Shown here one piece after another: positions 1 through 64,000 of a DNA stretch of 64,000 nt. The position numbers were made by a program, and so were the translations under genes. The stretch's first letter is position 1, and each line of letters opens with the position of its first letter. The stretch spans positions 1-64,000 of the forward strand of contig JABURP010000068.1 in assembly GCA_014762645.1 (NCBI GenBank). Direction: 5' to 3'. The stretch is from Crocinitomicaceae bacterium (GTDB lineage: Bacteria > Bacteroidota > Bacteroidia > Flavobacteriales_D > Crocinitomicaceae). Under the pieces are notes generated by a model. That model ran no database searches and was not told the origin of the DNA. It saw only the letters and a program-made list of their open reading frames with translations.

Positions 1-10
1 TGTGCTCTGT

Positions 11-27
11 GATGTGTATAAGAGACA
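11..27 (+). other. Residual Nextera/Tn5 mosaic-end adapter
   Basis: Bases 11-27 read GATGTGTATAAGAGACA, which is 17 contiguous bases of the 19-base Tn5 mosaic end used in Nextera libraries; the flanking bases 10 and 28 differ. Only 10 bases precede it. The simplest reading is an untrimmed adapter at the end of an assembled contig, not native DNA. The rest of 1-204 holds no recognisable gene. Confidence 0.85.
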
Positions 28-204
28 TGTAATATATTATTTGTTTAAACACTTAAAAATACGGATACCTGCATTTAGAGGTTGGGGTGGATAAACTGAT
101 TTTTGTCAGTTTTTATCCTGAAAAAAATCAGTTTTTGATATTGTGCGGAATTTAAGTTACCTTATTGTAAGCAGTTAAATGTAAATTGGACGTTTAAAAT
201 TTTT

Positions 205-1107
205 ATGGTAACAACAAACAAAAATATCCTTCTCCTCACCGTGATTTTTCTAAGTTTTTCCTGCTCAATGAAAAGTAGCGAAGAGCTGATAAAACCAAGA
301 AACACGGATGAATTTGGTGATTTTTGGTATGACGGCAAAGCGGAAGTGAGTTCGTATGAGCTAACACAAGCCAGGTACGGAGAGTTACATGAAGGTAAGG
401 GGGTAATGATTTTTGTAACCGAACCATTTTCAAGAAGCTCACAAACAAAGGCAGATAATCCAACCAAGGATGACCCCAACGTGTTAAAAATGAACTTTAC
501 CCGAAAGTTTAACACCGGAATTTACCCGTACTCCATAATGACGAGTACGTTTTATCCCGTGGCAACACAGGAACATGCGTTTAAAGTGTCAACCAGCATT
601 CAGGAATGGTGCGGTCATGTGTACATGGAGCTGGATAAAAAATCGGATTACGAAATTACAGTTCATTCTTATTTTGAAGGAGAGAACAACCAGGAGATCC
701 AACAGGATATTGTTCATTTGGAAGATGAAATATGGACACAAATTCGCCTTGATCCTCAAGAACTACCGGTTGGAGAAGTAGAAATGATTCCATCTTTTGC
801 TTATATCCGACTCATGCACCAGGACATTAAGCCGTATAAATGCAAAACGACATTAACGGAATCAGCAGATACAAGCGCTTACTCCATGGTTTATTCTGAA
901 TTGGGACGTGTCATGACCATTAAATTTGAAACGGCCTTTCCACATAAAATCTATAGCTGGATTGATTCGTATGAATCCGGTTTTGGTGATAATAAAAGCA
1001 TGTTGACCTCCAGTGGTAAACTTGATAAGTCAATTCGGGTGGATTACTGGAATAAAAACGCCTTAAAAGACTCCATATACAGAGCTGATCTCAACCTTGA
1101 GCATTAA
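205..1107 (+). CDS. Conserved Bacteroidota lipoprotein, function unknown
   Basis: A 300-residue protein with an N-terminal hydrophobic segment ending in a lipobox (LSFSC, Cys20), so probably an envelope lipoprotein. The rest is soluble and rich in beta-prone stretches, including the segments GIYPYSIM and QEWCGHVY. From memory, similar flavobacterial proteins have been labelled septum formation inhibitor Maf; I see no Maf motif and would not transfer that name. It stands alone on the plus strand, followed by an OMP-like gene after a gap of about 130 bases. Function is unknown. Confidence 0.7.
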   Translation: MVTTNKNILLLTVIFLSFSCSMKSSEELIKPRNTDEFGDFWYDGKAEVSSYELTQARYGELHEGKGVMIFVTEPFSRSSQTKADNPTKDDPNVLKMNFTRKFNTGIYPYSIMTSTFYPVATQEHAFKVSTSIQEWCGHVYMELDKKSDYEITVHSYFEGENNQEIQQDIVHLEDEIWTQIRLDPQELPVGEVEMIPSFAYIRLMHQDIKPYKCKTTLTESADTSAYSMVYSELGRVMTIKFETAFPHKIYSWIDSYESGFGDNKSMLTSSGKLDKSIRVDYWNKNALKDSIYRADLNLEH

Positions 1108-1239
1108 TTTTTAAGTTGTTTTGGTATGATAGCCACTATGTTAAAGACCACATACTCATATGGTGAGAATTTCATGTGATTATATATTTTGATATTACTT
1201 GGTATAACCTTATCTTCACTACAACTAAAACAATTCCCT

Positions 1240-1734
1240 ATGAAGTTTAAACAATTATTACTCGTCACCTTACTTACATTATCATTTAGCGCAACATCAC
1301 AAGTCAACTCTCACGCTATTGGGGTTCGTTTGGGCGGATCGCATTATGGACATTATGGCGGAGAAATATCTTATCAACTGGGTTTTGGAGATAAGAACAG
1401 ACTGGAGTTAGATTTGGGCGCCAGGAATCACAAGAATTGGTCACATCTGGGCATTTGTGCCATATACCACTGGGTATGGAATATAACGGCTGGTTTCAAT
1501 TGGTATGTTGGACCGGGCGCATGTCTGGGCAACTACCGTCATAAAGACTGGGATGAGAGAGGATTTACACTTGCAATTGGTGGTCAAATTGGTATTGAAT
1601 ATGACTTTACAGAACATGGGGCTCCCATACAGTTGAGTCTGGATGTTCGTCCAATGTGGGGATTCCTGACCTATTCAGATTACGATAATTTCGGTTACGG
1701 TAGCGCACTTGGTATTCGTTACGTAATCCCATAA
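1240..1734 (+). CDS. Secreted small beta-barrel-like protein
   Basis: I chose the ATG at 1240 because the protein then begins with a clear signal peptide (MKFKQLLLVTLLTLSFSATSQ). The in-frame ATG at 1189 would add 17 residues in front of it. The mature part of about 143 residues is rich in Gly, Tyr and Trp with alternating hydrophobic residues and ends GIRYVIP, as expected of a small outer-membrane beta-barrel. No specific family is recognised. A terminator follows 20 bases after the stop. Confidence 0.7.
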   Translation: MKFKQLLLVTLLTLSFSATSQVNSHAIGVRLGGSHYGHYGGEISYQLGFGDKNRLELDLGARNHKNWSHLGICAIYHWVWNITAGFNWYVGPGACLGNYRHKDWDERGFTLAIGGQIGIEYDFTEHGAPIQLSLDVRPMWGFLTYSDYDNFGYGSALGIRYVIP

Positions 1735-1753
1735 TGGAGAAATTTTATACAAT

Positions 1754-1784
1754 AAAAAAAGCCACTCAACCGAGTGGCTTTTTT
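1754..1784. terminator. Bidirectional intrinsic terminator
   Basis: Perfect inverted repeat GCCACTC (1761-1767) / GAGTGGC (1772-1778) with a 4-base loop, flanked by an A-run on the left and a T-run on the right. The hairpin can therefore stop transcripts from both convergent genes (stops at 1734 and 1804). Confidence 0.9.
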
Positions 1785-1803
1785 ATTACAATATTTTTAG
1801 CAC

Positions 1804-2643
1804 TTATTCTATCGTTACCGTTCCAACGGAGAAAACAGTTGCTGCATTCTGACGCATCATCACCTGCGCGTTATAGTCAGACATGAGTGCGGCATAGTAA
1901 ACATCCAGATCCCATAGGTTGGGATTCTCAAACCATTCCTGGATATCCATTTTAATTTCTACAGTAGTATTTCCCGTAATATCAAGTGATTTTGTCAGGT
2001 TAACGTTGACGTAATTGTCATGGAAAGTGGTATCCGGTGTGGTTTTGCGTATTTTACTGAGGCTGTGGTATTGAAACCCAATGGTATCTGTAATATCGTC
2101 AATGTAACGTCCTTCAAATTTCATTTGATGATATCCACCACCTAATTCTTCAGGAGATGACCAGCTCAATGCATTTAAATCGGCATACTGACCTGAAATA
2201 TTGTCTTCTGCGTCAAATCCAAATGTAAAACCAATGCCAACGTACGGTGCAATTCGAACAACTTCAGGAAGTTCATAGGTGAGGGTAGTGGTGTCTGACA
2301 TATCCACTAAGTGATACCCATCTACCATTACACTATCTCCATTGGCTTTGTACAAGCGTACATCAGAAATCAGATACTGCATTTTCGTAACCGAATACGT
2401 ATTTCCTTCCGGTGTGGTATAATTTAACTGGTCAAAATCAGCCGCTGATATGGATGATCCATTAATATTCTGCGAGAACTTCAATGTAACCGTTGCTTCA
2501 GTAGCGTAGGTACAGGACCCGTCGTCTTTTTCTGCTGCGGCATTGTAGTTCTCTGCCGTGGGGTCCATACAGCCCTTTTTCTTGCAGGAAGGCAATACTG
2601 TGAAAATTAATGCTACTGCGAATAGAATTGACAAGTGCTTCAT
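1804..2643 (-). CDS. MbnP-like family lipoprotein
   Basis: A 279-residue lipoprotein: hydrophobic leader with lipobox LPSC, then a short Cys-containing Bacteroidota motif (GCMDPTAENYN ... DDGSC), then a domain with the segments KMQYLISDVRLY, DGYHLVDMSD and GIGFTFGFD that match the MbnP family. MbnP proteins are periplasmic or surface proteins linked to copper or methanobactin handling in methanotrophs; the role in Bacteroidota is not settled. Usual partners (MbnH/MauG-type di-haem protein or a TonB receptor) are not adjacent, so a copper role is only inference. Confidence 0.75.
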   Translation of the reverse strand: MKHLSILFAVALIFTVLPSCKKKGCMDPTAENYNAAAEKDDGSCTYATEATVTLKFSQNINGSSISAADFDQLNYTTPEGNTYSVTKMQYLISDVRLYKANGDSVMVDGYHLVDMSDTTTLTYELPEVVRIAPYVGIGFTFGFDAEDNISGQYADLNALSWSSPEELGGGYHQMKFEGRYIDDITDTIGFQYHSLSKIRKTTPDTTFHDNYVNVNLTKSLDITGNTTVEIKMDIQEWFENPNLWDLDVYYAALMSDYNAQVMMRQNAATVFSVGTVTIE

Positions 2644-2785
2644 AACGATCTGATAATTAATAAACGTATGCTGTTGTTACAAATATATAACCTCATTTAG
2701 TTTGGTTTACGTGAAAACACAACAATTCGTTTGATTGTTAAGTTTCATGGATGAATTTTCTAAATTTAGAACATTAAATGAAGCT

Positions 2786-3067
2786 ATGAAAAAGTTGAGA
2801 GTTTTGGTGCCGGTTATATTCCTTGTATTGGCACTCACTGGCTGTAAAGCAATGGCACGAACTGCGGCCAAATACTGGACGAAGAAACAAATCAAAGAGT
2901 TTATTGCCAATTGTGAAGAAAAGTCAAGTAAACTGATGAGTGACGAGAAGGCAAAAAAGTATTGTGATTGCGCCGTGGACAAAGTGGCTACAAAGTATCC
3001 CAAATTTGAAGACTTCAAAAAGATTGGGTTGATTGAGGCACTGAAAATTGCCAAAGACTGCAAGTAA
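2786..3067 (+). CDS. Small lipoprotein, function unknown
   Basis: Start placed at the ATG at 2786, which gives a 93-residue protein opening with a lipoprotein signal (MKKLRVLVPVIFLVLALTGC). A start at 2735 would put 17 polar residues ahead of it. The mature part is Lys-rich and mostly helical, with the Cys residues in NCEEK, YCDCAVDK and KDCK, a spacing seen in small Bacteroidota envelope proteins. Function not recognised. Its stop lies one base from the end of convergent egtD. Confidence 0.65.
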   Translation: MKKLRVLVPVIFLVLALTGCKAMARTAAKYWTKKQIKEFIANCEEKSSKLMSDEKAKKYCDCAVDKVATKYPKFEDFKKIGLIEALKIAKDCK

Positions 3068-3068
3068 C

Positions 3069-4064
3069 TTATTTTCTGATCAGGATATAATCGGCAAAAA
3101 ACTTGCGTGAATCCTGAATTTTTGACTTGTAGTAAAAGTTGGTATCTGAGATAATGTCTTTCAGTATTTCGTCATTGTATTTTCTGGAGATCTCCGTATG
3201 GATCAGTTCCCCTTCTTCAAAGAAAAAATCCTGTCCGATTCCTTCCACGTACACTTCCTGGTCCACGTCCGAACGTAAAAAACTCTTGGCAATGCCCGTT
3301 TCTTCTGAATAGGTAGGGGCATGTGACCAATTGTCCAGATCAAAGTTAGCGCCGAGTTCCCGGTTGATTCGTTTGAGCAGATTCAAGTTGAACTTTGCTG
3401 TAATTCCATTAGAGTCGTTGTATGCCGGAAGCACTATTTCTGTTGGTTTGATAAGATCTACTCCCATGAGCAAAATATCTCCGGGATTAAGGTTGGCTCC
3501 CAGGCGGTAAATAAAATCAGAAGCTTTCTCATCCCGCATATTACCAATGTTTGACCCCAGAAAAAGCACAACTTTCTTTGTCGTATCTCCCTTAAAGCTT
3601 GAAAGGACCCCAAAATAATCTCCCCGTTGCTTTTTCACCTTCAGTTCCGGTAACTTTTCAGCCAGCATATCTTCCAGTCCCTGCAATGCATTGGCAGATA
3701 TATCCACAGGATTATAGTGGAAATTGTGGCCCCTTTCCAATAACCGTTGCAGTAATTTAATGGTTTTGGATCCATCACCGGCACCCAGCTCAATGAGCTC
3801 AAATGGTTCATCCGTGTTCAGGTCAAATTCATTGATCAGGTGTTCCGTTTGTTCGGTAAATATTTCCATTTCACAACGCGTCAGGTAATATTCCGGCATG
3901 TTCATGATTTGAACGAACAGGTCATCACCGGTTTCGTCATAAAAATATTTGGACGGAAGTGTCTTCGGATCTGAATTCAGTCCGTCACTGACATCTTTTT
4001 TAAACTGCTGTAAAAATTTACTCCGCAAGTCGGATTCCGTTAAATTGCCATCTGTCGTGTGCAT
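3069..4064 (-). CDS. egtD: L-histidine N(alpha)-methyltransferase (EgtD-like)
   Basis: A 331-residue class I SAM methyltransferase of the EgtD/DUF2260 family, which trimethylates histidine to hercynine, the first step of ergothioneine synthesis. Family features visible are the N-terminal SKYFYDETGDDLF and PEYYLTRCE segments, the SAM-binding loop ELGAGDGSKT (about residues 91-100), PVDIS, and FLGSNIGN. The start overlaps the end of egtB by 47 bases in another frame and there is no later Met before the conserved N-terminus, so the overlap is probably real and suggests translational coupling. Confidence 0.9.
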   Translation of the reverse strand: MHTTDGNLTESDLRSKFLQQFKKDVSDGLNSDPKTLPSKYFYDETGDDLFVQIMNMPEYYLTRCEMEIFTEQTEHLINEFDLNTDEPFELIELGAGDGSKTIKLLQRLLERGHNFHYNPVDISANALQGLEDMLAEKLPELKVKKQRGDYFGVLSSFKGDTTKKVVLFLGSNIGNMRDEKASDFIYRLGANLNPGDILLMGVDLIKPTEIVLPAYNDSNGITAKFNLNLLKRINRELGANFDLDNWSHAPTYSEETGIAKSFLRSDVDQEVYVEGIGQDFFFEEGELIHTEISRKYNDEILKDIISDTNFYYKSKIQDSRKFFADYILIRK

Positions 4065-5217
4065 GAAAAAAGTTTCTGTAAGTTTTTCTACTGTGGCCGG
4101 TTGGTGTAGCGATTGAAGCTCCTCTTAACACCAATTGATTGACCATAAATTTTCCGTTGTACTCTCCTAAAGCGCCATCTGCTTTTTTAAATCCGGGATA
4201 GGGGAGGTAAGCGCTTCCGGTCCATTCCCACAACTGTCCCCAATTGAATTTATCTGCTGCCACTTCCCATTCCTGTTCCGTAGGTAATCGCATCCCTTTC
4301 CATTGAGCAAAGGCAAACGCTTCATACAGGGAAACATGCATAACGGGCAAGTGCGGAGGTACTTTTTCCAATCCCTTGTAATGATAATAGTGCCATTCAC
4401 CATCTACTTTGTGCCAGTAAAGCGGTGCCGAAATATCATTTTCATTGATAAAATCCCAACCCGGTGCGTGCCAAAGATTGAAATCCTCATAGCCACCATC
4501 TTCTATAAACTCCATAAACTCACCATTGGTCACCAGTTTATTGGAGATAGTAAAAGGATGTAGATACGTTTTGTGCCTTCCCAGTTCATTGTCAAAACAA
4601 AAGCCTTCTCCGTTAAAACCGATTTCATAAAGGCCTTCATCCATGGGGATCATTTCTGCTGTCCAGTTCTCCTCTGCCAGGTGAATATCTGTTTCAAATT
4701 CAGGGAAAGTAGGCTGATTGCCCAGGATATACTTGATATCATACGCCAGCAGTTCCTGGTGTTGTTGCTCGTGATTAATGCCGAGAATAATAATGTTCAA
4801 AATTTCCGGAGACGGATTTGTTTCCAGGTATTCGGCCATATTTTTAGTCACGTATTCCCGGTACGCGTATACACGATCAACCGTAGGACGCGTCATCAAC
4901 CCTCTGTTGGGCCGCAAAACGCGTTTTCCCACATTGTTATAATAGCTGTTAAAGAGATAGGCAAAATCATTGTCAAACACCTGATAGTTTTTGGCAATGG
5001 GCCGCAAAACAAACTGTTCAAAAAACCAGGTAGTATGCGCCAGGTGCCATTTCGGAGGCGAAACATCTGTAATGGGCTGTACTGAATAATCTTCAGTTTT
5101 CAGGGGCACGCAAAGTTGTTCGGACCGTAGCCGGGTAGCCAAAAACAGTTGTTGAACTTGCTGTGAAGTAGCTAAAATAGTAGATGTGTTATTTTCAGAT
5201 GAGGTGGGGGTGGACAT
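4018..5217 (-). CDS. egtB: Ergothioneine biosynthesis sulfoxide synthase (EgtB-like)
   Basis: A 399-residue protein with an N-terminal DinB_2 domain and a C-terminal formylglycine-enzyme-like sulfatase-modifying domain, the EgtB architecture. The expected three-histidine iron site is present: H61 in WHLAHTTWFFE and H149/H153 in NHEQQHQE. The C-terminal part contains MRLPTEQEWEVAA and WEWTGSAY and ends NGIRLAE. EgtB joins hercynine to a thiol donor in an O2-dependent reaction. egtA, egtC and egtE are not in the window, so the sulfur donor cannot be read here. It is upstream of egtD in the same operon. Confidence 0.88.
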   Translation of the reverse strand: MSTPTSSENNTSTILATSQQVQQLFLATRLRSEQLCVPLKTEDYSVQPITDVSPPKWHLAHTTWFFEQFVLRPIAKNYQVFDNDFAYLFNSYYNNVGKRVLRPNRGLMTRPTVDRVYAYREYVTKNMAEYLETNPSPEILNIIILGINHEQQHQELLAYDIKYILGNQPTFPEFETDIHLAEENWTAEMIPMDEGLYEIGFNGEGFCFDNELGRHKTYLHPFTISNKLVTNGEFMEFIEDGGYEDFNLWHAPGWDFINENDISAPLYWHKVDGEWHYYHYKGLEKVPPHLPVMHVSLYEAFAFAQWKGMRLPTEQEWEVAADKFNWGQLWEWTGSAYLPYPGFKKADGALGEYNGKFMVNQLVLRGASIATPTGHSRKTYRNFFHAHDRWQFNGIRLAE

Positions 5218-5266
5218 AGCTTGATGTGTTTAAACAATAAAAGGTTCGTTGAAAGTGATAAAGCGT

Positions 5267-5551
5267 TTACCCTTCTACTTCAACGCCGTGCCAAAAGGCA
5301 ATATATCCTTCAATGTTTTTGGCCAGTTCAGAGACTTTCGGATAATACCAGGCGGCATCCTCATTTTTCTTACCGTCCACGACAACATCATAATAGGATG
5401 CTGTTCCCTTCCAGGGACACACGGTATGCGTATCACTTTCTTCTAAAAATTCTTTATTGACGGAATCAGGCGGGAAGTAGGCGTTCCCTTCAATGTTTAC
5501 TGTTTTATCGCTTTCTGCTATAACTTTTCCGTTCCAAATGGCTTTCTTCAT
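5267..5551 (-). CDS. DUF427 domain-containing protein
   Basis: A 94-residue cytosolic protein that is almost entirely one DUF427 domain: FPPDSV, the hallmark CPWKGTASYYDV, AAWYYP, and a C-terminal IAFWHGVEVE. The domain's biochemical role is not established. It is first in the operon and 49 bases upstream of egtB on the same strand, so a link to thiol or redox metabolism is possible but only inferred from position. Confidence 0.85.
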   Translation of the reverse strand: MKKAIWNGKVIAESDKTVNIEGNAYFPPDSVNKEFLEESDTHTVCPWKGTASYYDVVVDGKKNEDAAWYYPKVSELAKNIEGYIAFWHGVEVEG

Positions 5552-5807
5552 AACTTAGATAGGTGAGGTGCTACATTCGTCAAAGCTGGTGATTTCTAAA
5601 GCAACTACCAATGGGGCCATCAGGAAATGACCGGGTAGAAAAGGTTCAAAATCAATGCAATTAAATAGACGATTGCAGTCAATTTACATTACAGTACTTC
5701 AATATAATAAATGTCAGGAAGAATTCACAGAAATTGCGGGAGTTAATCAAATTCAAAAAATTCTTTTTGTTTAAAGAAAAGTGTTTTTCTAAAAAATAAA
5801 AATAGTG

Positions 5808-5815
5808 TATATTTG
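5808..5815 (+). promoter_or_regulatory. Probable -7 box for tRNA-His
   Basis: TATATTTG fits the Bacteroidota -7 consensus TAnnTTTG exactly and lies about 58 bases before the tRNA. A T-rich stretch around 5781-5789 sits where a -33 element would be, but without a clear TTTG. Confidence 0.5.
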
Positions 5816-5873
5816 CGCCTGCATTGAAGGGAACAAGGCTCGTAAAAAGTTGAATTCCCGAAGGCAAAAACAC

Positions 5874-5948
5874 GGTGGTTGTAGCTCAGTTGGTTAGAGC
5901 GCCTGATTGTGGTTCAGGAGGTCGTCGGTTCGAACCCGATCTTCCACC
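5874..5948 (+). tRNA. tRNA-His (GUG)
   Basis: Cloverleaf read by eye: D-stem GCTC/GAGC, anticodon stem CCTGA/TCAGG (5902-5906 / 5914-5918) with loop TTGTGGT and anticodon GTG at 5909-5911, T-arm GTCGG-TTCGAAC-CCGAT (5924-5940). The extra 5' G (5874, position -1) opposite C73 (5948) is the tRNA-His identity element. CCA is not fully encoded. The acceptor stem has two adjacent T-T oppositions (5879-5880 against 5942-5943), which is unusual. A terminator follows at once. Confidence 0.92.
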
Positions 5949-5954
5949 CAAAGC

Positions 5955-5986
5955 AAAACCTCTCACGGTAGTGAGAGGTTTTTTTT
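5955..5986 (+). terminator. Intrinsic terminator after tRNA-His
   Basis: Perfect 10-bp stem AACCTCTCAC (5957-5966) / GTGAGAGGTT (5971-5980), loop GGTA, then a run of T to 5986. It ends the tRNA transcript and separates it from the cassette-like region. Confidence 0.93.
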
Positions 5987-6132
5987 ATGCCGCAATCAGG
6001 CGTTCATCTCTTATAGTTTCTCATTTTCTCGGCATTAAAACCCTATTGCGGGAATTACGGTTTTTTTGCTTTTATCCGGTTACAAACGTCTATAGCCGTT
6101 TAATAGTGAATTTTATTTTCGATATTTAGATA

Positions 6133-6167
6133 GATAAAGTTAATATTAGCTTTATTCAAATGTTAGC
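6133..6167 (+). repeat. attC-like right half before the first cassette
   Basis: ATAAAG (6134-6139) pairs with CTTTAT (6150-6155); a 6-base spacer TCAAAT follows, then GTTAGC (6162-6167). This resembles the L''/L'-spacer-R' part of the better site at 8002-8072 (AACTTTACC-CAAAC-GTTAGC), but no GCTAAC arm is present upstream, so it is degenerate or only half a site. The ORF that follows starts 10 bases later. Confidence 0.45.
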
Positions 6168-6176
6168 TGTAATTAC

Positions 6177-8006
6177 ATGATAGAGACTATAAACATAGAA
6201 CGATCCATTCCAAAGGAGCAGTTTCATTGCAGCCAAACTGAGCTGCTGAAATTATCCAGATTAAACATTTTTATAGGTCAAAATAACAGCGGTAAAAGTA
6301 GATTAATAAGATCTCTTTTTAATAATGACCTTCATATCAAGGATTCTACAAAAGTTGTTCAGCAAATTACTGAATCCATAGATACGTTCAACGCATTCTA
6401 TGACGAGCTTCTCACAAAATATAAAATCGTAAAATGGAATAATCAACATCCACCTGATTTTTGGAAAATGCCCCCTTTTGAGTATTTGGTAGAAAACAAT
6501 ACAAATGTCTTTTCCGATTTAGACAAGCTAATAGGTGATCGTGAAAATTTGGACTTTGGTGCAAGTGTCAATTTCGGAGATCAAGGAATGAGACATTGGG
6601 CAGGTAAAATCACACAAGATTTTAGAATTGCAGCAGGTGAAATTAAAAAAGTTCGATCCAAATTTAAATTGGACTTGAAGCACTATACTCATCACCGAAT
6701 GTACATTCCAGTTTTGAGAGGACTGAGACCAATACAAGGGCACAAAGAACCATATATTTCGAGAACAAGATCTGATTATTTTCCGAATCTCGTAGATCAA
6801 AATAGACAGGAAATTTTCACTGGATTGGACCTTTATGAAAAGTTGAGAAAACTTCTGCTTGGCTCGAACCCAGAGAGACAAAAAGTAAAAGACTTTGAAC
6901 AATTTTTGAGTGAGTCATTTTTTCAAAATAAAGAAGTTAGTATTGTCCCGAGGGATGGAAGAGATGTTGTGTTTGTTTCCATTGATGGAGAAGAACGTCC
7001 AATTTTTGAATTAGGTGATGGAATTCAATCAATTATAATCTTGACTTACCCTCTGTTTTTCAATTCTGATCAAGAAAGACTAGTTTTTATAGAAGAACCT
7101 GAGCATTTCTTACATCCGGGAATGCAACGATTATTAATATCCACATTACTGAAACCTAAATTTTCAAAGTTTCAATATTTCATAACAACACATTCAAATC
7201 ACTTTCTTGAGTTGATGCAAGAATATGACAATATAAGCCTGTACAGAGTATCTAGAATTCACAAGAAAAAAATTTCAGAAGTAGATCACCTTTTATCACC
7301 AGATTCTAGTTTGCTCGACCTCATTGGCGTCAACAACGCATCCGTTTTAGTTAGTAACTGCACAATTTGGGTTGAAGGAATAACTGACAGGCTCTATTTG
7401 AGAAAATATCTTGAGGTTTATTTAAAAGAGAAGAAGCCAGCCTCAACGTTGAAAGAAGATTTCAATTATGCATTTGTTGAATACTCAGGTAGCAATATAA
7501 CACATTGGAGTTTTGATGAAGAAAATTCTGAGGAAGCCATTACGGCAAAAAAAATTGCGAATCGAATTTTTCTCGTTGCAGATGCAGATTTTGATGCTAC
7601 TGGCGAAATTCCTGATTTCAAAAAAAAGAGATTTGAAAAATTGAAAAAATCCTTAGACAAGAATTTCTACAGGCTGCCTTGTCGAGAAATTGAAAATACT
7701 TTGACCAAAGAAATAATTGAAAAAGTCATTTGTCATAAAGAGGGAATAGAACTAAGTGATTTGAAATCTAAACCTGGCGTTTCAAATACATTTGAAAAAT
7801 CAAATATTGGTGAATGGATTGAAAAAAAGTACAAAGACCTGAAAAGAAAATACAAAAACGAATCTACTCTTTACGACAAAGTAAACTTTGCTCATCTGGC
7901 AATTTCTGAAATCAACGAAATAACAGATCTCTCTCCAAGCGCAATTCATTTATGTGAGCAAGCAGTTGCATTTATAGAAGCACATAATAGTAAAAACAAC
8001 AGCTAA
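6177..8006 (+). CDS. OLD-family ATP-dependent endonuclease (AAA + TOPRIM)
   Basis: A 609-residue protein. The N-terminal half is an ABC/AAA_15-type ATPase: Walker A GQNNSGKS (34-41), Walker B FIEEPEHFLHP (about 305-315) and a switch His in TTHSNHFLE. The C-terminal half is an OLD-type TOPRIM: VEGITDRLYL (about 400) carries the acidic Glu, and VADADFD (about 467) the DxD motif. Such proteins are nucleases and include GajA of the Gabija anti-phage system. No GajB-like helicase or other partner is adjacent, so it is a solo OLD protein. It looks AT-rich against its neighbours, and its TAA lies inside the left arm of an attC-like site, as in an integron cassette. Confidence 0.85.
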   Translation: MIETINIERSIPKEQFHCSQTELLKLSRLNIFIGQNNSGKSRLIRSLFNNDLHIKDSTKVVQQITESIDTFNAFYDELLTKYKIVKWNNQHPPDFWKMPPFEYLVENNTNVFSDLDKLIGDRENLDFGASVNFGDQGMRHWAGKITQDFRIAAGEIKKVRSKFKLDLKHYTHHRMYIPVLRGLRPIQGHKEPYISRTRSDYFPNLVDQNRQEIFTGLDLYEKLRKLLLGSNPERQKVKDFEQFLSESFFQNKEVSIVPRDGRDVVFVSIDGEERPIFELGDGIQSIIILTYPLFFNSDQERLVFIEEPEHFLHPGMQRLLISTLLKPKFSKFQYFITTHSNHFLELMQEYDNISLYRVSRIHKKKISEVDHLLSPDSSLLDLIGVNNASVLVSNCTIWVEGITDRLYLRKYLEVYLKEKKPASTLKEDFNYAFVEYSGSNITHWSFDEENSEEAITAKKIANRIFLVADADFDATGEIPDFKKKRFEKLKKSLDKNFYRLPCREIENTLTKEIIEKVICHKEGIELSDLKSKPGVSNTFEKSNIGEWIEKKYKDLKRKYKNESTLYDKVNFAHLAISEINEITDLSPSAIHLCEQAVAFIEAHNSKNNS

Positions 8007-8072
8007 CATAATAGGTAAAGTTCACCGCTTGCGCGGTTCGTGCTCAAGCACTAACTTTACCCAAACGTTAGC
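8002..8072 (+). repeat. attC-like recombination site
   Basis: Nested inverted repeats in attC order: GCTAAC (8002-8007), 6-base spacer, GGTAAAGTT (8014-8022), a variable stem region with two small hairpins (CCGC/GCGG and GTGC/GCAC), AACTTTACC (8053-8061), 5-base spacer, GTTAGC (8067-8072). Both arm pairs are perfect (6 and 9 bp). The 71-base length and the unpaired central spacers fit integron attC geometry. The core deviates from the strict GTTRRRY at one position. Confidence 0.6.
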
Positions 8073-8087
8073 ATTAATTGACCCAAA

Positions 8088-8561
8088 ATGAAAAAGTTAG
8101 GAACAGTTCTTCTGTTTTCATTGCTTTCTGTGAATGCAGTAGCTCAGAAGATTGACGTAGATGAGCAAAGTAGAGAGTTGATCGGCACCTATAATTACTG
8201 CGCTACTTTTAATTCACAATGGAAAATGATTGATGATTCAGATTCATTAGCGCATGATAATTTTTTGTTCAAGACTTGCTACTATCTGACTATATCGGAA
8301 ATGAATTCAAAGAATTTCAAATATATATCCGAATATCAAGACTCCCTCCTTTCTCCAAATAATCACTTTAGAGGACTTAAAATGTTTATAGGTTGTAAAG
8401 GCAGTAATCAGTATTTATATTCAATCAAATCTGATGAATTGATGATAGGAGATAATCTTGTAAGTTTTAAAAATGAGAACTTAGGAGCGACTGGACATTT
8501 CATTTATTTCGGTCTCATAATTGATAGCAGACAATACTGGTATAAATTTATAAAGGAGTGA
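8088..8561 (+). CDS. Small secreted protein in cassette-like unit
   Basis: A 157-residue protein with a standard signal peptide (MKKLGTVLLFSLLSVNAVAQ). The mature part has short beta-prone blocks (ELIGTYNYC, YCATFNSQW, KFIKE at the end) that could be lipocalin-like, but no family is recognised. The ATG is 16 bases after the attC-like right arm, and the ORF fills its unit alone, as expected of a gene cassette. Confidence 0.6.
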   Translation: MKKLGTVLLFSLLSVNAVAQKIDVDEQSRELIGTYNYCATFNSQWKMIDDSDSLAHDNFLFKTCYYLTISEMNSKNFKYISEYQDSLLSPNNHFRGLKMFIGCKGSNQYLYSIKSDELMIGDNLVSFKNENLGATGHFIYFGLIIDSRQYWYKFIKE

Positions 8562-8583
8562 ATCTTTCCTACCGTTGAATCAG

Positions 8584-8788
8584 GGGTAAAAAAGTCATGA
8601 TAACACAATAGCTAAAGAAGCTCAGCGTCGACCCTTGGCCGGCACACTTGCTCCCATTTGCTTGTCCAAAGTCCTGGCTTGGCCTAACACGGTGGACAGC
8701 CACGATACGGGGTTTTGGCCACCGCACATCCTGCCTACCGGCAGGCAGGCAAGACGGCATAAATGCCTAACTTTACCCAAACGTATGC
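8584..8788 (+). repeat. Degenerate long attC-like element with inner palindrome
   Basis: The right end repeats the site at 8053-8072 closely: AACTTTACCCAAACGT at 8769-8784, but GTATGC replaces GTTAGC. A possible left partner GGGTAAA...AAGT is at 8584-8595. Between them lie 170 bases with further hairpins, including the palindrome CCTGCC-TACC-GGCAGG (8730-8745), a kind common in Bacteroidota intergenic DNA. The stretch 8562-8885 has no credible gene. Confidence 0.4.
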
Positions 8789-8885
8789 ATGCGCTGGACG
8801 CTTTCGCTTGTGTAGGGTTTCAATGTGAAGGTTGCAGCTTTTTTATATCTTTAAAACCTGTAAAAATCTTTAACCCAAAATAATT

Positions 8886-11231
8886 ATGAAAGCATTAGGT
8901 GCAATTATAGTTTGTCTCCTCAGTTTTACTTCTTTTGCTGCAACAATTTTTGTGACAAATACAAACGATTCAGGGCCGGGTTCTTTGAGAGATGCCGTAA
9001 TGAACGCAGTAGATTATGACACCATTCGGTTTGATAACGCTCTGATTGGCTCAGGTACGGATACCATTGAATTATCTTCTGAAATAGCGTTTAGCAAACA
9101 GCTGGTATTTAAGGGGCTTTATAATGCTACAGACACCTTATACGTATCAGGACAGAACACTTGTCGAGTATTTCATATTACTAATACAAACATTGCTACT
9201 ATTGACTCTATGGCTTTTATAAATGGCTATACTACCGGGGATGGCGGTGCTTTGAGAATATATTCGTCCGATTCGCTATTTATCTACAATTCTGTATTTC
9301 TGAATAATATCTCCGAAGGAAACGGTGGAGCGATTTTCAATTCATTCGTTGCCTGGATTGAAAACACAACCTTCCGGAACAACTCATCTGTTTCAGGTGA
9401 TGGTGGGGCTTACTGCCATCTCCATCCTTCAACAAGTTCTTCTTTCGTAAACAAATTCTTTCATCTTGACTTCATTAATAATACTGCCCAGGATGGAGAC
9501 GGTGGTGCTATATTTTCACGGTACAAAATTGAAATGGAAAACTCTGTTATTACAGACAATTCAGCTCCTTTAGGTTATGGCGGTGGCATAATGGTCGAAC
9601 AATCACTAAGTCTGGACTCATGTATCGTCACCTATAACTCATGCGGTGCAAGAGGAGGCGCATTTTATAACGATAACTATGCGCTGATGACTTTCTTTAA
9701 TTTGAAGAATTCAACTGTAAGTTATAACACGGCAGGTAGCAACGGTGGGGCAATTAGAGGTAACTGGGCGAATTATTACCTTAAGAATTCAGTACTTACT
9801 TATAATCAATCCGGTGATAGAGGAGGAGCCTTGAATTGTCATTATGATTTCTCCGGAACGCTTGCCGTAGTGATTGACAGCTGTGACATTAGCCACAATA
9901 CGGCGTCTTATGATGGGGGTGCAATATATGCACCAATGTACGGTACCATGTATGTCGATCGTTCAACATTTAGTCACAATACTTCCGGTTCCTCAGGCGG
10001 TGCGATCCATTTTTTTCCGCCTGCAACAACAACGGTTACCTGTTGGATGAAATTGAACAATTCAACATTTTATAATAATACAAGCTACTCCAAAGGCGGA
10101 GCTGTTTACCATACATACACGTACGCAAATTCCGAATCGATCATTTACAACTGCACATTCACAAATAATGTATCGCTTGTCGCCGAAGCCGGAGGAGTTT
10201 GGGCGCACCTTCCTAACTCAACCATGACCGTACAGAATACCACGTTCAAGGATAATGTTTCAACGATTGGTCCAACAAACTTCTATTCTTCAGGTAATTT
10301 GACAAAAGTTCATAGCAACATCTTTTCAACTCAAAACACAAGCTTGAGCAACCTATATATACCAAACATTTCATCACTTGGATATAACATTTTTACGGAT
10401 CAATCAATCACCGGCAGCATTTCTACTGATCAACTGGGGATTAGTGAACAAGATTTAAATCTAGGAAGCCTGGATAACAATGGAGGTAATACACTTACCA
10501 TGATGCCGCTCTACCCTTCAGCAGCCATAAATAAAGGAAATCCATTTAGCACGCTTGAAGCGCAGAATTTACCTATAAATGGAATCAGAGATGCAGGATC
10601 TACAGAGAATTTCTGGGGAGTTGATTCTCAGGAAGTTTGTTTCGAATATACATGGATCAATGGAATTACATACAACCAAAGCGTTGCCGGTATTTTGGAT
10701 ACCATTCCAGGCACACAGGGCGGAGATTCCATTGTCGTTCTTGACTTAATTGTCAATACTATTGACACAACGCTTAATCTGAGCGGATCTACGATTACTT
10801 CAAATCAAAATGGGGGCACTTACCAATGGCTTGATTGTAATCAAAACTATGCGGCTATACAATTTGCAACGGATCAATTTTATAACCCAACACAGCCTGG
10901 TAATTATGCAGTAGCCATTGAAGTCAACGGATGTACCGATACGTCTGAATGCAAAACAATAGATAATATCGGGTTAGATGAGAACCAACCCTATTATCTG
11001 AAAATATACCCTAATCCGGGAGTTGATTACATATTTATCAGTGTACCAAATTCAGAATCAGGAATCATTAGAATTTATGATAGGAATGGAGAACTTATGT
11101 ATACCGATTCATTTTTAGATCAGGACAAACTTCTCATCCCCATTACAAATTGGGCATCCGGAATATACATATTAGAATTTACCAGTGAATTCAATGTAGA
11201 GAAAAGACGATTTGTAAAGCTCGCCCATTAA
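8886..11231 (+). CDS. T9SS-secreted right-handed beta-helix repeat protein
   Basis: A 781-residue secreted protein: signal peptide (MKALGAIIVCLLSFTSFA), then the opening TNTNDSGPGSLRDAV typical of parallel beta-helix adhesin-like proteins, then about 20 imperfect turns with the pattern N-N-x-x-x-x-x-GGAI up to about residue 480. The last 80 residues form a type A type IX secretion sorting domain (YPNPGVDYIFI, GIIRIYDRNGELMY, ASGIYILEF, KRRFVKLAH). It is therefore exported through the outer membrane and anchored or released at the surface. The substrate is unknown; adhesion or polysaccharide binding is likely for this fold. Confidence 0.88.
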   Translation: MKALGAIIVCLLSFTSFAATIFVTNTNDSGPGSLRDAVMNAVDYDTIRFDNALIGSGTDTIELSSEIAFSKQLVFKGLYNATDTLYVSGQNTCRVFHITNTNIATIDSMAFINGYTTGDGGALRIYSSDSLFIYNSVFLNNISEGNGGAIFNSFVAWIENTTFRNNSSVSGDGGAYCHLHPSTSSSFVNKFFHLDFINNTAQDGDGGAIFSRYKIEMENSVITDNSAPLGYGGGIMVEQSLSLDSCIVTYNSCGARGGAFYNDNYALMTFFNLKNSTVSYNTAGSNGGAIRGNWANYYLKNSVLTYNQSGDRGGALNCHYDFSGTLAVVIDSCDISHNTASYDGGAIYAPMYGTMYVDRSTFSHNTSGSSGGAIHFFPPATTTVTCWMKLNNSTFYNNTSYSKGGAVYHTYTYANSESIIYNCTFTNNVSLVAEAGGVWAHLPNSTMTVQNTTFKDNVSTIGPTNFYSSGNLTKVHSNIFSTQNTSLSNLYIPNISSLGYNIFTDQSITGSISTDQLGISEQDLNLGSLDNNGGNTLTMMPLYPSAAINKGNPFSTLEAQNLPINGIRDAGSTENFWGVDSQEVCFEYTWINGITYNQSVAGILDTIPGTQGGDSIVVLDLIVNTIDTTLNLSGSTITSNQNGGTYQWLDCNQNYAAIQFATDQFYNPTQPGNYAVAIEVNGCTDTSECKTIDNIGLDENQPYYLKIYPNPGVDYIFISVPNSESGIIRIYDRNGELMYTDSFLDQDKLLIPITNWASGIYILEFTSEFNVEKRRFVKLAH

Positions 11232-11271
11232 TTGAAAAGCAATATTGTAGTATGGCATTAAAGCAAAGCAG

Positions 11272-11778
11272 ATGAGGTTTAGTTTAACACTGATAATAAT
11301 AGTTTGGTTCATTGGAGCTAACTGTTTCGCACAGGGTAGCTGGGACATTGGTTATGTAGAGATAGATTCTCTTAATTCAGATCACCTAAATACTCAAATA
11401 AAACTCGACTTTAAGCACGATTGGGTGGAAATAAAACAACCAGAAAAAAAAGGTATTCGACACTATGTGTCACCTAAAGACACTGCATATTTATTGATTA
11501 ATAATCAAAAGACTGTTTTAATTGAGAGAAGAGCAATTTATGTGGATCATGGCTCTTTTAATGACCAATATCTCGAAATAGAGAATTACAATGAAGCGTT
11601 GAGCAGTAGAATTTATGATACCGAAATTATTCAATTAGAGGCAGACAGAATTAAGGTTCGAGTTGTAATTAAAAATTATAAAATGAAAAATGAGAAGATT
11701 ATAGAGGAACTTGAATCCGTTATCGTAGAATTCTGGATTGACAAGGAAAAATTAGACGGAATAATGATAAAGCTATAA
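11272..11778 (+). CDS. Secreted protein of unknown function
   Basis: A 168-residue protein with a signal peptide (MRFSLTLIIIVWFIGANCFAQ). The mature part is charged (KHDWVEIKQPEKKG, RIKVRVVIKNYK) with alternating hydrophobics, suggesting a beta-sandwich of periplasmic type. No family is recognised. It is 40 bases downstream of the beta-helix gene on the same strand and could be co-transcribed. Confidence 0.6.
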   Translation: MRFSLTLIIIVWFIGANCFAQGSWDIGYVEIDSLNSDHLNTQIKLDFKHDWVEIKQPEKKGIRHYVSPKDTAYLLINNQKTVLIERRAIYVDHGSFNDQYLEIENYNEALSSRIYDTEIIQLEADRIKVRVVIKNYKMKNEKIIEELESVIVEFWIDKEKLDGIMIKL

Positions 11779-11811
11779 AAATGCCATATAACAATGTATA
11801 TGATCACCCCA

Positions 11812-11846
11812 ACTCCGCAGGATTTGCAAATCCGCGGTAACGGAGT
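11812..11846. repeat. REP-like nested palindrome
   Basis: Outer arms ACTCCG (11812-11817) / CGGAGT (11841-11846) enclose the perfect palindrome GGATTTGCAAATCC (11820-11833). The element runs into the stop codon of the gene on the minus strand. It shares GGATT-GCAAATCC and ACGGAG with the element near 12768, so it is likely a dispersed REP-type repeat. Confidence 0.6.
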
Positions 11847-12595
11847 CATTCTAATGATGTGGTCTCCCGTTTATTATTCAATCTAAATTTCAGACCAACT
11901 AATAATTGCCTGTTTTTTTGGGTTCTTGATTCACTTAGCTGTGGATCTTGCATTATATCATATAACACTCCTTGATCAAAATTATTACCAACATCTAATA
12001 ATCCCCAATACCCGCTGAGTTCAATTGAAATCCAATCATTCACATCATAACCAGCTCTACCGATTAAACCCAAATCGGTTCTACGCATGTTGTTTCCTCC
12101 GGAATATGAATAGCTATTTACGGCTTGATTTATTCCATCTGTAGGGTTGGTTGAATAGGTTTTACTGTCAAAGGAATTGGTTAAACGGAAATTGGGTTTT
12201 ATTCCAACGCCTACATCAAATTGGTTCCATTTGAAATTCCCTGTAATTGGAATTCCTAAGTAGTAAACACTTAATTTTTTCTCACTAATTATCTCAGCTT
12301 CATTCATGCTGGGTACGGATATAACAGGTAGTGATTCTTGCTGTTTACCACTTATATAGGAAAATGAAATTCCCGATTGTAAAAAAATATAGTCAAAAGA
12401 ATAACGATAATTCGCACTGATATCCGTTGAAAATGACAGACGGGTTTTTAGTTCAGTTTGCATATTATGCCAATCATTTTCTTGCGAATTACTCATTTTG
12501 CCTACTCCAAAATGTGCAGATAAATTAAATTCACTTTGGGCGGTAGAAAGAACTCCAAACAGGCAAGACATTGCCAATAAAAACACTTTGCTCAT
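11846..12595 (-). CDS. Outer-membrane beta-barrel protein (PorT-like)
   Basis: A 249-residue protein with a signal peptide (MSKVFLLAMSCLFGVLSTAQ) and repeated amphipathic beta-strands (FDYIFLQSGISFSYIS, KKLSVYYLGIPITGNFKW, FDVGVGIKPNFRL, WISIELSGYWGLLDVG), ending in a strand LLVGLKFRLN. This matches the outer-membrane beta-barrel families common in Bacteroidota. The sequence YYLGIPI is typical of the PorT-like group. Ligand and role are not visible. It is flanked on both sides by REP-like palindromes. Confidence 0.75.
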   Translation of the reverse strand: MSKVFLLAMSCLFGVLSTAQSEFNLSAHFGVGKMSNSQENDWHNMQTELKTRLSFSTDISANYRYSFDYIFLQSGISFSYISGKQQESLPVISVPSMNEAEIISEKKLSVYYLGIPITGNFKWNQFDVGVGIKPNFRLTNSFDSKTYSTNPTDGINQAVNSYSYSGGNNMRRTDLGLIGRAGYDVNDWISIELSGYWGLLDVGNNFDQGVLYDIMQDPQLSESRTQKNRQLLVGLKFRLNNKRETTSLE

Positions 12596-12767
12596 AACAG
12601 TTTTGATTTAAAATGAAAATTATGTAGCGGTGTTTCAAATAGAATATCTTAAAGTCACGGAAAGAACGTTAGAATTGAAAATATTATTGTGATTAATTGA
12701 AATTTAGCCGCGCTGCGAGATGGCAAATCGTGCTCCAACGGAACAATTTCAGGACTGTGATAAGAAG

Positions 12768-12795
12768 GCTCGGATTGCAAATCCGAGCGAACGGA
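12768..12795. repeat. REP-like palindrome in a 334-base gene-free stretch
   Basis: Perfect 9-bp arms GCTCGGATT (12768-12776) / AATCCGAGC (12780-12788) with loop GCA, followed by GAACGGAG. It is related to the element at 11812-11846. The surrounding gap 12596-12929 shows no codable gene; the upstream part (CTCCAACGGAAC near 12732) looks like the rest of the same dispersed repeat. Confidence 0.6.
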
Positions 12796-12929
12796 GTAGA
12801 TCATAAAGGAGAGGTTAATATGTATCTGTTCAGGAAGGAAGAATGAAAAATGCGTACCTACCACAATAGCGAACTGAATCACTCCAGTACTTAAATCAAA
12901 ATGACCTCCAGACTGTTTCCATTGTTGAA

Positions 12930-13478
12930 CTAATCATCATCATGCTCCTCATGTTCTTCATCTTCTTCATACTTTTTATGATCATTGTGTAATTTGCTAT
13001 CCCCGGATGTTTTCATCTTTCTCAGACTAGTTAAGAATTGAACCAGGGTTTCTCGTTGTACTGTGGTTAATTTTGCGTCACTGTGCATCCAGGTATAAGA
13101 ATTTAAGGGCATTTCTTTCTCTTTCACTTCTTCAATACATTCCTCCAATTTATGATCCGCTTCTTTAGCTGAATAATCTCCCCAGGTAGAAAAATTCAGA
13201 TGCTCGCGTCCTTCATCAATGTGATCCTTTAACCACCATGAAACCGGAACTATTTGAGAATACCAGGGATACTTTGTTTCAAACGAATGGCAATCATAAC
13301 AGGCACCGGTCAAAATGGAAGCAACGTTATCAGGCGCAGCGGTTGTAACAATAAAATCCTTATCAGGTGCGACGACAGGCGTAGTTTTATCAATCCTGAT
13401 AAACTGAATACCGACAAAAATCACCAGAACGATTAACAGTGTGACCTTTAGAATTTTCTTCATCTTCTTTTTGTTCAT
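12930..13478 (-). CDS. Haem-binding domain protein (haem_bd), c-type
   Basis: A 182-residue protein with one N-terminal membrane anchor (about residues 8-27) and a periplasmic haem_bd domain holding a single CYDCH haem motif (60-64), followed by the family signature ETKYPWYSQIVPVSWWLKDH and later EMPLNSY. The C-terminal tail is extremely acidic and His-rich (EEDEEHEEHDDD). The ATG at 13478 is preferred to 13511 because it sits directly ahead of the Lys-rich start of the anchor; 13463 is also possible. Its electron-transfer partner is not visible nearby. Confidence 0.85.
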   Translation of the reverse strand: MNKKKMKKILKVTLLIVLVIFVGIQFIRIDKTTPVVAPDKDFIVTTAAPDNVASILTGACYDCHSFETKYPWYSQIVPVSWWLKDHIDEGREHLNFSTWGDYSAKEADHKLEECIEEVKEKEMPLNSYTWMHSDAKLTTVQRETLVQFLTSLRKMKTSGDSKLHNDHKKYEEDEEHEEHDDD

Positions 13479-13742
13479 ATCAATACATTTAACTAAAAGT
13501 AGTAAGTACATTCAATTGTAGAATTGATCTTTATTTTGAAGGGCAGTGATTTTGATCAGAATATGTGTCTTGTACTTGACGGCAGGGTAACATTTACTGT
13601 GCAAATTTACCAGGCAGGGTTGGCAACAAAACCCTTATTTTGCTCAACTGTAATGGTTTATTTATTTGCGAATTACCCCAATTTACACTAACTTCTTATT
13701 ACCGAAATTAGCTCACTTGTTTAGCCCAAGAATAGTCCGGTT

Positions 13743-14927
13743 ATGAGTAAAGATGTCTTAAATAAAGCGGGTCACGAAAATCCATTTGAAGATTTTCAGC
13801 AGATAGATGTCCATGGGGATATTTATAAACAGATCTTCGAGTTTTCCATTATTCCCACCATAGTTCATGACCTGGACATGAAGATTATCAATGTCAATGA
13901 TAAAGCATTGGAGCAGTTTGGGTACACGAGAGAAGAATTCCTGAATTTATCAATTTTTGACCTGCACACTGAGGATGAATTGGAGCACTCAGAATCTGTC
14001 CGTCAAAAGATGAAAGAAGAAATGAAACTCAGTGTTGAAACTAGATTTAAAAGAAAGGATAGGTCAATATTTGATGCAGAAGTTACACCGTGTAAATACA
14101 TGGTTGGCGATCAACCTGTAATACATGTGTTTATTAAGGATATCACGGATGCCAAGCTTAAGGAACGAAAACTGCAGCAATACTACCGGGACTTAAATGC
14201 TCAAATAAAGAAGGTTGAGAAACAATCCCGACTGATAAAAGCAAAAAATAAAGAATTGGAAGAGTTTGCCTATGTGTCAGCACACGACCTAAAGGCGCCA
14301 TTATCTAATCTCACGGCCTTGGCGGATATGATAAATGTGGATGCCATTACAGATGAAACAAATGCATTGGTTATCCACAAACTTCGGAATAATATTAAGC
14401 AACTTAACAAAACGGTTAACGCACTTAATTCGGTTATTAATTTTAAAACAACCCTCAAGGATAAAAAAGAACACATCCGGTTCGAAGATGTGTTTACTGA
14501 GATCAAAGAGACAATCACCGAGAAGATCAACACGGATGGAATTTCGCTCAATGTAGATTTTACCCAATGTCCTGAAATTTACTACCCACCATTGCATTTA
14601 AAAAGTATTTTGCAAAATTTGCTGACGAATGCCATCAAGTTTAAAAAACCGGATGAGCAACTGGAAATAGAGATCACAACCACAAAGCAGAATGGAGTTT
14701 CTTGCCTTACGGTAAAAGATAACGGACAGGGTTTTGATGCCAGGAAGCAAAAGAATAAATTGTTTAATTTATTTTCCCGTTTACATCCCGGCATTGAGGG
14801 AGATGGAGTAGGGATGTATATTGTAAAATCCATTGTGGATACACACGGTGGTAAAATTGAAGTAGAAAGTGAACCTGACAAAGGTGCTACATTTAAAATT
14901 GAATTAAATGGGATCGAAAATGAATAA
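13743..14927 (+). CDS. PAS-domain sensor histidine kinase
   Basis: A 394-residue soluble kinase with no membrane segment. PAS domain at about 25-135 (IPTIVHDLDMKIINVNDKALEQFGY), short coiled coil, then HisKA with H181 in FAYVSAHDLKAPL, and HATPase_c with N-box LLTNAIKF, G1 DNGQGF and G2 GDGVGMYIV. It probably senses a cytoplasmic signal and phosphorylates the response regulator whose ATG overlaps its TAA. Confidence 0.92.
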   Translation: MSKDVLNKAGHENPFEDFQQIDVHGDIYKQIFEFSIIPTIVHDLDMKIINVNDKALEQFGYTREEFLNLSIFDLHTEDELEHSESVRQKMKEEMKLSVETRFKRKDRSIFDAEVTPCKYMVGDQPVIHVFIKDITDAKLKERKLQQYYRDLNAQIKKVEKQSRLIKAKNKELEEFAYVSAHDLKAPLSNLTALADMINVDAITDETNALVIHKLRNNIKQLNKTVNALNSVINFKTTLKDKKEHIRFEDVFTEIKETITEKINTDGISLNVDFTQCPEIYYPPLHLKSILQNLLTNAIKFKKPDEQLEIEITTTKQNGVSCLTVKDNGQGFDARKQKNKLFNLFSRLHPGIEGDGVGMYIVKSIVDTHGGKIEVESEPDKGATFKIELNGIENE

Positions 14928-15285
14928 AATATTACTGGTTGAGGACAATGAAACGACCAATTTTATTTCGAAAATTTTGCTCAAAAATGCTGGGATAGAA
15001 AATGTAGATGAAGTGCACAATGGTGTAGAAGCTTGTGAGTATCTGAAAAGCACTTGTCCTGATATTATTTTCCTTGATCTGAATATGCCCATAATGGACG
15101 GATGGGAATTTTTGGATGAAAAAGAGTCTAAGGCCCTGTGTAATGACGCAAAAATCTATTTGCTTACTTCTTCGCTTCATCCCAATGATAAACGAAAAGC
15201 ACAGAATTATAGTTGTATAACTTCTTATATTGAAAAACCACTTACCAAGGAGAAAATCGCGGACATTATGAATGAAATGGCGTGA
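14920..15285 (+). CDS. Single-domain response regulator
   Basis: A 121-residue CheY-like receiver with no output domain: acidic pair at E8/D9 (LVEDN), phospho-acceptor D53 in FLDLNMPIMDG, LTSS for the conserved Thr/Ser, and Lys in IEKPLT. The start at 14920 (MNKILLVEDN) overlaps the kinase stop by 8 bases, and the upstream in-frame ATG at 14908 adds only MGSK. It likely passes phosphate on or acts by protein-protein contact. The target is not visible. Confidence 0.92.
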   Translation: MNKILLVEDNETTNFISKILLKNAGIENVDEVHNGVEACEYLKSTCPDIIFLDLNMPIMDGWEFLDEKESKALCNDAKIYLLTSSLHPNDKRKAQNYSCITSYIEKPLTKEKIADIMNEMA

Positions 15286-15396
15286 TGATTTTATCCTTTT
15301 TCCCAGTGAATAGCATTCCTTGAATGCCGTTAAAGTTTCGTTAAAAACAAAGAGGTTTATCCCTTTTCTTTCTACTTTGAAGAAAACCCAATTGCT

Positions 15397-15984
15397 ATGC
15401 GTTCCATCAAGCTTTTATTTTTTTTGACAATATCTTATTTCCTGGGATCTTGCAAACCTTCAGTGAATGATAATCCGGAGATTGCGGATACCGATTCCCT
15501 ATCCACAGAAACTTCCGTAGATCAAGACACAATCATACATGCAGATTTAGTGACAAAAGATGATTCAGTTCATGTAGAACTGCGTCTTGAAGAACTTTCA
15601 AATTCAGAATTTAATTTCCAGATAGAAATGGATTTATTTGGAGATAGTTGGATTGCTTCTCCACTAGACTATGATTATCCTTACGGATCTCTGCAAATTG
15701 AATACGATAAAAACGAGCATATAGAACTGGTACAACAAATCGTGCAAAGCCCGGAGTCGAAATTTATTGATGACCCTAATGCTGATGAGTTGTACAAAGT
15801 AATTTCAGGGAAAACAACCCTGGAGCAAAGAATAAGAATTGTATCCGAAGAAGATTTTATTGTTCACGGAAATGTCTTTTTTGTTCTTGAACCCATTTGC
15901 AATCCTTATCAGATAGATTTTGAATTTATTCAAGAATCGGGAAATTTATCTATTGAACGAACAAATATGAGAATCGCTAAATAG
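15397..15984 (+). CDS. Lipoprotein of unknown function
   Basis: A 195-residue lipoprotein: MRSIKLLFFLTISYFLGSC with lipobox FLGSC, a short acidic linker rich in Asp, Ser and Thr, then a beta-rich domain (SEFNFQIEMDLFGDSWIASPLDY ... NVFFVLEPICNPYQIDFEF) that may be an immunoglobulin-like fold. No family recognised. It stands about 110 bases downstream of the response regulator. Confidence 0.65.
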   Translation: MRSIKLLFFLTISYFLGSCKPSVNDNPEIADTDSLSTETSVDQDTIIHADLVTKDDSVHVELRLEELSNSEFNFQIEMDLFGDSWIASPLDYDYPYGSLQIEYDKNEHIELVQQIVQSPESKFIDDPNADELYKVISGKTTLEQRIRIVSEEDFIVHGNVFFVLEPICNPYQIDFEFIQESGNLSIERTNMRIAK

Positions 15985-16087
15985 CATCTAATAATTAGTC
16001 TAATGATGATCTGTTTATCCTGAACTTTTGCAGTAATGGAACAATTCATTAGCTTTACGCAATTGTTTTAGCTCCTATGCGTATTGT

Positions 16088-18529
16088 ATGAAAAACTACT
16101 TGGTTTTCCTGGTGTTTATAGGCTTTTCCCTACAGGGAAAAACGCAGTCCAACCTTGAGCAGGATTCAAAAATAGATTCGCTAAAGCGCGTGATTGAATT
16201 GGCGCAGCATGACAGCATTGTGGTGAAAGCAATGTATGCATGGGATGATTTAATTTATCGAAGTGATCCTGAATTGGACCTGGAACTGAACCTTGCGATT
16301 GATTCTATTTGCTCAGCCAACCTTGATCGAAAGATGAATGCGCAGGAGAAAAACTTCTTTCTTGAACATAAAAGCTATGCCACTGGAAATTTAGGTCTTA
16401 TCTACAATGCCCGGGGAGAAAATTCAAAAGCACTTAAGTACCTGTTTGAAGCAGTTGAAGTGCGAAGAGTATTGAACAACAAAAAAGCGATCGCATACGC
16501 CCTCAATAATATTGGCGCTATTTACAACGAGCAAGGCATGCATGACAAGGCCATTGAATATTACACCAAGAGTTTGGTGGCACATGAGGAAATTGATAAT
16601 ACCCGTGGGATTGGCGGCGCTTTGAACAATATTGCCATAATTCATAAATCGCAAGGGAATTATAATACTGCGATCAGTTTTTATGAAAAAAGCCTTCAAC
16701 TTAAAATTGAAAATAAAGACAGTAGTGCCATAGCTGCCGGGTATTTGAACATTGGGGCTTTGTATCTTGAATTAGAGAAGTACGATACCGCGAGCAACTA
16801 TTTTACAAAGTCACTTGAACTGAGCGAAGCCACAAATGATTCCAGTTACATTGCACGAGCATTTGTAAACCTCGGAGCAGTCTATCACGAGCAAAATGAA
16901 TTAGATCGTGCGCTTGATTATTACTTAAAGGGCTATCAAATCCAAATCAAGCGAAGTGATCAAAAGGTGCTTGCAGAAACTGCTGTATTTCTAGGGAGTA
17001 TTTACTATGACCTGGGGGATATAAAGCAAGCGGAAGAGTTTGCACAAAAAGCCCTTAAATTATCATTTGATAATGATGTGTTACAAGTTTCAGAAGAAGC
17101 TTCCAATTTGCTTTATCGCATCTATAAAAAGAAGAAACTAACCGCGAAATCATTGGAAATGCTTGAACTCTACATCAGTTTAAACGATAGCATCAACAGT
17201 GAAAAGAATCAAAAAGAAGTTATCAGACAACAATACAAGTACGAATATGAAAAACAAGCTGCGGCCGATTCCATAAAATCTGCTGAAGAAGCAAAATTGA
17301 AAGATGCACAGTTATTAGCGGAACAAGTCAAGAGAGAAAAACAAGAGCAACAGAGCTATTACTTATTTGCCACCCTGGGACTGGCCATCTTATTTGGAGG
17401 ATTTATTTTCAATAGATTCAGAGTCACCAACAAGCAGAAAAATATCATAGAAAAACAGAAAGAGAAGGTAGATACGGCTTATGAACAGCTCGAGGAGAAG
17501 AATAAGGAGGTGTTGGATTCCATCAACTACGCAAAACGTATACAAGGAGCCATTTTACCTCCTGCTAAATTGGTAAACCAGTATTTAAAAGATGTTTTCA
17601 TCCTGTATAAACCAAAAGCGGTAGTTGCCGGTGATTTTTATTGGTTAGAACCTGTCAATGGCAGTATTCTTTATGCAGCAGCTGATTGTACAGGTCACGG
17701 CGTTCCGGGAGCAATGGTTTCTGTGGTGTGTAATAACAGTTTGAACCGATCCGTTCGTGAATTTGGTTTGACAGATCCCGCTCAGATCCTAAATAAAACG
17801 AGAGAACTTGTCATTCAGGAATTTGAAAAATCTGAAGATGAGGTAAAAGACGGAATGGATATCGCGCTGTGTAGTCTTCGACTCCACTCAGACTACAATG
17901 AGCAAATAGAAAAAAGTAAGGGAGAATCCAACCGTGGACTGAGCGGAGTCGAAACCCAGCAAGAACAAGGTAACGATACACCCAACCGTGGACTGAGCGG
18001 AGTCGAAACCCAGCAAGAACAAGGTAACGATACACCCAACCGTGGACTGAGCGGAGTCGAAACCCAGCAAGAACAAGGTAACGATACACCCAACCGTGGA
18101 CTGAGCGGAGTCGAAACCCAGCAAGAACAAGGTAACGATACACCCAACCGTGGACTGAGCGGAGTCGAAGTCCACTTTGCCGGAGCCCACAACCCGCTTT
18201 GGATAATCAGAAAAGGAGCTTCGGAGGTAGAAGAAATCAAAGCCGATAAGCAGCCAATCGGAAAGTATGCAGATCCAAAAGCATTTACGACACACTCAAT
18301 AAATTTACAACCCGGTGATACCTTGTACACCTTCTCTGATGGTTTTGTTGATCAGTTTGGCGGACCTAAAGGCAAAAAATTCAAGGCCAAGAATTTTAAA
18401 TCTTTGTTGTTATCCGTTCAATCGGAATCTATGGAACGCCAAAAACAGCTCATAGATGAAGCCTTTGAAAATTGGAGAGGAAACTTAGAGCAATTGGATG
18501 ACGTCTGTGTAATCGGGGTGAGAATTTGA
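16088..18529 (+). CDS. TPR sensor with SpoIIE/PP2C phosphatase domain, repeat-invaded
   Basis: An 813-residue protein: signal peptide, periplasmic tetratricopeptide repeats (about 85-330; AIAYALNNIGAIYNEQGMHDKAIEYYTKSL is one), a membrane segment (about 430-450, FATLGLAILFGGFIF), a coiled coil, then a SpoIIE-type serine phosphatase with RIQGAILPP, AGDFYW, AADCTGHGVPGAMVS, KDGMDIALCSL, FAGAHNPLWII and YTFSDGFVDQFGG. Between the DGMDIALCSL and FAGAHNPLW motifs, normally separated by a short loop, lie about 95 extra residues (about 600-695) encoded by palindromic repeats, including 18-residue tandem units (NRGLSGVETQQEQGNDTP). The reading frame stays open and all metal-binding Asp motifs remain, so the protein may still be active. 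Confidence 0.88.
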   Translation: MKNYLVFLVFIGFSLQGKTQSNLEQDSKIDSLKRVIELAQHDSIVVKAMYAWDDLIYRSDPELDLELNLAIDSICSANLDRKMNAQEKNFFLEHKSYATGNLGLIYNARGENSKALKYLFEAVEVRRVLNNKKAIAYALNNIGAIYNEQGMHDKAIEYYTKSLVAHEEIDNTRGIGGALNNIAIIHKSQGNYNTAISFYEKSLQLKIENKDSSAIAAGYLNIGALYLELEKYDTASNYFTKSLELSEATNDSSYIARAFVNLGAVYHEQNELDRALDYYLKGYQIQIKRSDQKVLAETAVFLGSIYYDLGDIKQAEEFAQKALKLSFDNDVLQVSEEASNLLYRIYKKKKLTAKSLEMLELYISLNDSINSEKNQKEVIRQQYKYEYEKQAAADSIKSAEEAKLKDAQLLAEQVKREKQEQQSYYLFATLGLAILFGGFIFNRFRVTNKQKNIIEKQKEKVDTAYEQLEEKNKEVLDSINYAKRIQGAILPPAKLVNQYLKDVFILYKPKAVVAGDFYWLEPVNGSILYAAADCTGHGVPGAMVSVVCNNSLNRSVREFGLTDPAQILNKTRELVIQEFEKSEDEVKDGMDIALCSLRLHSDYNEQIEKSKGESNRGLSGVETQQEQGNDTPNRGLSGVETQQEQGNDTPNRGLSGVETQQEQGNDTPNRGLSGVETQQEQGNDTPNRGLSGVEVHFAGAHNPLWIIRKGASEVEEIKADKQPIGKYADPKAFTTHSINLQPGDTLYTFSDGFVDQFGGPKGKKFKAKNFKSLLLSVQSESMERQKQLIDEAFENWRGNLEQLDDVCVIGVRI
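17872..18174. repeat. REPIN-like pair of inverted palindromes
   Basis: Palindrome at 17872-17895 has arms TAGTCT/AGACTA around TCGACTCCACTC. Palindrome at 18151-18174 has arms TGGACT/AGTCCA around GAGCGGAGTCGA, the reverse-oriented form. Two related palindromes in opposite orientation is the organisation of REPINs. A third relative (CCCTGAGCGCAGTTGAAGGG) lies at 18608-18627. Confidence 0.7.
17930..18169 (+). repeat. 54-bp tandem repeat inside the phosphatase gene
   Basis: Four complete, identical 54-bp units begin at 17930, 17984, 18038 and 18092, followed by a 24-base partial unit at 18146. Each holds GGACTGAGCGGAGTCGAA, half of a palindromic element. The unit is a multiple of three, so copy-number changes keep the frame. 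Identity between units suggests recent expansion. Confidence 0.95.
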
Positions 18530-18534
18530 TCGTA

Positions 18535-18780
18535 GATCAAAATCGAACTCCAGATCTAACTGATCCCGCCTTTGCGGGGTGTGTGTTATAGGGGTCCGCG
18601 TGTGATACCCTGAGCGCAGTTGAAGGGTAAACGAGGTAACCTTCCGACCAATTAAATATCTCAGCTCGTAAAGTAGTTGAAAAAATGCCACCATGGATTC
18701 CTGGCCGTTGTAAAGGTAAAGTCGTCCGATCAGAATATTTAATTCCGATTAGGTTTTATCGTTAAGGAAATTCAGAAAAC
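18535..18780. repeat. Gene-free stretch with palindromic repeat
   Basis: No gene is seen here. The stretch contains a small hairpin CCCGC-CTTT-GCGGG (18565-18579, no T-run) and the palindrome CCCTGAGCGCAGTTGAAGGG (18608-18627), a member of the same family as the repeats inside the phosphatase gene. Confidence 0.6.
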
Positions 18781-21700
18781 TTACTCCTTCGACCGCTTAA
18801 ATGAAATTCTGCTAAACAGCTTTTCTGATCCGTCCAATAGCTTTTTGAAAGCATCTAAGCGTAGCGTAATGATTAAGATAATACTCATTAACCAGATCAC
18901 ACCAATGTTTGCCCAATAAGTAGGGACGTAAACATCTAGCATGTGAATGCGCTTTCTTGGAGCATAAAAATGTGAGTTCCAGAACCACTTGTCATAAGGG
19001 TCAAGGTATACCGGATCCGATTTTTGGATCAGATATCCATCAGCTTCCTCAATTTTAGACAATTCAGTTTTGTTTGTCGCAAACTGCTCCAATGCTTCGT
19101 TGGTGCTTCTGTCTTTGAGACTTAAGTAGGCTTCTTTGCCATACTTGTCTATGATCTCCGCATTTTTGGCGTCAATCAATTTTCTGTTCTTATCTACGAT
19201 TGATTTATAGTGCTTCTTGAGAATTTCAAAATACTCTTTAGTGTTGCTGTAAGCATCAATCAATAAAGACGCCGATTCTCTGTTTAAAAATTCATTTTTA
19301 GCTTCCTCATTAGCGAATTCCAGGGTGTACAGATAGCTCGTACCACCATCTCTGTCCAGTCCTGCTAAAACATTAGGTTTTTCTTCAATCTCGTAATCTT
19401 CAGCAACCTCCTGAACTTTTACTTTGCTATTTTCACCATACATTTCTGGGTAAACCTTTTCCAGGAGGTCCAGTTCCATACATTCGCCGCAAAGTAGATT
19501 TTCTATTTTACCGTTTCGTTGAACTTCAACAAAATTTTCTTCCCGTTCAATCTCATTACCAATGATGAGGGCAGCATTTTGAGTAGCTTCAACTTCCGTA
19601 ATTTTACCAGCATTAATTTTTACATAATCAAGGTAAGAATTCAGTTCCTGCAGCCAATTGTCTTTTTTCCAGGAAGCAAAACTCTTTTTCTTTTCATACT
19701 GGAAATAAATCTGATTGTATTCGTTATCCTTGAACTGAGTTACTGCAAGCGCTTCATACGCCCATCTTGAAGCCATAACGTTACCAATCCATGGTACGGC
19801 ACTTTCATCTCCAAATAGCGGATTCAGTTTATCAAATTTCACAATTACACCGCTGAACAGTAGTTGCGGAATAATTAAAATTGGAATGAGAATGTAAATT
19901 ACCTTTACCGAGTTGAAGCTTGCAGAGATATTTAATCCCAGCAGGTTCGCAAAGCAAGAAAGGCTAAACAGGATGATCCAGTATTGCCACCACATTCCCT
20001 GAATCTCAAGAATATAATTTCCGATCAGTACAAAAAACCACATCTGAATTGCAGATATGATAAACATGATGGATATTTTAGAAGTGAGATAAGAGCCTTT
20101 GCTCAAATTAAGGAATGACTCACGTTTCAGAATCTTTTGATCTTTAATAATTTCCTCTGCCGCAACGGTAAGACCTATAAACAGGGCTACAATTACGGAA
20201 ATAAACAAAAATTGTGGAATATTTTGATTGGTTCTGAACGTGTATTCTGATCCTTCAGAAATATTGTAAAACTTAACGAAAAATGCCAGAATAAATGCCA
20301 GTGCCGGAGCTTCCAACATGTTAATCAACATATACTGTCTGTTCGTTAATTTGGACAGTACATCACGCACAAAGTAAACTCTCAATTGCTTTAAAAAGCC
20401 AGGTTTTTTAAACGTGCTTTCCGGAATTTCGTGTGCGTTTTTAACCTTATTAGGATCGGGCTCCAGATTGTCTAAATAACTTTCATTCCATTCTTTAGGG
20501 CTGATTTTACGGTGCTGTGTTTGGTTACCGTATTCGTCAACTACCTTGGACTCAATAATATTAAAGATCTGTTCCGGATTCACATTACCACAAACCGGAC
20601 ATTCACTTTCATCACTTTTAACATGGTTGATACACTTCTTAAAGTACATCACACCATCTACTGGATTACCGTTGTATATCGGATATCCACCAACATCCAG
20701 GATCAATAATTTATCAAACATCTTGAAGATGTCAGAAGATGGCTGGTGGATCACTACAAAGATCAACTTACCTTTAAGTGCCAACTCCTTCAAGAGGTCC
20801 ATGATATTTTCAGAATCTCTTGAAGATAAACCTGAAGTAGGCTCATCAACAAACAGTACAGAAGGCTCACGGATTAACTCCAAAGCAATATTCAAACGTT
20901 TTCTCTGTCCACCGGAAATTGTTTTTTCCAGCGGGCTACCCACTTTCAGGTCTTTAGTTTCATAAAGGCCCAAAGAAGAAAGGGTTTTTAGCACACGTTT
21001 GGCAATCAGTTTATCATCCATACCGCCAAAGCACAGTTTGGCATTATAGAAGAGGTTTTGAAAAACGGTGAGTTCCTCAATCAATAGGTCATCCTGGGAT
21101 ACATATCCTATAACTCCCTCAATCTCATCTTTTTCGGTATGTATATCAACTCCATTGATGGTTACATGACCTTCTGCCGGTGTATAGTTTCCGTTAAGAA
21201 CATTTAGCAAGGTAGATTTTCCTGCACCTGAACCTCCCATAATTCCCAAAAGAGAACCAGATTCTTCAACAAAGTTGAACGTCTGTAGGCCAATTTTTCC
21301 TCCTTTAAACTTATATACCACATCCTCCGCCTTGAAGACAATTTTTGTGGCTGAAGTATCAGAAAGAAACTTGCCGATAATGTCTGAATAATAAATCGGC
21401 TGTACTTTAGAAGAACGAATTGAACTTCCCTGATTCAATATTACGTGCCTGCCTTGTAATAACGGCTGCCCATTCAGGTTGAGTTCAGCATCTCCCATGT
21501 ATTTGAAGAAGTGAAAGTTTACACTCGGTATCTTCAATACACGAATCTGCCCTTCAATTCCATCTGAATAAATATGCTTTGCGTGCTTAAAGTCTTCCTG
21601 TTTATAAGGAGTGACGTAAAGCATATCTTCGTGATCAATAATGTGATCTAACTTTGCTTCTACAAATTCTCTAATTCGATTGTATTCGTCCATGGACACA

Positions 21701-22104
21701 TTAAATGTGTCTGCCACCGTTTGGGCAAATTCCATCTCCTGTGCATCAACAATTTCGTTGGCGTTGATAAATTCCAGGATTCGAACGAGTACAATGATTT
21801 TTTGACGCTGGGCAAGTTCTTCATTGATTTGCGTACAAATACGAAGAACTTTTACGGAGTGAACGGAAGTTTTCTTGCGTTTACCGTCTTTCTTTTTAGA
21901 TCCACCCTGAAATGAAATGAGGAAATCGTCAAATATTTTCAGGTATTCATCAACGGCCGTTTGGCTGAGTTCCTGGCTGAGGAACGATTCAACTATTTTA
22001 CGGCCTTCACCTGAAGTAACGGGCTCTTCACTGTCAATATTCTCATCAACCCTTGCAATAATTGCAAAGAGCTGCATTAAGGCCTTTAATATTCGTTCAC
22101 TCAT
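18781..22104 (-). CDS. ABCG-like transporter with TerB-like N-terminus
   Basis: A 1107-residue single-chain ABC-2 transporter. Residues 1-150 are helical and resemble a TerB domain. The ATPase follows, with Walker A GGSGAGKST (290-298), signature TISGGQRKRLNIA, Walker B LFVDEPTSGLSS and a His switch (VIHQPSSD). A four-Cys motif (CPVCGN plus CINH/ECP) lies before the membrane domain. Six hydrophobic segments occupy about 600-800, interrupted before the last one (about 1065-1085) by a soluble loop of over 200 residues. The order ATPase-then-membrane matches eukaryote-like ABCG half-transporters. The cargo is unknown. It is last in an operon with two secreted proteins. Confidence 0.85.
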   Translation of the reverse strand: MSERILKALMQLFAIIARVDENIDSEEPVTSGEGRKIVESFLSQELSQTAVDEYLKIFDDFLISFQGGSKKKDGKRKKTSVHSVKVLRICTQINEELAQRQKIIVLVRILEFINANEIVDAQEMEFAQTVADTFNVSMDEYNRIREFVEAKLDHIIDHEDMLYVTPYKQEDFKHAKHIYSDGIEGQIRVLKIPSVNFHFFKYMGDAELNLNGQPLLQGRHVILNQGSSIRSSKVQPIYYSDIIGKFLSDTSATKIVFKAEDVVYKFKGGKIGLQTFNFVEESGSLLGIMGGSGAGKSTLLNVLNGNYTPAEGHVTINGVDIHTEKDEIEGVIGYVSQDDLLIEELTVFQNLFYNAKLCFGGMDDKLIAKRVLKTLSSLGLYETKDLKVGSPLEKTISGGQRKRLNIALELIREPSVLFVDEPTSGLSSRDSENIMDLLKELALKGKLIFVVIHQPSSDIFKMFDKLLILDVGGYPIYNGNPVDGVMYFKKCINHVKSDESECPVCGNVNPEQIFNIIESKVVDEYGNQTQHRKISPKEWNESYLDNLEPDPNKVKNAHEIPESTFKKPGFLKQLRVYFVRDVLSKLTNRQYMLINMLEAPALAFILAFFVKFYNISEGSEYTFRTNQNIPQFLFISVIVALFIGLTVAAEEIIKDQKILKRESFLNLSKGSYLTSKISIMFIISAIQMWFFVLIGNYILEIQGMWWQYWIILFSLSCFANLLGLNISASFNSVKVIYILIPILIIPQLLFSGVIVKFDKLNPLFGDESAVPWIGNVMASRWAYEALAVTQFKDNEYNQIYFQYEKKKSFASWKKDNWLQELNSYLDYVKINAGKITEVEATQNAALIIGNEIEREENFVEVQRNGKIENLLCGECMELDLLEKVYPEMYGENSKVKVQEVAEDYEIEEKPNVLAGLDRDGGTSYLYTLEFANEEAKNEFLNRESASLLIDAYSNTKEYFEILKKHYKSIVDKNRKLIDAKNAEIIDKYGKEAYLSLKDRSTNEALEQFATNKTELSKIEEADGYLIQKSDPVYLDPYDKWFWNSHFYAPRKRIHMLDVYVPTYWANIGVIWLMSIILIITLRLDAFKKLLDGSEKLFSRISFKRSKE

Positions 22105-22125
22105 TTAAAGGTGGCTTCGCTTCAA

Positions 22126-22557
22126 TTATTTGTTAAATCCAATAAGTACTACCAGGCAACCGGATACCTTTTTATCAATATCCAAATATGCTTCAACATA
22201 GCAATCTAAGGTGTTGTCTATATAGAAATCCCAATAAGGTTCATTTTCGTAATCTGCATTTGAAAACAACAGGTTTCTTTCCTGGTCGTATACATTGAAG
22301 ATTACATAATTATCTTTGATACCAGCTGTAGTAGCAATTCTGTACCATGACCCACCGTACAAGGTAACTTTAAATTCTGCTGATTGTTCTGCATCTACAA
22401 ATGCCTGGTATACCTGACCATCAGAAATGTAGGCTTTTCCGTCGCTTGATTTTGTAGCTAAGTATTTGTAACAAACGTTCACCAGCGAATCACATTCCTG
22501 GCTTTGTGCGCCAAACGAGATCAATACTAAGGTTAGTAATAAAAATAGTTTTCTCAT
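22126..22557 (-). CDS. Secreted protein in ABC transporter operon
   Basis: A 143-residue protein with a signal peptide (MRKLFLLLTLVLISFGAQSQ). The mature part is a compact beta-rich domain (AEFKVTLYGGSWYRIATTAG, YVIFNVYDQERNLLFSN, DCYVEAYLDIDKKVSGCLVVLIGF) with five Cys. No family is named with confidence. It lies 21 bases before the ABC transporter and 4 bases after the lipoprotein gene, so it is probably functionally tied to both. Confidence 0.7.
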   Translation of the reverse strand: MRKLFLLLTLVLISFGAQSQECDSLVNVCYKYLATKSSDGKAYISDGQVYQAFVDAEQSAEFKVTLYGGSWYRIATTAGIKDNYVIFNVYDQERNLLFSNADYENEPYWDFYIDNTLDCYVEAYLDIDKKVSGCLVVLIGFNK

Positions 22558-22561
22558 GTTC

Positions 22562-23467
22562 TTATCCGATTAATCCGTTTCTAATGTTTTTAACTTTTTC
22601 AATGATGCTTTCAAGTACACCGCCTTCAATTTTAACGGATGATTTACTCTTGATCGTCGTTTCGTGTTCTTTTACATTATGGACAGGTTCAACATAGGTG
22701 TAGTTAAACTCAATTTTTTCAAATTCTGCTTCTAATTCTTTCAGATCATTTATGAGGTCCGTATACATTTCCTCTGTGTTGTAATCTTCCAGCAATTCGA
22801 TAATTGTGCCCAGCGCCGTCTTTTGTTCGCCGATACGATTGGCAATATCCTGATCCTTTGTGTCCTCGTAACTAACAGCCGCAAAATACATAGCTTCAAT
22901 CCATCCTCCTGTCAGAATCAAAGTAGCCACATCATGCTCTTCGTTATCTTTTAGAAATCGGTCACCTTCACGATATCCTTCTGACATGATCACCAACATA
23001 GAATCCTGGTTGTTACCATTGTCAATAAATCGCTCTAATAGTTCCTGATCAAATGCACCGGCAATTCCCAGTTCGTCAGAAAGCTTTTCAATCGAAGAAA
23101 GATATGAAACCGCTTTGGTGTTGTTTTCATAAATAGTAGCATAACCCAGGTCAGCACCGTAAATGCCCATATTGATAGCACGCTTAAACTCAGTAGTAAA
23201 GTTGGCAACATTCTCAGGGTTTGTGATAAGTTCCTCATTAAATGTGCTGATATTATCCTTGATCATGTTCACCATTTGAATAGGTGAAGGAATGGAGAAC
23301 ATTTTCCCTCCAATTTGTGTATGAACAGGCACATCTGCCAAATCTTCATCTACCACATTCACGTCATTTTCGTCAGCGTCATTATCTACTTCAATGGAAT
23401 TGCCTCCACATGACACAACAAAAGCACCCATCATGAACAGATAAAATGCCCTAAGTGTTAATTTCAT
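22562..23467 (-). CDS. Lipoprotein heading the ABC transporter operon
   Basis: Start set at the ATG at 23467, giving a 301-residue lipoprotein (MKLTLRAFYLFMMGAFVVSC, lipobox VVSC); the ATG at 23509 adds 14 residues before the signal. After a very acidic linker (Asp, Glu, Asn-rich) the protein is all helical, with blocks such as NMGIYGADLGYATIYENN and YLSSIEKLSDELGI that recur in Bacteroidota helical lipoproteins. It may be the surface or periplasmic partner of the transporter. Function unknown. Confidence 0.7.
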   Translation of the reverse strand: MKLTLRAFYLFMMGAFVVSCGGNSIEVDNDADENDVNVVDEDLADVPVHTQIGGKMFSIPSPIQMVNMIKDNISTFNEELITNPENVANFTTEFKRAINMGIYGADLGYATIYENNTKAVSYLSSIEKLSDELGIAGAFDQELLERFIDNGNNQDSMLVIMSEGYREGDRFLKDNEEHDVATLILTGGWIEAMYFAAVSYEDTKDQDIANRIGEQKTALGTIIELLEDYNTEEMYTDLINDLKELEAEFEKIEFNYTYVEPVHNVKEHETTIKSKSSVKIEGGVLESIIEKVKNIRNGLIG

Positions 23468-23615
23468 AATTCGTCGAATTTTAAAGTCAAAGCTATAAAA
23501 ATTATTCAATTTTCGACTTCAATTCATGCTCTAATCACTTACTATTTTCAAATGCAGGTAAACCATTCAAAAATCCAATGTGAAACCAATAGGGTAAATA
23601 ATGAGTATTAATCAT

Positions 23616-23623
23616 TAATTTTG
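23616..23623 (+). promoter_or_regulatory. Probable -7 box for hemB
   Basis: TAATTTTG matches TAnnTTTG and ends 12 bases before the hemB ATG, implying a 5' leader of only a few bases. No convincing TTTG is seen at the -33 distance. Confidence 0.4.
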
Positions 23624-23635
23624 TACTAAAGGCAC

Positions 23636-24613
23636 ATGTTAAATCGACCGAGAAGAAATAGGAAGCATCCCGTTATCAGAGAAATGATAGAAGAAACAGT
23701 TCTTCGTCCTTCAAACCTGATCTATCCTATCTTTTTATCGGATTCGTCAGTTGAACGTGAAGCCATATCTTCTTTACCGGATCAATTTCGCCTTAATTTG
23801 GAAGGAGTTTTTAGAGAAATAGAAGCCTGCCTTGAGTTAGGACTAAAGACCTTTGTTCTTTTTCCAGTCGTACCTGAAAATCTTAAAGATTCGCAAGCCA
23901 CCTATGGTCTGAAAAAAGACAACTTTTACCTGGAAGCCATTCGCAAAATAAAAGCACAGTTTCCCGGAATAGTTTTAATGAGTGATGTAGCACTTGACCC
24001 TTACAGCAGTGATGGTCATGACGGACTTGTGAAAGACGGTGAGATTCTCAATGATGAAACGCTTCCGATACTGGCACAGATGTCTGTTGAACAGGCTCAG
24101 GCTGGAATTGATATTATTGGTCCTTCAGATATGATGGATGGAAGGGTCAGAGAAATTCGGGAAGCACTGGACAAACATCAGATGGAACATGTTTCGATCA
24201 TGTCTTATACGGCAAAATACGCCAGTGCTTTTTATGGTCCATTCAGGGATGCACTGGATTCTGCGCCTAAATCAGGTGATAAAAAGACGTATCAAATGAA
24301 TCCGGCCAACAAAAAAGAAGCATTGCGGGAAGCAGAACTTGATGAAATGGAAGGAGCAGATTTTTTAATGGTAAAACCTGCCCTTGCATATCTGGATGTT
24401 ATTCATGTGCTAAAAGAAAATAGTATGCTACCCATTGCGGCTTATAACGTCAGTGGAGAATATGCCATGTTAAAAGCAGCCTGTGCTAACGGATGGTTAG
24501 AATACGATAAGGCAATGCCCGAAATGTTGCTGAGTATGAAACGTGCAGGTGCGGATAGTATCCTGACCTATTTTGCCAAAGACTTTGCAGCACTCTACAA
24601 AAAATTACTCTAA
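23636..24613 (+). CDS. hemB: Porphobilinogen synthase
   Basis: A 325-residue 5-aminolevulinate dehydratase, which condenses two ALA to porphobilinogen in haem synthesis. Two Schiff-base lysines are visible, K194 in SYTAKYASAFYGPFRDA and K247 in MVKPALAYLD. The metal region reads DVALDPYSSDGHDG, with Asp/Ala where zinc-type enzymes have three Cys, so this is a magnesium-type enzyme. Length and motifs are normal. Its last 9 bases overlap the convergent lipoprotein gene. Confidence 0.97.
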   Translation: MLNRPRRNRKHPVIREMIEETVLRPSNLIYPIFLSDSSVEREAISSLPDQFRLNLEGVFREIEACLELGLKTFVLFPVVPENLKDSQATYGLKKDNFYLEAIRKIKAQFPGIVLMSDVALDPYSSDGHDGLVKDGEILNDETLPILAQMSVEQAQAGIDIIGPSDMMDGRVREIREALDKHQMEHVSIMSYTAKYASAFYGPFRDALDSAPKSGDKKTYQMNPANKKEALREAELDEMEGADFLMVKPALAYLDVIHVLKENSMLPIAAYNVSGEYAMLKAACANGWLEYDKAMPEMLLSMKRAGADSILTYFAKDFAALYKKLL

Positions 24614-25042
24614 GGTATAGGAGATAGGCTTATTCCAGCCTTCCAGATTTAACGTAATTGGTTCTCCCACCTTGTAACCGAATGCCGAAATATTGTAGGT
24701 TAAAGTTTCTGTTATAAGTTCCCTGCAACTATCTCCATTACTATCGTGATATAACATAATACTTCTGGTAGGAGGAAGGGTTTTACCAATGGAACGCATT
24801 CCAATCATTTTGAAATTATGTTCTTCACAACCTCCGCTATAGGTAAACTTGAGCGTTACAATGTTACCTTCCAGCACTACCTCCTTAAAATCCACATAAG
24901 CTGAGTTTCGATAATCATCAAAACTATCAACTAACTCGGCTTTTTCCATTTCCTCGACGTTTTGATCCAGGGGTTTACTACTACCACAGGCTGTGGACAA
25001 GATGATCAATGATGCCAGGAGATATAGTTGCATAGGTTTCAT
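24605..25042 (-). CDS. Lipoprotein of unknown function
   Basis: A 145-residue lipoprotein (MQLYLLASLIILSTAC; lipobox STAC). The mature domain has the pattern YSGGCEEHNFKM ... SNGDSCRELITETLTYNISAF, a small beta-sandwich with two Cys that is common in Bacteroidota. From memory, the GGCxEHxF motif marks a conserved family of unknown function. Its 3' end overlaps hemB by 9 bases. Confidence 0.7.
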   Translation of the reverse strand: MKPMQLYLLASLIILSTACGSSKPLDQNVEEMEKAELVDSFDDYRNSAYVDFKEVVLEGNIVTLKFTYSGGCEEHNFKMIGMRSIGKTLPPTRSIMLYHDSNGDSCRELITETLTYNISAFGYKVGEPITLNLEGWNKPISYTLE

Positions 25043-25084
25043 TGTTTACGGTTTTAAGGTTATTACTTCAAAATACGTTCCAAT

Positions 25085-26134
25085 CTACTTATTTCGTGGT
25101 CGAAGTATTAATGCTAACAATATAATCAGGAATGCAATACCGCCAAGTACAATGAGCTGATGAGGAAAAGTAATCAAAGGCTCTTCCTTTTTTTTCATAG
25201 TTTTTGGAATAACATACTTGTTGGTATCCGCCTGTTCTAAAATCACTTTTTCTTTTAGCACATTATATTCAAATCGCCACTTTTCAATTCTTGGAAAGTA
25301 CTTTCTAAAGTTGGGTAGTTTGTATTTTTTTTGGTTGATCCGGGCTTTGACATAAGCGAGGTCTCCCAACAGGGCCTTGTCTTTTTTATTGTAGTGCCGT
25401 GCAATACTGTACGCAATATAGGTATGGGTCAGGTTAAAGTACCCATCAATAATGTGTCCCATTTCTCGCAAAGCGCTGGATAAAACGGGATCGTCATCAT
25501 GAACATAAGAAATGATTTTCTTCAAGTCATATTCTAGATTTCTTAAAGGTTCGGTAACTTTTTGTTGAAACTGCGGACTTTTCCGATCCATTTTCATGAG
25601 GTTGGTATCCAATGTCCAATCAAAAACGATATTGGTCTCAAACCAGGAAGGGTCCTCTTTTTGAGCTACCTGTGCGCTAAATATTTTTTTGAAAAAGTAC
25701 ATCTTAGAATACTCAAGGATCATTGGACTATCCTTAATGATTTTCTGCAAACCTGCTTCATAATCTTCATTCACATAGTACACCATTAATTGATCAAACC
25801 AGGCCTCTTCTTCGTGCTTTAAGTCAATTTTCAGGTGATCGAAATAATATTTAGAGAGTTTAATGTTTCCTGTTTTCAAAGAAATCTGGGCAAACTCAAG
25901 GCTATCATTTCTCGACCATGTGGTTCGGGGCTTCGACTCAAGGTCATCCAGAACTATTTTGAGTGAATCACTTGCAAAACCACGTTTAAAGGTTGATAAT
26001 TCAAAGTGTGGTGTATATTCTTTTCTGTAGGGGGATTTGATGTATTTGACCGTGTCCCTTTGACCAAATGAATTCAGGGTAATCACTAAACAGCTGGCTA
26101 TGGATATGGTCCTAATGAGCTGCTGTAAAGGCAT
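25085..26134 (-). CDS. Membrane-anchored secreted protein of unknown function
   Basis: A 349-residue protein (start at 26134, chosen to give MPLQQLIRTISIASCLVITLNSFGQ; 26152 is the alternative). It has a signal peptide, a long helical periplasmic region rich in Lys and Tyr, and a C-terminal membrane segment (about 325-344, LIVLGGIAFLIILLALIL) followed by RPRNK. Its 5' end overlaps the DUF4159 gene by 23 bases, suggesting coupled translation and a shared envelope role. No family recognised. Confidence 0.65.
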   Translation of the reverse strand: MPLQQLIRTISIASCLVITLNSFGQRDTVKYIKSPYRKEYTPHFELSTFKRGFASDSLKIVLDDLESKPRTTWSRNDSLEFAQISLKTGNIKLSKYYFDHLKIDLKHEEEAWFDQLMVYYVNEDYEAGLQKIIKDSPMILEYSKMYFFKKIFSAQVAQKEDPSWFETNIVFDWTLDTNLMKMDRKSPQFQQKVTEPLRNLEYDLKKIISYVHDDDPVLSSALREMGHIIDGYFNLTHTYIAYSIARHYNKKDKALLGDLAYVKARINQKKYKLPNFRKYFPRIEKWRFEYNVLKEKVILEQADTNKYVIPKTMKKKEEPLITFPHQLIVLGGIAFLIILLALILRPRNK

Positions 26135-26774
26135 ATTGAATAATATTTGCACCCATTCTTAACGCTTCTTCTCTTTTTTGAGGACTATCTCCATGAACTT
26201 CGGCATCTTCCCAACCATCACCTAAATCACATTCAAAGGTGTAAAGACAAACTAATCTTCCTTCATGGATGATCCCAAAAGCCTGAGGTCGTTTATCGTC
26301 ATGTTCGTGAATTTTGGGAAGACCGGTGTTAAAATCATATTTCTGGTGAAAAACTGGGTGAGAATAGGGCAATTCAACAAATTCATTGTTTGGAAATACT
26401 TTTTGAATTTCCGTGCGAATAAATTTATCCATTCCATAGTTGTCATCTATGTGGAGAAATCCTCCTCCCAGCATGTAATTCCTTAAGTTCTCAGCATCTT
26501 CACTTGAAAAAACAACATTACCATGTCCCGTCATATGTACGAATGGGTAATTGAAAATATTAGGATCACCAGCAGCTACCGTTTCAACATTTTCCGAAAT
26601 ATTGGTGGATAAATGTTTATTACAATATTTCACCAAATTGGGTAGAGAAGTGGGGTTCGCATACCAGTCTCCACCACCATTATATTTCAACACGGCAACC
26701 TGATAAGAAGCCTGTGCTGAAACTGACAATTGCGCCAGCAGAACGATTATAAAAATAAATATGCGGTGTGACAT
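26112..26774 (-). CDS. DUF4159 domain-containing protein
   Basis: A 220-residue exported protein with signal peptide (MSHRIFIFIIVLLAQLSVSAQA). The domain contains YNGGGDWYANPTSLPNLVKY, FVHMTGHGNVVFS, LGGGFLHIDDNYG and GDGWEDAEVHGDS, which fit DUF4159, a glutamine-amidotransferase-like fold of unknown activity. Its start overlaps the rsmE stop region by 28 bases. It is probably transcribed with rsmE and the gene downstream. Confidence 0.85.
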   Translation of the reverse strand: MSHRIFIFIIVLLAQLSVSAQASYQVAVLKYNGGGDWYANPTSLPNLVKYCNKHLSTNISENVETVAAGDPNIFNYPFVHMTGHGNVVFSSEDAENLRNYMLGGGFLHIDDNYGMDKFIRTEIQKVFPNNEFVELPYSHPVFHQKYDFNTGLPKIHEHDDKRPQAFGIIHEGRLVCLYTFECDLGDGWEDAEVHGDSPQKREEALRMGANIIQYAFTAAH

Positions 26775-27454
26775 GCTAAAATTCCTGCAGTTTCTGTTCT
26801 AAATCTTCCATTACCTAAGGTAACGCCTGAATAACTATTTTCTTTAGCTAAGATAACTTCTTCAGGGGTAAAATCTCCTTCTGGTCCGATTAAAATAAGA
26901 ACATCCTTGCCCTTTTGCAATTTATCCTGAAGTCTTACTTTGGTCTCATCTTCTTCACAGTGCGCAATCAATTTAACCTCTTCCCTGTGATTTTTAGCAA
27001 GGAAATCTTTATAATCAACCGGTTCATTTAACCGGGGTAAAAATAAATTACCTGACTGCTTAAGAGCCGAGATCATCCCTTTTTTCAGTTTTTCAGTTTT
27101 TAGGATTTTACGTTCCGAGTTGGTTGTGTAAATCGGGCTCACTTCATGACATCCCAATTCCGTCACTTTCTCGAGAAAAAACGTAAATCGATCAATGTTT
27201 TTTGTTGGAGCAATCGCAATATGAACGTGAAGCGGATGAACATCATTGTCTATTTCATGTTGAATTTCGTAGCCAACTTCTTTCTTCCCAGTAGATGTAA
27301 TCCTGGCGATAACCGCTCTCCCTCTTCCATTTACCACGCGTATTTCATCTCCGATTTTTAATCGTAAAACACGATTTGCATGTATCGATTCGTCTTCGTT
27401 TAGTAAGCCGTAATTAAGATCTGCGCAAAAAAAAGTATGTTTCACCTGTGACAT
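26747..27454 (-). CDS. rsmE: 16S rRNA (uracil-1498-N3)-methyltransferase
   Basis: A 235-residue SPOUT methyltransferase that modifies U1498 of 16S rRNA. Visible are the N-terminal PUA-like part (HANRVLRLKIGDEIRVVNGRG) and the C-terminal trefoil knot motifs LIGPEGDFTPEEV and TLGNGRFRTETA. Length is typical. It is divergent from the glycosyltransferase gene at 27488, with 33 bases between the starts. Confidence 0.95.
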   Translation of the reverse strand: MSQVKHTFFCADLNYGLLNEDESIHANRVLRLKIGDEIRVVNGRGRAVIARITSTGKKEVGYEIQHEIDNDVHPLHVHIAIAPTKNIDRFTFFLEKVTELGCHEVSPIYTTNSERKILKTEKLKKGMISALKQSGNLFLPRLNEPVDYKDFLAKNHREEVKLIAHCEEDETKVRLQDKLQKGKDVLILIGPEGDFTPEEVILAKENSYSGVTLGNGRFRTETAGILACHTAYLFL

Positions 27455-27487
27455 GCTCCAAAAATGTATTTTTGCTTAAAACTATTA

Positions 27488-28540
27488 ATGTTGATTGTAA
27501 AAGTAGCATTTTTGTACACGGAAGTTGCAGGATATTTTCTGGCATGTGCACAGGAGTTGTCCAAATCCGCGGAAGTTTTAATTTTCCGTTGGCCCGTGAA
27601 TAAAGAAGCGCCATTTGATTTGTCCTCTTATTCAAACTTAACTTTACTTGATCGTACAGACTACTCTCAACAGGAGCTGGAAGAGAAACTACATGAGTTT
27701 GACCCATCCGCTATTATTTGTAGTGGTTGGATGGACAAAGGGTACACACGAGCGGCGAAAACATTCAATAAAAAAATTCCCGTAGTTGTAACAATGGATA
27801 ATCATTGGACGGGTTCCATTAAGCAACATTTGGCTACCATGACAGCTCCATTTCATCTCAAAAAGGTTTTTACGCATGCCTGGGTACCCGGTAAACCTCA
27901 GGCAATGTTTGCTGAGCGTTTGGGATTTACCGGGGAACACCTTTTGAGAAATTTTTATTGTGCAGACGCCAACTTATTTAACGAGCAGTTTAAGCGTACT
28001 TTTCCCACTAAAAAAGACCGTTTTCCCAGGAGATTCCTGTACGTGGCACGATACGTTGAGCACAAGGGGATTTTTGAAATGTGGCAGGCTTTCTCTGAAT
28101 TACAAGAGGAAGAAGAAACGGATTGGGAACTGTGGTGCTTGGGTACCGGTGATGAATGGGACAACAAAATGGAGCATGACAAAATCAAACATATTGGATT
28201 TGTACAACCCACAGAACTCGAGCAATATGTCGCCCAAACGGGTGTTTATATCCTTCCCAGTAAATTTGAACCCTGGGGGGTAAGTGTTCAGGAATTTGCC
28301 ATTTGTGGTTTCCCTTTGCTCTTAAGTAATAAAATTGGGGCAAAATGGACATACCTGAAGGACGGAATTAATGGATTTGAGTTTCAAGCAGGATCCGTGA
28401 AGGCAATTAAGGAAAAAATGAAAGAGGTTATGCGCATGACAGATGAAGAGCTTGTTCGTATGGGGGAGAAAAGTCATGAAATAGGAATGTCTTTTACACC
28501 TGAGCATTGGGTGGAAAATTTACTTTCAATATTGAAATAG
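27488..28540 (+). CDS. Glycosyltransferase, GT4-like
   Basis: A 350-residue GT-B glycosyltransferase. The ATG at 27488 is chosen since the first beta-strand follows (VKVAFLYTEVAGYF); 27464 would add eight residues. The C-terminal half has FLYVARYVEHKGIFEMWQAF, WCLGTGDEW, and SKFEPWGVSVQEFAICGFPLLLS, whose two Glu spaced seven apart are the GT4 donor-site signature. Sugar and acceptor cannot be read. The stop abuts the thioesterase ATG directly. Confidence 0.85.
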   Translation: MLIVKVAFLYTEVAGYFLACAQELSKSAEVLIFRWPVNKEAPFDLSSYSNLTLLDRTDYSQQELEEKLHEFDPSAIICSGWMDKGYTRAAKTFNKKIPVVVTMDNHWTGSIKQHLATMTAPFHLKKVFTHAWVPGKPQAMFAERLGFTGEHLLRNFYCADANLFNEQFKRTFPTKKDRFPRRFLYVARYVEHKGIFEMWQAFSELQEEEETDWELWCLGTGDEWDNKMEHDKIKHIGFVQPTELEQYVAQTGVYILPSKFEPWGVSVQEFAICGFPLLLSNKIGAKWTYLKDGINGFEFQAGSVKAIKEKMKEVMRMTDEELVRMGEKSHEIGMSFTPEHWVENLLSILK

Positions 28541-28939
28541 ATGGAGAAATTAGGAATTAAATTATGTATGGCCAGGGATATTGGTGTCCACGGAAATTTA
28601 TTTGGAGGCATCATGTTGTCCTGGTTGGATGAAACGGCGGCTACCTGGGCCTGTAGTGTTTGTCAAAACCCGAATATGGTAACGGTTAAGATAGATGAAA
28701 CCATATTTGAGCGTCCGGTGAAAGTGGGGAATCAGGTAAACATCTACGGGGAGGTTAAGAAGGTTGGAAGATCGTCTTTAACCGTATATGTGGAAGCAAG
28801 AAGTTCGAACTTTTATACCGGTGAAGAGCAGTTGGTGTGTTCAACGTACTTTATTTTTGTACGAATAGATGAGCAGGGGAACTCTATTCCAATTGATGAA
28901 TCCGTTCGAAATAAATTTGCTCATTTACCGAAAAGTTGA
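28541..28939 (+). CDS. Acyl-CoA thioesterase, hotdog fold (YciA-like)
   Basis: A 132-residue hotdog thioesterase. DIGVHGNLFGGIMLSWLDETAATWA carries the family's active-site region, and the VNIYGEVKKVGRSSLTVYVEA strand pair completes the fold. It hydrolyses acyl-CoA to free acid and CoA. It is sandwiched without gaps between two glycosyltransferase genes, so an envelope-lipid role is possible. Confidence 0.85.
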   Translation: MEKLGIKLCMARDIGVHGNLFGGIMLSWLDETAATWACSVCQNPNMVTVKIDETIFERPVKVGNQVNIYGEVKKVGRSSLTVYVEARSSNFYTGEEQLVCSTYFIFVRIDEQGNSIPIDESVRNKFAHLPKS

Positions 28940-29910
28940 AGAATATCCTGATCATACAAACGGCCTTTATTGGTGATGTCATCCTTGCAACGGGGTTGAT
29001 AGAATCTCTGTCGGCTAAGTACCCGGATGCGAAGATTGATTTTCTTCTGCGAAAGGGCAATGAATCATTACTTCATGATCACCCGAAGCTAAATCATATC
29101 CTGATTTGGGATAAAAAGAACAATAAGTTTACCAACCTTAAAAAACTCGTTAAGCAAGTTCGAAAAAATAAATACGACCTGTTGTTGAACCTGCAGAGAT
29201 TCGGTTCTTCTGGATTTCTTTCCTGGAGGAGTGGTGCCGCAAAAAGGGTGGGATTTAGAAAAAATCCCTTTTCATTTAGCTATGAACACAAAGTTGATCA
29301 TGTAATTGATCCTGAAATTCATGAAATTGATCGAAATTTCAAGTTATTAGAGGTATTTGGCGACTTTGAAAAGAAATTACCCAAACTTTATCCGAGTGAA
29401 GCTGCGTTTGAAAAAGTACGCAGTATAAAAGGCGAAAACTCTTTTGTAGTGCTGGCTCCGGCTTCTGTGTGGTTTACCAAGCAATTGCCAAAGAATAAAT
29501 GGCTGGATATTATCCAGTTATATGATGAATCAGTAAAAATAATTCTGATAGGCGGTCCTTCTGATCGCAATTATTTGGAAGAAATTAAATCAGAATCTAC
29601 TCATAAAAATCTGGTTAATATGGCAGGTGAATTAAACTTGCTTGAATCTGCGGCTTTAATTGGAGTAGCGGACATGACCCACGTAAACGATTCGGCACCA
29701 CTGCATCTCGCAACTGCAATGAACGCGCCTGTTACCGCGTACTTTTGCTCTACCATTCCCGGTTTTGGATTTGGTCCCCTGAGCGATAATAGCAAGATTG
29801 TTGAAACCACATTGGACCTCAAATGCAGGCCCTGTGGTTTGCACGGAAAAAGAGCATGCCCGGAAGGGCACTTTAAGTGTGCAAAGTCAATACAGGTAAC
29901 TAATTCCTGA
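28936..29910 (+). CDS. Glycosyltransferase family 9 (heptosyltransferase-like)
   Basis: A 324-residue GT9 protein of the WaaF/WaaC type involved in lipopolysaccharide core assembly: N-terminal ILIIQTAFIGDVILATGLIESL, central LAPASVWFTKQLP and LIGGPSDRNYLEEI, and THVNDSAPLHLATAMNAPVTAYF for the donor site. The start codon is TTG overlapping the TGA of the thioesterase (TTGA); no ATG precedes the conserved N-terminus. The C-terminal CxxC/CP region is common in this group. Confidence 0.88.
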   Translation: MKNILIIQTAFIGDVILATGLIESLSAKYPDAKIDFLLRKGNESLLHDHPKLNHILIWDKKNNKFTNLKKLVKQVRKNKYDLLLNLQRFGSSGFLSWRSGAAKRVGFRKNPFSFSYEHKVDHVIDPEIHEIDRNFKLLEVFGDFEKKLPKLYPSEAAFEKVRSIKGENSFVVLAPASVWFTKQLPKNKWLDIIQLYDESVKIILIGGPSDRNYLEEIKSESTHKNLVNMAGELNLLESAALIGVADMTHVNDSAPLHLATAMNAPVTAYFCSTIPGFGFGPLSDNSKIVETTLDLKCRPCGLHGKRACPEGHFKCAKSIQVTNS

Positions 29911-29950
29911 ATATTCCGTTAAACGAACTTATAATCAAATTGATGAGCTT

Positions 29951-29968
29951 CCGACGTAACTTTGTCGG
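29951..29968 (+). terminator. Weak hairpin before the export operon
   Basis: CCGAC (29951-29955) / GTCGG (29964-29968) with an 8-base loop, followed by GCTTTC. It could partly end the upstream transcript. It covers the alternative TTG start at 29962 and so favours the GTG start at 29983 for the next gene. Confidence 0.3.
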
Positions 29969-29982
29969 GCTTTCGGAAAACT

Positions 29983-32019
29983 GTGGGAAAAAAGCTGTGG
30001 ATAATATGCATGCTTCTATGGGGATGTTCTATACATGCCCAGGGAGATTCTTTGTTTTTCGAAAAAGTAAAACTCCTCCAGCAGTTATTTGATGAATCAT
30101 CTTATAAACCAATAGGTTTTGAGGACACCTCACTAAAAGTCATAGATGAAATTTCACTGATGCAACGATCAGGAAATGAACTGTCCCGGTCATTGTATCT
30201 CGAAAAACAGCTTCAACTCTATGAAAAAGATTACGGCATAGGCATTACGGGCGGGTACACGGAAAATATCAACCCAACAGTAGGTGATCTGGAAGACAAT
30301 CTGGTCTATAATCGAAAGTTTAATTTGGGTGCTGAGTGGCGCATATTAAAGAATGGTTATCTGGAGAACAAGGCCAAAGCCCGTATTATGGAGGATAGAA
30401 TAGTTCGGGAGGAACTCAACCAGGATGCTGCGACTGAGAGTTATAATTACCTCAAGCGTTTCGATCACACCATCTATACCTTCAATATTGTAAAAATCAA
30501 GTTGCTCTACGAGAGACGATTTCAACTGGAAAAACAGTACGACATTATCAAGCAGTTAGTGTACATGAAGCGTCTCAGAAAAGAAGACCTCATTCAAATG
30601 GAAACAAGACTATCAGAGGTAGAGAGTTTGATTAATGTATATCAGAGCTATAATCTTTACTTAAATCCTGAATCCAATGCGCTGACATTTAATCAGAATA
30701 ACCTACCCCTGATTGACCTGGATTATCCCAAAATATTTAAAATGATGGGGCAACAAACGGATAGTTTATTGTCAGAACACGTTTTTGAAGATTACTATCA
30801 CTGGTATCACCAAATTTCATTACGCGCCTGGGCCCGCTATAATTTTTATGATCTTCTGGGAACCAATACGCGATCGTTCTTCTCTACAGGTATAAACTTT
30901 ACCATCCCAATTCCTTTTAACACAAAATTGGAAAATGAAATTGCTAACGAAAAGTATAAGTACGACAACCAGCAAATAGTTCAAAACCGGGTGAACCTTC
31001 ATGAAGAGGTATTGAGCATTGGTTATGAGTTCAGGTACAAAATGAAGCAGTTCATTGCATTTATTCAAAAGAGAAAACTCTTTATGGAAAAATTGCGGGT
31101 GGAGAAAGTAAAGGTGAGGTTGAATGATGCCAATATAGATCCGTTGCAAGGCCTGGATCTTCAGGATGATCTGTTGCAAATTGACATAGAATTGGTGGAT
31201 TTGTTGCAAAACATGTACCTCAAAGCCCTTAAAATTCATTCGAAAATACCAAACACGGACATACGTGATATTATAAAGTTTAAAACCACTGAAGAGGTGA
31301 ATGAATACCTGGATGATAAGGAACGAGCGGTTTACGTCTGGTCCAAGACATTTGAGGAGTATTCACCGGAGTTTTTGGCCGAATACGCGATATATAATGA
31401 ATTTGAAAAAGTGATCGTTTCAGTGGGTCCGAATGATAGTATTACGGATAAGGACGTATTTATGGCTTATGCTGCGGAAAATGCTGAGGTACATGTGATG
31501 ATTGGTAATAACAACCTTATTTATGAGGACGATCCCGGGCATTACATCCATCAAATTGTTTCTAAGATGCAAACAAATAAACCCGTTGGCATTCATTTGG
31601 ATGTAGAGCCACACACATTTGATAATTGGGATACGGAAAAACAGAAGCTGACGAATATGTACCTGGAGATGCTCGGAAAAGTAAAAACCTATTGTAATGA
31701 TTACGGTTATGAACTGTCCGTTTCCATTCCTTTACACTACGGTGAAAAGACAGTGGATGCCATACTTGCCCAGGCTGATTACGTCTATTTTATGTGTTAC
31801 GAAAATGTCAAGACTTCGTACCTGGAAAAAAAGATATTGCCGTATCAGGATTTTGCACAGGACAAAATCGTTTTAGCTTTTAGGACAGAGGATTTTGCCC
31901 ATAGGGTAGAGATGGAGGAAAAAATTAATGAAATAAGAACACTAACTAATATTCGAAAATTTGCGTATCACGACTTAAGGCGAATTATTTCGTTTGACCG
32001 TGTGAATATTGAGAAGTAG
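29983..32019 (+). CDS. TolC-like outer-membrane protein fused to TIM-barrel hydrolase-like domain
   Basis: A 678-residue exported protein. The GTG at 29983 gives a clean signal peptide (GKKLWIICMLLWGCSIHAQ); a TTG at 29962 is the alternative. Residues about 30-420 are long helices with beta-strand blocks (GITGGYTENINPTVG, FNLGAEWRILKNGYLENKA, RSFFSTGINFTIPIPFN), the look of a TolC-type channel. The C-terminal 230 residues look like a GH18-type TIM barrel: EKVIVSVG, VGIHLDVEPHTFDNW with a possible acid/base Glu near 542, SVSIPLHYG, ADYVYFMCYEN. Channel plus polysaccharide-processing domain suggests trimming or guidance of an exported polymer. First gene of a four-gene operon. Confidence 0.7.
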   Translation: MGKKLWIICMLLWGCSIHAQGDSLFFEKVKLLQQLFDESSYKPIGFEDTSLKVIDEISLMQRSGNELSRSLYLEKQLQLYEKDYGIGITGGYTENINPTVGDLEDNLVYNRKFNLGAEWRILKNGYLENKAKARIMEDRIVREELNQDAATESYNYLKRFDHTIYTFNIVKIKLLYERRFQLEKQYDIIKQLVYMKRLRKEDLIQMETRLSEVESLINVYQSYNLYLNPESNALTFNQNNLPLIDLDYPKIFKMMGQQTDSLLSEHVFEDYYHWYHQISLRAWARYNFYDLLGTNTRSFFSTGINFTIPIPFNTKLENEIANEKYKYDNQQIVQNRVNLHEEVLSIGYEFRYKMKQFIAFIQKRKLFMEKLRVEKVKVRLNDANIDPLQGLDLQDDLLQIDIELVDLLQNMYLKALKIHSKIPNTDIRDIIKFKTTEEVNEYLDDKERAVYVWSKTFEEYSPEFLAEYAIYNEFEKVIVSVGPNDSITDKDVFMAYAAENAEVHVMIGNNNLIYEDDPGHYIHQIVSKMQTNKPVGIHLDVEPHTFDNWDTEKQKLTNMYLEMLGKVKTYCNDYGYELSVSIPLHYGEKTVDAILAQADYVYFMCYENVKTSYLEKKILPYQDFAQDKIVLAFRTEDFAHRVEMEEKINEIRTLTNIRKFAYHDLRRIISFDRVNIEK

Positions 32020-33120
32020 ATGAAAAGTGTAAACTTTAAAAGAAAAGAGGAAAGTTACCTGCGGTATTTTGAAGAACAACAGAACCGCGGTAAAAACCGT
32101 CCGTTTAACTGGGACCGGTTTGTATACCTCATATTGCTTGCACTTTTCCTGTTTTTCACCGGGCGGTTTGTCATTAATTCGTACTTCTATATTGAAGGAA
32201 ATGGTCAGGTCTTATTTGAAAGTGTCGACATTCGTCATACGGATGATATTCGAATTTTGAAGTTTGGTGTTAAAGAAGGTCAGGACGTAGAAATCGGAGA
32301 TACTTTGTTCACCTATTTTCTGGATGAAGATGTATTTGGAGAAGCAGGCAATTCGGTAAACATAGCCGGAGGAGGACAGCCGGACTCCTGGGTCGAGCGG
32401 GAAATTTACAATCTGAGAAAGCGCATTGATCTCAACAAGGTCAATATTTTGGATAAGGAGAAGTTATTAGCGATTTACGAAAAAGACCTGGAACGGGTCA
32501 GAAATGAGGTGATTTTAGATGCAGTTTCTCACACCAACCTGGAAAATCTGGAATATCAAATTAATAAACTGGAAGCTGAAATAAATCTCATGACAGAGGA
32601 AAATCGGATTTATCGCAAGCAAATAGGTTATTTGAAGGATTTCATTGTAGATCCGGAAGTTATGGATATTTCTATTGAGCAATCCATGAGTGATCAGGGA
32701 TATGTAATGTTGGCCGGAATTGAAAATATACAGGGATTCAAAGTATTTACTTCCCCAATTAAAGGTAACGTGACCCGTATCCATAAAGAGCCTTACGAGG
32801 TGGCTTTAAAAACAGAAAATATTTTATCCATACATCAACCAAACAATGTCCACATCAAAGGATTTTTTGATCAGGAAGATCTCAGATACCTGAATGAAGG
32901 TGATATTGTTAATATTGAGTTTGCTGATGGTACAAAGAGTAAAGGGGTTGTTGATCGTTTCTATTCTGCTACGTATATTCTCCCACAGGAATTCCAGAAG
33001 AAATTCGAGCCAACAACCCGAACATTAGCCGCTGATATTCTTCCAATCGGCGAAAATGATCTGAATGTCTGGAAGAAATACTATAAATTGAGTGTTAAAA
33101 TTACGAAAAGGACGTTCTAA
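32020..33120 (+). CDS. HlyD-like membrane-fusion adaptor
   Basis: A 366-residue inner-membrane protein: cytoplasmic N-terminus of about 33 residues, one membrane segment (34-54), a barrel-sandwich hybrid half (VLFESVDIRHTDDIRILKFGVKEGQDVEIGD), a coiled-coil hairpin (about 130-205), the second half (FKVFTSPIKGNVTRIHKEPYE) and a beta-barrel (NVHIKGFFDQEDLRYLNEGDIVNIEF). This is the periplasmic adaptor layout used with TolC-type channels and, as in Alg44, in polymer export. The start directly follows the TAG of the channel gene, and its stop overlaps the next ATG (TAATG). Confidence 0.82.
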   Translation: MKSVNFKRKEESYLRYFEEQQNRGKNRPFNWDRFVYLILLALFLFFTGRFVINSYFYIEGNGQVLFESVDIRHTDDIRILKFGVKEGQDVEIGDTLFTYFLDEDVFGEAGNSVNIAGGGQPDSWVEREIYNLRKRIDLNKVNILDKEKLLAIYEKDLERVRNEVILDAVSHTNLENLEYQINKLEAEINLMTEENRIYRKQIGYLKDFIVDPEVMDISIEQSMSDQGYVMLAGIENIQGFKVFTSPIKGNVTRIHKEPYEVALKTENILSIHQPNNVHIKGFFDQEDLRYLNEGDIVNIEFADGTKSKGVVDRFYSATYILPQEFQKKFEPTTRTLAADILPIGENDLNVWKKYYKLSVKITKRTF

Positions 33121-34538
33121 TGGCGGCAGATATTAAATTAGATAAGGAGCGATCGGTCATTGAGTTTGCAGGATTTTCATTTCTGCTGATAGATGCCTTG
33201 GACAGCCTGGACGTAGAAAATGTGCAGTACCACTCTGCTGTTATCATTGAAGGAAACGACACGGATTTTATCCGGCAGATTGTGCGGAGAATCAGGGGAC
33301 ACAACAGTCCGGATATCTACCTTAAACCGGTTTTCTTATTGAAGGGAACCAATCTGGTGGATCCAATGGTCAATAAACTGATTGACGGAACACTCTTCAG
33401 CCTGGATCAAATTGAACTTATTGTTCCGGAAGTTGAGCGAATTCTTACCAAGACGCAGGACCTGCATTTCACTAATTCTATTTCTTTTGAAGCGCAAATG
33501 ATCGAAAAGGTCATCTGTTTTATGTACACCTGTGAAATTCGCGATCTGGATCCTATTCCCTATATCTATTCGGCTGTGAACTTTGCATACCCAATACTGT
33601 CTGTAAATTTCCGGCAGAAAGATGAGCACCTCACCCTTGATATACTTGAAATTGCAGAGCAAGAAGGACTTTTTAATTCTACTTACGTAGACCGCATTTA
33701 TCTGTGTCCGGGTTGCCAGAGTGGACACATGAGCTACCGGGAAGTATGCCCGAAATGTGGTAGCTCCAATTCAACAACTGAAGATATTATACATCACTTT
33801 CCTTGCGCTTATGTAGGTCCGTTGAGTGATTTTACCAATGAGATTGATGACCAGTTGGATTGCCCAAAATGTAATAAACGATTGAGGCATATTGGTGTAG
33901 ATTACGATAAACCCTCTGTTCTCCATGAATGTAAAGCCTGCGATCATAAATTCCAGGATTTTAATGTGAAGGCAAAGTGTTTGAATTGTTCACAGGATAA
34001 CCTGGTAGAGCAACTCAAGAGCAGGGAGATAAGAAAATACAGCCTGACAAAGAAAGGCGAACTGGCGGCCATTAACGGGTTTGTTTCAACGTCAAAAGAC
34101 ATTGAAGAGATTATTGGAACGGTGAAGTTTGACACATTCGTAACCATGCTTAAATATGAGATTGAGCGTTTGAAACAGACGGATGGTGTCTCGAATATAT
34201 GTGCCATTCATCTTTCTAACCCATCTCAGATATATTCCAAAATGGGATCTGAGGTTCAAAAAGTATTACTCAAGGACCTGGTTAAAGTGATTCGATCTAA
34301 TATTCGTACATCAGATATCATCTCGTTCCAGAGTTCATCTACCATTATTTTATCCATGAACGAGATACCAACGCGAATTGCCAAACGTATCCTTTCTGAA
34401 ATAATCGAGATGTTAAAACGCCTGATTGCTACGACATTTAAAGATATTGAAGTAGAATTTGAGTACGAAGTAATCAAATTGGATCATAAGCTGTCGCCAC
34501 AGTTGCACATACAGAAGTTGACGAAGGCATTTTCATAA
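33120..34538 (+). CDS. Zinc-ribbon (TackOD1-like) protein with degenerate GGDEF domain
   Basis: A 472-residue soluble protein. Residues 1-110 may be a degenerate receiver-like domain. Residues about 190-295 hold ordered Cys pairs (196/199, 210/213, 248/251, 271/274, 287/290) with HHFPC at 225-229, resembling the TackOD1 zinc-ribbon output domain (assigned from memory). Residues about 335-470 have the length and strand-helix pattern of GGDEF, but the catalytic motif position reads FQSSS (403-407), so no diguanylate cyclase activity is expected. I infer a regulatory or scaffold subunit, compare PelD, which also carries a degenerate GGDEF. Overlaps both neighbours by TAATG. Confidence 0.65.
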   Translation: MAADIKLDKERSVIEFAGFSFLLIDALDSLDVENVQYHSAVIIEGNDTDFIRQIVRRIRGHNSPDIYLKPVFLLKGTNLVDPMVNKLIDGTLFSLDQIELIVPEVERILTKTQDLHFTNSISFEAQMIEKVICFMYTCEIRDLDPIPYIYSAVNFAYPILSVNFRQKDEHLTLDILEIAEQEGLFNSTYVDRIYLCPGCQSGHMSYREVCPKCGSSNSTTEDIIHHFPCAYVGPLSDFTNEIDDQLDCPKCNKRLRHIGVDYDKPSVLHECKACDHKFQDFNVKAKCLNCSQDNLVEQLKSREIRKYSLTKKGELAAINGFVSTSKDIEEIIGTVKFDTFVTMLKYEIERLKQTDGVSNICAIHLSNPSQIYSKMGSEVQKVLLKDLVKVIRSNIRTSDIISFQSSSTIILSMNEIPTRIAKRILSEIIEMLKRLIATTFKDIEVEFEYEVIKLDHKLSPQLHIQKLTKAFS

Positions 34539-35851
34539 TGTTTGAAGAATTAATAGATAATTATATACGCTTTTTACAAAGCCTTACGGTGGAACATTTT
34601 ATCCGCCTTTTCTGGTTTTATATCTTCTTTGAATTCTTGCGTTATTTTGTTCTCGAGTTTCTGGTACTCAACTTATGGAAGCTCAGTAAATTTTTCAATC
34701 GAAAAAAATATGCACGGGCAAAAAAGGATTTCATGTTTGAATATCCACTTGTTTCTATAATTATTCCTGGAAAAAATGAAGGAAAACACCTGTATAAACT
34801 CATTACCTCGCTCAATGAACAAACGTATAAGAATACAGAAGTTATTGTGGTGGATGATGGCTCTGATGATGACACTCCTGTTATTGGCCGTGACCTGGAG
34901 AAGGCCGGAATGATCGATAAGTTTATTCGAAATGAAGTAAGGGGAGGGAAGGCTTCCGGGGCAAATACGGCCCTGCGTTTTACAAAGGGAAAATACATAG
35001 TTCACCTGGATGCGGATTGCTCTTATGACCGTGATGCCATTGAAAAGATTATCATCCCATTTTATATGGATAAAGATGTAGCGGGTGTTGGAGGTAACGT
35101 AATGGTTCGAAACTATGACGATTCGCTGGTAACTTCACTGCAAGCTATTGAGTATTACGATACAATAAGTATTGGTAGAGTCGTGACATCTCATTTGGGT
35201 ATTTACAGGATTATTTCCGGTGCTTTTGGTGCCTTTAGAGCAGATGCCCTTGAACAGGTAAAAGGCTGGGATATAGGCCCGGGACTGGATGGTGATATCA
35301 CGGTTAAACTTAGAAAACTGGGGTACAAGATTAAGTTCGAGCAGGAAGCGGTGTGCTTAACTTCGGTTCCAAATACCTTCAAAAAATTAACCCACCAACG
35401 CTTGAGATGGGATAAATCCTTAATCCGTTTCCGGGTAAGAAAACATAAAGATGTACTGGTACCAAATCAGGCGTTTAATTTTCTGAACTTTTTTGCGTTC
35501 ATGGAGAACATTACCTATAATCTGGTGCTGAATTTCAAATGGTACATCTATTTACTGGATATGGTGGCCAACTATCCATCCCAATTAGTCAATATAATTA
35601 TTACCAATATTTTGCTCTACACAGGTACAAACTTCATAAAGTTTGTGATTTACAGTTTATATCGGGCAAGGGCAAATGCATCCTATACCTATTTCCTCAT
35701 TTATATTCCGTGCATGGTGTTCTATTTCGGGTATTATCTTAGGGTAGTACGAACCATTGCGTATTTCCAGGAGTTCTTTTTTAAGCGTTCGTACAAGGAC
35801 CCGTGGAATCCGGAAAAAACATCTGCTCATGCTCAACGCATGAAGTTATAG
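34538..35851 (+). CDS. Processive GT2 polysaccharide synthase
   Basis: A 437-residue membrane glycosyltransferase of the cellulose/PNAG synthase type. An N-terminal hydrophobic segment (about 20-48) leads to the GT2 domain with VVDDGSDDD (105-112), HLDADCS (157-162), the third acidic motif GLDGD (249-253, Leu replacing the usual Glu of TED), and QRLRW (287-291). Three to four further membrane segments follow, with FMENITYNL and YTYFLIYIPCMVFYFGYYL. It should build a polymer and thread it across the inner membrane. Polymer identity is not readable. Last gene of the operon; its end overlaps the convergent kinase by 6 bases. Confidence 0.88.
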   Translation: MFEELIDNYIRFLQSLTVEHFIRLFWFYIFFEFLRYFVLEFLVLNLWKLSKFFNRKKYARAKKDFMFEYPLVSIIIPGKNEGKHLYKLITSLNEQTYKNTEVIVVDDGSDDDTPVIGRDLEKAGMIDKFIRNEVRGGKASGANTALRFTKGKYIVHLDADCSYDRDAIEKIIIPFYMDKDVAGVGGNVMVRNYDDSLVTSLQAIEYYDTISIGRVVTSHLGIYRIISGAFGAFRADALEQVKGWDIGPGLDGDITVKLRKLGYKIKFEQEAVCLTSVPNTFKKLTHQRLRWDKSLIRFRVRKHKDVLVPNQAFNFLNFFAFMENITYNLVLNFKWYIYLLDMVANYPSQLVNIIITNILLYTGTNFIKFVIYSLYRARANASYTYFLIYIPCMVFYFGYYLRVVRTIAYFQEFFFKRSYKDPWNPEKTSAHAQRMKL

Positions 35852-37045
35852 TTGCTTCGGAAATTCAAAATAATAGTGGGTACCGCTTTCCAATACCTCA
35901 CGCTTACAGGTTCCGTCCAGCTGTTCAACAAACGACTCTATTAATTCATTACCAAAACTTGCGTCCTTTTGCGGTTTAACCCAAACGCCATTATCGGAGT
36001 AATGCATGGTTATTGAACGGTCCTCATTGCGTTTAATATCCACATTAATAATCCCTGTTGGGATTTGTTTAAAGGCATGTTCTAGCGAGTTAGAGATCAA
36101 TTCATTAAATATTAATGCCAGGGGAACTATGGATTCCGGTGAAATGTGTTGAACATTAGATGTGATACTGGTTTTGATATCTGTATTTACAGCATAGGAA
36201 GAAATGAGGTCATCAATCAACGTATTGAGGTAGGATTCCAGGTCTATTCTCGACAAGGCCTCCGACTGGTACATTTTTTCATGAATAATAGCCATAGCAG
36301 AAACCCGGTTGATTGAATTATTGAAATGATGACGCGATTCTTCATCTTCAACTTCGTGTAATTGCAATCTAAGAAGGCTTGTGATTACCTGAAGATTATT
36401 TTTTACACGGTGGTGAATTTCTTTCAACATGATCGTTTTTTCGTGGTTTGATCGAACTAATTCCGTGTTGGCTTCTTTGATGGCTTTTTCGGTCTTGCGG
36501 AGTGCGTTCAGAACCTTGATTGTAATGTAAGTAAATACGCTTCCGGATATAATACAATTCAGGATAAAATTAAACTGAGAAAAATTGGTAAAGGGTTTTT
36601 CCACCTGTTCAACAATACCAACCCGCACCAGATAAAGTACAACCATTACAGCTCCGATATTCAAAAAAAGGTTGATTACGCCCCAGGTATTTCCCAATAC
36701 AAAGAAGATATAAATGGCGATTACCATGATCCATAAAAAATCTACAAAATGCCCATAATTGGATGTAATACACATATTGTAGATGGTCAGCCCAAAGGCC
36801 ATAATCATTCCCATGTAGGCCGCCAATTTGTAGTTTCTCCAACGCAATAATATACCCAGGCACATTAAACTGATTCCTGTTCCAAATAAAAGTGGGATGT
36901 AATTGATATCCCTTTGTGCTAAATTCAGGATGCCTACTAAACCAAGTATTACAGCGAGCAGGATAAACAGGTTTCTACTAACATCATACCGTGCTTTGTC
37001 GATATAATCCGGGTTCTCAATATGTTCTCCAATCTTTTGTTTCAA
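35846..37045 (-). CDS. Membrane sensor histidine kinase, HisKA_2 type
   Basis: A 399-residue kinase: six hydrophobic segments (about 25-180), short coiled coil, HisKA_2 with the H-box LKEIHHRVKNNLQVI (H211/H212), and an HATPase with FNELISNSLEHAF (N-box) and SDNGVW (G1). The C-terminal G2 region is short, as usual in this subfamily. Its ATG overlaps the aroA stop (ATGA), so it is probably translated with the aromatic operon, yet it lies tail to tail with the polysaccharide operon. No cognate response regulator is adjacent. Confidence 0.9.
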   Translation of the reverse strand: MKQKIGEHIENPDYIDKARYDVSRNLFILLAVILGLVGILNLAQRDINYIPLLFGTGISLMCLGILLRWRNYKLAAYMGMIMAFGLTIYNMCITSNYGHFVDFLWIMVIAIYIFFVLGNTWGVINLFLNIGAVMVVLYLVRVGIVEQVEKPFTNFSQFNFILNCIISGSVFTYITIKVLNALRKTEKAIKEANTELVRSNHEKTIMLKEIHHRVKNNLQVITSLLRLQLHEVEDEESRHHFNNSINRVSAMAIIHEKMYQSEALSRIDLESYLNTLIDDLISSYAVNTDIKTSITSNVQHISPESIVPLALIFNELISNSLEHAFKQIPTGIINVDIKRNEDRSITMHYSDNGVWVKPQKDASFGNELIESFVEQLDGTCKREVLESGTHYYFEFPKQL

Positions 37046-38286
37046 CTATTCGATCCTTTCAAGGTATCCCAAAATTCTGGATAACTTTTGTTTACAGCTT
37101 CTGCCTGTGCTATTTTATTTATTCCCGGGGTTAAGACAGCCGCTATGGCACCAGCCATTGCAATGCGGTGATCATTATGAGATTCTATTGTACCGGATGA
37201 TAATTCACCAGTAGATTCAATTCTCATTATATCTCCTTCAATTTCAACTGATAAGCCTAATTTATTAAATTCTTTCTTTAGAACAGCAGCGCGGTCACTT
37301 TCTTTGTGTTTTAATCTGGATACTCCCCCTATTAATGATGTTCCATTTGTGGCTGCTGCGAGTACTACGAGCGGTGGGAATAAATCCGGACAATTCGTGG
37401 CATCAAAATTAAAGGATTGAAGAGGTGTTTTGTGAATAATTACCGTTTCATTGATCCATTCAAAAGATCCTCCGGCAGCAACAATTGCTTTTAAAATGGC
37501 AATATCAGCCTGGTTGGATCTCGGATTCAGGCCCTTAAGTTGAAAATTTCCTTTAATTGCGCCATAAACGGCCCAGAATGAAGCCCCGCTCCAGTCTCCC
37601 TCTACACTATAGTCACATGGTTGATAGCTTTGTCGTCCCGGAACCTCAATTTTACTGAGATCGTAGTTGTTTGTCACATCAATTCCAAATAACCTCATTA
37701 TTTCAAGGGTCATTTTTACATAAGGTTTACTTACCAGGTTTTGGATGTGAATAACACTGTCCTTTTCTGCTAGCGGAAGAGCCATCATCAAACCTGAAAG
37801 AAATTGTGAAGACAAACTTCCATCCAGATGAATCTCACCTCCTTGAAGCCGACCGTCAATGGTCAACGGTAACTTGCCATGGATGGTGTGAACTTCAACT
37901 CCCAATTGAGGTAAAAATGTTTCGAATTGCTCCATGGGACGCTTCAACAATGATCCGGTTCCCGAAATTTTGAAATGTTCACCAAATGTGCCGGCAATAG
38001 GCGTTGTCAGTCGCACACCAAGCCCTGATTCCCCGCAATTCAATTCAGTGTTAACAGGATTCATTCGGGCGGCAATTGTTACTCCGTCTGTTGTCTTCTT
38101 AATTTCGGCACCGAGCTGTTTAGCAACATTCAAAATGTTTTGTACATCATCACTGCTGCCAATGTTTCTGATGGTACTGGTTCCGGAACCTAAAGAGGCG
38201 GCCATTATTGCGCGTTGAGCATAACTCTTGGAAGCAGGGGCTGTTACTTCCCTGAGATTAAAGTTATGATCCACTTCTACGTTCAT
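37042..38286 (-). CDS. aroA: 3-phosphoshikimate 1-carboxyvinyltransferase (EPSP synthase)
   Basis: A 414-residue EPSP synthase adding enolpyruvate from PEP to shikimate-3-phosphate. Motifs: SKSYAQRAIMAASLGSG near the N-terminus, LNCGESGLGVRL (PEP loop), ISGTGSLLKRP, LDGSLSSQFLSGLM, RLKHKESDRA and HNDHRIAMAGA. The family's usual Gly-rich first motif has Gly-Glu-Ser-Gly. Third gene of the pheA operon, overlapping the DAHP synthase stop by 4 bases. Confidence 0.96.
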   Translation of the reverse strand: MNVEVDHNFNLREVTAPASKSYAQRAIMAASLGSGTSTIRNIGSSDDVQNILNVAKQLGAEIKKTTDGVTIAARMNPVNTELNCGESGLGVRLTTPIAGTFGEHFKISGTGSLLKRPMEQFETFLPQLGVEVHTIHGKLPLTIDGRLQGGEIHLDGSLSSQFLSGLMMALPLAEKDSVIHIQNLVSKPYVKMTLEIMRLFGIDVTNNYDLSKIEVPGRQSYQPCDYSVEGDWSGASFWAVYGAIKGNFQLKGLNPRSNQADIAILKAIVAAGGSFEWINETVIIHKTPLQSFNFDATNCPDLFPPLVVLAAATNGTSLIGGVSRLKHKESDRAAVLKKEFNKLGLSVEIEGDIMRIESTGELSSGTIESHNDHRIAMAGAIAAVLTPGINKIAQAEAVNKSYPEFWDTLKGSNS

Positions 38287-39350
38287 CCTTTGTTCATTAT
38301 GGCCGTTTGATGTCGAATAGATTCCTGATGAATGGCTTCCAGAAATTTACTTACAAATTTGGAGGACAACCCCTGTCTTTCTGCGTTTTCTAGCTGTAAC
38401 CGTTTGATCTCGGCCCACCTGTTCGGTTGTAATATCGTGATATTGTGTTCTTTTTTATATTGCCCTATTTCCTCTGCAACTACCATTCTCTGGGCGATTA
38501 ATCTAATCAATTCGTAATCAATATCGTTGATTTTCAAACGCAAATCACTTAGGTCTTCTGCAACTTTTACTCCCTCCGGAAACTCTTTCCGTATGATCAA
38601 ACGGTCGAGAATTTCCTTGAGTTTAAGTGGAGTTACTTGTTGTGCTGCATCACTCCAGGCATTGTCAGGATCCGGATGCGATTCGATCATTAATCCATCA
38701 TAAATCAGGTCCATTGCTTTTTGTGATACGTCAAAAATAAGATCTCTCTTTCCTGTAATGTGACTGGGATCGCATATCATTTTAATTTCCGGAAAAGTCC
38801 GTTTAAGTGCTATTGGAATTTCCCACATGGGATCATTTCTGTATTTCCTGCTCATTACGGATGAAAATCCCCTGTGAATAGCGTGCACATCATCTAAACC
38901 AACATTTTGAAAACGCTCAATGGCGCCAATCCACAAGTTGAGATCCGGGTTGATGGGGTTCTTCACAAGCACTTCCACTCTTGTGCCTTTTAGTGCATCA
39001 GCAATTTCCTGAACGGCGAACGGGTTTACCGTGGTTCGCGCTCCTATCCATAATCTGTCAAATCCTTTTTTTAAGCAGCGTTCAACGTGTTTTGTATTGG
39101 CCACTTCCGTAATTACAGGAAGTCCGGTTTCTTCACCTGCAGCTACCAACCAATCAAGGCCTTTTTCACCAATACCTTCAAACGAATTTGGGCGGGTTCT
39201 CGGCTTCCAAATACCGGCCCTCAGCATATCAACTTTTCCGGTTGCATGCAAATCCTTGGCAGTTTGCATTACCTGCTCTTCTGTTTCAGCACTGCACGGA
39301 CCTGATATGATAATTGGCCTTTGCAAATCTTTTATTCCTGTTCGCTTCAT
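38283..39350 (-). CDS. aroF: Bifunctional DAHP synthase / chorismate mutase
   Basis: A 355-residue fusion. The N-terminal domain is a type I-beta DAHP synthase (KDO8P-synthase-like): IISGPCSAETEEQ, MLRAGIWKPRTRPNSFEG, LWIGARTTVNPFAVQEIA, CDPSHITGKRD, ESHPDPDNAWSDA. The C-terminal 90 residues (from DLRLKINDIDYELIRLIAQRM) are an AroQ-type chorismate mutase, a known regulatory arrangement in which chorismate-pathway products control the first enzyme. Start at 39350 leaves 17 bases to pheA; the ATG at 39377 would overlap pheA by 10. The symbol denotes function only. Confidence 0.93.
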   Translation of the reverse strand: MKRTGIKDLQRPIIISGPCSAETEEQVMQTAKDLHATGKVDMLRAGIWKPRTRPNSFEGIGEKGLDWLVAAGEETGLPVITEVANTKHVERCLKKGFDRLWIGARTTVNPFAVQEIADALKGTRVEVLVKNPINPDLNLWIGAIERFQNVGLDDVHAIHRGFSSVMSRKYRNDPMWEIPIALKRTFPEIKMICDPSHITGKRDLIFDVSQKAMDLIYDGLMIESHPDPDNAWSDAAQQVTPLKLKEILDRLIIRKEFPEGVKVAEDLSDLRLKINDIDYELIRLIAQRMVVAEEIGQYKKEHNITILQPNRWAEIKRLQLENAERQGLSSKFVSKFLEAIHQESIRHQTAIMNKG

Positions 39351-39367
39351 CTTATTAGCTGTTGTCG

Positions 39368-40201
39368 TTACTCCCATGGCTCTGCAGATTTTTCATACAC
39401 GCCTAGTAATTTAATCTCGTCCACCAACTGATACAACTCTGGAAGTATCTGCTGGAAATTTTCTCCCATTGGAAGTTCCAGATCAGTAATCATGTCAAAT
39501 TTACCCGGATTATTTAACTTCGGTACGGATTCAATCTTAGTTAAATTTATTCCTTTGTTTTCCAGGTAATTTAACACCAGAGCTAACCTGCCGGGAGCAT
39601 TTTCCACACTGAAAATAATGGTTGCTTTGTCTTCGTGAAGTTTCATACCTGTGGTATTGGTTTTACGGATTACCAAAAATCGCGTGTAATTTTTTGGATT
39701 GTCCTGAACATTTGATGCCAGTACTTCTAATCCGTAATTTTTTGCGGCAAGGGTAGATGCTATAGACGCAACCCCTTTGACCATGTTTTGACCGATATGT
39801 GCAGATGCTGATGCCGTGTCAGAAAAACTCTGACGACTTTTAATTCCAGCCGAATCAAGGAAGTTTTTGCATTGTTTTAACGCCATTTCATGTGAAATCA
39901 CGATCGATATATTTTCCACTTTTTGACCGGGAAGTGCCAATAAATTATGATCAACCTTCAGGTATTTTTCACCAATAATTTCTATGGGCTGGTGACGAAT
40001 CAATGTGTAGTTCTCTAACAAAGTTCCCACCAATGAATTCTCAATGGCCATTACTCCTAACTCCACTTCATTACTCACTAGCTTATCCACCATCTCTGAA
40101 AAATTAGTGCAATAAATGGCCTGGTATTTTTCACCAAAAATACTACGTGCTACCTGATCGTGAAAACTACCTCCAATCCCTTTTATTGCTACTCTTTTCA
40201 T
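39368..40201 (-). CDS. pheA: Prephenate dehydratase
   Basis: A 277-residue enzyme turning prephenate into phenylpyruvate, with a PDT domain (IKGIGGSFHDQVA, GVMAIENSLVGTLLENY, KGVASIASTLAA, NYTRFLVIRK) and a C-terminal ACT domain (IIFSVENAPGRLALVLNYLENKGINLTKIESVP) for Phe feedback. I reject the longer frame starting at 40327, because its first 42 codons span the leader terminator. No chorismate mutase domain is attached; that activity is in the next gene. Controlled by the leader at 40308-40370. Confidence 0.94.
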   Translation of the reverse strand: MKRVAIKGIGGSFHDQVARSIFGEKYQAIYCTNFSEMVDKLVSNEVELGVMAIENSLVGTLLENYTLIRHQPIEIIGEKYLKVDHNLLALPGQKVENISIVISHEMALKQCKNFLDSAGIKSRQSFSDTASASAHIGQNMVKGVASIASTLAAKNYGLEVLASNVQDNPKNYTRFLVIRKTNTTGMKLHEDKATIIFSVENAPGRLALVLNYLENKGINLTKIESVPKLNNPGKFDMITDLELPMGENFQQILPELYQLVDEIKLLGVYEKSAEPWE

Positions 40202-40248
40202 TGTTTTATTATTTCGTTTATCTCCACTTGTTTTATGGTTTTTAACCC

Positions 40249-40277
40249 AAAAAAAAAGCCTCCCTACAGGAGACTTT
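40249..40277 (-). terminator. Attenuator terminator of the pheA operon
   Basis: On the minus strand AAAGTCTCC (40277-40269) pairs with GGGAGGCTTT (about 40264-40255), followed by nine T (40257-40249). It lies between the leader peptide and pheA. TCTCC (40273-40269) can alternatively pair with GGAGA (40306-40302) right after the leader stop, extended by TTGTAT/ATACAA (40297-40292 / 40289-40284), which would remove the terminator's 5' arm. Confidence 0.85.
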
Positions 40278-40307
40278 TCAAAGTTGTATGTATACAATAA
40301 CTCTCCC

Positions 40308-40370
40308 TCATCTGGTAATAGGAACATACCAAAAGAAGTAAAAGTTGTTATTTAAAGTTGTCATCTTCAT
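40308..40370 (-). CDS. pheL: Leader peptide of the pheA-aroF-aroA operon
   Basis: A 20-codon ORF starting at ATG 40370 and ending in TGA at 40308. It contains the uninterrupted run Phe-Tyr-Phe-Phe-Trp-Tyr (residues 10-15). Six consecutive aromatic codons directly before a terminator of an aromatic biosynthesis operon are the signature of ribosome-mediated attenuation. A stalled ribosome on this run should favour the antiterminator. The peptide has no homology-based support; the assignment is from composition and position. A TAGATTTG (40386-40379) resembling a -7 box sits just upstream. Confidence 0.85.
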   Translation of the reverse strand: MKMTTLNNNFYFFWYVPITR

Positions 40371-40454
40371 TACTTGGGCAAATCTAAAAACAAAATAATT
40401 TATTCTCTTACTTTTCTAAGTAAAAAAATGGTCCAACTTCTGAAACACAAAACC

Positions 40455-40471
40455 CTATACCGTAGGTATAG
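40455..40471. promoter_or_regulatory. Perfect inverted repeat between divergent aromatic operons
   Basis: CTATACC (40455-40461) - GTA - GGTATAG (40465-40471). It lies upstream of both leader peptides. It could be an operator shared by both operons. There is no direct evidence for a bound regulator. Confidence 0.45.
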
Positions 40472-40488
40472 AAAAAAAGTTTGACTTT

Positions 40489-40516
40489 TTTGTTGGAGAA
40501 TTGGAAATTAATTTTG
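40489..40516 (+). promoter_or_regulatory. Probable promoter of the trp operon
   Basis: TAATTTTG (40509-40516) matches TAnnTTTG exactly, with TTTG at 40489-40492 upstream. The 16-base spacer is shorter than the usual about 20. A start near 40523 would place the leader ATG about 20 bases into the transcript. Confidence 0.5.
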
Positions 40517-40543
40517 AAGATTTGTAGCGTCCAATACGACAAA

Positions 40544-40597
40544 ATGAATTTTAAATGTACAAATACAAATTGGTGGTGGTCTACTCAACGAATGTGA
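40544..40597 (+). CDS. trpL: trp operon leader peptide
   Basis: A 17-codon ORF from ATG 40544 to TGA 40595-40597, with three consecutive Trp codons (40571-40579) as residues 10-12. Its end overlaps the first of a set of mutually exclusive hairpins: segment 1 CTACTCA (40581-40587) with segment 2 TGAGTGG, segment 2 (40594-40605) with segment 3 (40635-40647), and segment 3 with segment 4 (the terminator). This is the textbook trp attenuator layout. Confidence 0.9.
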   Translation: MNFKCTNTNWWWSTQRM

Positions 40598-40628
40598 GTG
40601 GATAGCTAATTTGTATAACCAAAATATT

Positions 40629-40665
40629 AACGGCCTATCGTACTCACGGTAGGCCGTTTTCTTTT
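40629..40665 (+). terminator. trp attenuator terminator
   Basis: A 12-bp stem: AACGGCCTATCG (40629-40640) with CGGTAGGCCGTT (40647-40658, one T-G pair), loop TACTCA, then TTTTCTTTT to 40665. The competing antiterminator pairs GTGAGT (40594-40599) with ACTCAC (40642-40647) and GATAG (40601-40605) with CTATC (40635-40639). Confidence 0.9.
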
Positions 40666-40704
40666 CCGTGTCTGCCGTTTGTACTGCGGTCAAATCATTA
40701 AAAA

Positions 40705-42075
40705 ATGAAGATTTATACCAAGACACAGGAAATTTTAAGTGATACCTTAACACCCATTTCCGCTTTTTTGAGTTTGAGAGATGTCTTTGCCAATGTCTCT
40801 CTCTTTGAAAGCTCAGATTATAACTCCAGAGAAAATTCCAGGTCCTATATCTGTGTAAAACCGATCGTTACGGTACAGGTACAAAACAAAATCCTTGATG
40901 TTAAGATCAATGGACATTCAACCCTGGAGAAATTTGATGTTGTGGCTGAAGATGTTGAACATTCATTGGGTCAGTTTCATTTTGTTAATCTTGAACAGGC
41001 CCCATGCAATTGTTTTTTTGGTGTAATCGGTTATGATGCCGTGCCCTTGTTTGAAGATATCGAATTCAAAAGACAAAAAGATGACTTACCGGAAGTGTTT
41101 CTGGCAGCCTACCAATTTGTTTTGGAGTTTGATCATTTTCACAATCGGTTGAAGATGAGGTTCAATTCATTCAGTGAAGAGGAAAACGAACTTTTTGTAA
41201 TCATGAATGCTCTGAACCAAACCATTAAACCCACCGGTTTTTTCGAAAATGTAGGGTGCTTCCAATCGTCTGAAACAGATGAATCTTTTAAAGAGAAAGT
41301 TACGCTGGCAAAGGAACATGTGGCAAGGGGAGATGTTTTTCAGTTGGTATTATCCAGACAGTTTAAACAAAAGTTCAAAGGAGATGATTTTGAGGTTTAT
41401 CGGCAGCTGAGAACTGTGAATCCATCACCTTATATGTTCTATTTTGACATGAATAGGGCACGACTTATTGGGGCATCTCCTGAGGCACAACTAAGAGTAT
41501 CGGGAAATCGGGCCGAGATTCATCCGATAGCCGGAACTGTGAAGCGAACCGCAGATGAGCAGTTTAATCTTCAAAAAATAGAGCAACTCCGAACAGACGA
41601 AAAAGAAAATGCAGAACACATGATGCTGGTGGATCTGGCCAGAAATGATCTGAACAGAAGTTGTTCCCATGTTCAGGTTGAACGGCTTAAAGAGGTTCAG
41701 ACTTTTTCGCATGTCATTCACCTGGTATCCAAAGTCACCGGCAAAGTCACTTCGGACAGTACATTGCAAACATTCGGAACGAGTTTTCCTGCCGGAACCT
41801 TATCGGGAGCGCCGAAGTACCGGGCTATGGAATTGATCGATAAATATGAAGCGACAAACCGGAGGTATTATGGTGGAGCTATCGGGATGATCTCAACAAA
41901 TGGTGACATCAATATGGCCATTGTCATCCGTTCTGCATTGAGTTATAAAAATGAACTTATTTACCAGGCTGGAGCAGGAATAGTTCTGGATTCAACTGAA
42001 GAAGGGGAGTGTCAGGAAGTGTATAACAAAGTGGGTTCTGTTCAACAGGCCATTCAAAATGCCAATCAACAATGA
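40705..42075 (+). CDS. trpE: Anthranilate synthase component I
   Basis: A 456-residue chorismate-utilising enzyme making anthranilate with glutamine-derived ammonia from TrpG. N-terminal LFESSD corresponds to the Trp feedback-binding LLES motif. The catalytic domain has DVFQLVLSRQF, NPSPYMFYFD, IGASPEA, IAGTVKRTADE, MLVDLARNDLNR, TFPAGTLSGAPK-like and AIGMISTNGDINMAI. Length is slightly short but complete. First gene after the attenuator; overlaps trpG by 4 bases. Confidence 0.97.
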   Translation: MKIYTKTQEILSDTLTPISAFLSLRDVFANVSLFESSDYNSRENSRSYICVKPIVTVQVQNKILDVKINGHSTLEKFDVVAEDVEHSLGQFHFVNLEQAPCNCFFGVIGYDAVPLFEDIEFKRQKDDLPEVFLAAYQFVLEFDHFHNRLKMRFNSFSEEENELFVIMNALNQTIKPTGFFENVGCFQSSETDESFKEKVTLAKEHVARGDVFQLVLSRQFKQKFKGDDFEVYRQLRTVNPSPYMFYFDMNRARLIGASPEAQLRVSGNRAEIHPIAGTVKRTADEQFNLQKIEQLRTDEKENAEHMMLVDLARNDLNRSCSHVQVERLKEVQTFSHVIHLVSKVTGKVTSDSTLQTFGTSFPAGTLSGAPKYRAMELIDKYEATNRRYYGGAIGMISTNGDINMAIVIRSALSYKNELIYQAGAGIVLDSTEEGECQEVYNKVGSVQQAIQNANQQ

Positions 42076-42674
42076 AAGCAGTATTAATTGATAATTACGA
42101 TTCATTCACCTACAACCTGTACGCACAACTTGTTGAAATGGGATTGCAGGTAGATGTGTACAGAAATGATAAAGTGCAGTTAAAACAACTTGAGCAGTAT
42201 GACCTGTTCTTCTTTTCGCCAGGTCCCGGGATTCCGAATGAGGCGGGTGATTTACTAAGAATTATTGATCAATTCAAGGATACTAAGCCAATGCTGGGTA
42301 TTTGTTTAGGGATGCAGGCAATTGGTGAAGTATTTGGATCTGCTTTAAAGTTGATAGAAAAACCATTGCATGGAGTTTCAAGACCGGTTAGGCATTTTGG
42401 AGACTTGATATTTGAGGGAATAGCATCACCATTTGAAGCAGCGCGTTATCATTCATGGGCCATTGATTCAAATCAAATCTCAAGTGATTTACGAGTGATA
42501 GCTGAATCAGAGAATAAGGATGTAATGGCTGTGAAGCACGCGTATTATCCAATTTTCGGCTTTCAATTTCATCCGGAATCTATCCTGACAGAAGTAGGAG
42601 ATACTCTCATTAAAAATTTTATTCAAACTGTGAAAATTAAACGAGATGAAGAAGTTATTGGAAAAATTATTTGA
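42072..42674 (+). CDS. trpG: Anthranilate synthase component II (glutamine amidotransferase)
   Basis: A 200-residue class I amidotransferase supplying ammonia to TrpE. The nucleophile Cys is in GICLGMQAIGEVFG, and the His-Glu pair in FQFHPESILTEVG. FFSPGPGIPNEAG is the oxyanion-loop motif. The start overlaps the trpE stop (ATGA), and the end overlaps trpD by 29 bases. Confidence 0.96.
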   Translation: MKAVLIDNYDSFTYNLYAQLVEMGLQVDVYRNDKVQLKQLEQYDLFFFSPGPGIPNEAGDLLRIIDQFKDTKPMLGICLGMQAIGEVFGSALKLIEKPLHGVSRPVRHFGDLIFEGIASPFEAARYHSWAIDSNQISSDLRVIAESENKDVMAVKHAYYPIFGFQFHPESILTEVGDTLIKNFIQTVKIKRDEEVIGKII

Positions 42675-43659
42675 ACATAAGTCGTTAAACAGGGTGGAAG
42701 CACAATTACTTTTTACTTCCATCACTGAAGGTACAGCAAATGAAGCTCAAATTGTTGCTGCTATCTCTGCGCTAAAAATGAGAACCATAACCGTGGACGA
42801 GTTAAACGGGTTTCGGCAGGTATTGCTCGATAAAGTTGTCCCCGTGAACTTAAACGCAGATAACGCAATAGACGTTTGTGGTACCGGCGGAGACGGCAAG
42901 AACACCTTTAATATTTCAACGCTGGCAGCTATTGTCATTGCAGGTGCGGGATATGACGTAATCAAACACGGGAACTACGGTGTTTCCAGCCTGGTTGGTT
43001 CATCCACAATTCTTGAAAATTACGGTTATCAATTTACCACCGACGAAGAAAATCTTGCCAATCAGCTGAGCGAAAGCAACCTCTGTTTTTTGCATGCCCC
43101 TTTATTTCATCCTGCTTTAAAGCAAGTTGGGCCGATTAGAAAAAACCTCGGAGTACGCACTTTTTTCAATTTTCTGGGACCATTGGTAAATCCCGTTCAA
43201 CCTGCTTATCAGTTAACCGGAGTGTACAACTTGCAGTTGATGCGGATGTATAAACAAATATTAGCTGAAGAAAGATCTGGGTTTAAGGTAGTACACAGCC
43301 TGGACGGATTTGACGAAGTTAGTCTGACAGGTCCTTTTAAAGTTGCCGCATCTTCTGAAGAATTAATTCTATACCCGGAAGATCTTGATCTTAAGACAAT
43401 TCAACTTACCGATCTGCACGGAGGAACCACCGTTGAGGAATCACTCCACATATTCACACAAATTCTAACCGGCAAAGGAACAGATGAACAAAACAGTGCG
43501 GTTCTTGTCAATGCGGCTTTAGGAATTCAGTGTTTTGATTCGAATAAAAATTTCCGGGAAGCTTACGAAGAAGCCAGGTATGCACTACAATCAGGACAAG
43601 CAAAGCATAAATTAGATAAAGCTGTAGAGATCAGTAAACATGTAAAAATCCAATCGTGA
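42646..43659 (+). CDS. trpD: Anthranilate phosphoribosyltransferase
   Basis: A 337-residue enzyme that attaches phosphoribose to anthranilate. PRPP-binding CGTGGDGKNTFNIST, KHGNYGVSSLVGSS and GPLVNPVQP are present. The start 29 bases inside trpG is supported by the conserved helical N-terminus (LFEHKSLNRVEAQLLF). It is separate from TrpG, unlike the fused enterobacterial version. Confidence 0.96.
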   Translation: MKKLLEKLFEHKSLNRVEAQLLFTSITEGTANEAQIVAAISALKMRTITVDELNGFRQVLLDKVVPVNLNADNAIDVCGTGGDGKNTFNISTLAAIVIAGAGYDVIKHGNYGVSSLVGSSTILENYGYQFTTDEENLANQLSESNLCFLHAPLFHPALKQVGPIRKNLGVRTFFNFLGPLVNPVQPAYQLTGVYNLQLMRMYKQILAEERSGFKVVHSLDGFDEVSLTGPFKVAASSEELILYPEDLDLKTIQLTDLHGGTTVEESLHIFTQILTGKGTDEQNSAVLVNAALGIQCFDSNKNFREAYEEARYALQSGQAKHKLDKAVEISKHVKIQS

Positions 43660-43660
43660 T

Positions 43661-44446
43661 ATGAACCTTTTAGATAAAATAATTCAAAAAAAGAAAGAAG
43701 AAGTGGCTTATAACCGGAGCAATATTCCGCTCGGAACGCTTACACAAATGCCTTTTTTCGATACACCATGCAGATCCTTTAAAACTGAGATAAGGAATGG
43801 GACAGGAATTGTAGCCGAATTCAAACGAAGATCACCTTCAGCTGGTGAAATACAAAAACAATCAGTAGAAGAAGTGGTATCAAAGTATTCGCGAGAAGGT
43901 GTTTCTGCTGTTTCCATATTGACAGACCAGTCTTTTTTCGGTGGAGAGCTGAGTGATCTCTCAGCAGCTAAAACGGCTATTAAAAAACCTGTTTTGAGAA
44001 AAGATTTTATCGTGGATGAATATCAACTTTTTGAAGCAAAGGCCTATGGTGCAGATGCTGTGCTTTTAATAGCGGAGGCTCTGGATGAATATCATGCTAC
44101 CTACCTAACGACTATAGCCCAATCCCTGGGGTTAGAAGTATTGATGGAACTGCATTCAGAAGAACAGGTAGATAAGCTCAATGATGCGGTGGATATCATT
44201 GGGATCAACAATCGAAATTTAAAAACGCTTCAGATAGATTTGACTACATCTGAACAATTGCTAAAGTATTTACCCTATAACAAAGTCAAGATTACGGAAA
44301 GTGGAATTTCAACGCCGGACGATTTAAAACGACTTTATTCTCTAGGTTATGATGGTTGTCTGATTGGTGAAGCAGTTTTAAAACAGCCAACACTGTTATC
44401 TGAACTCGCCAATGTTGCAAACGATTTTAATGCTGCCGTACTATGA
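43661..44446 (+). CDS. trpC: Indole-3-glycerol-phosphate synthase
   Basis: A 261-residue TIM barrel catalysing ring closure to indole-3-glycerol phosphate. Motifs: IVAEFKRRSPSAGEI, VLRKDFIVDEYQLFEA, IGINNRNLKTLQID, TESGI, CLIGEAVLK. It is monofunctional. The trpD stop ends one base before the ATG. Confidence 0.97.
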   Translation: MNLLDKIIQKKKEEVAYNRSNIPLGTLTQMPFFDTPCRSFKTEIRNGTGIVAEFKRRSPSAGEIQKQSVEEVVSKYSREGVSAVSILTDQSFFGGELSDLSAAKTAIKKPVLRKDFIVDEYQLFEAKAYGADAVLLIAEALDEYHATYLTTIAQSLGLEVLMELHSEEQVDKLNDAVDIIGINNRNLKTLQIDLTTSEQLLKYLPYNKVKITESGISTPDDLKRLYSLGYDGCLIGEAVLKQPTLLSELANVANDFNAAVL

Positions 44447-45066
44447 AACTCAAAATTTGCGGCATGAAATATCCCAAGAATATTGAGCAGATTATGTCCC
44501 TAGAACCGGATATGCTTGGGTTTATTTTTGAATCTACTTCTCCCAGGTTTATGGGCAGCCATTTTCATTTGTCACCGCAACTGGCAGAACTAACCTGTTC
44601 TAAGGTTGGTATATTTGTTAATCCTACTGTCGCATTTGTTGACGAGGTGGCGGAACAATTTCATCTGGATTTTATTCAGCTTCACGGCAATGAATCTCCG
44701 GATTTAGTAAATATGGTGGCAGAAAAGCACAAAGTCATCAAGGCATTTTGTGTGGATGAGTCTTTCGATTTTAGCCTATCCGCATATCAACGTGCAACAT
44801 ATTTTCTCTTTGATGCCAAAGGTTTGAAAAGAGGCGGGAACGGAATTAAGTTCGACTGGAAGCTGCTGGACAAATATCAAGGCGAAACACCTTTTTTTCT
44901 TAGCGGAGGAATCGGTCCTGAAGACATACAACAACTTATAATGGTATGTCATCCTCAATTTATTGGGATTGATATAAACAGCCGGTTTGAGCTATCAGCA
45001 GGTAAAAAGGATGTAGCACGAATTCAATCATTTATAAAAGAGCTTTATGAAGTATCAGGCAGATAA
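44443..45066 (+). CDS. trpF: Phosphoribosylanthranilate isomerase
   Basis: A 207-residue TIM barrel. The N-terminal [14 protein letters not shown] carries the catalytic Cys, [11 protein letters not shown] and [14 protein letters not shown] follow, and [17 protein letters not shown] holds the phosphate-binding region and ends with the usual GxKD. Overlaps trpC by 4 bases and trpB by 20. Confidence 0.96.
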
Positions 45067-46213
45067 GAACGGCTATTTTGGTGTGTACGGTGGAGCATTC
45101 ATACCTGAATTACTATATCCGAATGTGGAAGAATTGAAAGCGCATTTTACGGAAGCGAAAGAGGATGAGAAATTTCTTTCTGCCTTCCGACATTTACTTA
45201 GAGATTATGTAGGACGACCGACCCCACTGTATTTTGCTCCTTCATTATCCTTGCGGTATGGCGCAAATGTTTATTTAAAACGAGAGGATCTCAACCACAC
45301 AGGTGCGCACAAGATCAATAACACCATAGGACAGGTGTTGCTGGCTCAGCGTATGGGTAAATCTGAGATCATTGCGGAGACCGGTGCAGGGCAGCACGGA
45401 GTAGCAACAGCCACGGTTTGTGCAATGACAGGGCTACGGTGTAAAGTTTTCATGGGAGAAAAAGACATGGCTCGTCAGGCACCGAATGTAGCGCGAATGA
45501 AAATGTTAGGAGCAGAAGTCCTTCCGGCAATAACTGGCAGTAAAACCTTGAAAGACGCTACGAACGAAGCTATCCGTTACTGGATCAACAATCCGGATTC
45601 GTATTATATTATCGGATCAGTCGTTGGGCCGCATCCATATCCCGAAATGGTGGCGTACTTTCAATCGGTCATCAGTGAAGAAATGAAGAAGCAATTACTG
45701 GAAAAAACCGGATTTGAAAACCCGGACATGGTGATTGCCTGCGTAGGGGGAGGAAGCAATGCGGCCGGAGCCTTCTATCATTATTTAGACGAGCCCGTAG
45801 AACTTATTATTGCAGAGGCAGCAGGAAAGGGTGTAAACTCTGGTAAATCAGCCGCAACCTCTGTTTTAGGATCACCCGGGGTTTTGCACGGTTCAAAAAC
45901 CTTACTCATGCAAACCAAGGATGGACAGGTAATTGAACCGTACTCCATTTCAGCCGGGTTGGATTATCCGGGCATTGGTCCACAGCACGCACATTTGATT
46001 GAAAGCAATAGGGCAAAGGTTTTTGCCATTACTGATGATGAAGCATTAGATGCCGCCCTGATCTTGTCCAAAACAGAAGGGATCATACCTGCGTTGGAAT
46101 CAGCACATGCACTAGCAGTTTTGGAAAAAATAAAATTTTCGGGTCAAACTGTGGTCATTAATTTGTCCGGAAGAGGAGACAAGGATCTGGAAACCTATAT
46201 GAACTACCTATGA
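45047..46213 (+). CDS. trpB: Tryptophan synthase beta chain
   Basis: A 388-residue PLP enzyme joining indole and serine. The Schiff-base Lys is in [30 protein letters not shown] follows, and [15 protein letters not shown] is the PLP phosphate-binding loop. Standard TrpB1 length. The start overlaps trpF by 20 bases in another frame; the conserved N-terminus [14 protein letters not shown] follows directly. Confidence 0.98.
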
Positions 46214-46968
46214 ATCGAATCCAACAACTATTTAAAAAGAAACAGGAAAATGTTTGCAGTGTATTTGTGACAGCAGGCTACCCGAAACTAGAAAGTACGG
46301 TAGATGTTGTTCTGGATCTTGAAGCCGCTCGTGTAGATATGATCGAAATAGGCATGCCTTTTTCAGATCCACTGGCGGATGGTCCAACCATTCAAAAATC
46401 TTCTCTTCAGGCTCTAAAAAACGGGATGAACATCCCACTCTTATTTGAACAAATTGAAGAGATTCGGAAAACATCCCAAATTCCAATTGTGTTGATGGGT
46501 TATTTAAATCCGGTAATGGCTTATGGGCTGGAGGCATTTCTTGAAAAGTGTAAAGATGTCGGGGTAGATGGACTTATTATTCCGGATATTTCACTGGAAA
46601 CATACGAATTGGAGTACAGGTATCTTTTTACACAACTTGGAGTTCCACTTACCTTTTTAGTGACACCGCGCACCTCTTTGAATCGCATTATCAGAATTCA
46701 AAATAATACGGAAACCTTTATTTATTACGTATCATCTTCTGCAACTACTGGTCGTTCTTCAAACTTCACCGAACAACAAGAAAGTGCATTTTTGCAATTT
46801 AATGAGCTCAAATTAACAGTGCCGGTATTAGCAGGTTTTGGCATACACAATCAGGAAACTTTTCACACAGTTTGCAAGTACTTCAATGGCGGAATTATTG
46901 GGTCAGCATTTCTTCGGTCACTCGAAAAAGGTCAATCCGCAAAAAGTTTTGTGAGCAGTCTGATTTGA
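46210..46968 (+). CDS. trpA: Tryptophan synthase alpha chain
   Basis: A 252-residue TIM barrel cleaving indole-3-glycerol phosphate to indole. Catalytic Glu and Asp are in [19 protein letters not shown], followed by [17 protein letters not shown] and GFGIHNQE. Last gene of the trp operon, overlapping trpB by 4 bases. No clear terminator is seen in the next 100 bases. Confidence 0.97.
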
Positions 46969-47068
46969 AGGAGTTTACAGGTTGTTTTTGTGTTGCCGTG
47001 AGTAGCTTTAAAGGATAAAATTTGAACCTTTTTGATTATCGGTTTTATACAATAGCAAATCGGTAATT

Positions 47069-49030
47069 ATGAAAGCAAAAATCTCTCTTCAAAAAATTAG
47101 TATGACACTTCTTATGATAGTGTTCATAGCCGGACTAAGTTTCGGACAGCAAAATTCAGGAAATCTCAAAGGAGTAGTAAGTGTAAGTGGATCAAGTACC
47201 CCATTAAGTGGTGCAGAAGTTAAAATCCAAAGTGAAAAGAACACCAAGTGGATACGTTCACTAACTTCTGACAAGGATGGAAAATATGAATTTAAAGCTA
47301 TACCAGCTGGTAAGTATTATTTTACTGTATATCTAAAAGGGTATAAAAAATACCGTAAGTCACATGTTGAAATTTTAGCGGGTAAAACAAAAGAAATGAA
47401 TGTTCCCCTTCATGCCGAACTAGATGAAGTTGTTCTGGAGGAGAAAGAAGTAGACGCTATTCAACTTGATGCACCAGTAGAGAAAAACAGAAAACTGGAC
47501 TTTAATAGCAATAGCAGCAGGGGTAAAAAACAATCCGGACTTGCGTATTATGCAAATGGTAGTGGAAATAATTCATCCTATACGGGAGGATATGACGATA
47601 ATGTAAATCACAATACAGAATCTTATGCATCTATAGAAGAAAATGGATTCAAATCTTCTAAAGCAAACCCATTGTCAACTTTTTCTGTAGATGTAGATGC
47701 TGCATCTTATTCTAATTGCAGAAGATTTATTTTATCAGGGCAAAAACCTGAAAAAGGCGCCGTTCGTGTTGAGGAGATGATCAATTATTTCAACTATGAT
47801 TATCCGGATCCTACGGATGAACACCCGTTTTCTATTAGCACAGAAGTTGGAGATTGTCCGTGGAGTGATAATAAGTTGGTGCATATTGGCCTTCAGGGTA
47901 AGCGAATTGAGAAAGAGAATTTACCGGATAATAATTTGGTGTTCTTGCTGGATGTTTCCGGCTCAATGAATCGACCAAACAAACTTCCGTTATTGAAGAA
48001 ATCATTCCGGTTATTAGTGGATGAACTGGATTCAGACGATAAGATTTCAATGGTAGTGTATGCCGGAGCAGCAGGATTAGTATTGAAGCCAACAGCAGCA
48101 GACAACAGTACTGCAATTTTAGAGGCCTTGGATAATTTGAGAGCAGGCGGTTCTACCGCCGGTGGTGCGGGTATTGAATTGGCATATAAAGTTGCTCAGG
48201 ATAATTTCATTGATGGTGGTAATAACCGCGTGATCCTTGCAACTGATGGTGATTTTAATATCGGAATGAGCTCTGATGCGGCAATGCAAAAACTCATTGA
48301 AGAAAAGCGTAAAACAGGTATTTTCCTGACATGCCTTGGTTTTGGAACCGGTAATTACAAGGATTCAAAAATGGAAATTCTGGCAGACAAAGGAAACGGT
48401 AATTACGCGTACATAGACAATTTGCTGGAAGCAAAAAAAGTACTTGTTACAGAGATAGGGGCAACACTTAACACACTTGCTAAAGATGTAAAAATTCAGG
48501 TTGAATTTAACCCGAATGTCATTGAATCATATCGATTAGTTGGCTATGAAAACAGATTGCTGGCAGAAGAAGATTTTAATGATGACACTAAAGATGCCGG
48601 TGAAATTGGAGCAGGACATTCTGTAACAGCTTTATATGAAGTTGTATTGAAAGGAGAAGGAAATGCCACAACCGAACAACCAAACGTGGATCCTTTAAAA
48701 TATCAAACGACGACTACAACTGCAGATGCCAATTCAGATGAAATGCTTACGGTCAAATTCCGATACAAAGCGCCGGATGGAGATAAAAGTAAACTGATAG
48801 AACGCACCCTGGCAAATAAAATCACACCGGATAAAAAACTGTCAAGAGACTTTAACTTCTCAGCAGCAGTCGCCGAATTCGGAATGTTGTTGGGAGAATC
48901 TAAATACAAAGGAACCGGATCATTTGATCACGTCCTTGAATTGGCCAGTAAAAATATGGGCAAAGATAAAAATGGATACAGAGCCGAGTTTCTGAAGTTG
49001 GTAGATGCGGCGAAAGTCGTGTACAACTAA
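47069..49030 (+). CDS. von Willebrand factor A domain protein with CarboxypepD_reg-like start
   Basis: A 653-residue exported protein: signal peptide, a carboxypeptidase-regulatory-like beta-sandwich (about 30-120, NLKGVVSVSGSSTPLSGAEVKI), a low-complexity linker, an N-terminal YfbK-type domain (FSVDVDAASYSNCRRFI, VRVEEMINYFNYDYP), and a VWA domain with an intact MIDAS (FLLDVSGSMN, GGSTAGGAG, LATDGDFN). The C-terminal part fits DUF3520. Related proteins are surface or periplasmic, and their ligand is unknown. It stands alone after the trp operon. Confidence 0.88.
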   Translation: MKAKISLQKISMTLLMIVFIAGLSFGQQNSGNLKGVVSVSGSSTPLSGAEVKIQSEKNTKWIRSLTSDKDGKYEFKAIPAGKYYFTVYLKGYKKYRKSHVEILAGKTKEMNVPLHAELDEVVLEEKEVDAIQLDAPVEKNRKLDFNSNSSRGKKQSGLAYYANGSGNNSSYTGGYDDNVNHNTESYASIEENGFKSSKANPLSTFSVDVDAASYSNCRRFILSGQKPEKGAVRVEEMINYFNYDYPDPTDEHPFSISTEVGDCPWSDNKLVHIGLQGKRIEKENLPDNNLVFLLDVSGSMNRPNKLPLLKKSFRLLVDELDSDDKISMVVYAGAAGLVLKPTAADNSTAILEALDNLRAGGSTAGGAGIELAYKVAQDNFIDGGNNRVILATDGDFNIGMSSDAAMQKLIEEKRKTGIFLTCLGFGTGNYKDSKMEILADKGNGNYAYIDNLLEAKKVLVTEIGATLNTLAKDVKIQVEFNPNVIESYRLVGYENRLLAEEDFNDDTKDAGEIGAGHSVTALYEVVLKGEGNATTEQPNVDPLKYQTTTTTADANSDEMLTVKFRYKAPDGDKSKLIERTLANKITPDKKLSRDFNFSAAVAEFGMLLGESKYKGTGSFDHVLELASKNMGKDKNGYRAEFLKLVDAAKVVYN

Positions 49031-49620
49031 GGCTTGTCCTTTGGATAGTAACGAGCATATTTATACAGATCGGCCATATTGGTAAAGCGCCTGAAAAGAT
49101 AAATATTCGTCATCTTACTTTGCTTAAAAGTGAATCTGATTCCCAGATCGTGATAGAGGTAATCCGTGTAACCGAAATTTCGATCTGGGAAGAAGTTTTT
49201 TCCCAGTACCTCTTCAAATTTTTCAATTCTATCGTAAAAATGTAGCTCGTTCCGAATGGTGACATTGTTCACGTACTCGTCTTTAACCCATCTGCCGGTT
49301 AGGTTCATATAAACAACTTTACCTTCTTTGATGTAAGCTTTCCAGAGACAATATTTATTTTGATAATCGTAAATATAAACCTGGTCAAATCCAATGTGGT
49401 AAACAATGGCCTTCTTCAGATCAAATCCTCCATTCACCCATACTTTTTTTTCATCTTCAAAACTTCTTATTTCTTGAGGTTTACCCATTTCATCCTCCAA
49501 ATCATCAGAGGACATTTCTATGTACAGTTTTTTAAAACCAAACGGCGTTTTGATATTGGTTTGACCATAACCAATAGTGAATGTCAATAGAAATGTAACT
49601 AATAACGCAAAACACTTCAT
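49027..49620 (-). CDS. Secreted protein of unknown function
   Basis: A 197-residue protein with signal peptide (MKCFALLVTFLLTFTIGYGQ). The mature part starts NIKTPFGFKKLYIEMSSDDLEDEMGKPQEI, followed by beta-strands with many aromatic residues (VYIYDYQNKYCLWKAYIKEGKVVYMNLTG), which resembles SmpA/OmlA-like or BLIP-like repeats. No family named. Its ATG overlaps the ogt stop by 4 bases, and its end overlaps the convergent VWA gene by 4. Confidence 0.65.
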   Translation of the reverse strand: MKCFALLVTFLLTFTIGYGQTNIKTPFGFKKLYIEMSSDDLEDEMGKPQEIRSFEDEKKVWVNGGFDLKKAIVYHIGFDQVYIYDYQNKYCLWKAYIKEGKVVYMNLTGRWVKDEYVNNVTIRNELHFYDRIEKFEEVLGKNFFPDRNFGYTDYLYHDLGIRFTFKQSKMTNIYLFRRFTNMADLYKYARYYPKDKP

Positions 49621-50108
49621 GAAAATAAATCGTGTTGAGGTGTATATTTCATTTCAAGCTGAAGTAGCGCTTTTTTACGCTCAAGGCCCCACGCATAACC
49701 TGTCAGGTTTCCACCTTTTCCTATAATTCGGTGACATGGAATTAATATAGCGATAGGGTTGGCGCCATTGGCAGCAGCAACTGCTCTTACAGCCCTTCTA
49801 TCGCCATATATTTCAGCAAGTTCTGAATACGTAATGCGTGCACCAAAAGGAACCGATCTCAGTTTTGCCCAGACTTTACGTTGAAAGCTGCTTCCTTGAG
49901 GGTTTAACGGAATTGTAAATTTTTTCAGCTCACCTGTGAAATAGGCATTTAATTCATCTTGTAATCGTTCAAAGATTGGATGCTGATCAGAATTTTCTAT
50001 CGCTTCTTTGTCTGTAAACGCAAGGGCTATTAGCTCATTATTGTCTACTTCTGCGAGGAGATTTCCGAAAGGAACCGTTATAATATGTTTACTTTTTGTG
50101 GATGACAT
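49617..50108 (-). CDS. ogt: Methylated-DNA-protein-cysteine methyltransferase
   Basis: A 163-residue DNA repair protein that removes alkyl groups from O6-alkylguanine by self-alkylation. The acceptor is C125 in ILIPCHRIIG. The helix-turn-helix RAVRAVAAANGANPIA with the Arg finger, and VPFGARITYSELAEIYG, are standard. No AlkA or Ada DNA-binding domain is attached. Confidence 0.95.
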   Translation of the reverse strand: MSSTKSKHIITVPFGNLLAEVDNNELIALAFTDKEAIENSDQHPIFERLQDELNAYFTGELKKFTIPLNPQGSSFQRKVWAKLRSVPFGARITYSELAEIYGDRRAVRAVAAANGANPIAILIPCHRIIGKGGNLTGYAWGLERKKALLQLEMKYTPQHDLFS

Positions 50109-50186
50109 AATTAGTTGCCTTCGCCAACTAAGTTACAACAAGATCGTTGATACGTAAGCGTTTTTGTAAAGTTCTGCTGTTCCATG

Positions 50187-50525
50187 TCAACGAAAATCGT
50201 CTGGGTTAATTTCTACTTTCTCAAAGTTAGGATTGATAATCAATAACTCGTCAATTTTATCAAGCAAAGGAATGGCAGCATCTAAAAATACTCCACCCCA
50301 TTCATCTTTTGAAAAGCCAAAGGTTCCTTCGGTAGTATTAATATCAATGCCAACCACAAATAACATATCAGATGCTCCTTCAACAACGGGTTGTAGCGAA
50401 TTGATTGCATTCATCAGGTCTTTCATTAGTTCTTCCCGTTCATCCCCTCTCATGAATTCAATCATCCAATTTCCTGAATTGCCATAAGCTGGTCGATAGC
50501 GATATGAATAGGTTGGTTGACTCAT
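50187..50525 (-). CDS. Hypothetical protein
   Basis: A 112-residue soluble protein without signal peptide or membrane segment. It is acidic, with a central helix (EELMKDLMNAINSLQPVVEG) between beta-prone segments (MLFVVGIDINTTEGTFGF). No family is recognised. It is divergent from paaG with 76 bases between starts. Confidence 0.55.
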   Translation of the reverse strand: MSQPTYSYRYRPAYGNSGNWMIEFMRGDEREELMKDLMNAINSLQPVVEGASDMLFVVGIDINTTEGTFGFSKDEWGGVFLDAAIPLLDKIDELLIINPNFEKVEINPDDFR

Positions 50526-50544
50526 TCACAATAAATCTAGAAAT

Positions 50545-50566
50545 TATTGAAAACAATTATTCAATA
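50545..50566. promoter_or_regulatory. Inverted repeat upstream of paaG
   Basis: TATTGAA (50545-50551) and TTCAATA (50560-50566), perfect 7-bp arms with an 8-base spacer, lie in the short divergent region 36 bases before the paaG ATG. Position and form suit a TetR-type operator, but no regulator gene is adjacent. Confidence 0.35.
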
Positions 50567-50601
50567 GAGAATGGTTATTTTAGCTCAAAATTCAAAAACC
50601 A

Positions 50602-51378
50602 ATGAGTTCAATTCAGTTCAAAATAGAAGAAGGCGTTGCCAGTATCACGTTAAATCGTCCTGAAGTTTTTAACAGCTTTAACAAAGAGATGGCGCTTGCC
50701 ATGCAGGCCAGGTTAGACGAATGTGAAGATAATGATGAGGTAAGAGCAATCTATATTACCGGTGAAGGAAAGGCTTTTTGTGCAGGGCAGGATTTACAGG
50801 AAGTTACTGATCCCAATGGCCCTGAGCTCACCTCTATCGTTCGGGATCATTACAATCAGATTATTGAACGCATTCGAAACATTGAAAAACCTATTGTAGC
50901 GGCAGTAAATGGAGTGGCTGCAGGTGCTGGAGCAAATATTGCCATTGCATGTGATGTTTGTGTGGCAACCGAATCTGCTAAATTTATTCAGGCGTTTAGT
51001 ATGATTGGTTTAATACCGGATTCGGGTGGAACGTTCACATTACCGCGTTTGGTTGGTTTACAAAAAGCTTCGGCATTAATGATGTTGGGAGACAGAGTTG
51101 CGGCACAAGAAGCTGAACGCATTGGAATGATTTATAAGTGGTTTCCGGATGATCAGTTCACAGAAGAGTCAATGGCTATTGCAAAACGATTGGCCAAAAT
51201 GCCAACGAAGGGACTTGGATTGACTAAAAGAGCATTGAATCTTACTATGATATCGGATCTTTCAACCCAGTTAAAAGTGGAAGAAGAATTACAGACAATG
51301 GCTGGTCAAACTTACGACTACAACGAAGGGGTTGCAGCATTTTTAGAGAAAAGAAAACCGGAATTTAAAGGAAAATAA
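50602..51378 (+). CDS. paaG: Enoyl-CoA hydratase/isomerase (PaaG-like)
   Basis: A 258-residue crotonase-fold enzyme. Oxyanion-hole segments are GEGKAFCAGQDLQEVTD and VNGVAAGAGANIAIACD; SMIGLIPDSGGTFTLPRLVG places the catalytic Asp/Gly region. In the phenylacetate pathway PaaG converts the ring-epoxide CoA to the oxepin. The name rests on the sequence type and on the paaH-like neighbour 38 bases downstream; a general beta-oxidation role cannot be excluded, as the remaining paa genes are outside the window. Confidence 0.85.
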   Translation: MSSIQFKIEEGVASITLNRPEVFNSFNKEMALAMQARLDECEDNDEVRAIYITGEGKAFCAGQDLQEVTDPNGPELTSIVRDHYNQIIERIRNIEKPIVAAVNGVAAGAGANIAIACDVCVATESAKFIQAFSMIGLIPDSGGTFTLPRLVGLQKASALMMLGDRVAAQEAERIGMIYKWFPDDQFTEESMAIAKRLAKMPTKGLGLTKRALNLTMISDLSTQLKVEEELQTMAGQTYDYNEGVAAFLEKRKPEFKGK

Positions 51379-51416
51379 GCGTAAACAGATTTTCGAATCA
51401 AACTTAGAAAAGAGAC

Positions 51417-52589
51417 ATGAGCAAGATTAAAATAGCTATTCTTGGAGCCGGATCAATGGGTTCGGGTATAGCACAAGTGACATCACAAGCCGGGCATGAA
51501 GTTGTGTTGGCAGATACAAATGACGAACAGTTGGACAAAGCAAAATCCAAATTGTCAAAGATTATGGATAGGCTGGTAGAAAAGGAACGCGTCACTGCTG
51601 AAGAGTCTCAGGCCATTCAGAACCGAATTTCGTACACCAAAGATATTAATGATTTTGCCGGATCAGGACTTGTTATTGAAGCCATTGTAGAAAATCTTGA
51701 GATTAAAAAAACAGTTTTTGGACAGTTTGAGACAATTGTAGATGAAAACTGTGTTTTGGCGACCAATACTTCATCACTTTCTGTAGCTTCGATTGCAGCT
51801 GCCTGTAAAAATGCTGAGCGTGTGATTGGTATTCACTTCTTTAACCCTGCTCCGCTTATGCCGTTGGTAGAGATTATTCCGGCGGTTCAAACATCTGATG
51901 AAGTAGCAAAAAATGCACGTGCTTTGATTGACTCATGGAAAAAAGTAACGGTTTTAGCCAAGGACACTCCAGGTTTCATTGTGAACCGTGTGGCACGTCC
52001 GTTTTACGGTGAAGCACTGAGAATTTATGAAGAAGGTGTTGCTGATTTTGCCACCATTGACTGGGCCATGACAGAGTTGGGAGGATTCAGAATGGGACCG
52101 TTTACCCTGATGGATTACATAGGTAATGATGTGAATTATACCGTAACGGAAACTGTTTTTGCCGCTTTTTACTACGATCCAAGATATAAACCGTCATTCA
52201 CGCAGAAGCGACATTCAGAGGCAGGATGGTACGGACGAAAATCGGGTAGGGGGTATTACGATTATTCGGAAGGGGCCAAGATGCCTGAACCGAACAAAGA
52301 CGAAGCTCTGGGTAAGAAAATATTAAACAGGATTTTGGTGATGCTGATCAACGAAGCCGTTGATGCGGTGTTTTTAAATATTGCTACGCCTGAAGATGTT
52401 GACCTGGCTATGACAAAAGGTGTAAATTACCCGAAAGGATTGCTAGCCTGGGCAGATGAGATAGGCCTGGAGAAAGTACTTGCCGATCTTGAACACTTGC
52501 ATGCCGAATATGGTGAAGACCGTTACAGACCGTCTGTTTTGCTGCGAAAAATGGTTCGGGAAAACAAGAAGTTTTTTGAGTTAGCCTAA
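51417..52589 (+). CDS. paaH: 3-hydroxyacyl-CoA dehydrogenase (PaaH-like)
   Basis: A 390-residue NAD enzyme. Rossmann motif ILGAGSMGSGIAQV (residues 8-21), catalytic region with the active-site His in VIGIHFFNPAPLMPLVEIIP, and DTPGFIVNRV; two C-terminal 3HCDH domains follow (about 185-280 and 300-385). The long form with a duplicated C-terminal domain fits PaaH. It probably acts after PaaG in phenylacetate or fatty-acid degradation. Confidence 0.88.
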   Translation: MSKIKIAILGAGSMGSGIAQVTSQAGHEVVLADTNDEQLDKAKSKLSKIMDRLVEKERVTAEESQAIQNRISYTKDINDFAGSGLVIEAIVENLEIKKTVFGQFETIVDENCVLATNTSSLSVASIAAACKNAERVIGIHFFNPAPLMPLVEIIPAVQTSDEVAKNARALIDSWKKVTVLAKDTPGFIVNRVARPFYGEALRIYEEGVADFATIDWAMTELGGFRMGPFTLMDYIGNDVNYTVTETVFAAFYYDPRYKPSFTQKRHSEAGWYGRKSGRGYYDYSEGAKMPEPNKDEALGKKILNRILVMLINEAVDAVFLNIATPEDVDLAMTKGVNYPKGLLAWADEIGLEKVLADLEHLHAEYGEDRYRPSVLLRKMVRENKKFFELA

Positions 52590-53075
52590 ATTCAGGTAAA
52601 AATCACGGCTTAGGGATTGAATGGCCTGTTGGAGTGCAGATAAAATACTGCGCCCAGCAAGTTATTTTATTTCACGACTAATGAAAGCCCGGCTTTGCAC
52701 CCGCAGGTGTGCAAAGAAGCCCCATAGAATTAACCTCCACCACTCACCACTCATAACTCATAACTCTACACCCACATCTATCTACTTACAGCTCACCGCT
52801 CACCGCTAACAGCTCTTAACTCATAACTCATAACTCTACACTCACAACTATCTGCTTACAGCTCACCGCTCACCGCTCATAACTCATAACTCATAACTAA
52901 AAAAGGTTACTTTTTACAATCAGGGACATTATTAAATAGAACCCAAAATAAGTGTATGAGTAAGTAATGGTTCATACGATCTCAGAAAACACTCAAAGGG
53001 GTTGGGTCTTTTCATAACTTAAAATTCTCCGGGATGACAGTTTTATTGATTTTTCCTGTCTGACCGGAGATTTTT
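52590..53075. repeat. Gene-free stretch with a 70-bp direct repeat
   Basis: No credible gene. A unit starting TCATAACTCATAACTCTACA occurs at 52751 and again at 52821, period 70 bases with a few substitutions; both contain CTTACAGCTCACCGCTCACCGCT. Shorter AACTCAT steps continue to about 52900. A hairpin with CTTTGCAC / GTGCAAAG arms is near 52692-52717. The remaining bases to 53075 show nothing specific. Confidence 0.75.
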
Positions 53076-53276
53076 TTAACTCATCCTGTCCAGGATTTCT
53101 TCATCATCATTTTCAGACGTTGGTAGCTTTTGAGGTAAGGCGAAGGACAGAATGGCAACTACACAACCTGCAAGAATAATGTATGTGGCACCATACCAAT
53201 GGAGTAATCTGAAAATCACACCGGTAACAATTAATATTACACTGATGTAATAACAAATATTTTTGGTGGTTTTCAT
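53076..53276 (-). CDS. Small GldL-like membrane protein
   Basis: A 66-residue protein with two membrane segments (about 8-24 and 31-48) and the segment FRLLHWYGATYIILAG, which resembles the FKLMHWPGA signature of GldL and many short Bacteroidota membrane proteins. The C-terminus is acidic. True GldL is longer and carries the motor-linked periplasmic part, so this is only a relative of its membrane hairpin. Function unknown. Confidence 0.7.
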   Translation of the reverse strand: MKTTKNICYYISVILIVTGVIFRLLHWYGATYIILAGCVVAILSFALPQKLPTSENDDEEILDRMS

Positions 53277-53303
53277 GAGATAGATTTGAAAAAACTTAAC
53301 GAG

Positions 53304-53921
53304 TTACTCTTCTTCAAGGAAATTAACCGAATTCATTTTATCGGTGTTTTTCAATTCTTCCTGATGTTCTCTATGCATTTTATCCCACTTGAGAACATCC
53401 TCTACTGATGGGTACAGTGAATTGAGCTTGTCTATATAATCTTGAGGAAAAAATTTAGGATCTCTTCCAAAGCGTTTTGAAACGACTAAATAGTCAGTTA
53501 AACCGGCATGGACAGCAAAAGTATCTGCCGTTATTTCAGCTTGTTTTATGAACCATTTATAATAGTAGTACTTGAATCCGAACAACGCCAGGTTTACACT
53601 GGATCGGTCCATATAATCTGTTATGTGACCAAGTTCATGACCTATCCAACCAATGACAATATCACTTGGGACGCGGCCATTTTCAAAATGCTTATTCTTG
53701 GTGAAGTAAGTTTTACTGATAATTACCTCAAATTGGCGCCATCTTCTAGGAAGGATCATGGTGCGGAGCCTGGGTTGTGCCAGCATGAACGATTTACGTT
53801 CAATTATTCTGAACCGGAAAATAATTCCATATTGTTCCAAATGCGGATAAAACTTCAGAGCTTCTTTGATCTCGTACTCCAGTTCCTTCGCCTTAATTGT
53901 ATGCTTTTTCGGATTATACAC
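53304..53921 (-). CDS. Putative zinc metallopeptidase-like protein (HExxH)
   Basis: A 205-residue protein without signal peptide. The motif GWIGHELGHITDY gives H95, E96 and H99; a third ligand candidate is E129 in QAEITADTFAVHAGL, about 30 residues downstream, the gluzincin-style ExxxD pattern. The region LALFGFKYYYYKWF between them could contact a membrane. It resembles minimal M48-like or minigluzincin proteins. Target unknown. Probably monocistronic with the GldL-like gene after it. Confidence 0.65.
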   Translation of the reverse strand: MYNPKKHTIKAKELEYEIKEALKFYPHLEQYGIIFRFRIIERKSFMLAQPRLRTMILPRRWRQFEVIISKTYFTKNKHFENGRVPSDIVIGWIGHELGHITDYMDRSSVNLALFGFKYYYYKWFIKQAEITADTFAVHAGLTDYLVVSKRFGRDPKFFPQDYIDKLNSLYPSVEDVLKWDKMHREHQEELKNTDKMNSVNFLEEE

Positions 53922-53963
53922 GCGTTTCGAATATAGAAATAATTAAAAAAACTAACGATAAAC

Positions 53964-54608
53964 TTACTTTTTAAGTAATTTGAATGCATGCGACCATTCT
54001 TGCCGTAACATTCCTGGGATACACCACAATATACACAGTGGCTCTATGGCTCTGGCACTTTCTGCGCCTCCCATATCTTCTACTTCCCACCCAAAGTCCT
54101 TCAAAATTTGTTCCACTTCTTTTTTTGCCTTTTCATTGTTACCACAAATAAACATAGTTGGTGTTGACTCAAAGTCAGGATCTACCATGTGCGCATTTCC
54201 TACTGAATTAAATGCTTTGACAAAGTTTACTTTTGGAGCATAATCCTGCAGTGACTCCATTAAAGAATGGTTGAGATCGGTAAAGAACTTCAGCACCCCA
54301 TTTTCCGGTGCTTCTTTGGCAATTGGATTTGTGGCGTCAATGACTGTTTTTCCTTCTAAATTTTCTAAATCAGCTATGCCAAGGGCATTTTGGGCCACTG
54401 AACCACCTACAGCCAAAACAATAATATCTCCAAATGCAGCAGTGTCTTCAAATGATCCTACTTCCGCACCACTGTTCTCCAGCAACCAATCTTTTAATTT
54501 TACAGGATCACGTGTTCCCAGCATAGTTTTATAACCGTGTTTGAGAAATCCTGTGCCTAAAGATTGTGCAACAGCACCGGAACCAATAATTCCTATTTTC
54601 TTTTTCAT
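53964..54608 (-). CDS. NADP oxidoreductase, F420-type coenzyme-binding fold
   Basis: A 214-residue protein with a Rossmann start IGIIGSGAVAQSLGTGFLKHGY and the downstream TRDP motif (Arg for the NADP phosphate), then IVLAVGGS, VIDATNP and FVKAFNSVGNAHMVDPDF. This matches the F420_oxidored family, which in non-F420 bacteria often acts as NADPH-dependent reductase. Substrate unknown. One base separates its start from the stop of the VIT1/CCC1 gene upstream. Confidence 0.82.
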   Translation of the reverse strand: MKKKIGIIGSGAVAQSLGTGFLKHGYKTMLGTRDPVKLKDWLLENSGAEVGSFEDTAAFGDIIVLAVGGSVAQNALGIADLENLEGKTVIDATNPIAKEAPENGVLKFFTDLNHSLMESLQDYAPKVNFVKAFNSVGNAHMVDPDFESTPTMFICGNNEKAKKEVEQILKDFGWEVEDMGGAESARAIEPLCILWCIPGMLRQEWSHAFKLLKK

Positions 54609-54609
54609 T

Positions 54610-55338
54610 TTATTTCGTAATTAAATATTCTAAAAAATCTCCCACATAGTAAGCAACACTAGCGGCAAGAGCCCCTAATAGAAGTGTTTCAGCTATACTT
54701 TTGATGGCATGAGTTTGAGTAACCTTGCTTTTAAAATAACCGACAACAGCAAACCCAAGACCTGTTAATAATGAAGTAGCCAGGAACAGGTTGATACCGA
54801 TTGGTGCAATATAATCCCACAGATAGATGCTAATTGGAATAATTCCGATCAGCATAAACGATATATAAGTCGCAACACCTATTCCAATGGGAGATTTGTC
54901 CTCCGGTATCATCTCCAGTTCATCTTTCATCATAACATCCACCCAGCGGTCTTTATCTTCAATAATCTTAGCAACGATTTGCTCTAATAACTCTCCTTCA
55001 AAGCCTTTCTGTCTGTATATTTCACGAACTTCTTCAATTTCAGTATCCCGTTTGTTGTCTATTTCCCAATATTCAATTTTTCTATGCTTGTTATACTTTG
55101 CGCGGGCTGATTTATTAGATAAATATGCGCCGACCGACATAGAAAACCCATCTGCAAATAAATTGGCGAATCCCAGAATGATAATAATTGAACTATCTAA
55201 TCCGGCACCCACTGAACCTGCAACAACGGCAAACGTGGTTACACATCCGTCAATTCCTCCATACACAAATTCGTTCAGGTATTTATCCAAAAACTTATTG
55301 CTTGTTGACTGGTGCAGTGAATGATCATCCATGTTCAA
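54610..55338 (-). CDS. VIT1/CCC1-family transporter
   Basis: A 242-residue membrane protein of the vacuolar iron transporter family. The N-terminal LNEFVYGGIDGCVTTFAVVAG and FADGFSMSVGAYLSNKS are family signatures, followed by the charged cytoplasmic metal-binding region (about 85-150, EIDNKRDTEIEEVREIYRQKG) and three C-terminal membrane segments. It likely exports Fe2+ or Mn2+ to limit metal toxicity. No regulator is adjacent. Confidence 0.88.
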   Translation of the reverse strand: MNMDDHSLHQSTSNKFLDKYLNEFVYGGIDGCVTTFAVVAGSVGAGLDSSIIIILGFANLFADGFSMSVGAYLSNKSARAKYNKHRKIEYWEIDNKRDTEIEEVREIYRQKGFEGELLEQIVAKIIEDKDRWVDVMMKDELEMIPEDKSPIGIGVATYISFMLIGIIPISIYLWDYIAPIGINLFLATSLLTGLGFAVVGYFKSKVTQTHAIKSIAETLLLGALAASVAYYVGDFLEYLITK

Positions 55339-55405
55339 CTAAATTTAACATTAAATTGTGATTTTACTCTTGTAACGATACCCAAAACACAAATTATAAG
55401 CATAG

Positions 55406-55975
55406 ATGAGAACGCTATTGCTGATATTGTTTCTAATAGGATTTCGTGCATTGGCTCTGGACACCCTTTGTACGCACCCGAAGTATCCTCCAATTACTTA
55501 CCGGAACGGAGAGTACAGGTTTTATAAATACACAGCAAAATACATCCCCGAGAGTATGTTGCATTGCTTTAAAATTCTGGCAACTTGTGGAGACCAACAG
55601 TTGTGCACATTTATGAAACGTACAGAAGAAGAGGTAGTGAAAGACGGCATGTACCAAAAGGGATTTAGAATGAGGAAGGAATTTTGCCTGGATGGCTATT
55701 CCTCATTTGTTGGCTTCTTTCACCGAAGAGGAATTTATTACCCTTATGCTATGAAAACGTATATTCTGTTGTGTTTTCATCAATATTTGAATAAAGAAAA
55801 AATTCGTTGGCATTACAATAAAAGGTTGGCGTTAGATGAACGCAAAGAACTAAACAAAGCCTGGAAAGACCGGTTAGATCATGTTTTTGAACCTATAATT
55901 TTGGATGCTGAGCCAGCAGATATTGTTGACCCTGTGTTTCTGGATCCTATCGAGAAAGAGTTTTACACGTATTAA
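55406..55975 (+). CDS. Secreted protein of unknown function
   Basis: A 189-residue protein starting with a signal peptide (MRTLLLILFLIGFRALA). The mature part is rich in Tyr, Arg and Lys and has seven Cys, which may pair. No family recognised. It is convergent with the phosphoribosyltransferase gene, eight bases away. Confidence 0.6.
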   Translation: MRTLLLILFLIGFRALALDTLCTHPKYPPITYRNGEYRFYKYTAKYIPESMLHCFKILATCGDQQLCTFMKRTEEEVVKDGMYQKGFRMRKEFCLDGYSSFVGFFHRRGIYYPYAMKTYILLCFHQYLNKEKIRWHYNKRLALDERKELNKAWKDRLDHVFEPIILDAEPADIVDPVFLDPIEKEFYTY

Positions 55976-55982
55976 GTTCGAA

Positions 55983-56483
55983 TCACTCGATATAGGCAAC
56001 TTCCTCTTTGTCCAATTCAACAATAATATTGTCTTTCAGAGTGGTGGATATATTTACACCTACAAAATCAGCCTGAACCGGAAACCTGCGGTGGGTTCTG
56101 TTGACAAGTGTGGCTACCTTAAGCAATTTAAGAGGGTTTTCCAGTAGTTTTTTAACCGCGTATATCATAGTTCTTCCTGAGTTGATGACATCATCAACCA
56201 ATACAACCGTAGCAGACTTTAATTCCGATTCCGGGATTGAAAACGTCACCTCTTTATTGAGCGGAGCATCTTTATCAACCATTATTTTGAATAGTCGGAT
56301 TTCCTGGTCAGAGTGCTGTGCCAACTGCTCTACGAGGCGCTCGGCAAATAAATAACCGTTGCCTTCAATTCCTGCGACATAAACTTTCTTTTCTTCAAAA
56401 GTGTTTTCGAGAATTTCAAAAGCAATTCTTTCCGTCTTTTGGCGAATTTGTGCTTTGTTGAGAACTATGGAACTTGGGTTCAT
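55983..56483 (-). CDS. PyrR-like phosphoribosyltransferase
   Basis: A 166-residue type I PRTase. The PRPP-binding motif VVLVDDVINSGRT is at 93-105, with VYVAGIEGNGYLFAERL before it and HRRFPVQADFVG after, as in PyrR/uracil phosphoribosyltransferases. PyrR in Firmicutes controls pyrimidine genes by binding mRNA and also has weak UPRTase activity. Divergence from carB, a pyrimidine/arginine gene, fits, but no PyrR-type binding loop was identified in the 173 bases between them. Confidence 0.8.
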   Translation of the reverse strand: MNPSSIVLNKAQIRQKTERIAFEILENTFEEKKVYVAGIEGNGYLFAERLVEQLAQHSDQEIRLFKIMVDKDAPLNKEVTFSIPESELKSATVVLVDDVINSGRTMIYAVKKLLENPLKLLKVATLVNRTHRRFPVQADFVGVNISTTLKDNIIVELDKEEVAYIE

Positions 56484-56598
56484 GTTTCAAATATACTAAT
56501 TACTCTTTATCAGACTTACTTTGGGACTCACTTCAAAAAATGTATTAGATAGCTATGAATTCACAAGAATGTGGATAAGATTACTGAAATGTTAATTT

Positions 56599-56625
56599 TT
56601 TGATACAAAATTCTAAGTAAATTTG
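56599..56625 (+). promoter_or_regulatory. Probable promoter of carB
   Basis: TTTG (56599-56602) and TAAATTTG (56618-56625) fit the Bacteroidota -33/-7 consensus; the spacer of 15 bases is short. The carB ATG is 31 bases further on. Confidence 0.45.
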
Positions 56626-56656
56626 CAGGCAATTTAATTGCAACATTCCTCCCCTT

Positions 56657-59473
56657 ATGCCAAGAGATAAATCTATCAAGTCCATCCTGATCATAGGAAG
56701 TGGACCTATTGTTATTGGGCAGGCTTGTGAGTTCGATTATTCGGGTTCTCAAGCAGCTAAATCATTGAGAGACGAAGGTATTGAAGTAACACTGATAAAC
56801 AGTAATCCGGCTACGATTATGACGGATCCGGTTGTTGCGGACAACATATATCTGAAGCCATTGACCTATGAATCCATTGAAGAAATATTAAAGAAACACG
56901 ATATAGATGCCGTTCTTCCTACAATGGGAGGCCAGACGGCACTCAATCTCGCCATTAAATGTGACGAGTTGGGACTTTGGGATGAGTATGGTGTTAAAAT
57001 GGTTGGTGTAGATATCAATGCTATTGAAATCACCGAAAACAGGGAAGCCTTTAGAGACCTGATGGAAAGAATTGACATTCCTATGGCTCCACAGGCTGCT
57101 GCTAAATCGTTTCTGGAAGGAAAAGAAATTGCTCAAAAATTCGGTTTTCCACTTTGTGTACGGGCGTCTTATACGTTAGGTGGTGCCGGAGCAGCAGTGG
57201 TATATAATGAGGGCGAATTTGATAAATTGCTAACGAGAGGGCTGCATATTTCTCCTATCCACGAAGTGATGATTGATAAAGCCGTGATGGGATGGAAGGA
57301 ATATGAGTTGGAGTTATTGAGAGATGGTAATGACAATGTTGTGATCATCTGTTCAATTGAGAATTTTGACCCAATGGGTATCCATACAGGTGATTCAATT
57401 ACCGTAGCACCGGCAATGACCCTTTCAGATACTACCTTTCAGAAGATGAGAGACATGGCCATCAAGATGATGCGGGCCATAGGGAATTTTGCAGGAGGCT
57501 GTAATGTACAGTTTGCTGTTTCCAATGACGAAAATGAGGATATCATTGCCATTGAAATTAACCCAAGAGTTTCTCGTTCATCCGCCTTAGCTTCAAAAGC
57601 AACTGGGTATCCAATTGCAAAAATTGCAGCTAAACTGGCTATCGGGTATCATCTGGATGAATTAAAGAACCAAATTACCAAAACAACATCCGCATTATTC
57701 GAACCTACCCTGGATTACGTTATTGTGAAAATTCCAAGATGGAACTTCTCAAAATTTGATGGTGCAGATCCGCAACTCGGATTACAAATGAAGTCAGTTG
57801 GTGAGGTGATGGGAATTGGAAGAAGTTTCCAGGAAGCACTACAAAAGGCTTGTCAATCACTTGAAATTGGAAGAAACGGACTTGGGGCAGATGGGCGCGA
57901 GTTAACCAATCAGGATAAAATATTATACAGCCTGGAAAAACCTTCAGGTGATCGATTGTTCCATATATATGATGCGATTAAACTGGGTATTCCATTTAAA
58001 ACCATCAAGGAAAAAACGCGAATTGACAACTGGTTCTTAAGACAGATAGAAGACCTGATTCATTTGGAAAGAAAGATAGAAAAACACAAAGTTGAAGATA
58101 TACCAAAAGAATTACTGTTTGAAGCCAAACAAAAAGGATATGCCGACCGGCAGATCGCTCATTTGTTAAGATGTCTGGAGTCTGAAGTATATTCTAAGCG
58201 CAATGAAATGGGAATCAAGCGGGTGTATAAACTGGTTGATACCTGTGCAGCAGAATTTGAAGCACAAACACCTTATTATTACTCAACTTTTGAAGAAGAG
58301 AACGAATCAGTTGTAACGGATAAGAAAAAGATTGTAGTTCTCGGCTCTGGTCCGAATAGAATAGGGCAAGGAATAGAATTCGATTACTCCTGTGTTCACG
58401 GTGTTCTGGCCGCAAAGGAGTGTGGTTATGAAACCATCATGATCAACTGTAATCCGGAAACAGTTTCTACAGACTTTGATACAGCAGATAAACTATATTT
58501 TGAACCAGTATTCTGGGAACATATTTACGACATTATTCTCCATGAGAATCCGGAAGGTGTTATTGTACAGCTAGGAGGTCAAACAGCCTTAAAATTGGCA
58601 GAAAAGCTGGAAAGATATGGGATTAAGATCATGGGAACTTCCTATGATGCGCTTGATTTAGCAGAAGACCGAGGGCGCTTCTCAAGATTACTAAAAGAAC
58701 TTGAAATTCCATATCCGAAATTTGGAGTTGTAGAAAGTGCTGAACAAGCATTGGATTTGGCGCAGGAGTTAGGTTATCCACTATTGGTAAGACCTTCGTA
58801 CGTACTTGGTGGGCAAAAGATGAAGATCGTCATTAACGATCACGACCTGGAACACCACGTAGTAGACATCCTTAATGAGATGCCGGAAAATCAAATATTG
58901 CTGGATCATTTTCTCGGTGGAGCTATAGAAGCTGAAGCAGATGCTATTTGTGATGGTGAGAATGTCTATATCATTGGAATTATGCAGCACATTGAGCCTG
59001 CCGGAATTCATTCGGGAGATTCGTATGCCGTATTACCACCGTATAATCTAGGAGACCTAATCGTTCATCAGATTGAGGATATTACCAAGAAAATTGCAGT
59101 TGCATTGCGAACAGTTGGATTGATCAATATTCAGTTTGCGATTAAAGATGATGTGGTTTACGTGATTGAAGCCAACCCTAGAGCGTCAAGAACTGTTCCG
59201 TTTATAGCGAAAGCATACGGTGAACCTTATGTTAATTTCGCTACGAAGGTAATGTTAGGAGAGAAAAAGGTGACGGATTTCAAATTTAACCCGAACCAAA
59301 ATGGGTACGCCATTAAAGTTCCGGTTTTCTCTTTTGAGAAGTTCCCGAACGTGAACAAAGAATTGGGACCAGAAATGAAATCTACCGGAGAGGCCATTGA
59401 GTTTATTAAGAACTTAAGAGATCCGCTCTTCCAGAAGATCTATAGTGAAAGAAATCTTTACCTTAGTAAATAA
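56657..59473 (+). CDS. carB: Carbamoyl-phosphate synthase large subunit, lacking the regulatory domain
   Basis: A 938-residue CarB: two homologous ATP-grasp halves (starting IKSILIIGSGPIVIGQACEFDYSG and KKIVVLGSGPNRIGQGIEFDYSC) that phosphorylate bicarbonate and carbamate. Both halves keep the YTLGG/YVLGG and EINPRVSRSS/EANPRASRT motifs. The protein ends at about the point where E. coli CarB (1073 residues) begins its MGS-like allosteric domain for UMP and ornithine, so feedback through that domain is absent. carA is not in the window. The stop overlaps the next ATG. Confidence 0.97.
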   Translation: MPRDKSIKSILIIGSGPIVIGQACEFDYSGSQAAKSLRDEGIEVTLINSNPATIMTDPVVADNIYLKPLTYESIEEILKKHDIDAVLPTMGGQTALNLAIKCDELGLWDEYGVKMVGVDINAIEITENREAFRDLMERIDIPMAPQAAAKSFLEGKEIAQKFGFPLCVRASYTLGGAGAAVVYNEGEFDKLLTRGLHISPIHEVMIDKAVMGWKEYELELLRDGNDNVVIICSIENFDPMGIHTGDSITVAPAMTLSDTTFQKMRDMAIKMMRAIGNFAGGCNVQFAVSNDENEDIIAIEINPRVSRSSALASKATGYPIAKIAAKLAIGYHLDELKNQITKTTSALFEPTLDYVIVKIPRWNFSKFDGADPQLGLQMKSVGEVMGIGRSFQEALQKACQSLEIGRNGLGADGRELTNQDKILYSLEKPSGDRLFHIYDAIKLGIPFKTIKEKTRIDNWFLRQIEDLIHLERKIEKHKVEDIPKELLFEAKQKGYADRQIAHLLRCLESEVYSKRNEMGIKRVYKLVDTCAAEFEAQTPYYYSTFEEENESVVTDKKKIVVLGSGPNRIGQGIEFDYSCVHGVLAAKECGYETIMINCNPETVSTDFDTADKLYFEPVFWEHIYDIILHENPEGVIVQLGGQTALKLAEKLERYGIKIMGTSYDALDLAEDRGRFSRLLKELEIPYPKFGVVESAEQALDLAQELGYPLLVRPSYVLGGQKMKIVINDHDLEHHVVDILNEMPENQILLDHFLGGAIEAEADAICDGENVYIIGIMQHIEPAGIHSGDSYAVLPPYNLGDLIVHQIEDITKKIAVALRTVGLINIQFAIKDDVVYVIEANPRASRTVPFIAKAYGEPYVNFATKVMLGEKKVTDFKFNPNQNGYAIKVPVFSFEKFPNVNKELGPEMKSTGEAIEFIKNLRDPLFQKIYSERNLYLSK

Positions 59474-59730
59474 TGATATTGCTAAGTATTACCGGACTTT
59501 TTCGTACAGTTCTGATTATTTTTGGAGTATTGTTCCTGCTGAGTTTACTTGGAAAAGTAGCTCAAGCCAGAAGGAATATGGCAGACGAAAAACGTATGCG
59601 ACAAGAAGATGAGAGAGCCAGAAATTTAAAAGATCAGGTCAGGCAAAATTACGGTAAAACAACTATCTCAAAAATTGACAAAAAAAACATCCCGGACTCA
59701 GAATATACCGATTTTGAAGAGGTTGATTAA
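59473..59730 (+). CDS. DUF4834 family protein
   Basis: An 85-residue protein with one N-terminal membrane segment (about 5-27, FRTVLIIFGVLFLLSLL) and a charged cytoplasmic tail ending YTDFEEVD, typical of DUF4834, a small Bacteroidota family of unknown role. The start overlaps the carB stop, and the stop abuts the FkbM methyltransferase ATG, so it is probably co-transcribed with both. Confidence 0.75.
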   Translation: MILLSITGLFRTVLIIFGVLFLLSLLGKVAQARRNMADEKRMRQEDERARNLKDQVRQNYGKTTISKIDKKNIPDSEYTDFEEVD

Positions 59731-60519
59731 ATGAAATTTCTTCGAAAAATATTAGTCAAAATCCTTGGTTTAAAGGGCTATCTCAAATTTGTGAGCAGGA
59801 CCTATATCCGTATGATACGGAAGGGAAAGATGAAGGAGAAGTATGCTGAACTCTACTTCGTAGAAAAGATAGTCAACCCCGGAGACGTAATTTTAGATAT
59901 TGGAGCCAATCTTGGCTATTACTCTTACTTTATGGCCAGAAAAATGGGGCAGTCTGGCAAATTATTGGCGGTTGAGCCTATCCCCTTGTTTGCAGAAGTT
60001 TGGACCTCCAATTTGAAACCATTTAAGTCATTTGATATCACTCTATTTAACTGCGCTCTTGGTAATGAAGCCCAGGAAAAGGTGAAAATGTCAATCCCAG
60101 TTGTAAATGGTGTGGTTCGTCATGGGCTAACACGCGTTGTGGAAGAAGATAACGTTCCGGGAGAGTCGTTGATTTCATTTGAGGTTCCTATGAAAGTAGG
60201 TGATGACCTTATTCAGGAGAAAGCACTTTCTAAACTTGATTACATAAAATGTGATGTTGAGGGATATGAACAATACGTAATTCCATCACTGGATAAAACG
60301 ATCGATCAATTTAAGCCACTTTTTCAGATTGAGCTTGGTGGAGAGGAAAACAGAAGAAATGTGGTTAATTATCTACTTAAAAAAGGTTATAACATCCATA
60401 TTTTGGACGGGGATTTCCTAATTCCTATTCAAAAAAATGATATTTTTAGCCTCAATCAGGATTTCTACTTTATCCACGGCGATAAAATGGCCAAATCTCA
60501 ACATTTGATCCGAAAATAA
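59731..60519 (+). CDS. FkbM family methyltransferase
   Basis: A 262-residue SAM methyltransferase. GDVILDIGANLGYYS (motif I) and LLAVEPIP (acidic loop), then KLDYIKCDVEGYEQYVIPSL, the FkbM family signature. Such enzymes often O-methylate sugars of glycans; the YfhO and GT2 genes that follow favour that reading. The acceptor is unknown. Confidence 0.9.
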   Translation: MKFLRKILVKILGLKGYLKFVSRTYIRMIRKGKMKEKYAELYFVEKIVNPGDVILDIGANLGYYSYFMARKMGQSGKLLAVEPIPLFAEVWTSNLKPFKSFDITLFNCALGNEAQEKVKMSIPVVNGVVRHGLTRVVEEDNVPGESLISFEVPMKVGDDLIQEKALSKLDYIKCDVEGYEQYVIPSLDKTIDQFKPLFQIELGGEENRRNVVNYLLKKGYNIHILDGDFLIPIQKNDIFSLNQDFYFIHGDKMAKSQHLIRK

Positions 60520-60524
60520 AATCT

Positions 60525-63521
60525 ATGAACAGATTAAAAGAAATACTACTTCAGAAGTCAAATTTATGGCATGTTGGTGCCATTGCATTGTTTGTTATCA
60601 TTGCCAGCATTTTCTTTTATCCGGGCTGGAGCGGTTACAACATTGAACAGGGGGATGTCACCAACTGGGTTGGAGCGTCACAGGAAATTAAAGATTTCAG
60701 AGAAAGCGAGGGTCAACCGGGATGGACCAATTCCATGTTCTCTGGAATGCCTGCCACCCAAATTTCCATGGATTATGAAGGAAGAGATATACCTTTTTTC
60801 CTAAGGGATGTTTATCGTTTGTGGTTACCACGTCCGATATCAATTCTGTTCATCTATTTTCTATCATTTTATATCATGGCCATTAGCTTCCGAATGAAGC
60901 CTATTGTTGCCATTGTGGGAGCCCTGGCTTTTGGCTTGTCCTCCTCTCAACTTATAATTATAGAAGCAGGTCACCTCACCAAAGCATTTGCGATTGGCTA
61001 TGCACCACTCCTCATTGCCGGAATGGTCTTTGCCTATCGTTGGAAGAACTGGATACTAGGGGTAGGTCTGTCCGCTTTGTTCATGACCTTTGAGCTATCT
61101 GCCAACCACCTTCAGATAACATATTACATGGCCTTTGTACTCATTGGGTTAGGTATCGTAGAATTCATCAGGCACTATAAAAAGGAAGGTGGGGTATTGC
61201 GATTTGCAAAGATCACAGGTGGATTAATGGTGGCTTATGCCATAGCCCTAATGGTGAATATGGGTAATATTATCGGTACAAATGAGTACGCCAAATATAC
61301 GACAAGAGGTGGAACCGACCTTACTATAACAGCTGATGGTCAACCGAATGAAGAAATTGCCACTTCAGGGTTAGACAGGGAGTATATTACCAACTGGAGT
61401 TATGGAAAAGGGGAGACGTTCACCTTTATAGTGCCTAATTTCAAGGGTGGTGAAACCATGCGTATCGGTGATAATGATGCGAATAAGAAAATCTTAAAGG
61501 ACGTTCCTTCTCAGGGAAGACAATTTGTAAAAGGATCGAACCAGTATTGGGGAGATCAGCCCTTCACTTCAGGACCAGTTTATCTGGGGATTATTGTAGT
61601 CTTTTTGGCCTTACTGTCCTTCTTTTATACCAAGGAAAAGTTCCGTTGGGCATTATTGATTGTCACTGTAATTACAGTGATGTTGAGTTGGGGTAAAAAC
61701 TTCATGGGATTCACTAATTTCTTTTTGGATTATGTTCCTGGTTATAACAAGTTCAGGGCGGTTACCATCATATTGGCGGTGGCGCAGCTTAGTGTACCGT
61801 TGCTTGGTGCTATGTTCCTGCACCGTTTAGTGAAAGCTAGAGATAAAATAAAAGAGAATTTGGTTCCTTTCTATGCTGTGGGAGGATCTTTGGCATTTAT
61901 CCTTCTTATTTTCCTCGCGATTCCTACAACAGTTACGAGCTTTATATCTGATGCTGAAATACAGCAACTCAACACTCTTGATGTAAGTACACCTCAAGGA
62001 GAAGAAGCCTTCAATTATTGGTCAGATCAATATGATATGTTGGCAGAAGCAAGAGCTGATATTATGCAAAAGGATGCTATACGCTCATTTGCACTACTGG
62101 CGCTTTCTTTCCTAGCGGTGTTGCTCTTTATAAGAGGAGTATACAACAAATACATTTTGGGCGGAGCTTTGGCAATTCTAATATTATTTGATCTCGGGGG
62201 CGTTTCAAAGCGCTATATAAATACAGAAAAAAGAGGTAGGAATTATGAGCAGTGGGTTGAAGTGTGGAAACAAAAGCTTCCATACAGTGCTGGTAACGGT
62301 GATTTAGAAATTTTTAATCGGGAAGTACAGAAAAACCCTGATTTGCTATTCGCAGTTGATTCAGCGCTAAATGCTACGGATTTTTCAGACATGGAAAACA
62401 AAGAGAAGGCCCGTTATATGGATTGGGTGAAGTTCAGAACCTTGAATCGTTACACCAATTACCGTGTGATGGATATGTCAAATCCGTTTAATTCTTCCTA
62501 CGCATCCTATTTCCATAAATCGATTGGTGGTTATCATGGTGCTAAACTTGGCAGGTACCAGGAATTGATTGAATTTCACATTGGAAAAGCAAATCCGGCG
62601 GTACTGGATATGTTAAATATGAAGTATCAAATTGCGTCACAACCTACACAAAGTGGGGACATGAACAGTCAGTTTGTGAAAGAAAACCCTACTGCTATGG
62701 GCAATGCCTGGTTCACGAAAAACGTGAAGATGGTAGAAAATGCAGATGAGGAAATCATGGCGCTTGAATCCAGTAATGCAGCTAAATTATCCATTGGTAA
62801 AGCAGGATTCCCGGTTTATATAAACGGTGAGCAAGTTACGGAAACAACAGTAGTCACAGGACAGGAGAATGTTTATTTCCTATTTCCTTCACAACAAGTA
62901 GACGGTTCGGTTGTATATGATACCATAAAGCAGCAATTGCCGGTTCAGCAGGCAGCAGCTTTTGACTTATCCTTGATCCCAGGACAAAAGCCTGGAACAT
63001 GGAATTGGGCCTACGACGAGATGTTGGACTCGACATTTAACAAAATCATGACACTGACCACCTCTGGAAGGATTGGTTGGGATCCGCTGGAAGAGACTGT
63101 AGTAGACAATGATTTTAGTGATCAAATCTCACAACAGTCATATTCTGGTGAAGGAACGATTACAATGACTTCCTACCACCCGGATAATCTCGTATACAAA
63201 TCTTCGTCACCGGATAAACAATTAGCGGTGTTCTCAGAAATCTATTACCCACTTGGGTGGAAAGCCTATATAGATGGTGAAGAAGTTCCAATAATTCGAG
63301 TGAATTACGTTTTACGGGCAATTGAGGTGCCTGCGGGAGAACACACCATTGAGTTTGCTTATAATCTTCCATCATTTAAGCGTTCTGGAACTTTTTCATG
63401 GATCGGATCAATACTGGTACTCTTAATGATTGGTGCTGGTATTTTCTATGAAACAAAACGTACGGATGAGGCTACTTCTGAGGAAGAAGGTGAGGATGAA
63501 ACTGATGCCGAAGAAGTTTAA
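60525..63521 (+). CDS. YfhO family membrane protein
   Basis: A 998-residue integral membrane protein: first segment after about residue 15 (HVGAIALFVIIASIFFYPGW), about ten more hydrophobic segments up to about residue 560, a periplasmic region (about 570-960) with FRTLNRYTNYRVMDMSNPFNSS and a last segment (about 960-980), then a very acidic tail. YfhO proteins are GT-C-like and in Firmicutes help glycosylate lipoteichoic acid. In Bacteroidota they are conserved, with role not settled; glycan transfer outside the membrane is likely. Confidence 0.85.
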   Translation: MNRLKEILLQKSNLWHVGAIALFVIIASIFFYPGWSGYNIEQGDVTNWVGASQEIKDFRESEGQPGWTNSMFSGMPATQISMDYEGRDIPFFLRDVYRLWLPRPISILFIYFLSFYIMAISFRMKPIVAIVGALAFGLSSSQLIIIEAGHLTKAFAIGYAPLLIAGMVFAYRWKNWILGVGLSALFMTFELSANHLQITYYMAFVLIGLGIVEFIRHYKKEGGVLRFAKITGGLMVAYAIALMVNMGNIIGTNEYAKYTTRGGTDLTITADGQPNEEIATSGLDREYITNWSYGKGETFTFIVPNFKGGETMRIGDNDANKKILKDVPSQGRQFVKGSNQYWGDQPFTSGPVYLGIIVVFLALLSFFYTKEKFRWALLIVTVITVMLSWGKNFMGFTNFFLDYVPGYNKFRAVTIILAVAQLSVPLLGAMFLHRLVKARDKIKENLVPFYAVGGSLAFILLIFLAIPTTVTSFISDAEIQQLNTLDVSTPQGEEAFNYWSDQYDMLAEARADIMQKDAIRSFALLALSFLAVLLFIRGVYNKYILGGALAILILFDLGGVSKRYINTEKRGRNYEQWVEVWKQKLPYSAGNGDLEIFNREVQKNPDLLFAVDSALNATDFSDMENKEKARYMDWVKFRTLNRYTNYRVMDMSNPFNSSYASYFHKSIGGYHGAKLGRYQELIEFHIGKANPAVLDMLNMKYQIASQPTQSGDMNSQFVKENPTAMGNAWFTKNVKMVENADEEIMALESSNAAKLSIGKAGFPVYINGEQVTETTVVTGQENVYFLFPSQQVDGSVVYDTIKQQLPVQQAAAFDLSLIPGQKPGTWNWAYDEMLDSTFNKIMTLTTSGRIGWDPLEETVVDNDFSDQISQQSYSGEGTITMTSYHPDNLVYKSSSPDKQLAVFSEIYYPLGWKAYIDGEEVPIIRVNYVLRAIEVPAGEHTIEFAYNLPSFKRSGTFSWIGSILVLLMIGAGIFYETKRTDEATSEEEGEDETDAEEV

Positions 63522-63528
63522 GGTGAAA

Positions 63529-64000
63529 TGATCACAGCGACGATCAGCACATATAACCGAGAGAAATATCTCCCGCAAGTGCTGGATTCATTAAAACGTC
63601 AATCACTTGATAAGTCACTGTTTGAAATTGTTTTAGTGGACAACAATTCTCCCGGTAATACCCGTGAAATTACTGAAAAATTCATTGCGGATAATCCAGA
63701 TATGGATGTGTCCTATCATTTGGAAACGAATCAGGGCCTTTCCTATGGTAGAAATCGTGGTATAAAAGAAGGAAAAGGAAAGTACATCACATTTATTGAT
63801 GATGATGCATTTTTATCCGAAGATTATCTGGAAAAGATTTACCACTACTTCGAAGAAGATTCAAGTATTGCGGCAATTGGGAGTAAAATCCTTTTACATT
63901 ATGAGGATATCAAACCAAAATGGGAAAACAAGTACCTAAACTCACTATTGGGTTGGTATGATTTAGGAGATGAACGCATTGAATTTCCAAAAAATGAATA
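63529..64000 (+). CDS. Glycosyltransferase family 2, 3' end outside the window
   Basis: The first 157 codons of a GT2 gene, cut by the window edge. ITATISTYNREKYLPQVLDSL is the GT2 start, VLVDNNSPG the first acidic motif, and YITFIDDDAFLSEDYL the DxD site. Directly downstream of yfhO (7-base gap) and probably part of the same glycan-related operon. Substrate cannot be read. Confidence 0.9.

Follow-up and report, generated by a model that had tools for sequence, protein, structure and literature searches.

The pheA-DAHP synthase/chorismate mutase-aroA operon on the minus strand of the window (the whole 64,000-nt stretch of Crocinitomicaceae DNA analysed here) is very probably headed by a ribosome-mediated transcription attenuator that would sense phenylalanine, tyrosine and tryptophan through one leader peptide. 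The sequence analysis covers the leader ORF, the helices, the terminator, recurrence, covariation and codon bias; from these we infer the transcription start, ribosome stalling, the response to each amino acid and the route to tyrosine. Coordinates are collected in Table 1; genomes, loci and families carry our own labels (G, L and f numbers).

Table 1. Features of the attenuated operon and of the divergent trp leader, in positions of the window.
Feature	Position	Strand	Basis or remark
aroA, EPSP synthase	37042..38286	minus	TIGR01356, 346.7 bits, above the 287.25 cut-off
DAHP synthase with C-terminal chorismate mutase domain (aroF in the initial annotation)	38283..39377	minus	NCBIfam DAHPS and chorismate mutase models, all under curated cut-offs
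pheA, prephenate dehydratase	39368..40201	minus	PF00800, 173.9 bits, above cut-off
Region 4 and nine-T tail: GGGAGGC then TTTTTTTTT; 3' half of the predicted intrinsic terminator	40249..40264	minus	Sequence
Region 3: AAAGTCTCCT; antiterminator 3' arm and terminator 5' arm	40268..40277	minus	Sequence, RNAfold, shuffles
TTGTATACATACAA, small hairpin within the antiterminator	40284..40297	minus	RNAfold
Region 2: contains the stop codon; core AGGGAGAGTTA (40308-40298) pairs with region 1 or region 3	40298..40317	minus	RNAfold, shuffles, simulation
Control codons TTT TAC TTC TTT TGG TAT (F Y F F W Y), codons 10-15	40326..40343	minus	Sequence and stall simulation
Region 1: aromatic codons as 5' arm of protector helix 1:2	40327..40345	minus	RNAfold
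Leader ORF MKMTTLNNNFYFFWYVPITR + TGA; 20 codons, ATG to TGA	40370-40308	minus	Read from sequence
TAGATTTG, candidate Bacteroidetes-type -7 promoter box (TANNTTTG)	40379..40386	minus	Pattern match
Trp leader MNFKCTNTNWWWSTQRM of the divergent trp operon	40544-40597	plus	Absent from the initial annotation
Terminator of the trp leader	40629-40658	plus	Before trpE at 40705

The initial annotation, made from the sequence alone, had proposed a 20-codon aromatic leader ORF, an antiterminator pairing GGAGA with TCTCC around an inner hairpin, and a terminator with nine T before pheA, and each of these elements was found in the sequence. The predicted ORF carries FYFFWY at codons 10-15 and its stop lies 106 nt from the pheA ATG (40201, the start chosen by us, the reading frame staying open further upstream). 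Downstream of the stop follow, in order, GGGAGAG, the TTGTA/TACAA hairpin, the terminator AAAGTCTCC-TGTA-GGGAGGCTTT and the run of nine T (40257-40249). By itself the aromatic run is inconclusive, because it is a roughly 0.3-1.3% event in this AT-rich DNA: when the 330 nt before pheA were shuffled 3000 times with dinucleotides preserved, an ORF with at least six aromatic codons in eight arose in 38 cases and an unbroken run of at least six in 10. The run gains weight from the accompanying predicted terminator, the mutually exclusive helices and their conservation. Three Asn codons (NNN) stand directly 5' of the run, in a genome that gave no match to asnA (PF03590), and may be a relic or a spacer.

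Folding with RNAfold added a helix that was absent from the initial annotation, in which the aromatic codons (ACTTTTACTTCTTTTGGTA) pair with TACCAGATGAGGGAGAGT, a segment spanning the stop codon and the larger part of what later becomes the antiterminator arm. The leader therefore has the full set of 1:2 protector, 2:3 antiterminator and 3:4 terminator, with the 1:2 and 2:3 helices mutually exclusive. The 1:2 duplex of the window (-17.7) was equalled by none of 60 shuffles, and its 2:3 duplex ranks only 5 of 60 at this single locus. The terminator stem (dG -11.7) begins 30 nt past the leader stop and ends 53 nt before the pheA ATG.

Ribosome stalling was simulated by masking everything from the 5' end of the RNA to the far edge of a 12-nt footprint that began with the first base of the codon of interest; this one footprint was used throughout, and the remaining RNA was folded to the end of region 3. 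With the simulated ribosome at codons 10-15 the probability of 2:3 pairing was 0.92-0.99, compared with 0.00 when it stood at the stop codon and 0.01 when there was no ribosome. Simulated stalls at Leu6, Asn7-9 and Val16-Ile18 antiterminated equally to those at the aromatic codons; the fold therefore allows a stall anywhere there, and codon content would set what is sensed. With region 4 in the folded RNA, the terminator was the favoured equilibrium structure for all simulated placements of the ribosome (P(3:4) 0.80, P(2:3) 0.00), so the switch would have to be kinetic, with 2:3 forming first.

The mechanism that we propose is as follows. With ample charged tRNA for Phe, Tyr and Trp, the ribosome would pass the six aromatic codons, reach the stop and cover region 2; region 3 would then pair with region 4 and transcription would stop at the U run. 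If any one of the three charged tRNAs ran short, the ribosome would stall in the run and mask region 1, leaving region 2 free for region 3, so that the terminator would form too late and the operon would be transcribed. The leader would thus serve as an OR gate for those aromatic amino acids whose supply relies on the operon, in which DAHP synthase and EPSP synthase feed all three aromatics and PheA feeds Phe.

Recurrence was examined with the Pfam profile for PheA (PF00800), used instead of a single-protein search that had found PheA in 10 of 59 relatives. The profile matched 337 of 392 genomes of the phylum sample. In the family and the order pheA is patchy (22 of 150 and 32 of 299 genomes, respectively) and is absent from G001 and G003, two genomes of the window's genus that are close to complete, which points to patchy aromatic amino acid synthesis in these groups. 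A contig search for related loci gave one near relative (L002) and 17 distant loci, the latter outside the analysis. The set compared comprises 126 loci, namely the window and 125 others: all 45 further pheA genes of the family and order, and 80 class genomes from other families, chosen from 97 with a match (17 were dropped, 14 of them from one genus).

At 88 of the 126 loci, in 14 families, pheA is preceded by a leader in which five or more codons out of eight are aromatic; shuffled sequences gave such a leader 442 times in 5040, and the reverse strands 7 times in 126. For seven or more out of eight the counts are 57/126, 5/5040 and 0/126, respectively. Examples of the predicted peptides in relatives are MSKTYFWNGFYFYFFFKRDTGLC, MTMKYAYWFFNYFYFSNKSRV, MKRFNAYFWFYYYYFKALPG... 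The initial annotation would have been abandoned had the aromatic run lacked conservation in relatives; a predicted short ORF of the same kind, with its run of control codons, stands before the operon at 87 of the 125 other loci. Moreover, an intrinsic terminator follows the leader stop in 88 of 88 cases (24 of 440 shuffles), 20-40 nt past the stop in 81 of them, and in all of these, as in the window, it lies between the leader and the first gene. Outside the class, the 30 pheA genes that scored highest against the profile in the phylum sample yielded no aromatic leader.

The presence of the predicted leader tracks operon position: it stands at the operon head and not before an internal pheA, defined as one with a same-strand ORF of at least 90 aa within 100 nt upstream. 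Gene names were assigned by similarity to a few reference proteins; the usual order is pheA-aminotransferase-tyrA-DAHPS/CM, and f14 has pheA-DAHPS-aroA like the window. Of 82 operons that begin with pheA and include DAHPS, 73 have a leader, as do 6 of the 8 in which a leading pheA is joined by an aminotransferase or tyrA only, 4 of 11 loci with pheA alone and 5 of the 9 loci without an operon call; directly before an internal pheA there is a leader in 0 of 16 cases (6 of f1, 5 of f16, 5 of f19). Seven of the nine pheA-headed DAHPS operons without a called leader belong to f3, and three of these seven have runs just below the threshold. Operon heads were inspected for all f1 and f19 internal cases and for one f16 case. 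In four of the five f19 cases an aromatic leader (YFTFFYFYF or similar) lies 56-73 nt before the head gene of the operon, which looks like DAHP synthase in G550, where the sequence was read, and is of similar size and place in the other three; no leader was found at the operon head in the fifth (G673) or in the f16 case inspected (G370).

The alternative pairings recur along with the peptide. Complementarity was examined in 87 of the 88 leaders, that of G428 being left out as its terminator is too distant. The complementarity of region 2 to region 3, the 5' arm of the terminator, ranks within the best 5% of shuffles at 68 of 87 loci; for regions 1 and 2 the corresponding figure is 51 of 87. 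Region 2 begins 5-13 nt past the last aromatic codon at 73 of 87 loci, and 17 nt past it in the window, a spacing that would suit a ribosome footprint. Furthermore, the helix arms vary together between loci (GGGAC/GTCCC, GAGAC/GTCTC, GAGGC/GCCTC, AGGGTT/AACCC, GGGGCC/GGCCCC).

Covariation of both hairpins, which had been suggested as a check on the initial annotation, was evident for 3:4 and 2:3 alike. In a MAFFT alignment of 79 sequences the 3:4 helix has 90.8% of cells paired and 72 both-side changes (shuffle mean 24.2, 0/500), and the 2:3 helix 75.3% paired and 53 both-side changes (shuffle mean 14.7, 0/500), in shuffles that leave the relatedness of the sequences in place. The 78 sequences besides the window exclude the leaders of f4, f7, f8 and f9 and any stretch longer than 135 nt. 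When slid by one column the 2:3 pairing still scores (65.3% paired, 36 both-side changes), since some rows have region 2 out of register by a single base. An initial count of 61 sequences (the window plus 60 others, 18 of the 78 being left out) gave a similar picture, with a weaker 2:3 (28 both-side cells vs 12.4) and 94.3% of 3:4 paired; it was repeated with all 79 because some of the 18 omitted sequences are divergent.

By their control codons the 88 leaders divide into 44 with Phe and Tyr, 42 with Phe, Tyr and Trp, and 2 with Phe only; 46 of the 88 are without Trp. Duplicates removed, 80 distinct spans, bounded by aromatic residues with Trp included, hold 641 aromatic codons (361 Phe, 242 Tyr and 38 Trp). 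The enterobacterial pheA leader senses Phe only, and the attenuator here could do likewise, its Tyr and Trp codons being fillers from AT-rich, U-rich sequence, as the two Phe-only leaders and the prevalence of Phe would allow. We regard this as unlikely, given that 86 of the 88 leaders mix aromatic codons and that Tyr makes up so large a part of the total. In addition, the 80 spans contain 38 TGG codons compared with no Leu TTA/TTG and 4 Cys TGT/TGC, though these are one step from Phe or Tyr codons. Trp codons are also concentrated inside the run: when spans were bounded by Phe and Tyr alone (79 distinct), 24 of 41 Trp codons lay inside, against 5.3 expected (0/5000 permutations). That one leader senses several aromatic amino acids, as first suggested in the initial annotation, is the best reading of the recurrence, the helix covariation and the position of the Trp codons, with Trp sensing, for which 42 of the 88 leaders carry the codon, as its least sure part. 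In the window the control codons match the products of the operon, the three Asn codons being unmatched. The idea that Tyr codons simply track tyrA in the operon was dropped, since f14 has many Tyr codons and no tyrA there.

A metabolite-binding riboswitch or a T-box, with the small ORF incidental, would also display a terminator and an alternative pairing, and the pheA 5' element of a flavobacterium has been classed as structured cis-regulatory RNA to which nothing in Rfam corresponds (PMC9723704). Such an element is nonetheless highly improbable here: in the window the Rfam gathering score was exceeded by a tRNA only, no T-box or riboswitch family of Rfam rose above its gathering cut-off at the leader in the window and 17 relatives, and the pheA leaders of those relatives had no Rfam match at all, two Flavo-1 matches in L120 lying elsewhere. 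What is conserved is the meaning of the codons and the co-varying helices, with no fixed core seen beyond them. Least probable of all is a function of the peptide as such, either as an arrest peptide or by acting in trans (a trans-acting leader peptide being known, PMC7298713), with codons selected for the peptide, given that by eye the order and number of F, Y and W differ between genera, and that the tails alike within families coincide with RNA region 2.

The genes of the operon accord with three-aromatic sensing by the attenuator. The best NCBIfam match of pheA is PRK11898, with 184.5 bits, under its cut-off of 219. No TyrA (prephenate dehydrogenase) above the Pfam cut-off was found in the window's own genome; a weak PF02153 match was rejected, its ORF resembling a pyrroline-5-carboxylate reductase by eye. 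The genome does contain an aromatic amino acid hydroxylase (PF00351, 140 bits). As the search for a prephenate dehydrogenase gave none, this hydroxylase probably makes Tyr from Phe, so that Tyr would depend on pheA as well; the Tyr codons of the leader would thereby be accounted for. Among 80 genomes checked, TyrA was above the cut-off in 49 (in six by less than 6 bits) and the hydroxylase was present in 43. A sensor histidine-kinase-like ORF, identified from its sequence (35846-37045, minus strand), overlaps the end of aroA by 4 bases and is possibly the last gene of the attenuated operon.

Asparagine codons provide a further instance of codons that follow the genes downstream. asnA lies directly 5' of pheA in seven f1 genomes (six of the internal cases and G140), and in all seven an ORF rich in Asn and Phe codons precedes asnA, for example MIINNNFFFFFNHFKF and MKTMNNNFFNFNNHTK. 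Within the family sample, 16 of 150 genomes contain asnA and ten of these have an Asn+Phe leader with a terminator (loci L248-L258 hold the f1 asnA); among the ten, the contig ends within asnA in G094 and G133, and G080 has a second leader before pheA. In G109 (L251), where asnA is on another contig than pheA, asnA is preceded by an Asn-only leader, MQKLNRNNNNNNSPP..., with six Asn in a row, and the pheA leader has NNFFFYYSFF. No convincing asnA leader was seen in G118, G157, G006, G097 and G002 (5 of the 16), and none was found for the three lone asnA genes other than that of G109.

The share of Asn is 0.33 in nine asnA leaders vs 0.12 in 13 pheA leaders of the family (0/20000 permutations), the genomes being related, Asn being counted in the search score for the asnA group only and some peptides being trimmed to an inner ATG. 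The asnA group omits G094, identical to G083; the pheA group omits G006, nearly identical to G027, and includes G092, whose run is below the threshold. Asn is also common as a spacer in other leaders. As predicted from these sequences, Asn codons are added to the leader of an operon that has asnA, the gene for Asn synthesis, at its head. More broadly, we think it reasonably likely that codon-programmed multi-input attenuators run pheA-type operons across the class, the codon set of the leader approaching the union of the amino acids made by the operon and codon gain following gene gain. The series that this reading implies is held with the same fair confidence: Phe+Tyr(+Trp) for pheA-(AT-tyrA)-DAHPS, Asn+Phe with asnA at the head, Asn alone before the lone asnA of G109, and Trp alone for the trp operon.

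Leader-peptide attenuation is a textbook mechanism, and ilv leaders carry codons for several amino acids. With the enterobacterial trp, his, pheA and ilvGMEDA attenuators the element described here has in common a short control-codon ORF, mutually exclusive helices, an intrinsic terminator and a biosynthetic operon. It differs in its interleaved Phe, Tyr and Trp codons, in an operon that joins the common pathway to the Phe branch, and in belonging to another phylum, sequence kinship being no part of the likeness. pheA and ilvGMEDA are listed among ribosome-mediated attenuators (PMC1183508), and as of 2010 the authors of one study were unaware of any leader-peptide system beyond Proteobacteria and Actinobacteria (PMC2965389). 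In the transcriptome of Flavobacterium psychrophilum, pheA is preceded by a structured 5' element that other Flavobacteriaceae genera share and that has no Rfam match; the same study gives strong indications that leader-peptide attenuators stand before operons for amino acids (PMC9723704). That element is probably the same as the one described here; its peptide, mixed codons and class-wide distribution do not appear in the main-text passages of that paper. Likewise, a map of B. thetaiotaomicron includes small ORFs reminiscent of leader peptides (PMC7366714).

Among named motifs, uORFC-13-1 of Acholeplasma aroF (DAHP synthase) is likewise a predicted uORF attenuator with a terminator; it has at least one Phe codon, belongs to another phylum, and is described in the relevant part of its report without a mixed aromatic run (PMC8632094). 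The Leu/phe leader of Lactococcus (RF01743, PMC2864571) has two amino acids in its name, and concerns other amino acids and another phylum. The best Rfam match on the leader strand, over the whole model, is Phe_leader (RF01859), whose gathering score of 55 bits the window leader, at 25.6, does not reach. In the open-access literature, where most subscription papers are missing, we found no account of leaders of the three-aromatic or Asn+aromatic type. Older attenuator papers (Lopatovskaya 2010, cited in PMC4833913; Vitreschak 2004) may already list Bacteroidetes pheA leaders. Within the open-access literature, three-aromatic and Asn+aromatic sensing looks like an undescribed variant of ribosome-mediated attenuation and is therefore counted here as a new form of this known mechanism. 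If true, one leader would sense three end products of a branched pathway and would recur through a bacterial class, and the natural series of Phe-only, Phe+Tyr, Phe+Tyr+Trp, Asn+Phe and Asn-only leaders would offer material for how multi-input attenuators evolve. It would also suggest a rule for annotation, by which leader codons hint at the products of an operon and mark its head.

A candidate promoter box precedes the leader ORF, matching TANNTTTG, which we take to be the consensus of the Bacteroidetes -7 box, lying at a distance from the start site that we likewise assume. Such boxes occur before the leader ATG at a density of 0.51 per 80-nt window (88 leaders) vs 22 in 528 background windows (0.04), and lie within 60 nt of the ATG in 44 of the 88 leaders. 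No convincing -33 box was seen by eye near the box in the window. Transcription from this box would leave a 5' leader of a few bases before the leader ATG. In several f15 loci (e.g. L116, L119, L140, L155) TANNTTTG boxes lie 12-21 nt 5' of the leader ATG, and the short spacing there and in the window suggests nearly leaderless leader mRNAs.

The divergent trp operon on the opposite strand has a predicted leader of its own. The Bacteroid-trp leader (RF01692) is a leader RNA of Bacteroidetes with a Trp peptide (PMC2864571, PMC6414381); it concerns the trp operon, and the local example, which matches it weakly (40.1 bits, cut-off 49), has Trp codons and no Phe/Tyr run. TrpE was seen to adjoin pheA in none of the other loci compared, most of which reach only 1.2-1.5 kb upstream. 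In the window two predicted attenuators thus stand back to back, a Trp-only one for the trp operon and a three-aromatic one for the pheA operon.
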